51,217 nucleotides of DNA, from NCBI GenBank assembly GCA_002254365.1, contig NIUT01000209.1:1-51217 (forward strand), given 5' to 3'. This document shows, one piece after another, positions 1 to 51,217 of the stretch. The notes below the pieces were generated by a model. That model made no database searches and was not told where the DNA came from. It saw only the letters and a program-made list of their open reading frames with translations. The first letter of the stretch is position 1; every line of letters begins with the position of its first letter. The stretch comes from Nitrospira sp. UW-LDO-01. Its GTDB lineage: Bacteria > Nitrospirota > Nitrospiria > Nitrospirales > Nitrospiraceae. The position numbers and the translations under genes were made by a program.

Positions 1-45
1 CTCTTAATCAGCGGGCCGTAGGTTCGACCCCTACACGGCCCACCA
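1..45 (+). tRNA. tRNA-Lys (anticodon CTT), 3' portion only; truncated by window start
   Basis: Anticodon loop CTCTTAA, T-arm GTAGG-TTCGACC-CCTAC, acceptor strand ACGGCCC + A + encoded CCA; matches the usual bacterial tRNA-Lys 3' half. Confidence 0.88.
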
Positions 46-199
46 AACTTCTCGTCCGTGTATCGGTGGTTGTTCAAGGATAGCCACGGAAAAGACTCCC
101 AGCCCAGTATCTGTTTTGCGCAGTCCGGTCTCTCTCTTTTGGCGTGTGGTCTCGGTGGAACACTGGTGTGTTCCCGTCGCGCGTGCGTGGTCAGAGGGT

Positions 200-1681
200 T
201 CACCGATTGGGTTTGCGCCGAGGGGTTCGCCGGGGTTGAACGGTTCGGCGTGCCTTCTTCGAGGTTTTTTTGCGCGGTAACTTTTTCGATGCGGGAGCTG
301 GTGGTGGTACTTCCGTTGTGTTCATGATCCGACGGCTGGGCGTCTGCGATTCGATATATCCCCGCAGTTCCGGGAACTTAGTACACGCTTCCACCTTATG
401 CCTGGCGGCCAAATCCGTGGCCGCGCGCTCGAACGCGTGCCGGAGTGGGCTTGGTGCAATCGGCGTGGCCACGGCCTTGTCACGCGCGGTGGACCGAAGT
501 CCCGCGAGACGACGCGGCTTCGAATTCTTCGCTGAGAGAGAGAGCACGGCGGACACACTGCCGATGTGTTGCGTCCTGCGACCCGCCACCTCGGGTGAAT
601 ACATCTCCCCGGGCCTGCCGAAGCGCTCCGCGATCAGCTGTAGAATGGATGTATTGTCCAAATTGACGTGGGAGACACCGGCCGGTGCAAACGGACCCAC
701 GACGAGCGTCGGCACGCGCGGGCCTGTCGTTTCAAACGCCACTCCGTTGGGGTTGCGGTATTTGACCGGCAACGGCGGCACGTGGTCGAAACATCCGCCG
801 TGCTCATCGTACGTCACAATCAACACGGTCCGGGCCCAGCGTTCCCTATCGCTCGATAGGGTCTGATAGACCTCGGCTAAGAACCGTTCCCCCGGAGCCA
901 TCGCGAGTGGAGGGTGATTGTCACAAGGACCTCTGCCGTGGATCGGGCTATCAGCGTAGTCCGGCTCGATGAACATGACCTGAGGCCAGTCGGTGTGGTC
1001 GCCTTCGGCAAGATCTTTGGAGAGGTCGCTCAGCGGCCGAAAATGAGACGTCAAAATCAACGGCGCCACTTTCGGCATGAGCGTGAAGAACGGAAGGCCT
1101 GCATAGTACACGCGCCAGGATATGCCTCGGTCGAGTAACCACTCATAGACCGTCGCCTGGTTCGGCACGATGGTGCCCGTATCTCGTATGTCAGAATATC
1201 CGCACATGGACATCAATCGGTTCGGTGCCGTTGAGGTTGGGAGGCAGGCGAACCACCGATCACACACCGTATATTTCGCAGCCAACGCCGCCGTTGTAGG
1301 AAGACTCGAGGGGCGTAGGAGGCCCATCACGGGGGGCTGGTGAACGGACGTATGGAACGCGTTCTCAAATGCCGTTACGAATCCGTTCATCAAAAACGTT
1401 TTTTTGATGTCTGCGTACGCGAGCTGCGTGGCGATGGAGCTTGGATCATGGGGGAAATCGCTCGTCAATGGTCCGTCATCCGTCCAAAATGGAGCAATCC
1501 CCTGACCGTCGGAATTCGGGTTGAGAAACCGAAGGTCCTGCGGATCCGCGATCCCATCCACGTCCCGTCGATTGCCATAGGTCGGGGAGGTGAGATACCC
1601 GAGCACGTGGTCGAAGGAGCGGTTCTCCATCATGACCACGACAATGGTCTCGACGTGTTGTTGTAATTCCTGTGGGGTCAT
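200..1681 (-). CDS. Phosphoesterase / phospholipase C-type family protein
   Basis: N-terminal IVVVMMENRSFDHVLGYL and VTYDEHGGCFDHVPP motifs; ATG overlaps the stop of the upstream lipoprotein gene (ATGA). Confidence 0.85.
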   Translation of the reverse strand: MTPQELQQHVETIVVVMMENRSFDHVLGYLTSPTYGNRRDVDGIADPQDLRFLNPNSDGQGIAPFWTDDGPLTSDFPHDPSSIATQLAYADIKKTFLMNGFVTAFENAFHTSVHQPPVMGLLRPSSLPTTAALAAKYTVCDRWFACLPTSTAPNRLMSMCGYSDIRDTGTIVPNQATVYEWLLDRGISWRVYYAGLPFFTLMPKVAPLILTSHFRPLSDLSKDLAEGDHTDWPQVMFIEPDYADSPIHGRGPCDNHPPLAMAPGERFLAEVYQTLSSDRERWARTVLIVTYDEHGGCFDHVPPLPVKYRNPNGVAFETTGPRVPTLVVGPFAPAGVSHVNLDNTSILQLIAERFGRPGEMYSPEVAGRRTQHIGSVSAVLSLSAKNSKPRRLAGLRSTARDKAVATPIAPSPLRHAFERAATDLAARHKVEACTKFPELRGYIESQTPSRRIMNTTEVPPPAPASKKLPRKKTSKKARRTVQPRRTPRRKPNR

Positions 1682-2379
1682 GGGTGCCCCTCGGCCAGAC
1701 ACTGTGTATTCACGTTAATGACCAACACCGGTGGAATTGTTTCGCAGGTTTGTCCCTCACCGACTGGCGCCGATAATGTCCAGTCACCAGCCAGTGGGGT
1801 ATCCCGGAAGTCCCCCAGCACCGTTCCGGGTGTGAGGATGGCGGCGCGACCGGCATGCTGCACCGTATAGGTGCGCCCATCGTTCGGGTGTGATAGCACG
1901 GTTGCCACCTTCACCTGCGGGGAAAAGCGTTTGGCGTGGACGGTCGCCGTAACTCTCCCTTCCGTGCAGCTGGGTGTGGAGGTGGCATCACCCAGACTCG
2001 CGGTCAAGACCTCACGCCGTGGTGCGCCCGCGGCTACCTCGATCTCTTGCACGCTCCTCGTCGGGTTGCCCAAGAATCGCGTCACCTGGAGCTCGACATT
2101 TGTCGTGGTATTCGGAGTGATGACGGCGCGACCATCGTCACTCACCGGACCATCGTGCAGGTGATCACTTGGGGGGCGGACGATGATCCGGGCCGACCCG
2201 ACCACGCTCCACTCGATCTGGACAGGTTCTCCGGCACAAATGTGGCGAGGGTCTGCCGTAAATTTCTGTACGTGCGGATTACAGGCGGACGACGCGAGCA
2301 CGAATATCAGGAGGCCGACGACCGGCAGAGTCACGACTCGCCGCTTGTGGGGTGCATTCTCTCGCGGTCTCTTCGTCAT
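1678..2379 (-). CDS. Putative lipoprotein, unknown function
   Basis: Signal peptide with lipobox-like LASSAC; Ig-like C-P-x-x-V-Q-I-E-W-S-V segment; coupled to downstream phosphoesterase. Confidence 0.7.
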   Translation of the reverse strand: MTKRPRENAPHKRRVVTLPVVGLLIFVLASSACNPHVQKFTADPRHICAGEPVQIEWSVVGSARIIVRPPSDHLHDGPVSDDGRAVITPNTTTNVELQVTRFLGNPTRSVQEIEVAAGAPRREVLTASLGDATSTPSCTEGRVTATVHAKRFSPQVKVATVLSHPNDGRTYTVQHAGRAAILTPGTVLGDFRDTPLAGDWTLSAPVGEGQTCETIPPVLVINVNTQCLAEGHP

Positions 2380-2962
2380 GCTCGCTCAGGCCTCTCCTCC
2401 ACCATGGCCTCACTTGCTATAATGCATGTTACAGAAACTCGACGATCAAATGCGTAGCGTAACCGGCTCGTCAAATCCGTCAGTTTTCATTGGTGTCGTA
2501 CAGGGACCATTATAGAGTATCGTGAGAGTCCATTCCATCGGTCCATTCAGGTTGACGACAAGGCTATCCCTCGGAGGCTCTGCTATGGCGAAGCAACGTC
2601 GCCACCCAGCTATCCCACAGCGATCAGCGCCCAGTAGGAGAGGGCGCTGCACACCAGTCCCAAGACGGCGCCGCCTATCAATTGCCCATTGGCCAACCAT
2701 TTACTGCGCGTGATCGATTCACCATGTTGGTGAACGGCGGAGCAGTTGAAAACGAAGCAGTTCCCTACCCTATGGCTGAACGTGAGCACTAACTGTCGGT
2801 ATTAGGCTAAATGGTTCGTGTCGGGCGGTCGCTGCTTGCCGCCTGTCGAACCAGTGCAACCCTCGGGTTTCTGACGCTCACCATGCTTTGAAGCGGTCTG
2901 CTGTTTTGGCCGCTGCCTTTTGGAGACAGGGTGCGCTCTTATAGTGTCGTATCGTCAGTCGG

Positions 2963-3103
2963 TCTAGCAGTCTGCTGAAAAACCCTCTGCTCATCCTTTG
3001 AGCGCCTCAGGATGAGCGAGAAGAGCATTGAACCTATGAGGGTTTCCCGTTCGTGCTGAGCTTGTCGAAGCACACACGTTGAGCTTTTCAGCAGACTGCT
3101 AGA
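2963..3103. repeat. 141-bp MITE/REP-like element with perfect 19-bp terminal inverted repeats
   Basis: TCTAGCAGTCTGCTGAAAA (2963-2981) vs TTTTCAGCAGACTGCTAGA (3085-3103); internal 9-bp hairpin GCTCATCCT/AGGATGAGC (2989-2997/3009-3017). Confidence 0.85.
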
Positions 3104-4535
3104 CGGTGGAAAAGACCTGCACCTGTCGCGGTTGAAGTGTCATGCGGATGCCACCTTTGGGCCGCAGGGTCACCATTAGGTGAGGCTCAACGCGCTCTTG
3201 GGCAAGGTGCAGCTCGTAGTGACGACCGATTAAGGCCAGCAGGAGTGGTCCTTCAACAGACGCAAAATGTAGCCCCACACAGGTGCGCGGTCCGGCACCA
3301 AACGGCATATAGGCATAACGAGAAGCGGGCCGCCCGCCATCCAGCCATCGTTCCGGCAGAAATTGTTCAGGGCTCGTCCAAAAATCTGGATGTCTGTGCA
3401 GATTGTATGTGCCCACTAAGACAAATGCGCCTTCCGGCAGTGATAACCCACCCACTGTCGTGGTCGTCGCCGCTTTGCGGTGGACAGCCGGAGCTGGTGG
3501 ATAGAGTCGGAGTGATTCCTCGAAGATCGCACGCGTATAGGGGAGCTGTTCAAGGTCCTCCGCATTTGGGGTTCGTCCCTGGAGTACTCGGTCCACTTCC
3601 TCATGAAACCGCGCCTTCGCCTCTGGGTGTGTTGCCAGGAGGTACCAGGTCCAGGCGAGGGCGTTCGCCGTGGTCTCGTGACCTGCGGCAAAAATAGTCA
3701 GCGCTTCATCGCGCAGCTCTTGATCGCTCAGTCCCTCGCCGGTTTCTTCGTCACGTGCCTGAAGCAGCAGATCCAGCAGATCATCATGGTGCGCACCGCT
3801 CCGGCGTCGTTCCGCGAGCAGGCCATACATCAGCCCGTTCATGAACTGCATCACAGAGCGAAATTCACGGTTGCGTGCGGTCGGCACCCACAGGGGAAGG
3901 GACAAGGGATTGCTGAACGAGTCGAAGGCGTACTTGATACTGACTTGTAGCGCGTGGCTGACTCGGTCGATGTGTTGGGTCATGCTGGTGGTGAACATCG
4001 TTTGCGAGATGACTTCGAGAGCTAACTGCATCATTTCTGCGGCGATGTCGATTGTGCTCCCTGCCTGGTCTTTCCATGAAGCCAGGCGTTGCTCGCCTAC
4101 GTGAGCCATGCGATCGGCCATCACGGCTATTCGGGAGCGGTGAAAGATCGGCTGGATGATGCGGCGATGCCGTTTCCACACTTCACCAGAGCTGGTCACC
4201 AAGCCATTGCCCAGGACTAGGGCAAGGCCATGTGGTTTGCGAGGATCGTAGACCTTCACAAAACGGTCTGACTGTTTGACCAGGACTTCTTCGGCGAGGT
4301 CAGGATGACTGAACAGATAGAACGTCTTCGGACCAAGCCGGAAGCGGATCGCATCCCCGTGCTGCCGCCACCACGATGATAGGGATTCCAGTGGGCGCTG
4401 CCTGAATGCACTGAGGTGACCCAGCAGCGGCGCTGCACCGGGAACGTCGACCAGCGTGAAGGGGTGGGCTGAGTCCGGCATGAGCGAAGGGACGGTATCA
4501 CAGTAGGTGAGGGGTGGCAAACCGGCATGGATCAA
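3099..4535 (-). CDS. Cytochrome P450
   Basis: AGHETTANAL I-helix, EESLRLYPPAP (ExxR), FGAGPRTCVGLHFA heme-binding loop. Confidence 0.95.
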   Translation of the reverse strand: MIHAGLPPLTYCDTVPSLMPDSAHPFTLVDVPGAAPLLGHLSAFRQRPLESLSSWWRQHGDAIRFRLGPKTFYLFSHPDLAEEVLVKQSDRFVKVYDPRKPHGLALVLGNGLVTSSGEVWKRHRRIIQPIFHRSRIAVMADRMAHVGEQRLASWKDQAGSTIDIAAEMMQLALEVISQTMFTTSMTQHIDRVSHALQVSIKYAFDSFSNPLSLPLWVPTARNREFRSVMQFMNGLMYGLLAERRRSGAHHDDLLDLLLQARDEETGEGLSDQELRDEALTIFAAGHETTANALAWTWYLLATHPEAKARFHEEVDRVLQGRTPNAEDLEQLPYTRAIFEESLRLYPPAPAVHRKAATTTTVGGLSLPEGAFVLVGTYNLHRHPDFWTSPEQFLPERWLDGGRPASRYAYMPFGAGPRTCVGLHFASVEGPLLLALIGRHYELHLAQERVEPHLMVTLRPKGGIRMTLQPRQVQVFSTV

Positions 4536-5029
4536 CTCGGACTTTTGATCTGGCTAGTCCAAGAGCCACTGCTTTTTAATCTGTGTGATCTGCTACAAAT
4601 GTAGTGAGATTGAGATAAACCGCTATTGCGGTCATCACGAGTGTCTGCATTGAATAGCTCATCGTGAGGCGATAGCTCAATTGGAATTATGCGCTTGGGC
4701 GTCAATGTGCCGCACAACTCGCCTCCCTTGCCGGCAGGTGTTCTTCGTATCCTCACAACGCTCCACGTTCCTATTGTGTCCAGGCCCATACACAATTCCG
4801 AGAAAAGTCCTTCGCTGTCGAACTAACCAGTGCTGAAGTTTATCTTCGGTGAGATGGGCTACACTACGTACATGCTGCCTGGTATGGTTTGTCCGGAGAA
4901 GGCCCAACCGTACGTTAACCATAGATTCGCTTGTAGTCGCGCTCTATCGTACGTTACGATGTCCAAGTAGGCAGGGGCATTATGAAGTGATGCTACGAGA
5001 TAGAGGATGTCATGAGGTAAAAGCACATA

Positions 5030-5506
5030 TTGACGGCCTTAGCCATTTTCGCCGCGACCGGAATCGTCAGCCATTCCCCGAGCCTTGCCGAAGCGGGGCA
5101 GGGGAACGCCATCACGCATTTCAACGGAATGATGAACGCAACAAATTTGAGCGAATCTTGGCAAGATGGCACGCTCTCATCGTCGCCGCTCGACCGGTCG
5201 TTGATTCACAGGGTGGGAGCCGATAGCTATTCCGGGATGTCTGGACCTGACACAAGGTCAGGCAGTACAGGTTCGTATTCTCAGCAGAGGCCCGTGTCCG
5301 GTGATAAATCTGGCCCTACTGGGGACTATAAGTTTAGTTCACCCGGCAACGGCAGTCGATCTGGCTCCACCCCTTCCAACCCCTCCGACAACTACTTGAA
5401 GAAGGAATCGTCTGGATCCTCGACTGGACCCTACGGTGGGTCCATCTATGGTGGTCTCCCATCGACGCCGAGCGCAGATCCCATGATCAAAGATTTGAGC
5501 CGGTAA
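5030..5506 (+). CDS. Ser/Gly/Pro-rich low-complexity putative secreted protein
   Basis: 158-aa ORF with signal-like N-terminus (TTG start, GAGGT upstream) and repeated SG/SGP/STG motifs. Confidence 0.45.
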   Translation: MTALAIFAATGIVSHSPSLAEAGQGNAITHFNGMMNATNLSESWQDGTLSSSPLDRSLIHRVGADSYSGMSGPDTRSGSTGSYSQQRPVSGDKSGPTGDYKFSSPGNGSRSGSTPSNPSDNYLKKESSGSSTGPYGGSIYGGLPSTPSADPMIKDLSR

Positions 5507-5682
5507 CCGCCAATAACGGAGAGAGGGGATTTGGCTTGAGAGGGAGGGAGCCTCCTCAGATCTGACGTCAATCGAGTTTTGTGGTTCTTTCACTTAACCA
5601 GATAGGCTTGAGAGCCTCAGCTCCTCAGAAGCCGCATGTGATAGCGGATCCATTCTCCTCATGGTGGTTGTGTTTTCTTGCT

Positions 5683-5812
5683 CAGCAGGGTGCGGAAAAA
5701 TTTCACCAACGGCGTTGTCGCCTCGCTCAGAGGCTCAACGTACGGCACTGAGTACGATTCGCCTTTTCGCTCGCTGTGGCCTTGCTGGACAGTCTTTTTG
5801 CGCATCCTGCTG
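5683..5812. repeat. ~130-bp imperfect inverted-repeat element (second family)
   Basis: CAGCAGGGTGCGGAAAAA (5683-5700) vs TTTTTGCGCATCCTGCTG (5795-5812), 16/18 complementary. Confidence 0.7.
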
Positions 5813-6205
5813 GGCTGTTCAGAGCCGTCTCACCTCTCGATATCTGTGACAACGACAGAGGTCAAAACGAGTTTTTTGCAGCCTGCTAAAGTATGTGTCG
5901 CGTGATGCATTAGATTTGCCACGCGTCCTCATCGTGGTCTGGCAGCTTGGCCAGCCGGAGCTTGTGTGCCTCTTCTTCCGGAATCTCTTCAGGTACAATC
6001 AGGACTGTGATTCGCAGTTCCGTCTACGCGCCCCTTGGGAAATGCGTCCCAGGATGGTATTCTGAACTCTCGGTGCCTATTCGCCTCCACCCGTTGTGCC
6101 TGCATGATTATGAGCACCCCGCCTGGAGCAGCAGGATTTATGGCCGACTCCACACGCACCTCCTCATTTGGAAAGGACGACCTCTGGACTAAAGACCTGA
6201 CGAGC

Positions 6206-7480
6206 ATGTCCAGGTCTCGGCGGTTGGTCACTCAAGTGATCAGGTTAGCCACTGCCGTCGGCATGGAGTTCCGTCACCGCCTGCTCGATGCTCGGGCGGC
6301 CGGGCTGGTCTATGCGACGTTGTTGTCGTTGGTCCCATTTCTCGCCGTCATGTTCTCGGTGCTCAAGGCCTTTGATGTCCACCACGTCATCGAACCTCTC
6401 CTGGCTCAGGTGTTGGAACCGCTAGGTCCAAAGAGTCACGAGATCACGGCCACGATCGTGGGATTCGTCGATAATATAAAGATCGGTGTGTTGGGCGTCG
6501 TTGGCATTGCCGGTCTCTTTTACACGACCTATTCACTCATCGACAAAATCGAACAGGCGTTGAATGCGATCTGGCAGGTCAAGCAGGGCCGAACCTGGGA
6601 ACGGAAGTTTGCCGACTATTTAAGCGCGGTCCTGGTAGGACCAGTCCTCGTTGTGAGCGCGTTCGGGATGGTGGCTTCACTCCAGAGCCACAGTCTGGTC
6701 CAGCGACTCATGGACATGGAACCGTTTGGGACGCTGCTGGTGTGGACCGGCGAAGTGATCCCGTTGTTGATGCTCTGCGCGGTGTTCACCTTCTTTTATA
6801 AAGTGATTCCCAATACGCAGGTTCATGTTCGTTCGGCTGCTGTCGGTGGCGTCTCGGCAGCCATCCTCTGGATCATGGCGGAGGAGATGTTTGCAAAATT
6901 CGTGGCGGCTTCCGCTAATTACAGTGCGATCTATTCAAGTTTTGCCGTCCTTATCCTGTTCCTCCTGTGGCTGTACACCGGGTGGATGATTGTGTTGATC
7001 GGGGCGCAGTTCTCATTTTTCCATCAATATCCCACAGCCTATTTGTCTCGCCTGCTGTGGGAACAGGGCACGTATGTCTTTCGTGAACAACTGGCGCTCA
7101 AAGTCTTACGAGTTCTGGGACATCACTATCTGAAAGGCGATCGTCCCTTGATGTTGCCGGAACTCTCGAGCGAATTGTGCATGCCCTTGTCGCTGGTGGA
7201 GGAGGAAGTCGAACGTCTCGTGGCCAATGGGTTCGTGGGGCGTCTTCAGGAACCGCAAGGGTTCAGTCTTCTGAAAGCACCCGACTTGATTTTCGTCAAG
7301 GAGGTACTGAACTCAGTGCGCAATGGAACTCCGCCATGGGTTGTACCCCACCTCGAGACCAGTGATCCGGTGTCTGCGCTTTTACGCCGTCGTGATCAGG
7401 CCGTGGAGCGAGCGCTGGCCGGGGAGACGATACATTCACTCCTACGTGATCGCTCGCCGTCTCAGCCGGCTGAGTCATAA
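6206..7480 (+). CDS. YihY/BrkB-family inner membrane protein with C-terminal winged-helix-like region
   Basis: ARAAGLVYATLLSLVPFLAVMFS and LVGPVLVVSAF hydrophobic pattern typical of YihY/BrkB; start chosen at internal ATG. Confidence 0.85.
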   Translation: MSRSRRLVTQVIRLATAVGMEFRHRLLDARAAGLVYATLLSLVPFLAVMFSVLKAFDVHHVIEPLLAQVLEPLGPKSHEITATIVGFVDNIKIGVLGVVGIAGLFYTTYSLIDKIEQALNAIWQVKQGRTWERKFADYLSAVLVGPVLVVSAFGMVASLQSHSLVQRLMDMEPFGTLLVWTGEVIPLLMLCAVFTFFYKVIPNTQVHVRSAAVGGVSAAILWIMAEEMFAKFVAASANYSAIYSSFAVLILFLLWLYTGWMIVLIGAQFSFFHQYPTAYLSRLLWEQGTYVFREQLALKVLRVLGHHYLKGDRPLMLPELSSELCMPLSLVEEEVERLVANGFVGRLQEPQGFSLLKAPDLIFVKEVLNSVRNGTPPWVVPHLETSDPVSALLRRRDQAVERALAGETIHSLLRDRSPSQPAES

Positions 7481-7568
7481 CGAGTCGCGGAAGAGGCTTA
7501 TTCCCCACGATGGGCATAAGGAACGGGTCTACTCCCAATTTCCTCAATGGGCCTGAAAGGGGCGCGGT

Positions 7569-8045
7569 CTATGGTTGGCGCTCGGATGCCGGTGTAGTTT
7601 TATTCTGACCAAAGGAGCGCACGTAGAGCAGGACCTGCCAGGCTTCTTCTTCGGTCAGGATGAGCGGGATAAATGGCGCCATCGCGGTGCCTTTGCTGCC
7701 GTTTTTTAAGATCCAGAGAAGCTCACCGTCGGTGCGAGCGGTTTGCCAGTCCTTGTCGGTGAAATTACGAGGCAAGGGGCCTTTGAGCGTTCCCGGTTCA
7801 ATATCTGCTCCCAGTCCCTTGCCGTCTCTTCCATGGCAGGTGGTACAGAAGGCTTTCCCTTCAAACAGCTTCTTCCCTTTGTCAATCGTCTCGTCGGTAG
7901 CCGGCAGTGGATTCTTCCATGTGCGTACCTGCTGGAGTTGGTCCACTGGTACTCGAGGTTTCAGGATGGCTTCATCTGCTCCAAAGGCAGACAATCCTGG
8001 CAACCCTAGTATCGACACTACCGCAACCAGCAGATAGGCACCCAT
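7569..8045 (-). CDS. Class I c-type cytochrome, exported
   Basis: Signal peptide; CTTCHGRDGKG heme motif; distal AMAPFIP Met. Confidence 0.9.
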   Translation of the reverse strand: MGAYLLVAVVSILGLPGLSAFGADEAILKPRVPVDQLQQVRTWKNPLPATDETIDKGKKLFEGKAFCTTCHGRDGKGLGADIEPGTLKGPLPRNFTDKDWQTARTDGELLWILKNGSKGTAMAPFIPLILTEEEAWQVLLYVRSFGQNKTTPASERQP

Positions 8046-8078
8046 GTCTATTCCTCTCGTTTCATAACCTTGCAGGAT

Positions 8079-8143
8079 CGTCGGCTCAACGAAAAGAGTC
8101 GACCCGATCCACGAAGGATCAGGCCGACTCGCTTCAGCCGACG
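8079..8143. other. Intercistronic nested inverted repeat
   Basis: CGTCGGCT/AGCCGACG outer arms with inner GAGTCG.../...CGACTC and GATCC-TTCG-(T)GGATC stem (read on the minus strand). Confidence 0.5.
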
Positions 8144-8146
8144 ATT

Positions 8147-8668
8147 TTATTTATCCGAATATCCAGGGAATTTGTGTCCCAAGGACTGCGGGAAGCTCAC
8201 AGTTCCATCAGGGAATTCCTGCCCATGCTGCCACAGTTGGTACACGATACCGTCTGTTCCTGCAGCTATTTCTACGACCTTGGCGGCCTGGTCAGCAGGC
8301 ATATCCAGCACTTGAACTCGTCCGGTCGCGACCTCCACCTTATGGTCGTGGAAATGCCGATGCCATTGAATGGCCGGGAGCTTGCGTGTGAGGTCCTTGG
8401 CGATGAAGTACTCGACCGCGACCAGCGGAGCCTTTGGATCGGTGGATTCGAAGAGCAGACATTGGAGGATCTTCTCGGAAATACCCTTGCAGTAATGATG
8501 GAACGGCCCACCTGCTTTTCCATCCGCCATCATATGAGGCGCCTGGACATGAATGTCGTATCCGACAGCCGGACCTGCAGCAGGTTCCCCGCTCACGGCT
8601 TTTTGTGTCGCAACGCCGCTACATCCGATGGCAACCAGTGCAAATGCGGCTAAGAGTCCCTGTCTCAT
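8147..8668 (-). CDS. DUF1264 / oil-body-associated-protein-like lipoprotein
   Basis: HHYCKGISEKILQCLLFESTDPKAPLVAVEYFI and WHRHFHDHKVEVATGRVQVLDMP resemble the OBAP/DUF1264 signature; lipobox AIGC. Confidence 0.75.
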   Translation of the reverse strand: MRQGLLAAFALVAIGCSGVATQKAVSGEPAAGPAVGYDIHVQAPHMMADGKAGGPFHHYCKGISEKILQCLLFESTDPKAPLVAVEYFIAKDLTRKLPAIQWHRHFHDHKVEVATGRVQVLDMPADQAAKVVEIAAGTDGIVYQLWQHGQEFPDGTVSFPQSLGHKFPGYSDK

Positions 8669-8788
8669 TGGATACCCCCCTCGTCAATTTGAGGAGCCCT
8701 CTCCTAGCCCATCTAGGTAAAGAACAACCTCAGTATTCGATGGAGCATTAGATAGCACATGGCTGAAAAGGATTCGAATAACTTCAAG

Positions 8789-8820
8789 AAAAAAGCTGCC
8801 TAGCGTGAGCGAAGGCTAGG
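8789..8820 (-). terminator. Putative rho-independent terminator downstream of the PSP1-like gene
   Basis: Minus strand: CCTAGC-CTTCGCTCAC-GCTAGG followed by CAGCTTTTTTCTT. Confidence 0.6.
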
Positions 8821-8826
8821 TGCGGA

Positions 8827-9663
8827 TTACGATGATAGGACTGGAGAAGAAGGTGAGTTCGCCTTGGTCGGAGTAATGAGGTGTTGAGCTTGCGACGGAA
8901 TCTTTCCCTGGGCATCCATCATCTCAAACATCAAACAGCACTTCAGCCGCCCGCAGACACCGAGCAGGCGAGGATCATCAATCGGCAGGTCCATCTTCTT
9001 TGCCTGCTTGGCTGTGACCGGTTTCACGTCGGTGAGAAATGACGTGCAACATAACACCAGACCGCAGGTATCGATCCCGCCCAGTCGCCTGGCTTCCTCA
9101 CGGACACCGACCTGGCGCATTTCAATCCGACCGCCAAACCGCCGTGCAAGGTCACGCACGAGCTCTCGAAAATCGATGCGTTCATCCGCCGTATAGACAA
9201 AGGTGAGCTGTCGGCGATCCATGGCTCCGTAGACCTCGACGAGTTTGAGGTAGACACTGAGATCGGCGGCTTTCGCCTTGCAATAGCCGGCCGCTTCTTC
9301 AGAGAGGCGCTCCAGTCTGGCAATCAACTCCGCTTCTTCAGAGTCCGGCTTGCGCAAGATGGATTTCATGGCCCGCATGGGCGGAGTAAACGGAGCTGAG
9401 TAGGGGGGGGTGTAGACGATGCCGTAGGTTACTTCACCGTCGGCCTCGAGTAGAACTGGGTCGCCAGACGACAAGGCCAGCCCATTCGATCCCAACTTCT
9501 TGACTTCTCCTCGGTTCCTTATCTTGATGCCGACAAGCGAGACCCAGGTCGGCCATGGAGTTAACACATCGGGGTTCACAAGGGATTCCATATCCCGATC
9601 ATACACAATTCCCAGGTGTGGTGAAAAGGATTGATGACGTGGATCATGTAAAAGTTTCAGCAA
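8827..9663 (-). CDS. PSP1 C-terminal domain protein (RicT/YaaT-like)
   Basis: GRIEMRQVGVREEARRLGGIDTCGLVLCCTSFL ... RLLGVCGRLKCCLMFE motif. Confidence 0.9.
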   Translation of the reverse strand: MLKLLHDPRHQSFSPHLGIVYDRDMESLVNPDVLTPWPTWVSLVGIKIRNRGEVKKLGSNGLALSSGDPVLLEADGEVTYGIVYTPPYSAPFTPPMRAMKSILRKPDSEEAELIARLERLSEEAAGYCKAKAADLSVYLKLVEVYGAMDRRQLTFVYTADERIDFRELVRDLARRFGGRIEMRQVGVREEARRLGGIDTCGLVLCCTSFLTDVKPVTAKQAKKMDLPIDDPRLLGVCGRLKCCLMFEMMDAQGKIPSQAQHLITPTKANSPSSPVLSS

Positions 9664-9779
9664 CGGACTTTTCCTGATAAGTCCCGTAACGCATTAATAT
9701 TATGAATGAAAAATGCTAACACGGGAGCTATCTGCTTGTGGTAGGCTAACGTCTCGGGGGGAGGAAGAGGGAGTGAGCC

Positions 9780-10058
9780 ATGGGAACTATGTTGAAAGAG
9801 CGAAAGAAGATGCTCCGAATTCCCAATCAAGTCGTCTTGCCGTTCGGCTACCGCATCTCGGTTCGGCAGTTATCGGATGCCGAGATGGACAAGCGCGATT
9901 CGAATGCCGATGGGATCTGGGACGATGATACGAAGACTATTTATGTCCGGAAACGCCTTCCTGTAACCCGCCGCCGGTATATTCTTGCTCACGAGCTCGG
10001 TCATGCCTGGTTGGACTGGCAACATCGATATATGGACGATGGAAAGGCCAGTATCTAA
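9780..10058 (+). CDS. Small ImmA/IrrE-type zinc metallopeptidase-like protein
   Basis: RYILAHELGHAWLDWQ (HExxH) in a 92-aa ORF. Confidence 0.65.
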   Translation: MGTMLKERKKMLRIPNQVVLPFGYRISVRQLSDAEMDKRDSNADGIWDDDTKTIYVRKRLPVTRRRYILAHELGHAWLDWQHRYMDDGKASI

Positions 10059-10070
10059 GACGCCTCCCGG

Positions 10071-10541
10071 TCAGCCTTCCGCCAGACGCAGGATATGTTT
10101 CCACTCGCCTGAGGTGACCGGCTGAACCGAGAGCCGAGAGCCTTTCTGCAGTAGAACCATGCCCTTCAGTGGAGGATCTTTCCGCAAGTCGTCCAATGGT
10201 AACGGTTTCGAAAATGTTCTGAGATATTTGATGTCGACCATATCCCATCTCGGTTCAGATGGCTTACTTGCAGGGTCGTAATGCTTGTCCTTCTTATCGA
10301 ACTGTGTGGAATCCGGATAGGCGGTCTTGACGACTTCTGCGATGCCGACGACCGCAGGGGGATCAGCGTTACTATGGTAGAACAGAACGTGATCACCAAT
10401 CGCCATCGTACGCATATAATTGCGAGCTTGATAATTACGAACCCCATCCCAACAGGTCCTCTGGCCTGGGGCTCGCGCGAGGTCCTCGATCGAGAACGTA
10501 GACGGCTCGGATTTCATGAGCCAATACTTTCTTGAAACCAT
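10071..10541 (-). CDS. EVE domain protein
   Basis: YWLMKSEPSTFSIEDL ... WDGVRNYQARNYMR ... GDHVLFYHSN signature. Confidence 0.92.
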   Translation of the reverse strand: MVSRKYWLMKSEPSTFSIEDLARAPGQRTCWDGVRNYQARNYMRTMAIGDHVLFYHSNADPPAVVGIAEVVKTAYPDSTQFDKKDKHYDPASKPSEPRWDMVDIKYLRTFSKPLPLDDLRKDPPLKGMVLLQKGSRLSVQPVTSGEWKHILRLAEG

Positions 10542-10613
10542 TCCTATCACTCCCTTCTCATGATGCTCGACGGTACAGTATGAAGCGCGGATGAACATCC
10601 GCGTTCTGAAGGC

Positions 10614-11000
10614 TCAAGGCCTTTCTCCTGAGCGGGACTCGATAAAATCGATCAGGGCATGATAGGTCAGTTCTCTCATTTTTGCCTTACCTGGACTCTG
10701 GCCACCCAGATTTGCCTCCAGCCACACACGGTCCGAGATGGGTGAGAGGGCTTCGTTACAGAGGTCCCACATGTCATGAAGAAAACTGTCCGGCAATCCC
10801 ACTTGTATTCCTTCCGATTCGATCCGGTCATCGAGTAAGGCTAACAGATCAGACACCGCCTGATCTGGGCGGTAGGGATAGGACGTGAATCCAAATTGTT
10901 GGTGGGAATGGCTCTCCTGCTCAGCCTGATCGACCAGGTCTCGCATGTACGCTTTAAGCAAACCGATGATGTGACCGGAAAAAATTTGCGGGGATCCCAT
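10614..11000 (-). CDS. Hypothetical protein
   Basis: 128-aa uninterrupted ORF between co-directional genes; no recognised domain. Confidence 0.5.
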   Translation of the reverse strand: MGSPQIFSGHIIGLLKAYMRDLVDQAEQESHSHQQFGFTSYPYRPDQAVSDLLALLDDRIESEGIQVGLPDSFLHDMWDLCNEALSPISDRVWLEANLGGQSPGKAKMRELTYHALIDFIESRSGERP

Positions 11001-11465
11001 GCGCCATTATCGAGCTTCTGTGAAGAAGGAGCAAGCTGATCGACGATGACTTCGGACTGGCCAAGATCTCTGTTGAGAAGGAGAACTTTTGCAAGGCTGG
11101 AAGAGACGAGTGGTGGTTGGGCGGGGGTACACCTCGCTGCCTCGATATGAGCGACGATCTCTCATTGGCTATCTCATGCACGGCAGGGCCGGTGTACCCG
11201 CGCATTGTAAACTGTACGCCTTTTCCTGCGACTCGCAAGACCTAAAGATGGCCTTATCTGGAAGTCCATTTGGGGTAGGCTGATTGAACCGGTAGGATCT
11301 GCTGTGCGTGATGGAAAAGATCCAATGGTGTTAGGAAGGGGCCTCATGGGCACAGTGGCATGATGGGGCGTTGACCCCCAGCTCTTGATTCGTCCCGCAG
11401 ACGCATATTACTGTCTATGCGCAAGTGAATAGAGGAATGGATCCGATTCTAAATTGGTTGCCTCG

Positions 11466-12266
11466 ATGATTTCCCAGGTCAGTGAGCGCTTCGAGATTTC
11501 GCTGAACACCTCTGCCGGCCAAATTACCACGGCTGTCGATGTGCCGACCGGGTTCGTTCCCATTACGTCTATTGTGCCGCTCATGAGACGTTTGGGAGAA
11601 GAGGCCCAAGCCTTGGAGATTGCACGGGTGGGTGAGCAGGGAAGGGCACCTTCCTGTCAAAAAGGCTGTGCGGCTTGCTGTCGAATGTTGGTTCCCCTGT
11701 CTGCACCGGAGGCGTTTGCAGTCCGAGAGTGGGTTCGTTCTCGCCCTGCCGAGCAACAAGCTCGTATCGTTGCCCGCTTTACTGAGACAAAAGTGCGGCT
11801 GCTTTCCAAGGGGATCTGGCAACAACTCTCGGAATTGTGCGGGGCCTCTGAGCCCTGCAGCGACGAAATTGTAGATGAAGTGAACCATAGGTATTACGCG
11901 TTGCGGTTGCCCTGTCCGTTTCTGGAAGAAGAAAACTGCACAATCTATGATGAGCGCCCTGCAGCCTGTCGTGAACTGTTGGTGACGTCTCCTGCCGATC
12001 GATGTGAGGATCTCCTTGCGAATCCGGTGGACACGATTGCCGCACCGATGCGGATCAGTACGGTTCTGGGGTTGTTGTGGCAGGATGTGACTAGCACGTC
12101 GACCAGGTTGATTCCACTTCCCCTTGCTCTGGATTGGGCAGAAGCACACGCACGAGAGAACGACCGAACCTTGAAGGGTACCCAGCTTTTCGACCAAGCG
12201 TTGGATAAGGTCTGGCGATTTTTGAGCCAGTCATTTTCAGATGGAGGTAGAACAGCTGGCAGCTGA
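11466..12266 (+). CDS. YkgJ-family cysteine cluster protein
   Basis: CQKGCAACCRMLVPLS, CPFLEEENCTIYDERPAACRELL cysteine pattern. Confidence 0.85.
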   Translation: MISQVSERFEISLNTSAGQITTAVDVPTGFVPITSIVPLMRRLGEEAQALEIARVGEQGRAPSCQKGCAACCRMLVPLSAPEAFAVREWVRSRPAEQQARIVARFTETKVRLLSKGIWQQLSELCGASEPCSDEIVDEVNHRYYALRLPCPFLEEENCTIYDERPAACRELLVTSPADRCEDLLANPVDTIAAPMRISTVLGLLWQDVTSTSTRLIPLPLALDWAEAHARENDRTLKGTQLFDQALDKVWRFLSQSFSDGGRTAGS

Positions 12267-12304
12267 TTGTTGTACACGATGGCAGCCAGATGAGAGGAGA
12301 AGGA

Positions 12305-12925
12305 ATGCAGAAGCCAGTTGTGGTGTGTTTAGACCTGGAGGGTGTGCTCGTTCCCGAGATTTGGATTAACGTCGCGCTGAAGACAGGGATTGATGAGTTG
12401 AAGGTGACCACCCGGGAGATGCCGGACTATGACCAACTCATGAAGCAACGAATGGGGATTCTCGATCAACATGGCTTGAAGATCGGTGAGATTCAAGCGG
12501 TCATCGCCGAAATGGGTCCATTGGAAGGGGCCATTGACTTCCTCGGCTGGCTGCGGGAGCGCGGTCAAGTGGTCATCTTATCCGATACGTTCTATCAGTT
12601 TGCTCAGCCCCTCATGCGGCAGTTGGGCTTTCCAACACTTTTCTGTAATCAGCTTGATATTGATCCGCAGGGCCGGATCGTGAACTATCACATGCGGATG
12701 GAGAATCCAAAGAAACATGCGGTCGCCTCGCTGAAGGCATTGAATTTCTTTACCGTCGCTGCGGGGGATTCGTACAATGATATTGGGATGTTAAGGGAAG
12801 CTGATAAAGGGTTTTTCTTCAGGCCGCCCGACCATTTGCCAGAAGAGTTCCCGGCGTTTCCGGTTACTCAGAGCTATGGAGAACTTCAGCAGCGATTTGT
12901 GAAGGCGGGGTGTTTCTCCGCTTGA
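12305..12925 (+). CDS. thrH: Phosphoserine phosphatase / homoserine phosphotransferase, ThrH type
   Basis: VCLDLEGVLVPEIW HAD motif I, SDTFYQFA, AAGDSYNDIGML; ThrH-like length and sequence. Confidence 0.92.
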   Translation: MQKPVVVCLDLEGVLVPEIWINVALKTGIDELKVTTREMPDYDQLMKQRMGILDQHGLKIGEIQAVIAEMGPLEGAIDFLGWLRERGQVVILSDTFYQFAQPLMRQLGFPTLFCNQLDIDPQGRIVNYHMRMENPKKHAVASLKALNFFTVAAGDSYNDIGMLREADKGFFFRPPDHLPEEFPAFPVTQSYGELQQRFVKAGCFSA

Positions 12926-12985
12926 GAAGTACCTGCTCACAGGGCTGAGCTATGGGTCCGAGCTAAAGCGGTCCCGACCCATGCT

Positions 12986-14701
12986 TCAGAAGTTGATCCA
13001 GAGCTGGGCATAGGCCCAGTCTTGGCCAACCGCATTACGTCCCAAATTATGGGAAATATAGGGACCAGGAAACAGATGCCCATAGCCGCTTTGGAAAGCG
13101 ACCATGCCGTTCATGAAGAAATGGGTCCACACGAAGCTTACTTCGTCACCGATATGGGTCACGGTGTTATCAGGACGTGAGAAGACATAGACCCCTTGAC
13201 TTGCGCGGTACCAGTTATCTCTGGCATTTGCAAGGTGTAGGTTCGTGTACCACAGCTCGATGTGGTCGTCCGTGGTCAGACGGGCCTGGAAGTTACCTGA
13301 GAAGCTCATCATGTTCTTCCACGCCATGACGTCCATGTATCCCATATGGATATGATTCGTCGGGAAGAAGTTTTCAAACGTGTTGGCTGTTCTGCAATCG
13401 CCATAGGCTCCATTTAACGTGCAATTCGCGCGACCGTCGCCGGATGCATAGTCAAAATTGAAGGCAATACGGGGCTTGCCTGGCAGGTTAAATGCTGTGT
13501 ATCCGATCCAGTTTCTGGTCGCCCAAGCATTGATGTGAAGACATTTCCCCTCACCGCCGGGATCGCCGCAGAGGCCGCTCGCACTGGCGGCGGTGTCTCC
13601 CATCTGTCCAAATTGGTAGACCACTTCGCTTGAGGCATCGAAATATCCTTTTTTCATGGCGACTCTTGTGCCAAGTGTGTGGCGAGTCTGATTGCCGTGC
13701 TTTGGGGTACCCAACCCTTGTCCGGAAATGTCTCCTCCTCCAAGATTATTTTTATAGTAGACGTAGAAGGGTTCAATGAGGAAACCAGGGACTGCCTTAA
13801 TTTGGTTATAGAGAATGAATAAATCAGTGTCACCTGCCCCGTTCTTAGACTGACCAGTTCCTGTGATGTTCGGGTTTCCGCTTCCGAGGGGGGCTCCTTG
13901 GACGAGGTCTGTTTCTGCCGTCCGAAACCAGCCAGCATGTGTATCCATGATGCTGTGGCTGTATTGCACCATCACACCATCGAAGGAGAAGCCTGTGTTG
14001 GCCCAGTCAAAGTGACCGAAGAGGCTTTGGTCACCGAAGACGATGTACTGACGACCAGCCTTGAGTCCAAGTCCCTGTATACCGGCAAAGTTTCGGATCA
14101 GCATATAACCGGCTCGTATGCCCAGTGAGCAGACGGGTCTTCCCCCGGCACTGGGAGTAGAACCGCAGGTGTGAATAATGGGATCCCCATTACCGCCTCC
14201 ACCTCCAGCCCCGACCGGTGATCCGTTTCCTCCCCATGTTCGGGAATCAATGAATTCGAGGTAAAAGTTGACATCAGGAGAGAGATCGTAGCCGATTCCC
14301 AAACGAGTCATCTGCTGGACGAACTGGTCGTTGGCAGTTCCGGTAATGGGAGCCAGACCAGATGCAGTTAGGGTATTGCAATTACCGCCGGCTCCGATTC
14401 CTCCCCCGAAACAGACATTGTTGCGGAATTCTGGTCGTACGCGTAGGTCGGCCCGCATCCAGAGATTTTTCAGGTCGAAATTGCGACCAGTCTTTGGATC
14501 GAATGGCTCATAGGCCTCTTTTTGGGGAATACCTCGCCCAATCACGATGGGGTTTGTGATTTTTTCTCCCTCAGGGAGTTGAAAGGCCGCTTGTACTGTG
14601 GAATGACCTGCGAAGAGACTGACCAGTGTCAGGACTTGTACAAGTGCGTTCTTCGCGTATCCGGACTTCTTCGGTGTTCCCTTGCCATGCAGTGTGTCCA
14701 T
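12986..14701 (-). CDS. Outer-membrane beta-barrel (alginate-export/porin-like) protein
   Basis: Signal peptide, GRQYIVFGDQSLFGHFDWANTGFSFDGVMVQY, alternating aromatic strands, C-terminal LWINF. Confidence 0.75.
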   Translation of the reverse strand: MDTLHGKGTPKKSGYAKNALVQVLTLVSLFAGHSTVQAAFQLPEGEKITNPIVIGRGIPQKEAYEPFDPKTGRNFDLKNLWMRADLRVRPEFRNNVCFGGGIGAGGNCNTLTASGLAPITGTANDQFVQQMTRLGIGYDLSPDVNFYLEFIDSRTWGGNGSPVGAGGGGGNGDPIIHTCGSTPSAGGRPVCSLGIRAGYMLIRNFAGIQGLGLKAGRQYIVFGDQSLFGHFDWANTGFSFDGVMVQYSHSIMDTHAGWFRTAETDLVQGAPLGSGNPNITGTGQSKNGAGDTDLFILYNQIKAVPGFLIEPFYVYYKNNLGGGDISGQGLGTPKHGNQTRHTLGTRVAMKKGYFDASSEVVYQFGQMGDTAASASGLCGDPGGEGKCLHINAWATRNWIGYTAFNLPGKPRIAFNFDYASGDGRANCTLNGAYGDCRTANTFENFFPTNHIHMGYMDVMAWKNMMSFSGNFQARLTTDDHIELWYTNLHLANARDNWYRASQGVYVFSRPDNTVTHIGDEVSFVWTHFFMNGMVAFQSGYGHLFPGPYISHNLGRNAVGQDWAYAQLWINF

Positions 14702-14932
14702 AATGTCGTTAGACAGGCAGATACCATCTAGTGCTCTCATCGTCAGGTGGATTTGGTTGCGGTCTCAAAAACCCAAGGGATTTGCGTACGAACCCGAGGG
14801 GGAGAACAGCTGGGCCAGGGTGTCCAACCATCGTCACGAAGATCTTGATGAGTGCGAAGCTACGAGATGTGAGTGAGGCGGCTGTCTTTCTCCTTTATGA
14901 GGGTGGTCAAACCGGGTGTGATTCAATTTGGG

Positions 14933-15232
14933 TCATACAGGACCGGACTTAGATAATGCTGATGGACTCGTCTCTTCCGGCTTGGGTTCGGCTGTGAGTT
15001 CTTCTTCGGCTTCTTTGAGGGAGGCTTGAAGGTCTTGTTCTACCATTTTGACTTCCTGCTGTATCATATTGAGCTCCGGCTCAACGGATTTGCGAAGGTC
15101 CTCAGCCGTATCTTTAAAGCCCCTGATGGCTTTACCAACTTGACGACCGACTTCCGGCAGTTCTTTGGGTCCAAAGAGGAGAAAGGCGATGATCAAAATG
15201 ATGAGGATCTCGCCTGCGCCCAGTCCAAACAT
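14933..15232 (-). CDS. tatB: Twin-arginine translocase TatA/TatB-family protein (TatB-like)
   Basis: MFGLGAGEILIILIIAFLLFGPKELPEVGRQVGKAIRGFK, longer acidic tail. Confidence 0.8.
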   Translation of the reverse strand: MFGLGAGEILIILIIAFLLFGPKELPEVGRQVGKAIRGFKDTAEDLRKSVEPELNMIQQEVKMVEQDLQASLKEAEEELTAEPKPEETSPSALSKSGPV

Positions 15233-15298
15233 GATTGGTTATTGCGGTAATTGTCTGACGGCGCCCCGTCATTTGTTCATCCACCTGGGGGTGGGCTG

Positions 15299-15583
15299 TC
15301 AGCCTTGTTTCACCTGAGTGGGTTGGGTGGTCGCGGGCCCGGGCGATGGAGTTGGTTCAGTGTGAGTGCCGACCTGAGCAGCAGCGCTAGCCTGAGGGGC
15401 ACCATGTGAAGGCTGTTCGCCTGGCGTGACATCGATCGCGTCGGCTTCATGAACCGATTTCTTAAAACCCTTGATGGCTTTACCGAGCCCTTCTCCCAAT
15501 TGGGGCAGCTTCCCTGCACCGAAGATTATCAGCACAATAATCAGGATCAGGAGTAGTTCCATCCAACCAAATGAGCCGAACAT
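15299..15583 (-). CDS. tatA: Twin-arginine translocase TatA
   Basis: [43 protein letters not shown]. Confidence 0.9.
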
Positions 15584-15705
15584 GATTTCCTCTGATCGAT
15601 AGGGACTACTGTGTCTGTCGAGGACATGACAGAGTAGTGCAATTTCGCGCCCGTTATCCCCCCGAGGCTATCTGAATATTCAGGGACAAGTCAAGAAGCA
15701 GGGTT

Positions 15706-16797
15706 TCATGACGAGAGTGGGAAGGGTTGTATGATACCGCCACCAAGAACGTCGTCCCCACTATAGAATACAGCCGATTGTCCAGGACTTAATGCTCGCT
15801 GGGGCTGGCTGAATTGGACATGTAAGACCGACGAGTTCAGCAGTGTGAGTGTTGCGAGCGTCGGAGGCGTTGCATACCGGACCTTCACGTACACTTCTGT
15901 ACTCTGGGATGGGAAATCGGGAGCAAACATATTCAGGTCGTCGACGGTGCATTCTGAGTGCAGTCGTTCGCCCGGCCCGAGCACGACTGTATTGGTGGTC
16001 GGGTGTACCTGATGAACGTAAAGACGCTGGCCTGTGGCAATACCAAGGCCGCGACGCTGCCCTGGTGTATAGAACGCAATACCATCATGTCGACCCAGTG
16101 GACGGCCCTCCTGGTCAATAAACAATCCCTGCTTCATTGAATGGGGCGCTTCTTTTTCAAGGAAAGTTCGATAATCACCCTGACTCACGAAGCAGATCTC
16201 CTGGCTTTCCTTGAGCTCTTCCACGGGTAGGCCCAGCGCCTCGGCTTCTCTCCAGACCGTGGCTTTCTCCATGCTGCCTAATGGAAAGAGGAGACGAGGG
16301 AGCCATTCAGCCCGCAGGCGATAGAGAAAATATGTTTGGTCTTTTCGAGGATCGACTGACCGTGAGAGGACGGAGAATCCTCGGTGGTCATGCAATCGCG
16401 CGTAATGCCCGGTTGCCACATAGTCGAAGCTGCGTTGTAGGGCCAGCTCGATAAGGGTATGAATCTTTACCCGTTCATTACATCGGACACAGGGGTTGGG
16501 TGTCGTACCAGTGGTATAACCTTGGATGAAGTCGTCGATGACAGCCTCGCGAAACGTATGCCGGGTATCAACGACCTCGTGCGGGATGTCGAGGAGTTTC
16601 GCGACATGCCGTGCGATCCCAACCTTGCAACAGCCTCGTTCTTGCCACTTCTTTGATGTGGCGGTTGCGTCGTCCTCATGTTCCCATACCTGAAGGGTGA
16701 TGCCATGGACGTCATAGCCCTGGCGGACGAGCAATGCAGCGGCGACGGAGCTATCAACGCCCCCGCTCATACCTAAGAGGACAGATTTCCGATTCAT
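15706..16797 (-). CDS. mnmA: tRNA-specific 2-thiouridylase MnmA
   Basis: LLGMSGGVDSSVAAALL PP-loop, NPCVRCNERVK, TGHYAR, KDQTYFLY. Confidence 0.98.
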   Translation of the reverse strand: MNRKSVLLGMSGGVDSSVAAALLVRQGYDVHGITLQVWEHEDDATATSKKWQERGCCKVGIARHVAKLLDIPHEVVDTRHTFREAVIDDFIQGYTTGTTPNPCVRCNERVKIHTLIELALQRSFDYVATGHYARLHDHRGFSVLSRSVDPRKDQTYFLYRLRAEWLPRLLFPLGSMEKATVWREAEALGLPVEELKESQEICFVSQGDYRTFLEKEAPHSMKQGLFIDQEGRPLGRHDGIAFYTPGQRRGLGIATGQRLYVHQVHPTTNTVVLGPGERLHSECTVDDLNMFAPDFPSQSTEVYVKVRYATPPTLATLTLLNSSVLHVQFSQPQRALSPGQSAVFYSGDDVLGGGIIQPFPLSS

Positions 16798-17060
16798 AGA
16801 ATCGGCATTGTACCGAGGGTCTAGGGGAAAGGGCTAGTCTACATTATGGGTGCGGTGTCTATCAGAACTTCAGCAATGGCGGCGCGACGGTATCCGTCGC
16901 ACGTCCGGTCATCAAGCATGAAGGGTACTTCGTGTTGGCAGTCCAATCCGTCGGGCAGGACAGTCCATGATGTTTGTGCTCCAGGCGGTGTTGTCCATCG
17001 TCGATATGTGGGACCATGAGTGTGGCGAAAGGGTCAGGACTGTCCCGAGGTTTAGGGAGG

Positions 17061-17504
17061 TTAGAGGCTGGTTGAACGGGTTTTCCCCCGATAGGTGGTG
17101 GTGTCATGAGGGTTTTTGGACGAGGACTGCTCTTCCACCCATTTATGGGCACCCATATCGCACATTCCATGGAAATGAGCCCCATCCTCGATAGAGATAC
17201 CAGGGGTACGGATATCGCCAATGAGGATACCTGGTTTCTGGATTTGGATTTTGGCTGTGGCAGAGATGGTGGCGTTGACTTTACCGCTTGTGATGAGGAT
17301 ACCTGCGGAGATCACTCCTTTCACGATGGCTTGCTCGCCGATAATGAGGGTGCCACTGGTGGTGATTTCTCCTTCCACCCGACCGTCAATTCGTATGGTT
17401 CCGTCAAAATTTAAGGTGCCACGAAAATCGACTCCCTTGCTGAGGAAGGTAAAGTTGTCGTCGGGAGCCGTGTCGGTTACCTGTTTTTCTCCGATAGCCC
17501 ACAT
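17061..17504 (-). CDS. Bactofilin (polymer-forming cytoskeletal protein)
   Basis: GVDFRGTLNFDGTIRIDGRVEGEITTSGTLIIGEQAIVKGVI beta-helix repeats. Confidence 0.93.
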   Translation of the reverse strand: MWAIGEKQVTDTAPDDNFTFLSKGVDFRGTLNFDGTIRIDGRVEGEITTSGTLIIGEQAIVKGVISAGILITSGKVNATISATAKIQIQKPGILIGDIRTPGISIEDGAHFHGMCDMGAHKWVEEQSSSKNPHDTTTYRGKTRSTSL

Positions 17505-17625
17505 GAGCGTTCTCTGCTCCTCGTGACAAGCCCGTTGACGAGGAAGTGGTGAACCTAGCACACGGCGTATAAGGCTCGTAGCAAGCTACCGCGTGTCCCT
17601 CACTCACCACTCCGACGGTATTCCG

Positions 17626-18117
17626 CTAGACGGTCAGCCTGCGAACGGGTGGCTCATTAGCGGTCCCAACAGAATGAATCGGGAGATCTTTGTGCACGGG
17701 GCGAGCCTGTTGTTCCATCTCCAAGGTTCCGTTGAATAAGACGCCCTCTTCCATGGAGAGCATTGGAGTGGTGACGCCACCGTTGATCACTGCTGGTGCC
17801 CGCAATTTCATCTTTTCTCGTGCGGTGATATCCCCGGTGATCTTTCCCTTACACACAATAGTCCCGGCCGTGACTTTGGCATTGAGGATGGCATCTTCGC
17901 CAACAAGTAAGACGCCATCCGTATGAATTTCTCCCTCGAGGGTTCCATCAATTCGCACGGTGCCGTTGTAGGAGATGGTCCCCTTGAATACGACTCCTTT
18001 ACCGACGAAGGCGCTGACCTCTTGGCCGGTATCAGGCCGTGGCATGTCGAGTGCCGAGCTCATGGCATCTAAGTCCTTCTCATCCATGCGTCTACCATCT
18101 TGCTTATCTTTCCACAT
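17626..18117 (-). CDS. Bactofilin (polymer-forming cytoskeletal protein)
   Basis: GVVFKGTISYNGTVRIDGTLEGEIHTDGVLLVGEDAILNAKV; good RBS (GAGGGG) before MWKDKQ. Confidence 0.93.
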   Translation of the reverse strand: MWKDKQDGRRMDEKDLDAMSSALDMPRPDTGQEVSAFVGKGVVFKGTISYNGTVRIDGTLEGEIHTDGVLLVGEDAILNAKVTAGTIVCKGKITGDITAREKMKLRAPAVINGGVTTPMLSMEEGVLFNGTLEMEQQARPVHKDLPIHSVGTANEPPVRRLTV

Positions 18118-18282
18118 ACGATCCCCTCCTCTCACAATGTGGGTGGCCCCAGCTGGCACAAACGGTGCGGTGCCTTGCCGTTATGTTCCATATCGGCTGG
18201 TTTGGTGGAGATATTTAGTGGTTGAAGAGGGGAGAGCAAAATATTGTCGTTTAGGAGGGGGCGGGTAGGGTGAGGCCTGGTA

Positions 18283-19137
18283 CTAACCCAAGATGGTTTC
18301 CACGAGCCCGTCAAGTTCATCGGTGGAGAAATAGTGGATGACGAGTTTCCCGCCCTGACCTTGGGGGTGGAGGGTCACTTTGGTTCCCAGACGCTTTTGC
18401 AGTCTGTCTTCAAGATCTCGCCATTGTGAGGTGTGGGCGGTGCGTCCGGCAGGTTTTTTGCCGATGATGGATTGCTCGACGAGCTTCTCTGTCTCGCGAA
18501 CAGATAGATTTCCTGCCGTCACCAGTTTGGCTACGCGGAGTTGCGCTTCTGGTGTGGAGAGACTGAGAAGCGCCTTGGCATGACCGGTGGAAAGGGTTCC
18601 ATCTTCCACAAGAAGCTGTAGATCGGGGTGGAGATGGGTCAGTCGGATGAAGTTCGCGACCGAAGAACGGTCGCGGCCTACCTTGGTGGCAACGGCTTCT
18701 TGGGTCAGTCCAAATTCTTTCATCATGCGTGAATAGGCGCGAGCTGTCTCCATCGGGTTTAAGTCTTCCCGTTGGAGATTTTCCACGAGAGCAAGGAGTA
18801 AGGCTTCCTGATCCGTACAGTTCTTGAGAACAGCCGGGATGACGGTTAGTCCTGCCTCTTTGGAGGCTCGCCAGCGGCGTTCTCCGGCTATTAACTCATA
18901 CGTGCCGTCGCCCTTACGTCGGACCATAATGGGTTGAATAACGCCGCTTTCCTTAATGGATGCTGTAAGCTCAGCGAGTTCATGCTGAAGGAAGGTTTGG
19001 CGTGGCTGGTAGCGATTCGGAACAATCTTGTCGACAGCGATCCGCTGTACGTCTGCGGCGTCTTCAGTCCTGGTCATCCGGGCGGGGGGCAGCAGCGCGT
19101 CGAGTCCTTTACCGAGGGCTTTCTTCTCCATGCGCAA
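18283..19137 (-). CDS. parB: Chromosome partitioning protein ParB
   Basis: RYQPRQTF, ELIAGERRWRASKEAGL, TQEAVATKVGRDRSSVANFIRL. Confidence 0.97.
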   Translation of the reverse strand: MRMEKKALGKGLDALLPPARMTRTEDAADVQRIAVDKIVPNRYQPRQTFLQHELAELTASIKESGVIQPIMVRRKGDGTYELIAGERRWRASKEAGLTVIPAVLKNCTDQEALLLALVENLQREDLNPMETARAYSRMMKEFGLTQEAVATKVGRDRSSVANFIRLTHLHPDLQLLVEDGTLSTGHAKALLSLSTPEAQLRVAKLVTAGNLSVRETEKLVEQSIIGKKPAGRTAHTSQWRDLEDRLQKRLGTKVTLHPQGQGGKLVIHYFSTDELDGLVETILG

Positions 19138-19885
19138 TAAACTCCTTAGCTAGTGATACGTAAGATTGGGACCCGGAGGATGCCATGTTATACAAGATAC
19201 CTGGACGACCGTAACTGGGTGCTTCCGCAAGCGCGACATTGCGGGGGATCACCGATTGGTACACCTTGTGCGCAAAGTGAGAGCGTACTTGGTCTGCTAC
19301 TTGTCGAGAAAGGCTGATGCGTGAATCAAACATGGTGAGGGCGATGCCCTCAATTTCTAGATGTGGATTATATGATTGACGGACAAGATCGATACTTCCG
19401 ATGAGTCTGGTGAGACCTTCCATCGCATAGTATTCGCATTGGACGGGTATGAGTACAGAATTGGCTGCTGTGAGAGCATTGATGGTCAGAATACCAAGCG
19501 CCGGTGGACAATCCAGGAGAATAAAGTCGTACGTGTTTCGTATTTCAGCAATGAGTGACCGAAGATGACCTTCTCGTCCTTCCAGATTCGCGAGCTCCAC
19601 CTCGGCACCCGCAAGATCGGCATTAGCCGGCAAGAGGCTGAGTCCAGAAATGGTTGTTTCTATTATTGATTCTTGAATAGTGCTATTTTTCACGAGACAG
19701 CTGTAGGTGCTGCTTTTCAATGTTCTCTGATCTACCCCAAGGCCACTTGTTGCATTTCCTTGTGGATCCATGTCAATCAATAATACATTTTTCCCCTCAA
19801 GAGCCACTGCTGTTGATAGATTGATGGCAGTGGTTGTCTTTCCCACCCCACCTTTCTGATTAGCAACCGCTATAACTTTTCCCAC
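19109..19885 (-). CDS. parA: Chromosome partitioning ATPase ParA (Soj); likely GTG start
   Basis: GKVIAVANQKGGVGKTTTAINLS deviant Walker A; DFILLDCPPALG. Confidence 0.97.
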   Translation of the reverse strand: MGKVIAVANQKGGVGKTTTAINLSTAVALEGKNVLLIDMDPQGNATSGLGVDQRTLKSSTYSCLVKNSTIQESIIETTISGLSLLPANADLAGAEVELANLEGREGHLRSLIAEIRNTYDFILLDCPPALGILTINALTAANSVLIPVQCEYYAMEGLTRLIGSIDLVRQSYNPHLEIEGIALTMFDSRISLSRQVADQVRSHFAHKVYQSVIPRNVALAEAPSYGRPGILYNMASSGSQSYVSLAKEFIAHGEESPR

Positions 19886-19905
19886 AAGAAGACTCCTAGG
19901 CGAAA

Positions 19906-20598
19906 TTATGTTCCACGTGGAACAGCGTGAGGGGGTAAGTCGACACGATATGAGAATGTTGAGATAGTTCGAGATCCATAGGCATGAGGTAATTCGAACG
20001 TGTAGTCGCCTGCAAAATTCCAATCTCGAGGTAGTAAGGTTCTATCGAATGGCCTAGCTGAATAGATAATCACTTTGCCACCTTCATTCAGTAAGTACCG
20101 CGCTTTCTGAAAAATAAGTGACGGATTAAGCGCTCTGGTCGTTAGATAGTCGTAGGTGATTCCGGCTGGACGTATACTACTGAATCGCTCAATAGTCCCC
20201 TGAAAAACATCAACGCCTTTTAACCGTAGGAGGCCAACAATGAAATGCAGGAATGCCGATTTCTTGTGGGCTGGTTCAACCAATGTCACGCAAAGGTCTG
20301 TTCTGATGATTTTTAATGGGATTCCTGGAAAGCCTGCTCCAGCACCGACATCAAGAATATGGGAGCCAGGTCCGATATTCACGGCTTTTAGCGCCGCTAG
20401 TGAATCAATGAAGTGTTTGACAATCACTTCCTCATCTTTAGTGATGGCAGTGAGATTGAATGATTGATTCCAAATCTTGAGCTGTTTCAGATACAGAAGA
20501 AATAGTTGCGCCTGGACCGGTTCAATGGTGATGCCAATTTCACTTGCACCTTCATGAAGTAGCCGCTCAAGTTCTCCAGGTTGTTCCACGTGGAACAA
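19906..20598 (-). CDS. rsmG: 16S rRNA (guanine527-N7)-methyltransferase RsmG
   Basis: ILDVGAGAGFPGIPLKI SAM motif; FNLTAI; position between mnmG and parA. Confidence 0.96.
   Translation of the reverse strand: MFHVEQPGELERLLHEGASEIGITIEPVQAQLFLLYLKQLKIWNQSFNLTAITKDEEVIVKHFIDSLAALKAVNIGPGSHILDVGAGAGFPGIPLKIIRTDLCVTLVEPAHKKSAFLHFIVGLLRLKGVDVFQGTIERFSSIRPAGITYDYLTTRALNPSLIFQKARYLLNEGGKVIIYSARPFDRTLLPRDWNFAGDYTFELPHAYGSRTISTFSYRVDLPPHAVPRGT
19909..19924. promoter_or_regulatory. parS site 1 (TGTTCCACGTGGAACA), inside rsmG 3' end
   Basis: Perfect 16-bp palindrome matching the bacterial parS consensus, next to parAB. Confidence 0.93.
20582..20597. promoter_or_regulatory. parS site 2 (TGTTCCACGTGGAACA), at the rsmG translation start
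   Basis: Perfect 16-bp palindrome (18 bp if extended: TTGTTCCACGTGGAACAA). Confidence 0.93.
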
Positions 20599-20657
20599 TT
20601 ACGCTGATACCGAGAGGAGGTCAATAGAAAAGGTGGCAATCAAGAATTTTCAGGTAG

Positions 20658-22538
20658 TTAAGCATTGTACTCGTGAATTTGCCGTCTATTTTTTTCAATT
20701 GCCACGAGCAGTAAAGAGATGGCGGCAGGAGTAATTCCAGAAATTCGTGATGCCTGGCCGACTGTCTCCGGCTTCACTCGATTAAGTTTCTCACGGACCT
20801 CACGTGAAAAACCAGAGACCATGTTGTAATCAAACGAACTGGGTATCGATTTTTTCTCAAACTTCCTGAACTTTTCAACTTGCCGCACTTGCCTCTGTAT
20901 ATATCCTTCGTATTTGATTTGAAGCTCCACTTCCTCGGCAATATCATCATCCACTGGTTGTATTTCAAAAATATTCATAAGCTCATGATAACGAGCTTCT
21001 TGTCTGCGAAGTAACTGGGCCATAGATTGGACAGAAGAGGCATTTTCAAGATAGGTGCCCCTTGTCCGCAGGCTAATCTGTTCGGTAAATTTCGGTCTTG
21101 AAATCCGTAGATTTGAAATCTCCGATTCGATCATTTCCCTTTTACGAACCAATTTTTCATACTCGACTAGCGGGATTAGGCCAAGGCCGTATCCGATCTC
21201 CATGAGACGAAGGTCGGCATTCCCATGTCGAAGCAGTAATCGGTATTCAGCTCTCGACGTGAACATTCGGTAAGGCTCATAGGCATCCTTAGTGATGAGA
21301 TCATCCACCAGCACACCTATATAGGCTTGAGAGCGATCCAGAACAAAGGGTGGGCGTTCTCTGATTTTGAGGACCGCATTAATCCCGGCGACCAAGCCTT
21401 GTGCAGCCGCTTCTTCATATCCTGAGGTCCCATTTATCTGACCTGCGTGATACAGCCCGGTCACCAATTTGGTTTCAAGCGTTCGGTACAGTTGCCGAGG
21501 AGGAAAATAGTCATACTCTATCGCATAGCCAGGTTTAAGTATTTTCGCGTGCTCCAAGCCCGGGATGGTTTTGAGTATCGCGGCTTGGACATCGACAGGC
21601 AGGCTTGTTGAAATGCCGTTTGGGTAGAACTCGTTTGAGTCTAGGCCTTCTGGTTCGATAAAAATCTGGTGCCGTTCCTTATCGGCAAAACGTATGACCT
21701 TGTCTTCGATCGACGGACAATAGCGAGGGCCGGTGGAATCAATCACACCACTGTACAGCGGGGAACGATCTAAGTTTTGCCGAATCAGTTCGTGTGTTGC
21801 CAGCCCTGTATACGTCAAATGGCAAAGAATCTGCTTCGTGGTGATGGCCTGCGTGCGATAGGAGAATGAAGGAGGCGGTGTATCACCAGGTTGAGGAGCC
21901 ATCACGGAGAAATCGATGGTTTCTTTATCTAAGCGGGGCGGCGTTCCGGTCTTTAATCGGCCGAGCTCGAAACCAAGGTCTCGCATGCAATCAGAAAGCC
22001 GTTCTGCCGAGGCTTCGCCGGCGCGCCCAGCCGGGAAATGTTGCATGCCTATATGGATAAGTCCCTTAAGAAAAGTACCTGATGTCAGGATGACGGCTTT
22101 CGCGTTCATCGTCTCGCCCGACCCGGTGACAATTCCGGTCACGGCTCCACCGTGCACCAACAATCGATCGACAACACCCTCCGCCATCGTCAGCAGAGGT
22201 TCTAATCTGAGTGTTCTTTGCATCGCATGTCGATACAGGGCTTTATCACACTGAACCCGTAAGGCACGGACCGCCGGCCCTTTGCTCGTATTGATAAATC
22301 TAAACTGGATGCCGGATTGATCGGTATTTCGGCCCATCTCGCCGCCTAGCGCGTCGATTTCCTTGACGAGGTGTCCCTTGGCAATCCCACCGATGGCAGG
22401 ATTACACGACATCTGGGCAATGCGGGAAAGGTCCATCGTCAAGAGCAAGGTTGTGGCACCCATCCGCGCCGAAGCCAGAGCCGCTTCACAGCCTGCATGT
22501 CCTCCTCCAACCACGATCACGTCAAACGTCTGTGCCAC
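20658..22538 (-). CDS. mnmG: tRNA uridine-5-carboxymethylaminomethyl modification enzyme MnmG/GidA
   Basis: [43 protein letters not shown]. Confidence 0.98.
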
Positions 22539-22547
22539 GCATTCTCC

Positions 22548-23993
22548 CTACTTGCCGATACAAAACTCTGAAAATATTCGCTCCAATACGTCGTCCGAGG
22601 TAATACTCCCAATAATCTCTCCCAAGGCATCGGCCGCATCGTGGAGGTCCACGGACAGAAGTTCGGGCTGCGCTCTTCTCTCGATGGAGGATAGGGCCAG
22701 TTGAATAGCAGCGATGGCCTGGTCCAATGCCACACGATGACGGACATTCGTGATCACCACCGCCTCATTGGATTCAAAGGATGCCGTGAGGAAACGAGAG
22801 GTGATGGCTATCTTGAGCTCCTCAAGGCCCTCACCTGTTTGTGTGGAAGTGGGGAGAATACGCTGGCATAAACGCTTTTCAACCTCCTCACAGAGAGGCT
22901 GTATGGTGCGCGAGGTCAATACATCTATTTTGTTTACAACGACCAGATGCTTAGGTTCCAGCGGTGGGAAGCGAAACTCAGAAACTCCGGCCTTCTGAAC
23001 CTCACGAGCATCGACCAGATGGACAATTAAGTCCCCTTGCGCTTGAGCATCCCTGGATCGCTTGATTCCCTCCTGTTCCACCACATCTACCGTGTCGCGT
23101 AAGCCAGCGGTATCCACCAGTGTGATTGGGAGACCATTCCAGATAACTGCTTCCTCAATAAAATCGCGGGTCGTTCCAGGGACATCGGTAACAATCGCAC
23201 GATTGTCACGAATGAGGCTATTGAACAAACTGGACTTTCCCGCATTCGGAGGCCCAGCGAGTACTACTCGTACTCCCTCTCGCAAAGCACGACCGGTCCG
23301 GGCGGTGTCCAAGACACTCTGTATCTGGCTCGCGATATGCTGGAGGCTCGTTCTAAGCTCATCTCGAGTGACGAAAGAAATCTCCTCCTCTGAAAAATCG
23401 ATTTCAGCCTCAATCCGTGCCTGAAGCGATAAAAGGGTAGTGCGTAGGTCCTGCACATAACGTCCCAAATCTCCACGGAGCTGCCGCTGAGCAATGCCAA
23501 GAGCAAACTCAGACTTTGCTTTGATGGTATCTAACACTGCTTCAGCTTGAGACAGATCCAAGCGACCATTCAGGAAAGCACGCTTCGTGAATTCACCAGG
23601 TTGTGCCAGCCGAGCACCAGCTGCAATGCAAGACTCACAGACGCGACGGAGTACCGTCATATTGCCATGGCAATGGAATTCCACCACATCCTCAGCGGTA
23701 AACGAGCGTGGCCCTTTCATGTAGACAACCAAGCCTTCATCAATAATGTCTTCCTGCATCACCGGTGGATGGGAATGGCCGGCCTGATCGGCATGAGGAG
23801 CCGAGATCATATCCGCGAGATGGAGAGTATGTGAGGGGAGGGTGGTGAGGGTTCCGTTTGTGCGGAGCCTCACAATTTTGGAGGCGATGTCTGTTGCATG
23901 CTGACCGCTAATGCGGATGATCCCAATGCCTCCCTCACCCATCGGGGTTGCAATGGCGCAAATTGTGTCCTCAGTTGCTCCATCGATAGGCAC
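22548..23993 (-). CDS. mnmE: tRNA modification GTPase MnmE/TrmE
   Basis: DTICAIATPMGEGGIGIIRISG; GPPNAGKSSLFN; VPGTTRDFIEE; C-terminal FCIGK. Confidence 0.98.
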   Translation of the reverse strand: MPIDGATEDTICAIATPMGEGGIGIIRISGQHATDIASKIVRLRTNGTLTTLPSHTLHLADMISAPHADQAGHSHPPVMQEDIIDEGLVVYMKGPRSFTAEDVVEFHCHGNMTVLRRVCESCIAAGARLAQPGEFTKRAFLNGRLDLSQAEAVLDTIKAKSEFALGIAQRQLRGDLGRYVQDLRTTLLSLQARIEAEIDFSEEEISFVTRDELRTSLQHIASQIQSVLDTARTGRALREGVRVVLAGPPNAGKSSLFNSLIRDNRAIVTDVPGTTRDFIEEAVIWNGLPITLVDTAGLRDTVDVVEQEGIKRSRDAQAQGDLIVHLVDAREVQKAGVSEFRFPPLEPKHLVVVNKIDVLTSRTIQPLCEEVEKRLCQRILPTSTQTGEGLEELKIAITSRFLTASFESNEAVVITNVRHRVALDQAIAAIQLALSSIERRAQPELLSVDLHDAADALGEIIGSITSDDVLERIFSEFCIGK

Positions 23994-24043
23994 GATCCAC
24001 CATAGTCGTGACGCCTAGTCGTATGAGGCCAGCCCAGGGAACT

Positions 24044-25741
24044 TCACTTTGGCTTGCTCGGCTCATCCGTAGTCAGAGCCACTGATCGATTTTTAAGAAA
24101 GAACCGGTCCGTGACAAACTGCTGGGCGATGGACAAGACGTTGTTGGTCAGCCAGTACAAGACTAAACCAGCAGGAAAATTAATAAATAGGAACGTCATG
24201 ACGACGGGCAGCATCAACATCATCTTCGCCTGGGCTGGATCCATCGTCGTGGGCTGAATCTTCTGCATCACCATCATACTGATTCCCATGATAATGGGCA
24301 GAATGTAATAGGGATCCTGAACGGACAGATCAGTGATCCAGAGGCCCAGGGGCGCTTGGCGAAGGTCAATCGTCATGTAAAGAATATTGAACAGCGACAC
24401 GAATACCGGCATTTGAAGGACCATCGGGAGGCAGCCACCCACCGGATTGACCTTATGGTCGCGGTACAGTTTGATCAGCTCCCTATTCAATCGGTCACGA
24501 TCATCCTTGAACTTCTCTTGGAGTGCAGCCACCTTCGGTTGGATCGTCTGCATCTGTTTCATCGACGAGTAGCTCTTGTACTGCAAGGGGACGAATAACA
24601 GCTTGATTGCAACGGTCAATAGGATGATGGTGATACCGTAATTGTGGGTGTACTCGTTGATGGAACGAAGTACAGAGAAGATTGGTTTGGCCACAGCCCG
24701 CACCGTGTCCCAGCTACCGAACAGAAACCATCCGAAATCAATCGTATCCTCAAGTCGGATATGCAAGTTTTGAAGGATGTCGAACTCCTTCGGTCCCGCA
24801 AATAGCTGTAACGTGAACGGGGCACCTGATGGATCGATGCCCATGCGAACACCGGTGGATACGAGTTTCTCACCTTGTTTCTTCGGCCAAGCGGAGGCAC
24901 TCCCTTTTGGAATAAGCGCGGACATGAAATACTTATCCTGCAAGGCCGTCCAAGCCAAGGCACCTTTACGCTCCGTGTCGGATTCCGGAGCATCAGTAAC
25001 AAGCTTGTCGTCGATCAACGACACCGTCCCTACGGAACCGATAAAGCCCTCGCCCCACTCCACTACGCCAAAATTAGTGCCCAATTCGACTTTCAGCGGC
25101 CCTGTCAGTCCTTTGGACGTCAAGCTGATGTCCACGATGTAGCTGTCAGAATGAAACGTGAGTTGTTTTTCAAGGAGTACGCTGGAACCAGGGTTGCTAT
25201 AGGAGAACGTGAGGTGGCCAGTGGGATGATCCCGGTCCAAGGTCGTAAAATCTTTCTCCACCCTGTAGAAACCTTCCCTCAAATCCTTCGCCAGTGCCGC
25301 GTCGTCGGTTGTAACGGTGAGGGGGTCAGCAAATTTTCCCCCTTGTCGAACGAGCTGGACAAAAGACTTCGCATCAGAGCTGCTGCGATATCGCTTCAGT
25401 TCCCAGCTTGTCAGGATGGCTCCTCTGGAGGTGAACTTGGCACGATAGAGCTCAGTCTCCACCTCAACTGTTTCTGCAGTGACAGACTCTGTGCGAGCGG
25501 ATGGCACCTTTGGGTGATCAATACCTGGGGTGCCAGGTGATTCCACGGCTTTCCCTGTCGTAGGAGGCGCCGGCTGGTTTCCTGAACTGGTGCCGGGAGC
25601 AGAGGCCGACTCATCAGGGACTGCTACCGTAGAATCTGAAACGGTTGGTGGCGGCAGCAACCCCAATCCTTTGAGGGCATATTCATATCCAAAGACAATC
25701 GCGGCCGAGAGTATTAAGAAGACAACCAGGCGCTTTTCCAT
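24044..25741 (-). CDS. yidC: Membrane protein insertase YidC
   Basis: Periplasmic domain plus YSSMKQMQTIQPKVAALQEKFKDD, GGCLPMVLQMPVFVSLF. Confidence 0.98.
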   Translation of the reverse strand: MEKRLVVFLILSAAIVFGYEYALKGLGLLPPPTVSDSTVAVPDESASAPGTSSGNQPAPPTTGKAVESPGTPGIDHPKVPSARTESVTAETVEVETELYRAKFTSRGAILTSWELKRYRSSSDAKSFVQLVRQGGKFADPLTVTTDDAALAKDLREGFYRVEKDFTTLDRDHPTGHLTFSYSNPGSSVLLEKQLTFHSDSYIVDISLTSKGLTGPLKVELGTNFGVVEWGEGFIGSVGTVSLIDDKLVTDAPESDTERKGALAWTALQDKYFMSALIPKGSASAWPKKQGEKLVSTGVRMGIDPSGAPFTLQLFAGPKEFDILQNLHIRLEDTIDFGWFLFGSWDTVRAVAKPIFSVLRSINEYTHNYGITIILLTVAIKLLFVPLQYKSYSSMKQMQTIQPKVAALQEKFKDDRDRLNRELIKLYRDHKVNPVGGCLPMVLQMPVFVSLFNILYMTIDLRQAPLGLWITDLSVQDPYYILPIIMGISMMVMQKIQPTTMDPAQAKMMLMLPVVMTFLFINFPAGLVLYWLTNNVLSIAQQFVTDRFFLKNRSVALTTDEPSKPK

Positions 25742-25782
25742 GTGGAGATTATACTTTCGTTATTGAAGTGAGGCTTGTATCA

Positions 25783-25992
25783 CTACCTGACTGGATCTTC
25801 CCCTCCAGGATGGAAAGGGTGACACTTCAGCAGTCGGACACAGGCTAACCAGAATCCATGCCAGGCGCCGTATTTGGCGATAGCATCCGAAGCGTAACGC
25901 GAACATGACGGATGAAAACGACACGTCTGACCATACATCGGTGAGATCACCAGACGGTAGCCCTGTAGAACCCATAGAAACACTTGTTTCAT
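25783..25992 (-). CDS. yidD: Membrane protein insertion efficiency factor YidD
   Basis: GYRLVISPMYGQTCRFHPSCSRYASDAIAKYGAWHG; CHPFHPGG. Confidence 0.97.
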   Translation of the reverse strand: MKQVFLWVLQGYRLVISPMYGQTCRFHPSCSRYASDAIAKYGAWHGFWLACVRLLKCHPFHPGGEDPVR

Positions 25993-25999
25993 GCTAATC

Positions 26000-26392
26000 T
26001 CAATCAGGGCGAAGAAGGCGCATGCGCTCCAGGGACGTCTTCCAGGCGTGAATTAAATCCTTCCGCGACGACAAGAGAACGTCCTTTTTAGGGAAGACGA
26101 GGATCCCACGTCCGGCAACCAATTCCGAGTAAGAATCCCTCACCAACTCGCGAAACACGCGCTTGGCACGATTGCGTCTGACCGCATTCCCAAATCGCTT
26201 TCCAACGACAATTCCAATTCGAGTCGGCGCCTCGTTCATATTGTAGGCCTGAAGGTTGAAGAGCACTGTCGATATGCGCCGACCATATTGTTTGACGGCT
26301 TGGATCTCTCGGTGACTCTTTAGGAAAATACCAGCATGTTTGTGTATCTTGGGTGGTACCGGATAAGGGGGTGTGTCTTTGTCGTATCCCAT
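26000..26392 (-). CDS. rnpA: Ribonuclease P protein component
   Basis: RIGIVVGKRFGNAVRRNRAKRVFRELVRDS. Confidence 0.95.
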   Translation of the reverse strand: MGYDKDTPPYPVPPKIHKHAGIFLKSHREIQAVKQYGRRISTVLFNLQAYNMNEAPTRIGIVVGKRFGNAVRRNRAKRVFRELVRDSYSELVAGRGILVFPKKDVLLSSRKDLIHAWKTSLERMRLLRPD

Positions 26393-26504
26393 CCGCTCTT
26401 GACCCCGGAGAAGACCGCAACTGGTAGGTGGGCGTACGCTCTAACGGGAACGCAAGAGATTGGGGAGCGACACGAAGAACACCTGCATAACCCGAGACAA
26501 CAAC

Positions 26505-26642
26505 TTAGACAGTCAGCCGAGCGCGTCCTTTCGCGCGTCGGCGCGCCAAGACCTTACGCCCGTTTTTTGTGCTCATGCGTTTTCGAAACCCATGCTCACG
26601 TTTTTTCTTTAAATTGGACGGCTGCTGAAATGTAAACGACAT
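26505..26642 (-). CDS. rpmH: 50S ribosomal protein L34 (not in the supplied ORF track)
   Basis: Manual translation [45 protein letters not shown], 45 aa, upstream of rnpA. Confidence 0.97.
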
Positions 26643-27055
26643 AGTTCCCCTTTCCTTCCCCTACCTTAGCGAAACAAGGATGAAATGAACGGTGGATTAT
26701 AGGGGAGCCAATGAGGTCTGTCAATTTCATGGCCGTGCGGTTCGTGCTGGATAGTAAGGACCCCATACCTATGCAGTCCGCTCTGTTTCGGTTGAGGCGG
26801 TTTTGTGGTCGCTCACCAGAATGCCACAAAATCCATGGTGACAAGGCAAGCATCTCCTGTACAAGTGGCTGAAACAGAAGGGGGTCATGATTCAAGAACA
26901 AATACGACGAGTGGCATTGGGCTTGCTCGCTGTTTTAGGTGTGTTAGTATGCCCCAGTCGGGCGCACTAACCTGTTTATTTACTGAGCTGACTTATTCAT
27001 GAAAATCGACATATAATTAGGCATACGAATCGTTTTATTAAGGAGGACCCACAGC

Positions 27056-27667
27056 ATGGTGAGAAGAGTAGCCCTTGTATCGATAACACTGACCCTTGCC
27101 CTTTCCGCAGGGTGTGCAGACCCCCCTACTCAGCAGGTCCAAGAGGCCGAAAAGGCTCTGAAAGAGGCACAGGAAAGCGGAGCGGCTACATATTCTGCGG
27201 AGGAATATGCCAAGCTGGAGGGGACTCTGGCGGCCATGAGGAAGGAAGTCTCAGATCAAGAAGGGAAATTCGGACTGTTTCGGGATTATGACAAAGCGCA
27301 ACAACTCTCCGCTTCAGCCAAGGCAGAGAGTGACCGAATAAAGGCCGCATCAGCTCAAAAGAAGGAAGAGGCCAAAGCGGCGGCATTACAGGCTCAACAG
27401 GTTGCGGAAGAGGCTGTGAGAGCGACTCAAGATCTAGTTGCCAAGGCTCCTGTTGGGAAAGATCGTGCCGCAGTGGAAGCGATCAAGAACGATGTGGAAG
27501 GATTAAAGTCGTTGCTCAAACAGGTGCAGGCATCGATCGACAAAGAAGATTTTCCAGCTGCACAAACTCAAGCCAAGGCCATTCACGACATGAGCCAAGC
27601 CGTTTCAACCGAAATACAGAATGCCCTCGCGAAGGTGGGGAGAGGTAAACCTGGACGGAAAAGATAA
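27056..27667 (+). CDS. Coiled-coil lipoprotein (DUF4398-like)
   Basis: Lipobox LSAGC; Ala/Lys/Glu-rich helical repeats. Confidence 0.7.
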   Translation: MVRRVALVSITLTLALSAGCADPPTQQVQEAEKALKEAQESGAATYSAEEYAKLEGTLAAMRKEVSDQEGKFGLFRDYDKAQQLSASAKAESDRIKAASAQKKEEAKAAALQAQQVAEEAVRATQDLVAKAPVGKDRAAVEAIKNDVEGLKSLLKQVQASIDKEDFPAAQTQAKAIHDMSQAVSTEIQNALAKVGRGKPGRKR

Positions 27668-27674
27668 TCGCGGC

Positions 27675-28808
27675 ATGGGAGGAGTGCACACATATAAGAC
27701 AATCGCCGCCATGCTCTGTACGGCCTGCTTGGTCGGCTGTGTACAAGCTGTCCCTCCCGATTTGGTTGCCGCTGTTGAAGCCATCGATCAAGATCTCATC
27801 GCCCTGCGCGCTCCAGAAACTGCTCCTGAAGAGTACGGCCAATTTGTTCGACAATGGGCCCTGCTCAAAGCTCGCACCCAACTGGACGACGATGTGATTC
27901 GCTGGCCTTGGGAGTCAGGCGATCTTGAAAGTGACCTCCGCTGGCTCTACATCATGGGGGAGCGCACCGTTTCACAACTCCACGATCGGCAGGTCTCACA
28001 ACAAAGTGCCATGCAAACGAAGGTGACTCGCCTGGAAAGCCAGATACGTAGCGTCGCAGCCAAGGTTGAGGCGATTGATGGACGCATTCTGCTCGGAGAA
28101 AAAGCCGTTCAGACGGATCACCTCGTCAAGCAGGCACGATCATTTCTGGAACAAAAAGACTACCCGCGTGCCATGCAGGCTGCCGAGAAAGCCGATCACG
28201 CGCTCAAAGTACAAACGTCTTTACTCAGCCAAGAGTTGGGGCGTTACGCAGACGAAAGTCGAATCACATACTGGCAGACTCTGGCCAAGCAGACCGTCGA
28301 TTGGTCGCGTACTCATCAGGCAACCGCGATTGTGGTGAGCAAAGCGGAAAGGGAGCTGAGCCTCTACAAGAGTGGGCGGAAGGTGTTATCATACCCTGTT
28401 CGCTTGGGTTTCAACGGCATGCTTGAAAAACAATTCCAGGGAGACGGTGCGACGCCAGAGGGGCGCTATCATGTCACCGAGAGACGGGGCCAAGGCCAGA
28501 CACAATTCTACCGGGCGTTGGCGTTGGACTACCCCAACGGCGAGGATCGACGGCGTTTCCAGCTTGCCAAGCGGTCGGGAAAAATCGCACCGTCCAAGGG
28601 CATTGGAGGGCAGATTGAAATCCATGGTGCAGACAACGAACGGCTGGCGCTCACGCTCGGGTGCGTCATGCTTGATAACCAGAACATGGTTGTTCTCTAT
28701 GAGAGCGTCCCCGTTGGGACACCGGTCACCATCGTCGGTGCGTTAAGCAAGCAAAATGCGGTAGCATCGGTCTTGGCACAACTCCATGGTAGCAAAGAAG
28801 AAATCTGA
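27675..28808 (+). CDS. YkuD-fold lipoprotein, YafK/DpaA-like motif
   Basis: Lipobox LVGC; IEIHGADNERLALTLGCVMLDNQ (TLGC instead of SHGC). Confidence 0.75.
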   Translation: MGGVHTYKTIAAMLCTACLVGCVQAVPPDLVAAVEAIDQDLIALRAPETAPEEYGQFVRQWALLKARTQLDDDVIRWPWESGDLESDLRWLYIMGERTVSQLHDRQVSQQSAMQTKVTRLESQIRSVAAKVEAIDGRILLGEKAVQTDHLVKQARSFLEQKDYPRAMQAAEKADHALKVQTSLLSQELGRYADESRITYWQTLAKQTVDWSRTHQATAIVVSKAERELSLYKSGRKVLSYPVRLGFNGMLEKQFQGDGATPEGRYHVTERRGQGQTQFYRALALDYPNGEDRRRFQLAKRSGKIAPSKGIGGQIEIHGADNERLALTLGCVMLDNQNMVVLYESVPVGTPVTIVGALSKQNAVASVLAQLHGSKEEI

Positions 28809-29457
28809 GCCTCTACCAATGGCGCGAATCCTTCTTGCAATATTCGGGGTCACGCTCATCATCCTGTTGGTGATGAATGTCCAGACGACGACCCTTCCCA
28901 CATCCGGTACAAGTCAAGAGATTCAGCGACCACTCGCTGAGGATAAAGGCTCCCTTCGTACGCTCCAGGCCAAATACAAAGCGCTTTCCAGACAGTTGGT
29001 TCAGCTCATGCCCAATCAGCCCTATATTTTGGTGGATACAGCTCGAAACCGCCTTTACGTGAAGCGTCAGGATGAAATCGTGCTGGATGCCATTGCGTCA
29101 ACGGGAAGCGGGACAATTCTTGACAAGCCCGGTGAAGGTAACAATCAATGGATCTTCGATACGCCGCGTGGAGAGTTTCTGGTTCAGTCAAAAATCACTC
29201 ATCCTACGTGGATTAAGCCGGACTGGGCGTTCGTCGAAGAAGGTCTCGACGTACCCAAAAATGCGGCGGAACGGGCGGAGCCCGGTGTGCTCGGTGACTA
29301 TGCGCTGGGGTTCGGTAAGGGGTATTTTATCCATGGAACGCTCTATACTCGGTTGTTGGGAAAGAACGTGACGCATGGGTGCATTCGGCTCAACGACAAC
29401 GATCTGAAAGGTGTCTACAAACTCGCTCGAGTGGGGACGCCGATCATGATCTTTTAA
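28786..29457 (+). CDS. L,D-transpeptidase (YkuD domain)
   Basis: YFIHGTLYTRLLGKNVTHGCIRLNDND catalytic motif; N-terminal TM segment. Confidence 0.93.
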   Translation: MVAKKKSEPLPMARILLAIFGVTLIILLVMNVQTTTLPTSGTSQEIQRPLAEDKGSLRTLQAKYKALSRQLVQLMPNQPYILVDTARNRLYVKRQDEIVLDAIASTGSGTILDKPGEGNNQWIFDTPRGEFLVQSKITHPTWIKPDWAFVEEGLDVPKNAAERAEPGVLGDYALGFGKGYFIHGTLYTRLLGKNVTHGCIRLNDNDLKGVYKLARVGTPIMIF

Positions 29458-29478
29458 TCCACCGAGCACGCGCAGACA

Positions 29479-30120
29479 TTGCCGATGAACCTCTGCGCTA
29501 TTCTTCTCCTACTCACGTTTGCCACACCGGGGTGGGGAAAGGAGCCTGAGGCCTTTCCCGATCTGAACCTATCCAACGGCCAGGCAATCAAAGAAGCGAC
29601 CAGGGTCCTTGAGGACGAGGTCAAGCTTGCAGCGCGTCCGCAAACCTATATCCTTATCGATCTAGCGACAAAGATCATTCACATAAAGGGCCGAGGGATT
29701 GATCTTCATCGGATTCCCATCATCTCATGGGCATCAAATTCACCGGACCACCTAAAGGGCATTCATAAGCTGACGACGAGACCGGCCGTCGTCAGGCGAA
29801 AGATCGAACCGGGTGCAGGCGCTGAGCAGGAACCGATTTCGGTAGCCGATATGCCGGTCGACTATGTGCTGATATTCCCTCCAACCCTTACCATCACGGT
29901 CGTTCCTTCCGCCGCAGAGGATAATCTGTTGAGGGGGGCGTTGTTCCTGAGTAAGGCATGGTGGCGTCAGACCAAGACCTGGGCCGGCACGGTATTTTCC
30001 AATCAATCCTCCAAGCAGAATGGGCAGCTCCAACTCACTCTCTCAGGTGGCCATTCGCAATCCCTCGCCTGGTCATTGGTGGATGGAATGGCGGTGGTCA
30101 TCAGACGTGCGTCAGATTAA
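29479..30120 (+). CDS. Exported protein; possible non-catalytic YkuD-like relative
   Basis: Signal peptide; YILIDLATKIIHIKGRGIDLHRIPI resembles the YkuD N-terminal strand pair; no HG...GC motif. Confidence 0.55.
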   Translation: MPMNLCAILLLLTFATPGWGKEPEAFPDLNLSNGQAIKEATRVLEDEVKLAARPQTYILIDLATKIIHIKGRGIDLHRIPIISWASNSPDHLKGIHKLTTRPAVVRRKIEPGAGAEQEPISVADMPVDYVLIFPPTLTITVVPSAAEDNLLRGALFLSKAWWRQTKTWAGTVFSNQSSKQNGQLQLTLSGGHSQSLAWSLVDGMAVVIRRASD

Positions 30121-30190
30121 GAAGCCCTGATTTCTTCCGATTTTTGGTCAACCATCTCTCAAGACATTGGAGATTCAACTCCCTTCTCCC

Positions 30191-30405
30191 TAGCCCACAT
30201 TATTCATGACAGTTCGTGACGAAACCGACGACACGCCAGGCGAGACGGGCACGCGGAGCACTGAGAGACCAAGGCATACTTGAAACAGTATGTCGAGGTC
30301 ACGAAGGGCGAGCCTGCTCGCCTGGCCGCTGACAGACCGCAGCCAGGCTTGTCGCAGCGGCGTATCTGCGGGTGCAGTAGAAGTGTTCATGAATAATGCG
30401 GGCTA
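30191..30405. repeat. 215-bp inverted-repeat-bounded element (third family, copy 1)
   Basis: TAGCCCACATTATTCATGA (30191-30209) vs TCATGAATAATGCGGGCTA (30387-30405), 18/19 complementary. Confidence 0.88.
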
Positions 30406-30549
30406 GACCCTCGTATTAATCAGAGCTTCCTTAGGTAGAGAGACCCGGTATTCAGTTTGCGTTGCCTTTTCCTCACTGGATCAATAAGATACGATCACAT
30501 TTCCCGCCAAATCCGTAATGAGGATTCAATCCGAGAGGAGGCCGTGCCT

Positions 30550-32241
30550 ATGCGCAGGAATGACCAGCTTCCACCACTTTTCCAATCTACGATCACTTCC
30601 GCGCTTGATGCACTCAGTCAGAATCAAGTGGTGGAGCGGATCTGGCAGAAAGATTACCGCCTCTGGAAACAAGAGCCCACAGAAATTTCTAACCGGCTTG
30701 GCTGGCTCACCGTGCACGACCAGATGCGGCAACAACATGAGCAGCTCACACAATGTGTTGCGGCCGCTCACGATCTGAAAATTAAAGATGTGGTGCTGCT
30801 AGGGATGGGCGGGAGCAGCCTAGGTCCTGAAGTCTTCCGCACGGTGTTTGGAACGCAGAAGGGATCGCCGCGTCTCTGGGTTCTGGACACAACCGTTCCA
30901 GGATGGGTTCGACAGGTGACCAAGAGTATCACCCCAACAAGAACGCTCTTTCTGGTCGCCAGTAAGTCAGGTGGGACGATCGAGGTCATGTCGCTCTTCG
31001 GTCATTTTTGGAACCTCCTGACGAAGGCGAAGGGCAGTCATGGAGGAAAGCACTTTATCGCAATTACCGATCCAGGGACCGGCTTGGAGCAAATGGCCAA
31101 GGAGTATGGATTCGGACAAATCTTTTCGAATCCGCCGGACATTGGTGGTCGCTATTCCGTCCTCTCGCTTTTTGGCCTGGTACCGGCGGCACTGTTGGGA
31201 CTCAACATCATGCGTCTCCTCGATCGCGCAGCCAGCATGGCGGAACAATGTCGCAAGGCGGATGACGCGCACTCCAATCCAGGGGCATACCTTGGGGCCG
31301 CGATGGGGAGCCTGGCAAAGGCGGGACGGGATAAGGTAACGGTTCTGTCATCACCGGCTCTGTCAACGTTTGGTCTGTGGGCAGAACAGTTGCTTGCGGA
31401 GAGTACCGGGAAAGAGGGCACAGGTCTCATTCCCATCGCACAGGAACCACTTTTGAAACCCGGCGCCTATGGCACTGATCGATTCTTTGTCTATCTCAAG
31501 CTGAAAGGGGATAAGAATCAAGCACTGGACCGTGCCGTTCAGGCATTGGTCAAGGCCAAGCATCCGGTGCTGCAATTCGATCTCCGAGACCGTTATGACC
31601 TCGGGGCTGAATTTTTCCGCTGGGAATTTGCCACAGCGGTAGCGGGTCACCTTCTGGGTATCCAGCCATTCGACCAGCCGAATGTCCAGGAGAGTAAAGA
31701 CAACACGAATCGGGTTCTGGAAAGTTTCCACTCAACAGGACGGCTTCCGGAACAAACGAGTCATCCAGCGAAAGACGCAGCCCAAACCATCTCAAACCAT
31801 CTCAAGCCAGGCACCTATGTTTCGATCCTGGCCTACACGACTCCAGCCAAGTTGTTCGAGACGGCCATACGTCGTCTTCGCCAAGCTCTCATGGCGCGAT
31901 ATAAGATCGCCACCACTTTTGGATATGGACCACGCTATCTCCATTCAACAGGACAGCTGCATAAGGGCGGACCCAATACGGGTGTGTTCTTGGAACTCGT
32001 TGATGGAATGGCACCGGACCTGTCCATTCCGGCAAAGCCTTTCACGTTCGGAACATTAGCGAAAGCACAGGCGACCGGTGACATCGAATCACTCCGCGCA
32101 CACCATCGGCAGGCGATTCGTGTTCAATTGGGCCGTGACCAAGCTGCCACGGTGAAGGCCATTACAGCGGCGCTGACAGGGACGACAACCACCTCACGTC
32201 GTACCACCCCAAAGAAGCGCCGGACAATCAATCGCCGCTAA
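30550..32241 (+). CDS. pgi: Glucose-6-phosphate isomerase
   Basis: LLGMGGSSLGPEVFR, VASKSGGTIE, GRYSVLSLFGL; start at internal ATG. Confidence 0.92.
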   Translation: MRRNDQLPPLFQSTITSALDALSQNQVVERIWQKDYRLWKQEPTEISNRLGWLTVHDQMRQQHEQLTQCVAAAHDLKIKDVVLLGMGGSSLGPEVFRTVFGTQKGSPRLWVLDTTVPGWVRQVTKSITPTRTLFLVASKSGGTIEVMSLFGHFWNLLTKAKGSHGGKHFIAITDPGTGLEQMAKEYGFGQIFSNPPDIGGRYSVLSLFGLVPAALLGLNIMRLLDRAASMAEQCRKADDAHSNPGAYLGAAMGSLAKAGRDKVTVLSSPALSTFGLWAEQLLAESTGKEGTGLIPIAQEPLLKPGAYGTDRFFVYLKLKGDKNQALDRAVQALVKAKHPVLQFDLRDRYDLGAEFFRWEFATAVAGHLLGIQPFDQPNVQESKDNTNRVLESFHSTGRLPEQTSHPAKDAAQTISNHLKPGTYVSILAYTTPAKLFETAIRRLRQALMARYKIATTFGYGPRYLHSTGQLHKGGPNTGVFLELVDGMAPDLSIPAKPFTFGTLAKAQATGDIESLRAHHRQAIRVQLGRDQAATVKAITAALTGTTTTSRRTTPKKRRTINRR

Positions 32242-32242
32242 T

Positions 32243-32992
32243 ATGCCCAACACCCCGGATATCCGCATTACCCCCTCGATTCATGAATGGGGGCAGAATG
32301 CCGCAGCGTTCATTGCATCCATCGGTGAACGAGCCATTCGGACCAAGGGCCGGTTTATCATGGCCCTCTCCGGAGGGTCCACGCCCAAGACGCTCTATCA
32401 AGTCCTGGCAACTCCTGAGTGGAACGCGCGGTTCGATTGGTCACGAACCATTTTCCTGTTCGGCGATGAGCGCTGTGTCCCGCCAGAGCACCCGGACAGC
32501 AATTTCAAGATGGCTCACGCCATGCTATTTCAACCCCTCAACATTCACGCTGATCAGATTTTCCGGATGAAGGGGGAGCTTGGAGATCCAGCAGCCGCGG
32601 CTCGAGAGTACGAAGAGAGTATTCGGCGTCTGACCAAGAGTCCTGCTCCACAGGTGCCGCGTATGGATCTTGTCCTACTCGGCCTTGGCGACGATGGGCA
32701 CATCGCCTCACTGTTTCCAGGAACAGCAGCATTGCAGGAGCAGGATAAGGTGGTCACAGTTGGCCAGGCACCCACAGGGGTTCGGTCTCGTATCACCCTT
32801 ACGCTAGGTGTGTTGAACCAGGCAGCTGTGATACTGTTCCTGGTCACCGGTGCCAGTAAGGCGAGCATGGTTCGCCGAGTGATCAAGCCGGAAACGGAGG
32901 GGGATCGTTCTTTGCCGGCGGCGCTGGTTGCACCGGAGTCAGGTCAGTTAGTCTGGATGCTTGATCCAGCGGCTGGAGCTCAATCCAAATAG
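32243..32992 (+). CDS. pgl: 6-phosphogluconolactonase
   Basis: ALSGGSTPKTLYQVLA; FGDERCVPPEHPDSNF; GLGDDGHIASLFPGT. Confidence 0.96.
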   Translation: MPNTPDIRITPSIHEWGQNAAAFIASIGERAIRTKGRFIMALSGGSTPKTLYQVLATPEWNARFDWSRTIFLFGDERCVPPEHPDSNFKMAHAMLFQPLNIHADQIFRMKGELGDPAAAAREYEESIRRLTKSPAPQVPRMDLVLLGLGDDGHIASLFPGTAALQEQDKVVTVGQAPTGVRSRITLTLGVLNQAAVILFLVTGASKASMVRRVIKPETEGDRSLPAALVAPESGQLVWMLDPAAGAQSK

Positions 32993-33017
32993 GATTTCGA
33001 CAGGAACAAACACGCAC

Positions 33018-34088
33018 ATGATTCTCGCAGGAGACATCGGAGGAACAAAAACGAATCTGGCGCTCTATGACTGGACCACCGAGCGAGTAGAACCGCTACG
33101 CCTGGAGGGTTTTTCCAGTGCGGATTATACTTCGCTGGAAGATATTCTGGTTGAATTTCTCACACCGCCAAGAGCGTCTTCCAGCCTTGCATCCCCGTCG
33201 ACTGAAAATGAGAAGGACAGCAATACAAGAGACCAACTGCCATCTGGATCGGTGAAGCTATCAGCAGCCTGCTTCGGCATTGCGGGCCCGGTCATCGACA
33301 ACCATTGCGAGACGACCAATCTCCCCTGGGTTGTAGATGGAGCGACGATCGCAGCTCGATTTGCGATTCCTCGTGTGCAGTTATTGAACGACTTGGAAGC
33401 CACAGCGTATGGGATTCTGTCGCTGCGGTCGGACGAGCTGGAAGTGTTGAATGTGGGGCATCCTCCCCAAAAACGGCAAGCGCTTGCTCTAATTGCGGCC
33501 GGGACAGGATTGGGGGAGGGCATTCTGTTTTGGGACGGCAAATCGTATCGACCCATGCCGTCAGAAGGTGGGCATGCGGATTTTGCGCCGAACAATGATC
33601 AGGAAATCGACCTGCTTCGCTATTTACGAAGCCAGTACCTTCACGTGAGCTATGAACGCATTCTGTCCGGGCCAGGGCTTCACGCGATCTACGAGTTCCT
33701 ACGCGATACGAAGAAGAATGAGCCGACATGGCTTATGGAGAAAATCAAGGCCGGTAATCCAGCAGCAGAAATTGCGCAAGCCGGTCTCCAAGGACAAGCG
33801 GAAATTGCCAAGCAGGCCCTGGAACTTTTTGCGTCGATTTACGGTGCGGAGGCTGGGAATCTCGCTTTGAAGGCGCTCTCACTGGATGGAGTGTATGTGG
33901 GAGGGGGGATTGCACCGAAGCTCATCGCAAAACTCAAAGATGGAACCTTCATGAAAGGGTTTCTGAACAAGGGGCGTTATAAGAAACTCCTTAATAGCAT
34001 GCCGGTGAAAGTCATTATGAATCAACAGACTGCTCTGCTCGGGGCCGCGTCGGTTGCAGGGGCTCTATCTTTCGCCCCCAGGCCATGA
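33018..34088 (+). CDS. glk: Glucokinase
   Basis: MILAGDIGGTKTNLALYDW; LNDLEATAYG; IAAGTGLGEGIL. Confidence 0.93.
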   Translation: MILAGDIGGTKTNLALYDWTTERVEPLRLEGFSSADYTSLEDILVEFLTPPRASSSLASPSTENEKDSNTRDQLPSGSVKLSAACFGIAGPVIDNHCETTNLPWVVDGATIAARFAIPRVQLLNDLEATAYGILSLRSDELEVLNVGHPPQKRQALALIAAGTGLGEGILFWDGKSYRPMPSEGGHADFAPNNDQEIDLLRYLRSQYLHVSYERILSGPGLHAIYEFLRDTKKNEPTWLMEKIKAGNPAAEIAQAGLQGQAEIAKQALELFASIYGAEAGNLALKALSLDGVYVGGGIAPKLIAKLKDGTFMKGFLNKGRYKKLLNSMPVKVIMNQQTALLGAASVAGALSFAPRP

Positions 34089-34783
34089 GTCCATTCGATC
34101 TCGAAAGTCTTAAGAAAGCCGCCGCCCTCAAGGCCCTGGACTTTGTCCGAGACGGGATGGTGGTCGGACTAGGAACAGGATCGACCGCGAAGCATCTGGT
34201 CATCGCGCTCGGGGAAAGAGTCCGTGCCGGCATGAAGCTGCGCGCCGTGCCCACGTCGCTGGAAACTGCGGAGCATGCCAGACAGGTGGGGATTCCGCTG
34301 ATCGATACAGCGAACCGTTGGGAAATTGATGTAGCCATTGACGGCGCCGATCAGGTCGATCCAAACTTCAATTTGATCAAGGGCGGGGGTGGCGCGCTCT
34401 TAAAAGAAAAGATTGTGGCAGCATCGGCCAAACAATTCATTGTGATGGTCGATCAGACGAAACAGGTGCCGGTCCTCGGAGGGTCATTCCCTTTACCAAT
34501 CGAAATTATTCCCTTCGGCTGGGGCAGTACCGCACGCGAGATTGAAAGGCTGACCAGGGGTCGTCTGGTGCTTCGAGAGCGCAGTGGGGCGCCGTTCAAG
34601 ACCGAAGCAGGCCACCTGATTCTCGACGTTCATCTGGACCGCATCGACAAGCCGGCCGAGCTGGAGACGGCCTTGAACCTGATTCCCGGTGTGGTAGAAA
34701 CCGGACTGTTTGTCAATCGAACACATATCCTCATCGTCGGCACCGCGGCAGGGGTGCAAACGCTGCATGTCCCGGCGAAATGA
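34085..34783 (+). CDS. rpiA: Ribose-5-phosphate isomerase A
   Basis: VGLGTGSTAKHLVIAL; DVAIDGADQVDPNFNLIKGGGGALLKEKI; ATGA overlap with glk. Confidence 0.97.
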   Translation: MSPFDLESLKKAAALKALDFVRDGMVVGLGTGSTAKHLVIALGERVRAGMKLRAVPTSLETAEHARQVGIPLIDTANRWEIDVAIDGADQVDPNFNLIKGGGGALLKEKIVAASAKQFIVMVDQTKQVPVLGGSFPLPIEIIPFGWGSTAREIERLTRGRLVLRERSGAPFKTEAGHLILDVHLDRIDKPAELETALNLIPGVVETGLFVNRTHILIVGTAAGVQTLHVPAK

Positions 34784-37505
34784 ACGCGTGCTTAGCAGAC
34801 GAGATCTGTTGTGTAGGATCGGGCGACGTACCCGCGTTCTTCTCTCCCTCTCCATCGTGTATACCGTGCTACCATCGAAATCTGCCGGTGCCACAACAAC
34901 CACCAGACCACAAGGTGACGAGATGACCGTTGAAGATGTGTCAGCCAGTACTGATCCGTATCGACTTCCACGCCACGTGATTCCAACTCGATATGAGTTG
35001 CGGCTTGAGCCGGACCTCGCGGCAGCCACATTTCTGGGCCATGAGACCATCGCCGTGATGGTCTCACAGGCGACAAAGGCGATTCTGTTGAATGCCGTGG
35101 ATCTGGTCATTGAATCGGCTGAGGTAGAACGACAGGATGGGTCAGCATTCAAGGCATCGATCGAGATGGAACCACAGACACAACGGGCACGGCTGACGTT
35201 CGGCGAATCGATCACGCCGGGGGACTGGCAGGTGCATCTCACGTTTCACGGTAAGTTGAATGACAAGCTTCGTGGGTTCTATCGCAGTACGTACAAAGAT
35301 GCGTCCGGAACGACGCAGACGCTGGCTGCGACTCAGTTTGAAGCGACCGATGCGCGGCGAGCGTTTCCCTGCTGGGATGAGCCGGCTTTTAAGGCCGTCT
35401 TTGCGACCACCCTGGTCATTGATCCACAGCTCACGGCGGTCTCAAACACTTCTGTGATCTCAGAGACCACCGAGAACAACAAAAAGGTTCTACGCTTTGC
35501 CGAGACCATTAAGATGTCGACATACCTTGTGGCCTTCGTGCTAGGTCGGATCGAGGCGACACCACCACGCTTTGTTGGAAAGACACCGTTGCGACTCTGG
35601 ACCGTACCGGGCAAGCAGCCTCTCACGCCATTTGGGCACGACATTGCGGTCGCCTCGCTCGCATTTTTTGAGGACTACTACGGCGTTCCCTATCCCGGCG
35701 ACAAGTTGGATCTCTTAGCCATTCCAGACTTTGCGTCCGGCGCCATGGAGAATCTTGGAGCCATCACGTTTCGTGAGACCGCGCTCCTCGTCGACCAACG
35801 GACAGGTACGCATGCCGAACTGGAACGTATCGCTGACGTTGTGGCCCATGAGAACGCCCACATGTGGTTCGGCGATTTGGTCACCATGTCCTGGTGGAAC
35901 GGCCTGTGGCTCAATGAAGCCTTTGCCACGTTCATGGAGATGTTGGCTGTCGATGCCTGGAAACCGGCGTGGAAACGGTGGGAGTCGTTTGCGGTGGCAC
36001 GAGCAGCGGCGTTTTCCGTCGATGGGCTCGTGAGTACGAGACCAATCGAATATCCCGTACACGCGCCGAAGGATGCGGACGCAATGTTCGATATCCTGAC
36101 CTATGAAAAGGGAGCGTCGGTCCTTCGCATGTTGGAGCAGCATATCGGCCCGACTGTTTTTCGAGACGGGGTGCGACAGTATCTTCGCGCCCATGCCTAT
36201 GGAAATGCCGATACCAAGGATCTCTGGACCGCGCTCGGTGCAGTCGCGCAGCAGCCCGTTCCCGAACTGATGGACGGCTGGATCTTTCAGCCCGGGTTCC
36301 CATTAATCACGGCGGAAGTGCAGGGGAATCAGCTGAGGCTCTCGCAACGACGATTCACCTATATCACGGAGGCTTCAACCGCAGGCCAGCTCTGGCACAT
36401 TCCGGTTCGGATTCGTCTCAGCATCGGAGGTCGTACGGAACACCGCAAACTGTTGCTGACGGAACGGGAAACGAATATCAACCTACCGGTTGGCGTCACC
36501 TCCATTCTTGTCAACGAAGGAGGACATGGGTTTTATCGTGTCCGCTATCAGGGAATGCTCCTGCAGCAACTTCTCGATCAAGGGCTTGAACGTCTGGCTG
36601 CCATTGAACGGTTCATTCTCGTCAGCGATGCATGGGCTACGACGGTGGCGGGAATCATGCCGCTTGTGGACTATCTCCAGCTCATCGCACATTTCAAGAG
36701 CGAACGGGACAAGAACGTCTGGGCCGTATTGCTGGAGTCGTTCTCATTTTTGAACCGGATTATCTCACCGGAAGATCGGTCGGCGCTGGAGACCTTCGTG
36801 CGCAGCAGTGTAGGACCGGCAGTCGACGAATTAGGATGGGAGCCAAAGCCAGGCGAATCAGATCTCATCCGGCAATTACGCGGGGATCTCCTTAGTACAC
36901 TCGGTCGGCTTGGTAATGATCCCGAGATACAGCGGCATGCAGCGGAGCGGTATCAGCAATACCAGAAGGATCCAGCAATCATTGATGTGAACATCGTTCC
37001 GGCCCTGGTAGCCATCTTGGCCTATACAGGAGATGAAGCTCGTTACAACGAATTCTCCGAACGGTACCGTAGCGCGCAGACTCCCCAAGAAGAACGGCGA
37101 TACCTCTTCGCGCTCGCGGCATTCCATCCCAAGGAGCTTGTTGGGCGCACATTAGCCCGGACTATTAACGGCGAGATCCGTACGCAAGACGCTCCCTTCA
37201 TCGTGGGGTCGTTAATGGCCAACGTGTACGGACGCGAACAGGCCTGGGGATTTGTGAAAGCGAACTGGGATCAGATGGACAAGCTGTTTCCAAAGCAAGG
37301 GCTCCGGCGCATGTGCGGGGGCATCGTGAGTTTGGCGACACCGGAACTTGAGAGGGATGTACGCCAGTTCTTTATCGATCGTAAGATCGATCTAGGAGGG
37401 AAAACGCTGGAGCAATACTTGGAGCAACTTTGTGTCGCCGTGTCGTTCCGAGAACGAGAAAGAACTACTCTTCACACGACACTACCCAACGCGTTGAAGG
37501 ACTAG
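34767..37505 (+). CDS. M1-family zinc aminopeptidase
   Basis: GAMENLGAITFRE; VVAHENAHMWFGDLVTMSWWNGLWLNEAFATF (HExxH-18-E). Confidence 0.95.
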   Translation: MSRRNERVLSRRDLLCRIGRRTRVLLSLSIVYTVLPSKSAGATTTTRPQGDEMTVEDVSASTDPYRLPRHVIPTRYELRLEPDLAAATFLGHETIAVMVSQATKAILLNAVDLVIESAEVERQDGSAFKASIEMEPQTQRARLTFGESITPGDWQVHLTFHGKLNDKLRGFYRSTYKDASGTTQTLAATQFEATDARRAFPCWDEPAFKAVFATTLVIDPQLTAVSNTSVISETTENNKKVLRFAETIKMSTYLVAFVLGRIEATPPRFVGKTPLRLWTVPGKQPLTPFGHDIAVASLAFFEDYYGVPYPGDKLDLLAIPDFASGAMENLGAITFRETALLVDQRTGTHAELERIADVVAHENAHMWFGDLVTMSWWNGLWLNEAFATFMEMLAVDAWKPAWKRWESFAVARAAAFSVDGLVSTRPIEYPVHAPKDADAMFDILTYEKGASVLRMLEQHIGPTVFRDGVRQYLRAHAYGNADTKDLWTALGAVAQQPVPELMDGWIFQPGFPLITAEVQGNQLRLSQRRFTYITEASTAGQLWHIPVRIRLSIGGRTEHRKLLLTERETNINLPVGVTSILVNEGGHGFYRVRYQGMLLQQLLDQGLERLAAIERFILVSDAWATTVAGIMPLVDYLQLIAHFKSERDKNVWAVLLESFSFLNRIISPEDRSALETFVRSSVGPAVDELGWEPKPGESDLIRQLRGDLLSTLGRLGNDPEIQRHAAERYQQYQKDPAIIDVNIVPALVAILAYTGDEARYNEFSERYRSAQTPQEERRYLFALAAFHPKELVGRTLARTINGEIRTQDAPFIVGSLMANVYGREQAWGFVKANWDQMDKLFPKQGLRRMCGGIVSLATPELERDVRQFFIDRKIDLGGKTLEQYLEQLCVAVSFRERERTTLHTTLPNALKD

Positions 37506-38084
37506 ACCTCAAGGCATAGAAGCAGAGCTACCTGCTTCGAAATGGGGGTGGCCTGTGCATGTCTGTATGCTGCAATTGGCCACTATATTCAAAGAGTCGA
37601 TAGCTTGCAGGCTGTCACATGACGTCAGGATACTTGAGTTGGAGGCGTAGGGAAGTCTATTTGGACGACCACGAGTCAGATGGATCCTGGCGGACTGCAA
37701 CAGCCCAAAAATCCAAGAGCTTCTGAGCTCACTGTCTTTGAAGGATTCGGCTGGTTGCGAATGTATTGGCCATACAAATCCGAAACGGTCAGCCATACAC
37801 CTTGTTGTTTACTTGCTGAAACAATCGAGAGTGATCTGTTATGGGCGATGAGATCAGAGTCCGGGGTATACGCAATGATACCGCCCGGATGCCGGTAGAG
37901 AAATATCCTGGGAGTATCTGATCATAGTGTCTAGCGAACAAGACTACTGATTCCATCATCCCAGACGTATCACACCCTCAGTATGGACGAGAGCCGCCTT
38001 GAGTGATATCGAGGAAGTACCAGTGGCTTTCCCGCTGATGAAGCAGGACGGGAGATATTCAAGCAGGCGGTTCTATTGCCAGAG

Positions 38085-40754
38085 TTACTCATGCCGTAGC
38101 ACGGCCAGGGGAGGTTGTCCCAGGATCCGGTAGGTACTGAAAAAACCCACAAGCACGGTTAATATGACAGTAGCCGCGCAGCCCGATGCCAGAACGGTTG
38201 GGTGAAGGCTCCAGGAAAGATCGAACACCGTCTCAAGGACTGCCCAGGAGAGCACACTCGCTAGCACAGTCCCTAACAGCCCGCCCAATGCACCAAGTAG
38301 AGCGTATTCGACCGCAAACGACTGGGCAATCACCATTCGAGTTGCTCCCAAGGCTTTGAGAATGACCGACTCATACAATCGCCGATAACGAGTCGCAGCC
38401 AATGCTGCTGCCATCACAAAGCAACCGGACAGGACACAAAACAGGGCCACTGCACGAATGGCTAAAGAGAGTCGGTCGAGCACCCGCGCGAAGCTCTCGA
38501 GCATGTCGCCCATGTTGATAGCCGTTACATTCGGAAAGGCCGTGACCACCGCCTGTTGTACGACTACTTCTTCGGATGGCGAGACGCGAACTGTGGCCAC
38601 ATAGGTATGCGGGGCTCCATCAAGGGATCCAGGGGAAAAGATCATGTAGAAATTTGTCGAGAAGTTTCCCCACTCCACCTTGCGAATGCTCCCGATCTCT
38701 CCCATCACGAAGACCCCTTGGATATCCACCTCTATTGTATCCCCAATGTTGAGGCCGAGCTGCGTGGCTGCCTCCTCTTCAATCGAAATGAGTGGTGTCG
38801 TGAAGGCCTGGCCAGGTTTCCACCACTCGCCCGCAACAACCTGGTTATCTTTTGGAAGCTCCTGTAGAAACGTCAGGACATACTCGCGAGTCAGGTACCA
38901 TTTTTTTCGTTGTTCCTTCTTCGCCTCCGATTTCTCCTTCTGCTCTTCAGCGTCGGATAATGCTTCAAGCTTGATGGGTCGGCCATTAATTGCGGCGAGT
39001 CGGGATCGAACCAATGGCGTTAATCGAGGAGTTGGGTCGTTGGTCCGTTGATGCAACAGACGAACAAACTCTTCGGTCTGATCAGGCTGGATATCGATGA
39101 AAAAGAATGTGGGTGCATCGCTCGGTCGGTTCTCGCCGACTTGCGCAAGGAGCGACCGTTCGACCAGTGACACAGTCGTCACAACCATCACACCGATGCC
39201 GATGGCAATGGTGATGCTCACCGCTTGACTTCCAGGCCGCAGTACGTTGCCTAACGCTTGGCGAAAGATAAGCAGATCTGGTCTTGGCCATCTTGTGAGG
39301 ACGCGAAGCAGGGCGCGGGCCGCGAGCCCCAACAGCACAACAGCTCCGGCAAAGGCTGCGATGAAGAGTGCTCCCACTCGCCAGGATCCGGCTTGCCACA
39401 CTGACAAGAGCGCCAGGCCCAGCCCGATCCCGATCGACGTGATGCCTTTCCCTTGATCGATCTTTCGCCAGGTCTTCCACCATGGCTGCAGGTTCTGACT
39501 GGTCGGAGGAACCATGGGGACGATCTCTCGCCGAAAAATCCGAGCCGGCTTCACTTCACGAATGGTTAACAGAGGCCACAGGGTGAAGAGCAGTGTGGAT
39601 AACAGGCCCAAGGCCAATCCCTTCACCAGGGGTATAAGCGAAATGCTCAATCCCCCTTCGGTGAATCCCAGTTGGTCCAAGAGATCCGACGCCATCAAAG
39701 CTGCGATCATCCATGGAAGCGCTTGCTGGAGTAAGACTCCGACGACCAGACCGATCAGACTACCGGCGAGTCCGAGCATCATGGCTTGAAGGGCATAGGT
39801 GCGGATAATTGTCGGAGAATCAGCTCCGATCGTTTTGAGGATGGCAATGGTCGTCAGCTTTTCACGCACAAAGGCATGCACAGAGGTCGCTACGCCCAAT
39901 CCGCCGATGAACAATGCGGTCAACCCAATCAGACCAAGATAGCGGGTCAGCTGGTCCAAGAATTGTTTTAGTTGCGGTTGGGCGTCCTTATAGCCCGACA
40001 CGCGGGCGGCATCCAATTCCAGACGTCCACGTAGCTCATAGAGCAGCGGATCGGCGGGAAGGTTGGGCGGTATTTTCAGCAAATACCGCTCGCGTATGCG
40101 ACTGCCCACCTTCACCAGCTCAGCTGCATGAAGACCTTCTCGAGACATCAACAACCGGGGGCCGAGACTGAAGGCGTTGGCCATACGATCCGGTTCAGTT
40201 CTGACCACCCCAGTGATACCGAAAAGGCCCTGACCGATTTTGAGGCATTCTCCTATCCGGAGCCCCATCTTGATCAAAAGCGATTCCTGGACAACCACGC
40301 CAAAAGTGGGACGACCATGACATCGACCGGCCTGTTGATCGAGAAGCTCCGCGAGGTTGCTATGGGGTTCCAAGCGAATCGTGCCATAGAGCGGATATTC
40401 TGGTTCCACGGCCTTGAGTTCCACAATTTGTGTCGGCTGCCCGCTTGCGGAGGAATCGCTCTTGGCCGCCATCGCGATCAGCTCACTCACATGCGTGAGC
40501 GATATCCCGCGTGGACTCAATGAGTCCAAGATCGCCTGCCCTTGGGGGCTGATGGTGCGAGACAGTCGGATTTCAAGATCGCCGCCCAAGAGACTCCGTG
40601 CTTCCTTGTTCACGGTCTTTTCCACTTCCGCTCCAAAGAGCGACACTCCGGTCAACGCACCGACGCCAATGGCGATACAGACTAAGAAATAGACGAAGTG
40701 TCGCCACGCCGAGCGCGTCTCACGCCATGCCATGGTGAACGTGAAGGGAGTCAT
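38085..40754 (-). CDS. ABC transporter permease, FtsX-like (YbbP type)
   Basis: Ten-TM FtsX/MacB-like architecture; ALGATRMVIAQSFAVEYALLGALGGLLG; adjacent to a YbbA-type ATPase. Confidence 0.92.
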   Translation of the reverse strand: MTPFTFTMAWRETRSAWRHFVYFLVCIAIGVGALTGVSLFGAEVEKTVNKEARSLLGGDLEIRLSRTISPQGQAILDSLSPRGISLTHVSELIAMAAKSDSSASGQPTQIVELKAVEPEYPLYGTIRLEPHSNLAELLDQQAGRCHGRPTFGVVVQESLLIKMGLRIGECLKIGQGLFGITGVVRTEPDRMANAFSLGPRLLMSREGLHAAELVKVGSRIRERYLLKIPPNLPADPLLYELRGRLELDAARVSGYKDAQPQLKQFLDQLTRYLGLIGLTALFIGGLGVATSVHAFVREKLTTIAILKTIGADSPTIIRTYALQAMMLGLAGSLIGLVVGVLLQQALPWMIAALMASDLLDQLGFTEGGLSISLIPLVKGLALGLLSTLLFTLWPLLTIREVKPARIFRREIVPMVPPTSQNLQPWWKTWRKIDQGKGITSIGIGLGLALLSVWQAGSWRVGALFIAAFAGAVVLLGLAARALLRVLTRWPRPDLLIFRQALGNVLRPGSQAVSITIAIGIGVMVVTTVSLVERSLLAQVGENRPSDAPTFFFIDIQPDQTEEFVRLLHQRTNDPTPRLTPLVRSRLAAINGRPIKLEALSDAEEQKEKSEAKKEQRKKWYLTREYVLTFLQELPKDNQVVAGEWWKPGQAFTTPLISIEEEAATQLGLNIGDTIEVDIQGVFVMGEIGSIRKVEWGNFSTNFYMIFSPGSLDGAPHTYVATVRVSPSEEVVVQQAVVTAFPNVTAINMGDMLESFARVLDRLSLAIRAVALFCVLSGCFVMAAALAATRYRRLYESVILKALGATRMVIAQSFAVEYALLGALGGLLGTVLASVLSWAVLETVFDLSWSLHPTVLASGCAATVILTVLVGFFSTYRILGQPPLAVLRHE

Positions 40755-41506
40755 GAGCGGAATCTTGAGGGGAGCACAGAAGTTGGATGTTCGACCAATG
40801 CATCGGGAGCAATCCCGTCGGTGATCTCCACAGGCGAGGGCTGGGTATCGGACTCAACCCGTCCATCGCGAAGAGACAGCACCCGTTGCATCAATGCTGC
40901 GAGTGCGACATCGTGGGTCACGAGGACCAAGGTGGTCCCATGATCGCGGTGCAATGACAGCAGCAACTCCACGACCTGTGCCCCGGTGGCACTGTCAAGA
41001 TTACCCGTCGGCTCATCGGCCAGGAGGATCGGTGGTCGACAGGCAAAAGCCCGTGCGACTGCGACACGCTGCTGTTCTCCCCCCGACAACTGGACGGGAT
41101 AGTGCCCCATCCGGTCGGACAATCCGACGGCGGAGAGTAGCTCTGCTGCCCGATCCCCGGCTCGCTTCTCCCCGCTCAACTCTAAGGGAACCCCGACATT
41201 CTCAATGGCCGTGAGGGTAGGGATCAGGTGAAACGATTGGAAGATGTACCCAATTTTTTCCCGCCGAAATTGCGCCATTCGGCTTTCGGTCATGGTCGTG
41301 ATATCGGTCCTATCCAGAATAATCGAACCGGATGTTGGGTGGTCGAGCCCGGCCATCAGGCCCAATAGCGTTGACTTCCCACTTCCGGACGGCCCCACGA
41401 TAGCCACCGACTGTTGAGCTGGAATGGTAAAACTGATGCGATCGAGAATCGTGACCGCCTGTCCCGCAGCGACTAAGACCATTGAAACCTGTTGCACTGA
41501 AATCAT
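40751..41506 (-). CDS. ABC transporter ATP-binding protein (YbbA/LolD type)
   Basis: [47 protein letters not shown]. Confidence 0.96.
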
Positions 41507-41589
41507 GCAGCCTTGTGTTTCTTCAGAGGAGAGAACCCTCGGAGTGATAGTATACTGTCTGGGATGTAGGTGCGAGTGATGAGTACGTT

Positions 41590-42276
41590 ATGTTGCTCCG
41601 TAGAACTCTTGTTCTAATCGTGTTCGCCCTTGCCACAGTGTCCTGGTACCTTACACCAGCAAGGGCTTCTTCCTCTACGCTGGATACCAGACCGAGGATC
41701 GTGGCCTTTGGAGACAGTCTGACTGCGGGACTTGGGGTATCAGCTGAGGAGTCATACCCGGCCCAATTACAACGACGGCTCGATGTACTCGGGTACACGT
41801 ATCGGGTCATCAATGCCGGGGTGAGTGGTGACACGACCGCCGGAGGCCTGCGACGTGTGTCGTGGATCCTCACGAACAAACCGGACCTCGTCATTCTTGA
41901 ATTGGGTGCGAACGATGGACTCAGAGGACTCAGCGTCGACCAAACGCAGCACAACCTTCGCGAGATAATTCAACGGTTGCGAGGGGCTGGTGTAGGGATC
42001 GTATTGGCCGGGATGAAATTGCCACCGAATTATGGTCAGGACTACACGATGAGATTCGAAGCCATGTATCGGACTGTGGCAAGAGAACAGCAGGTGCCCT
42101 TCATCCCCTTTTTTCTTGAAGGGGTTGGCGGGAGCTCTTCACTGAATCAGGCTGACGGTATTCACCCGACCGGCGAGGGGTACAAGGTCGTCGTGGAGAA
42201 TCTACTCAAGACCCTCATACCAATATTAAACGAAAAACCACAGAAGCTCAGCTTCTTACTCAACAGGGTTGAGTAA
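41590..42276 (+). CDS. SGNH/GDSL arylesterase (TesA-like)
   Basis: IVAFGDSLTAGLGVSAEESYPAQLQ; ELGANDGLRG; DGIHPTGEGY. Confidence 0.95.
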   Translation: MLLRRTLVLIVFALATVSWYLTPARASSSTLDTRPRIVAFGDSLTAGLGVSAEESYPAQLQRRLDVLGYTYRVINAGVSGDTTAGGLRRVSWILTNKPDLVILELGANDGLRGLSVDQTQHNLREIIQRLRGAGVGIVLAGMKLPPNYGQDYTMRFEAMYRTVAREQQVPFIPFFLEGVGGSSSLNQADGIHPTGEGYKVVVENLLKTLIPILNEKPQKLSFLLNRVE

Positions 42277-42283
42277 GAAGCTG
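42249..42283. other. Perfect 16-bp-stem hairpin overlapping the tesA-like stop codon
   Basis: CAGCTTCTTACTCAAC-AGG-GTTGAGTAAGAAGCTG. Confidence 0.85.
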
Positions 42284-42348
42284 TTCGTCCAGCTCTCAAG
42301 CAGCACAAGAATAGCAGACCCTACGGTGGATCCCCAAACCGTGAGGGC

Positions 42349-42528
42349 TTAGGACTTCTTAAAAAACGTGTCGTAGACGCCGTAAATGAGAACGATCGCG
42401 ATCAGGGTGTAATACAGGCCGGTGACCCCGCTATAATCCGGAGGCCCTTCCGACACATTTGCCATCGCTGGCAATGCTTGGACCAGTAAGGCCCCGGTGA
42501 AGAGTCCGGCTCGTGAAAATAACTGCAT
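42349..42528 (-). CDS. Small exported/membrane protein, unknown
   Basis: 59 aa: signal peptide ending PAMA, then one TM helix GLYYTLIAIVLIYGVYDTFFKKS. Confidence 0.6.
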   Translation of the reverse strand: MQLFSRAGLFTGALLVQALPAMANVSEGPPDYSGVTGLYYTLIAIVLIYGVYDTFFKKS

Positions 42529-42652
42529 CATCTTCTTCCCCCTTCTAAATCCACAGAAGACAAAAAGTGGCCACATTTTACTGGACATCGACCGGATGGT
42601 GCAAGGGGCAGCACCGGATGGGGAGAAAGGCAGGGAGAGGAAGAAAAACCCG

Positions 42653-43555
42653 TTATGGTTGAGGAGTTGTCTTGGCTACGGCCTGAAGTTCCTCGGCGAC
42701 TTCCTTGAAGGACGTTGCCACCTTGTCAAAGTGGGACCCTTTCTCTAGAATTTCACGGGCTGCCATACGAATCTGCTCATCGTATTGTGCTACCTCGTTC
42801 GTCAATTCTCCGAGCTTCGTGAGGCTGGCCCGGTAGGTGATGACTTCACGCTCAAGATCTCGTGTGGTCGTCTGGGCAGTTTTGAGTTCTGCCACGGAGG
42901 CCTGGAGCTGTTGCGTGAGACGTCCGGCGTAAGCTTTACGATCTCGCAGTTCTGCCTCTAAAGTCGCTAACACCTCCTCTGTTTCCCGGCGCCGATCCTC
43001 TAGGCTCTTGATCGCGAGGATCCATGCGGAAACCTCTCCAGCTTCGATGACGGGAGAGGGAGGCAGCGGCTGTTCTTTTTCAATGGCCTTCATCGCTGGC
43101 TGCAACCATTCAACAAATTTCAGGATCTCACTTAGTTTAATATCGGCCACGGACGACTGCAAGGTCAAAGGTGAGGGTCTGTGAGCATGGTTGGTCTGTG
43201 GCCGGGATGGGGATTCCTTCTGGATGCCCGATGTAGAGGACGCTTGGGGAGTGCTCCATCGATGGTACTCCAGTAAGACAGCGATAGAGTGGCGACACAA
43301 GGGCTCTTCTGGTACGGAGCAGGAGCATGCTGAAAAGAGGTATCCGTCCTTTAGATTGACGCGTTGCTCGTAGAGACCGGCGTTACCGATTACGGTTGAC
43401 GAAATCTGAGAGTCGCTTGCTTCGGCAATGCGGACCCTCTTCTCCGTCACGTATTGGCAGGCGACGTGGTAGGCAGCAGCCTCCGAGACCGCCTGAATCA
43501 TTTGTGGAACCAACAGATTGAGTTGTTCAGCACTACAGGGAATTTTGTTTGTCAT
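42653..43555 (-). CDS. SWIM-type zinc-finger-like protein with C-terminal coiled coil
   Basis: SACSCSVPEEPLCRHSIAVLLEY (CxCx8CxH); long heptad region ETEEVLATLEAELRDRKAYAGRLTQQLQ. Confidence 0.65.
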   Translation of the reverse strand: MTNKIPCSAEQLNLLVPQMIQAVSEAAAYHVACQYVTEKRVRIAEASDSQISSTVIGNAGLYEQRVNLKDGYLFSACSCSVPEEPLCRHSIAVLLEYHRWSTPQASSTSGIQKESPSRPQTNHAHRPSPLTLQSSVADIKLSEILKFVEWLQPAMKAIEKEQPLPPSPVIEAGEVSAWILAIKSLEDRRRETEEVLATLEAELRDRKAYAGRLTQQLQASVAELKTAQTTTRDLEREVITYRASLTKLGELTNEVAQYDEQIRMAAREILEKGSHFDKVATSFKEVAEELQAVAKTTPQP

Positions 43556-43688
43556 GGGGTGAGTCCTTGATGCTCCTCTGAAGGCCATGATGGCGTCAGT
43601 TTGACGACCGACCTGGAGAGTGTCAATTAGTCTTTAGTATCGTACCCCCTTGCAGTAGAGGAGCGGTTGGACAGATAGGGAAATGACA

Positions 43689-44693
43689 CTATTTGCAAGG
43701 TTTGGTGGGGTTTGGTTTTCCCATCGGGGTCAACCAGATATAGTCTGCGATGGGATCGTCCAGATGGGCTTGAACGTCTTCGGCCCGGCTTGGTTCGAAT
43801 GACATCATGTAGACGGTTGTTTGCGTGACGTCGCCGGACAGTCGTCTCGCCACGCGCTTCGGGACTGGGAGACCATATTGGATGTGTCCGCCCCCTGTGT
43901 AGCTCAAGATGATGCGGCGCAACCCGTCTGCAGCACGACGGATTTCCTCCTGTCTCTGGACCAGAGTCTTGGCCATACCCTCATCACGGACCATCGACGC
44001 CTCATACATCGTTCGATAGTGTTCCTCTGTTCCGCCATGGCACCGACGCAGCTGATCGATGATTTTGGTGTGGTACGCGGGATCATCGACAATCTCTTCC
44101 TGAGACATGCCTGATGCCGCCCACTCGGGTTCGAGTTTTACCGGTTCCAGCCCAAACTTTAGGATACGGCGGATCAGTGGCTTCGGTGGATTCATGGCAC
44201 GGACAGGCAGCTGCCGCTCGCGAGCAAATGTGACGAGCGGCCCATAGTCGCTAAACTCCCCCCCCCAGTTTTGCTTCCAACGTACCTCTTCCAAAAACTC
44301 GTCCGACATCGCCTGGATGCCGGAGACATAGGAGTCTAAGGCCTCTTGACCGTCCCACCCAAACATTTCCATGCCGATGGTGGGGTAAATCCGATCTGCG
44401 AGCAGCTGGTTTAAGACTTTCAAGGCGGCGTCAATATGGTAGGGGTTGTGGTGTTCTTCGCCCAGATAGATAATCTCTGCCTGCTCCAGAGCCTTGATCC
44501 ATTCAGGAAAGGCGACAACGTGGCCTGTTCGGGTATCGATGATATGCCAGGGCTGCCATGTCACGGCTGGTTCGACTGTCGGTGAGTCAAGCGGTGGTAT
44601 AGCACCGCTTGTGGAAGCAATGAGGAACCAGAGCACGAAACTCAGAGCCAGGACAATCCCCCTACATCGACGCAGGGCTAGCCACGTACGCAT
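43689..44693 (-). CDS. ChaN-family (heme-binding/uptake-like) protein
   Basis: IIYLGEEHHNPYHIDAALKVLNQL; GMEMFGWDGQEALDSYVSG; GGGHIQYGLPVPKRVAR. Confidence 0.88.
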   Translation of the reverse strand: MRTWLALRRCRGIVLALSFVLWFLIASTSGAIPPLDSPTVEPAVTWQPWHIIDTRTGHVVAFPEWIKALEQAEIIYLGEEHHNPYHIDAALKVLNQLLADRIYPTIGMEMFGWDGQEALDSYVSGIQAMSDEFLEEVRWKQNWGGEFSDYGPLVTFARERQLPVRAMNPPKPLIRRILKFGLEPVKLEPEWAASGMSQEEIVDDPAYHTKIIDQLRRCHGGTEEHYRTMYEASMVRDEGMAKTLVQRQEEIRRAADGLRRIILSYTGGGHIQYGLPVPKRVARRLSGDVTQTTVYMMSFEPSRAEDVQAHLDDPIADYIWLTPMGKPNPTKPCK

Positions 44694-44820
44694 AGGGCAC
44701 TCCTACCATACTGCGGCTCAGACGAACAAGCTGTCTTGACGGCAAAGTCGGTGGCCCACTATGCTGGTCCATCGGAAGAGATGTGTGCGTTCTCACCGTC
44801 AACGACCTGTTGCCTTCCCC

Positions 44821-46131
44821 ATGAACTCCGCTGACCCGTTCGAGTCATTTCGCCGTCACGTTAGTCGGCAGGCTCACCGTGTTCCTAAACAGTGGGATGC
44901 TTCAAGGGGACTGCTCGAAAAAAGGACGTTCACCTCGACGGTCGATAGCCTCGTCTCTGCTATTAAAGAACAGCCACTTCCGGACAGTGTGAAAACGATC
45001 TTGCTCCAATTGTTTGAGGAGAAACGACCACAGCGTGTGCAAGATCTCGACGGAGAGTATCTCAAACGGGTGACGGGTCTTCCGCCTGCCAAGGCCATGC
45101 GGGCACTCACCATTGCATTTGGTTTAGTGCCTGCGCCGGCCTCGAAATGGCCGATGAGCTCCCTCTCGAGTGAGGCAATAGAAGGAGTAGTGCGTGGCCT
45201 TACCAATCCGTTCGATCTCCTCATGCATGCTGATGTGGCCTCTGTGCTCGATATTGGCACGGGGGACCTATCGTTCGCCGAAGAACTCGCCGATCAGTAT
45301 GGGCCCCCGCTCCATCAGCGGGATCGGCCCCTTATTCTCCATGGGGTGGATCGGCTCGATCCGCAATCACAGTTAGGAGGCCCCCTTCACGCCGATTCAG
45401 GCAGACTGCACAAGTTACAACAGAGACAGGGGTTCTCCTTCGCCTTTTTCGGCCATCAGGACGTATTCAATCTGAATGAGCTCGATGGGCGTGACCTCCT
45501 CGCGCCGCGTTATACCGTGGCCACCTGTTGGGCTCCGGCCACGCCGACGTTTGCGTACGAACCGAGTCGGCTCTCGCCTGCGGTCATTCACGAGGAGCTG
45601 CAACGGACCAAGGGCGCCTTTCGCCTGACGTATTTTGGGAAAGAACCGGCGTTGGAAGTTCTGCACGGGACTCGTGCCCTGCTCTTCCCACCCTGGAAGT
45701 TTGATGTCATTGGCCCGCTGGCGTTGCTGCAGCTGCTCGTCCAGCGGGGCTCTCTCGTGGTGCTGGGTTCTGTGGACGACCAGGTGTTTTGGGAAATCCT
45801 GGCCCAGTTGCTGGATGATCCACGCTATCGTCCCCAGGACGAACCGTTTCATGCGGGAAACCTTCCTGCCATATTTGGTGGGATCTACGATCAGCTTACG
45901 AGCCTACCGATTGGTGCGTCAGTGGTGCTCGCCGACCTAGGAATCCTTCGACGTCGGTTGCCTCCTGCGGATCGGTCGGCTTCCACAGATCAATCGACCG
46001 GGCTCTTTCGCTACGTTCGCATCAGTCGTGGCGCCACCTTCGCAGACATGCCTGCCAGTAGTACCGCGCGAAAGTTTTCAGCCATGACCGAGGAAGTGCC
46101 GCCCTGGCTGCTTACGCTTGTTCCGGCGTAA
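44821..46131 (+). CDS. Uncharacterised protein with a SAM-methyltransferase-like motif
   Basis: VASVLDIGTGDLSFAEELAD resembles methyltransferase motif I; no other clear family. Confidence 0.55.
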   Translation: MNSADPFESFRRHVSRQAHRVPKQWDASRGLLEKRTFTSTVDSLVSAIKEQPLPDSVKTILLQLFEEKRPQRVQDLDGEYLKRVTGLPPAKAMRALTIAFGLVPAPASKWPMSSLSSEAIEGVVRGLTNPFDLLMHADVASVLDIGTGDLSFAEELADQYGPPLHQRDRPLILHGVDRLDPQSQLGGPLHADSGRLHKLQQRQGFSFAFFGHQDVFNLNELDGRDLLAPRYTVATCWAPATPTFAYEPSRLSPAVIHEELQRTKGAFRLTYFGKEPALEVLHGTRALLFPPWKFDVIGPLALLQLLVQRGSLVVLGSVDDQVFWEILAQLLDDPRYRPQDEPFHAGNLPAIFGGIYDQLTSLPIGASVVLADLGILRRRLPPADRSASTDQSTGLFRYVRISRGATFADMPASSTARKFSAMTEEVPPWLLTLVPA

Positions 46132-46271
46132 GTTAGGTGGAATTCAGCGTTGGTGCGATCTCACAGACGTGCGAATCACGCGATTCATTGACCGTCTTCA
46201 GGCCCTTTGCTAGACTTCGATCGTGTCCGATCACCACGCACTTCTCCAGTATTCCAGACGCTAATCCCATC

Positions 46272-47213
46272 ATGACTTCTACGGAGACCATCCGGGCCAT
46301 TCAGGAGAACATTGCTCGGGTGATCAAAGGGAAACCCCATGTCATCGAGATGTGCCTCGTCGCACTGCTCGCTCGCGGGCATCTTCTTCTCGAAGATGTT
46401 CCGGGAGTCGGCAAAACCACGCTGGCTCACAGCCTTGCACGATCGTTGGACTGCTCGTTCAAACGCATTCAATTTACAAGCGATCTGCTGCCGTCTGACA
46501 TTGTGGGCGTGTCGATTTTCAATCGACAGAAGCAGGCGTTTGAGTTCATCCCCGGACCCATTTTCGCGAATATAGTCCTGGCGGATGAAATCAATCGTAC
46601 GACGCCGAAGACTCAGAGCAGCCTGTTGGAGGCGATGAGTGAGGCGCAGATTTCGTTCGACAATAAGACCTATCCGCTCAGTCCGCCGTTTATGGTCATC
46701 GCGACACAAAACCCTGCTGAGTATCATGGAACCTTCCCACTTCCGGAGTCACAACTCGACCGGTTCTTGATGAGGCTGCGCATCGGCTATCCGGTACCGG
46801 AAGAGGAGAAGAAAGTTCTTGAACGAGCCTCGTCTCTGCACCCAGCTGAAGAGTTGCTCCCACTGTTGACTGCTCCAGAGGTGGTCCAGCTTCAGGACCA
46901 GGTCGACAAGGTCTTTATGGAGGAAAGCCTGACCGACTATCTCCTAGCCGTTGTCCAGAGTACCAGGCAGTCCGAGCTCCTGGCCCTCGGGGTGAGCACA
47001 AGGGGAGCGCTCGCATTGAGTCGCGCAGCGAAAGCCCTGGCGCTCGTGCGCGGACGAACCTATTGCCTGCCGGACGATATTAAAGAGCTCGCTCCGATCG
47101 TGCTGTCTCACCGCATCATGGTGGCACGTCAGGCAGGTCTTCACCAACGAAGTTTTGAGCAAGCTGAACGCATCATCCGCGATTTAGTCGACACGATTCC
47201 TGTGCCGGTCTAG
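46272..47213 (+). CDS. MoxR-family AAA+ ATPase
   Basis: LLLEDVPGVGKTTLAHSLARSL; FIPGPIFANIVLADEINRTTPKTQSSLLEAM. Confidence 0.96.
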   Translation: MTSTETIRAIQENIARVIKGKPHVIEMCLVALLARGHLLLEDVPGVGKTTLAHSLARSLDCSFKRIQFTSDLLPSDIVGVSIFNRQKQAFEFIPGPIFANIVLADEINRTTPKTQSSLLEAMSEAQISFDNKTYPLSPPFMVIATQNPAEYHGTFPLPESQLDRFLMRLRIGYPVPEEEKKVLERASSLHPAEELLPLLTAPEVVQLQDQVDKVFMEESLTDYLLAVVQSTRQSELLALGVSTRGALALSRAAKALALVRGRTYCLPDDIKELAPIVLSHRIMVARQAGLHQRSFEQAERIIRDLVDTIPVPV

Positions 47214-47403
47214 TCTGCATTATTCATGAACAGGTCTGTTGTAATTGCCGATTCGCTGTTGCGACAGGCTGGTAGCCTGCGGGTTTGCCCCACGGACTTC
47301 AGACGTCCTGCACGAGTACGTCTCAGCTCCTGCGGGCTCCGCGAGATGGTCTTACAACGCGGCTTGGCGATTTCTCGACGAACCGTGATGAATGATACGG
47401 GAC
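47211..47403. repeat. Degenerate copy 2 of the ATTATTCATGA inverted-repeat element
   Basis: TAGTCTGCATTATTCATGA 17/19 to the copy-1 terminus; far end GTGATGAATGATACGG; shared internal blocks. Confidence 0.7.
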
Positions 47404-47447
47404 CGTGCGTCTCTGTCCTTTGGTAGCCCTCTCAGAGTTGGTGGCAT

Positions 47448-48569
47448 ATGCCGTTTCAGTTGCCGACGTTCACCCATCGAGTCTTCCGGTATCGCTCCAC
47501 ACGGATCACGTCAGAAGGGCTCCAATTCCTGATCTTTGTGCTGGCAATCGGTATTGCGGCCATCAATACCGGGAATAACCTGTTTTATCTGCTCCTGGCC
47601 ATGATGTTGAGTCTCATTCTGATATCAGGCGTTGCGGCGGAATACTGCTTACGACGACTTGAAGTCCGACGACATCTGCCGGATCTCTTCTTTGTCAACA
47701 CTCCGGTCACCACTGCGATCGTGGTCAAAAACAGAAAGTCGCGATTAGCCAGTTTTTCGCTGACTCTGAGTGATGTCAGAGACAATCAATGCCTCTCCCC
47801 GAACCTGGAGATTCACTCCCTTCCTCCGGGCGCCAGTCAGGTGCTTTCCTACCAGCTGACTCCTACGCATCGTGGAAAATTGCTGTTGAACGGTGTGCGA
47901 ATCAGCACGGAGTTTCCCTTCGGGCTTTTCACAAAACGGGCGTTCTACCCGATGGAGGACACCGTCGTGGTGTGTCCTGAGCTCCAGCCGGTTCATGAAC
48001 GTCTTCTGCGTGGTCTCTTCGCTGCGGGGTACGAACAGGCCGTCCATCGACGGGGGCACGGCAACGATCTCTACAACCTTCGTCTGTACCAGGCGGGAGA
48101 TGACTCCCGAAGTATTCATTGGCCGACGACGGCACGGACCTCCCAGTTGACCATTCGAGAGACCGAGGCAGAGGAGCAACGCCGCGCGATCATCTGTGTT
48201 CCCACAAGTGCTCCGGCGAGTCATGACGCCCCGTTTGAGCGCGCTGTCTCGTTAGCTGCGTCCCTGGTTCAGCATTTGACTCACCACGGCTACTCCATTC
48301 AATTGCGTCTAGGATCAGAGCGCTCGTCGTTTGGCCAGGGAGAAGCGCATCGCCTTGACCTCCTTCGTATGCTGGGCCTCTGCCAACGGGTCATGCCCAC
48401 TGCAGAGTCCATGAAGAAAGACAACTGGACGGACACTCATTCCACGGTTGAAGGAGGCGGAGCGGTGATTGTCATACAAGCCTGGTCTGAATCTGAAGCA
48501 GGAGAGACTGAGCTTCCGTATATCCTGATCGATGGGGAACTCATTCCTGGAGCAGGCCATGCTGCTTAG
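47448..48569 (+). CDS. DUF58 domain protein
   Basis: GNNLFYLLLAMMLSLILISG N-terminus; GNDLYNLRLYQAGDDSRSIHWPTTART. Confidence 0.93.
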   Translation: MPFQLPTFTHRVFRYRSTRITSEGLQFLIFVLAIGIAAINTGNNLFYLLLAMMLSLILISGVAAEYCLRRLEVRRHLPDLFFVNTPVTTAIVVKNRKSRLASFSLTLSDVRDNQCLSPNLEIHSLPPGASQVLSYQLTPTHRGKLLLNGVRISTEFPFGLFTKRAFYPMEDTVVVCPELQPVHERLLRGLFAAGYEQAVHRRGHGNDLYNLRLYQAGDDSRSIHWPTTARTSQLTIRETEAEEQRRAIICVPTSAPASHDAPFERAVSLAASLVQHLTHHGYSIQLRLGSERSSFGQGEAHRLDLLRMLGLCQRVMPTAESMKKDNWTDTHSTVEGGGAVIVIQAWSESEAGETELPYILIDGELIPGAGHAA

Positions 48570-50757
48570 TCAAGCTCTTCATTTAACCTCCATCCTGCTG
48601 GCGTCTGCGTCCTTCATTGGACTGACGCTGGGGGCCGGGTTACCGGAGTGGCTGGCCGCACTGACCGGCGCGACGTTGATCGCAGTGCTCCTACGAAATA
48701 TGGGAATGAAGCCGGTCGATCGACTGACCACGCAGATGCCCGTGTCAGCAATTGGATGGAATCTGATCGTGCTCGGCGGCTTTGTGGGCTTTTGGATCGA
48801 CCTCCTGTGGGTCTCCGGTGATCTACTTCCAGCCGGACTACACTTCTTGATGATTTTGATGGTCATCAAGCTCTTCAACCTCCGACTTCGCCGCGACTAT
48901 CTGCATCTCTACGCGATCAGTCTGGTCGCAATGCTCGCCTCAGGATCTCTCACGACGGATCTGTGGTTCATCCCGATTTTTTCGATCTATCTTCTCGCCG
49001 GAGTCTGGACCCTTCTTCTGTTTCAGTTGACCAAGACGTCGGAGATCAGTGGCAATGCCTGGATGCCCGCGTCTATCCGACATGAGAGTCATGAAGGAGG
49101 CCACCGGGTTTCCCCACGGCTTTTTTGGATAGCGAATGGGTTGGCCTTTGGGGCCTTCCTCATAACCGTGATCATCTTCTTCACCATCCCACGGGTCAAC
49201 GCGGGGATTTACCAGAAAGGATTTGGGGAAAATCTTCGCATGTCCGGGTTTTCCGATAAGGTGAACTTAGGTGCAATTGGATCCATCAAGCGTGACCCCA
49301 GTATCGTGATGCGAGTCGAGTTGCCCAGGAACCCGCTGCATGATGCCAGACCGCTCTATATTCGAGGGATGTCCTTCGATCGGTACGATGGCAAGGTGTG
49401 GACGAATCAACTGAGCTATCGACGGAGTCTCATCGAGGAAAGCCCTGGTACCTTCACGTTTCGGGGAAAACGAACGGTCTCGCGGTCTCAGCTTGGTGAG
49501 GCGATCCAACAGAAAATTCTTCTAGAACCACTGGATACGCCGGTGTTGTTTGCCGCGCCGTTCATCGAAAGCGTGACAGGGATGTTTCCCAGTCTCTTCT
49601 TTGACGCAACCGGTGCAGTCTATTTACCCTTCCCGAGTTCGTCCCGAATCGAATATACCGTCGTGTCTCGTTCTAATGTGCTGGTCCCTGCGGATCTCGG
49701 GTCCGAGTCCGGGGTTTATCCCGAATCGGTGGTCAGGCAGTACTTGCAACTTTCCTTTCAGTCGGATCGCATCAACACACTGGCGGGAGAAGTGACGGAG
49801 AGGCAACAGGGCCCATATGAAAAGGCTACGGCGATTCAAGCGTATTTAACCCGTAACTACCGATACAGTCTGGATGCACCGCTTGCCGAGCAGCAACAAC
49901 CGCTCGAAGAATTTCTTTTCGCGAGAAAGACCGGGTACTGCGAGCACTACGCCACGGCGATGGTCATGATGCTTCGAACCGTTGGAATTCCCGCTCGTCT
50001 GGTGACAGGCTTCATGGCGACGGAATGGAACGAATACGGAAATTACTACGTCGTCAGACAGCAGGACGCCCATGCGTGGGTCGAAGTGTATTTGCCGCAT
50101 TCCGGGTGGATCAGGATGGATCCAACTCCCACCGAAGACAATCCAACGGCTGGAGGCCCGGTATGGAAAGTTCTTGGACCCATCGTGGATAACATCAAGC
50201 TCCAATGGAACCGATTGTTCGTACAGTATAGTGCAGCCGATCAACTGGCCGTCGTTCGCGAATTAAAAGCCGAAGGGATGTCGGTCCGAAACAAAGCACT
50301 GGATTCTATGACTGCCCTGTTCGGCGCCTTCATGACGATTTTGAGTGGGGTCGTGACCCACGATCTATCTCAGATCAGGATCGGGCTTCTGGGAGAGTTT
50401 CTTGGCTTCGCAGTGATAAGCCTCGCCATCTTTTTCTGGTTACGTAGGAGGCGACCGTGGGCAGCCTGGAGTCCCTGGAAAAAGGATCACGACAATGAGC
50501 TGGTCATCGCGCAATATTACCTTCGCATGCGCACCTATCTGGTCGGGCAGGGTTTTTCAAGCTCTACGGCTATCGCACCACTTGAGTTGGTCGAGATCAC
50601 TCAAGCTCGCTGGCGGGAAGCCCATTTTGCGGTGGCGTCGATTACAGAGCTGTATTGCCGGACCAGGTTCGGTCACATTCCGCTTACTCATGAAGACTTG
50701 AAGCGTGTGGAAGACCACCTCCATCGCCTACTGGAACTAAGGAAAGCGCCTCTGTGA
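48559..50757 (+). CDS. Transglutaminase-like membrane protein (TgpA-type, DUF3488)
   Basis: Multi-TM N-terminus; KTGYCEHYATAMVMMLRTVGIPARLVTGFM; DAHAWVEVYLP. Confidence 0.94.
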   Translation: MLLSQALHLTSILLASASFIGLTLGAGLPEWLAALTGATLIAVLLRNMGMKPVDRLTTQMPVSAIGWNLIVLGGFVGFWIDLLWVSGDLLPAGLHFLMILMVIKLFNLRLRRDYLHLYAISLVAMLASGSLTTDLWFIPIFSIYLLAGVWTLLLFQLTKTSEISGNAWMPASIRHESHEGGHRVSPRLFWIANGLAFGAFLITVIIFFTIPRVNAGIYQKGFGENLRMSGFSDKVNLGAIGSIKRDPSIVMRVELPRNPLHDARPLYIRGMSFDRYDGKVWTNQLSYRRSLIEESPGTFTFRGKRTVSRSQLGEAIQQKILLEPLDTPVLFAAPFIESVTGMFPSLFFDATGAVYLPFPSSSRIEYTVVSRSNVLVPADLGSESGVYPESVVRQYLQLSFQSDRINTLAGEVTERQQGPYEKATAIQAYLTRNYRYSLDAPLAEQQQPLEEFLFARKTGYCEHYATAMVMMLRTVGIPARLVTGFMATEWNEYGNYYVVRQQDAHAWVEVYLPHSGWIRMDPTPTEDNPTAGGPVWKVLGPIVDNIKLQWNRLFVQYSAADQLAVVRELKAEGMSVRNKALDSMTALFGAFMTILSGVVTHDLSQIRIGLLGEFLGFAVISLAIFFWLRRRRPWAAWSPWKKDHDNELVIAQYYLRMRTYLVGQGFSSSTAIAPLELVEITQARWREAHFAVASITELYCRTRFGHIPLTHEDLKRVEDHLHRLLELRKAPL

Positions 50758-50853
50758 AGCGCTAAGCCCCGACAAGCCCCAGATCTCGATTCTATCGGCG
50801 GGCAAGCACAAATCTAAATTTTAGGGCAGGGGAAGGATCGTTTGGCAAGAAGT

Positions 50854-50928
50854 TGGAGCGGGAAAAGGGATTTGAACCCTCGACCCTCGCCTTGGCAAGG
50901 CGATGCTCTACCACTGAGCTATTCCCGC
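50854..50928 (-). tRNA. tRNA-Gly (anticodon GCC), CCA encoded
   Basis: GCGGGAATAGCTCAGTGGTAGAGCATCGCCTTGCCAAGGCGAGGGTCGAGGGTTCAAATCCCTTTTCCCGCTCCA. Confidence 0.97.
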
Positions 50929-51217
50929 TCGCGAACGACCAGGGGCGGAGTGTACTGACCTCTCCAGTGACTGTCAAGCCACGAATCCTATGCAATGCGC
51001 TAGAGCAAATCTGGCTTGGCTACTCATTAAGTCGTTACGAATATGTAACGTAACAAAGTGAGGTGACATAAATTGATAAACAAACCAATTTATCACTTAT
51101 ATATTAGCTACCTATGCAATCTATCGCCACTGCTTTTTAGAGTGATTGCTACGCAGGCTACTCATTTCAACTGCCATGTAATGATAGGGTATCGTCGTTC
51201 AATTGATTCAATAAATA

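Follow-up and report, generated by a model that had tools for sequence, protein, structure and literature searches.

The gene rsmG (gidB), for the 16S rRNA m7G527 methyltransferase, adjoins parAB in very many bacteria, and we know of no reason that is generally given for this linkage. The Nitrospira locus described here raises the question in an acute form, in that rsmG is bounded by two copies of parS, one of which contains the start of the gene: what does a chromosomal centromere site do at a start codon? In the window, by which we mean the whole stretch of 51,217 nucleotides that was analysed, rsmG occupies 19906..20598 on the minus strand, encodes 230 amino acids from a TTG codon and matches PF02527 with E = 2e-34. 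A first reading of the letters without database searches (the sequence-only reading) had placed identical perfect palindromes at 19909-19924 and 20582-20597, and both are exact at these coordinates. The 5' site (parS1, 20582..20597) and the 3' site (parS2, 19909..19924), neither with a strand assigned, each read TGTTCCACGTGGAACA and match the parS consensus TGTTYCACGTGRAACA without a mismatch. The last two bases (TG) of the start codon of rsmG fall within parS1, as do the codons for FHVEQ, and parS2 codes for VPRGT, the C-terminus of RsmG in the window, with the TAA stop codon just past the site.

A search of the 3.91 Mb draft genome that allowed up to three mismatches returned these two as the only perfect parS sites, the next-best parS-like sequence carrying two mismatches. 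Shuffling the window 100 times with dinucleotide composition preserved gave a mean of 0.2 matches at three or fewer mismatches per shuffled window. The cognate parA and parB are encoded directly downstream of the rsmG/parS pair, with all Pfam domains present. parA (19109..19885, minus strand) has AAA_31/CbiA matches and a GTG start at 19885, with a Shine-Dalgarno-like TAGGAG at 19898-19893 that comes after parS2. The product of parB (18283..19137, minus strand), the cognate parS-binding CTPase clamp, has ParB_N, HTH_ParB and ParB_C domains and matches solved ParB relatives (best E 3e-57). The two palindromes would be the full set of exact parS loading sites for the ParB of this chromosome, binding itself being predicted from the sequence.

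On the other side of rsmG, directly upstream, lies mnmG (gidA; 20658..22538, minus strand), whose stop codon is 59 nt before the rsmG TTG; this gap is 22-193 nt in relatives. Two consecutive genes directly downstream of parB (17061-17561 and 17626-18159, minus strand) are bactofilin-like, as judged from sequence, and a bactofilin-like neighbourhood beside parB recurs in another locus of the set (L216). A bactofilin gene adjoins parAB in Bdellovibrio too (PMC10547168). Across 15706-25741, all on the minus strand, an MnmA-like thiouridylase, mnmG and an MnmE-like GTPase, all of tRNA U34 modification, surround the rsmG-parAB-bactofilin block, the MnmA-like and MnmE-like identities resting on the same kind of judgement. 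After these genes come yidC and rnpA, and no dnaA was seen beside them.

Where rsmG translation begins is tightly constrained by its reading frame. The sequence-only reading had pointed to an in-frame TAA and to the lack of an ATG for many codons, both of which were borne out: the TAA (20601-20599) immediately precedes the TTG (20598-20596), after which FHVEQ follows directly, and within the first 48 codons no in-frame ATG, GTG or TTG was found beyond it other than a GTG at codon 4, which itself lies within parS1. Given the upstream TAA and the 48 codons free of other starts, parS1 holds all usable rsmG starts, and on this reading of the frame translation must begin in parS1 if RsmG does not start at some very rare codon. 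Two candidates result. The first is the TTG (20596..20598, minus strand), which is A-, G- or T-TG in relatives and never CTG. The second is the codon-4 GTG (20587..20589, minus strand), which lies at the predicted transcription start discussed below and would possibly be leaderless.

To see how widely this arrangement is kept, RsmG loci were gathered from the family, from other genome contigs and from the phylum, and the frame at each locus was taken from the RsmG profile. The 5' parS stands at the rsmG start in one fixed frame (NTG-FHVE[Q/H]) in 66 of the 68 Nitrospiraceae loci, and most of the 41 family genomes scanned have exactly two exact parS sites, both at rsmG. RsmG itself has diverged to a median pairwise identity of 39%. 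Within parS1, the entropy at third codon positions is 0.12 for F and 0 for each of H, V and E, whereas the third-position entropy is 0.8-1.95 at about 40 other RsmG codons whose amino acid is conserved to at least 90%. Third positions that are frozen in parS1 and free elsewhere indicate a constraint on the DNA itself, which is what one would expect of a site bound by ParB. The proposals that parS sits at both ends of rsmG and that translation starts at or inside the 5' site thus hold up well, with the only perfect sites of the genome, a pattern kept across Nitrospiraceae and a fixed frame with codon-level constraint. Within the family, relatives in which rsmG starts away from a parS and the palindrome is gone belong to one genus only, g15, whose two genomes (L112 and L113) are the two exceptions among the 68 loci.

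These two g15 genomes are a natural case of a chromosome with one parS: parS1 has decayed to TGTCCTCCGTGCACCA and TGTGCCCCGTGCATCA, respectively, and parS2 and the upstream box are kept. Another assembly (G010) holds two differing parS-rsmG-parS blocks on its contigs C107 and C139, perhaps from mixed strains. In genus g7 (G007, G026, G036) no RsmG match was found, nor any exact parS in the two genomes that were scanned for it. parB of this genus was recovered only in G026, at the end of a contig, where locus L216 breaks off just upstream of parB. A joint loss of parS and rsmG was considered for g7 and set aside on account of this break; the absence is more probably an assembly gap than a true loss.

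The base directly before parS1 bears on the NTG candidate. Among the 66 Nitrospiraceae loci with the site, T stands there 33 times, A 18 times and G 15 times, and C is absent; the RsmG tree requires at least 11 changes of this base, none of which produced a C. The chance that 11 changes would avoid C is about (2/3)^11, or about 0.01, a rough figure that assumes equal bases and ignores base bias. That C never appears despite at least 11 changes supports NTG as a start codon, and the NTG reading is made more credible by the Bdellovibrio-type phylum, where an ATG became fused to parS independently and is preceded by a Shine-Dalgarno sequence (see below). The longest Shine-Dalgarno-like match measures 0-3 nt before the NTG in 59 of 68 loci and before the GTG in 56 of 68; for comparison, it measures 4-6 nt before parA in 30 of 57 cases from the same genomes.

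The lack of a clear Shine-Dalgarno before either start fits a suggestion of the sequence-only reading, namely that the parS palindrome in the mRNA masks the start codon. In its worked-out form, a hairpin would bury the start codon and tune RsmG synthesis. The predicted fold does have a 6-bp stem and an ACGU loop and includes the TG of the start codon. However, the 91-nt region folds no better than its shuffles (z = 0.08), the palindrome is already accounted for by ParB binding, and a transcript from the predicted promoter would lack the hairpin because it would begin inside the palindrome. Masking of the start codon by RNA structure, which gains no special support from the fold, was rejected on the strength of the shuffles, and we regard translational control of this kind as very improbable.

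The 3' end of rsmG is not on a par with the 5' end. The sequence-only reading had proposed dual coding at both ends of rsmG; the overlap at the 5' end is family-wide (66 of 68 loci) but that at the 3' end is mostly local. At 47 of the 63 loci where a 3' site is visible, the stop codon of rsmG precedes parS2 by 3-34 nt, so that the site falls between rsmG and parA. In 10 of 63 the frame reads exactly through parS2 to a stop codon directly after it; among these are the window and its close relatives, which share the VPRGT ending. In the remaining 6 of 63 the frame continues further beyond the site. Dual coding at the 3' end is a minor lineage feature, made up of the close relatives of the window plus scattered cases. 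Frames that stop exactly at a parS are found elsewhere too, as at L176 and L197. The distance between parS1 and parS2 varies among loci, with extremes of 649 and 741 bp; this variation is at odds with a fixed phase, and constant helical phasing of the two sites was rejected for this reason.

Upstream of parS1 the family alignment is almost unconserved, apart from a TTGAC starting 27 nt before parS, a TT, and a CGTA ending 3 nt before parS. In the window these elements include a -35-like TTGACC (20619..20624, minus strand), the TTGAC of which is shared by all 68 family loci, and, 17 nt past it, a -10-like TAATTG (20596..20601, minus strand), which overlaps the first two bases of parS1 and the TAA of which is the in-frame stop before the TTG. 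The distance from TTGAC[C/G] to the TA is 17 nt in 52 and 18 nt in 13 of the 68 loci. The TA provides the first two bases of the -10 hexamer and the TG of parS its last two, and at the sequence level parS1 thus overlaps core promoter-like elements. At two loci (L025 and L028) the distance from the TA to parS is altered, yet a TA box follows TTGAC after 17 nt here too; at the two g15 loci, where parS1 is destroyed, TTGAC...CGTAG-ATG and the codon-4 GTG are retained. An element of the form TTGAC-N17-TA with its -10 overlapping parS, which the sequence-only reading did not contain, suggests control of transcription and not of translation.

Conservation of the -10 box is limited to the T and A of TATAAT (variants TAATTG, TAGATG and TAAGTG), and a generic promoter scan made no call at the TTGAC/-10-like element. 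The upstream regions of tRNA genes in the same genome, of which there are few examples, carry TTGACT-N18-TAATGT and TTGACA-N18-TACTGT; with such imperfect boxes at tRNA genes, a weak -10 may be normal in this genome. The poor -10 is also one ground for a different reading, in which TTGAC...CGTA is not a promoter but is bound by a second factor acting jointly with ParB at parS1. A TT-n-R-CG is conserved 10 to 5 nt before parS1 (20602-20607 in the window; 66 family loci), immediately ahead of the TA that begins the -10-like box. No sigma70 promoter feature accounts for this CG or for the TT, which stands three bases upstream of it; both fall outside a sigma70 -10. On the other hand, TTGAC with 17 or 18 nt to the TA is sigma70 geometry, the tRNA upstream regions are similar, and matches to the extended TTGAC...CGTA motif elsewhere in the genome were at chance level only, which also ruled out a genome-wide regulon sharing the box. 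A site for a second factor is therefore improbable in our view, though less so than the mRNA hairpin.

The association of parS with rsmG is by no means confined to Nitrospiraceae, and its uniqueness was rejected from loci in alphaproteobacteria, the Hydrogenedentota phylum and the Bdellovibrio-type phylum. In Methylobacterium, Sinorhizobium and Shinella (alphaproteobacteria; L132-L134, L143) a parS lies at about codon 20 of rsmG and is read as VSRET, and in Sphingopyxis and Sphingomonas it lies near the C-terminus and is read as FHVEH. Many genomes of the Hydrogenedentota phylum have a parS in the C-terminal third of rsmG plus one after the stop codon, several others have a parS after the stop codon, and the 3' site alone is common among those Nitrospirota that do not belong to the order. 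In the Bdellovibrio-type phylum, two genomes (G165 and G182; L178 and L191) have an ATG made of an A plus parS, giving the N-termini FHVEQ and FHVEH, with the clear Shine-Dalgarno sequences gaggggggttatctaATG and gaggggggttatctaATGTTCCACGTGGAACA and a second parS just past the rsmG stop codon. The TTGAC-N17-TA box is absent upstream of the ATG-parS fusion in these two genomes, an independent, convergent invention without promoter overlap. Elsewhere in that phylum (L194, L196 and L197) an rsmG-like gene ends with two parS sites separated by only 31 nt, as against about 670 bp in Nitrospiraceae. The dual use at the ends of rsmG had been called unusual, but a parS in rsmG or at its ends is not unique and recurs in related forms in alphaproteobacteria, sphingomonads, Hydrogenedentota and the Bdellovibrio-type phylum and, according to the literature, in Thermus and mycobacteria.

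This recurrence in several phyla, in varied frames and places, is what would be expected if the sites were plain centromere sites: parS is placed beside parAB, rsmG is always there, a compact operon forces the overlap, and no regulatory meaning is attached to it. The intergenic position of parS2 in most family members points the same way, and this reading is the main rival to ours. What weighs against it is that the spacing of TTGAC-N17/18-TA-parS is fixed in 65 of 68 loci and that the box outlives the loss of parS; both argue for an extra constrained element locked onto parS1. Also on this side stands a sister family, f2 (L074 and L075), where parS lies just before the rsmG ATG with no TTGAC box there. 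On balance we consider a purely centromeric role rather unlikely.

We lean, by a small measure, towards the reading that parS1 is at once a ParB loading site, the start region of rsmG and the operator of an rsmG-parA-parB promoter through which ParAB would be subject to negative feedback. In this three-in-one element of Nitrospiraceae, the rsmG start would be either the NTG, the TG of which is bases 1-2 of parS, or the in-frame GTG at parS bases 9-11, and the -10 and start point would belong to a sigma70-like promoter. The promoter TTGAC-N17-TAnnTG would drive rsmG-parA-parB, and ParB on parS1 would block RNA polymerase at the -10/start region, so that occupancy of parS1 would turn down rsmG-parA-parB and limit the supply of ParA and ParB. 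The same loading at parS1 would seed the segregation complex. parS2, in front of parA, would be a second loading site, and ParB-CTP clamps loaded at both sites would slide outward, a spreading that would enclose rsmG.

Two points complicate this model. Sigma70 promoters start transcription about 7 nt past the -10, which would put the transcript start on the G of the in-frame GTG in parS1 or on an adjoining base and make the transcript nearly leaderless. An NTG start would then need read-through from mnmG because the predicted transcription start lies downstream of the NTG; the predicted promoter favours the GTG, and conservation of the NTG and of the promoter would thus be opposed. The stricter version, in which a single sequence of 16 bp serves as centromere, as -10/start point of the promoter for the par operon and as start region of a leaderless rsmG, is a tentative proposal that we hold to be less likely than not. 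Secondly, chromosomal ParB leaves parS by sliding when CTP is present, and parS1 itself may be occupied only briefly, which counts against repression. If the stricter version were true, segregation, ParAB dosage and a ribosome-maturation enzyme would be coupled via a single ParB-occupied site under triple selection. ParB at parS1 could set the expression of rsmG-parA-parB, and the Nitrospiraceae case would offer a testable reason for the linkage of rsmG to parAB. The arrangement also bears on how centromeres tolerate transcription and, as a gene start that can be fixed by a DNA-binding site, on annotation (N-termini MFHVEQ/MFHVEH).

Parts of this arrangement have counterparts in known systems. 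The closest is Mycobacterium bovis BCG, where a sigma70-like gidB promoter, P1gidB, has been mapped with its -10 overlapping parS, and where competition between ParB and RNA polymerase was proposed (Casart et al. 2008, PMC2346475). The likeness extends to a parS upstream of gidB in gidB-parA-parB and to two parS sites per chromosome. In BCG, however, parS is not reported as a start codon, the second parS lies inside parA and not between gidB and parA, and the -35 and -10 sequences differ, whereas the Nitrospira fusion is conserved across a whole family. In Thermus thermophilus the sole chromosomal parS (parSc) is within gidB next to parA, and its binding by ParB was shown by EMSA (PMC4409726). 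It resembles the present case in its place within the coding sequence of gidB, immediately ahead of parA, and differs in being a single site that is not reported at the start codon and for which no promoter fusion is described. The alphaproteobacterial rsmG genes share a parS in their 5' coding part ahead of parAB, but it is in another frame (VSRET) and past the start codon, with no second parS at the end of rsmG in the loci seen. In Pseudomonas aeruginosa, ParB represses promoters next to the intergenic parS3 and parS4 (PMC5521831). These promoters adjoin parS as in our model, with repression shown there and proposed here; they drive PA0011 and PA0013 and not the par operon, and the intragenic parS1 and parS2 of that species have no such promoter effect at native ParB level (PMC5521831). 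Among openly licensed papers we found no description of a start codon formed by parS, nor of the family-wide Nitrospira arrangement. Precedents for a parS at the gidB/rsmG promoter are known, and beside them the family-wide fusion of parS1, start codon and promoter-like box appears to be new and under-described; the parS-rsmG architecture of Nitrospiraceae on which it is built is real and deeply conserved.
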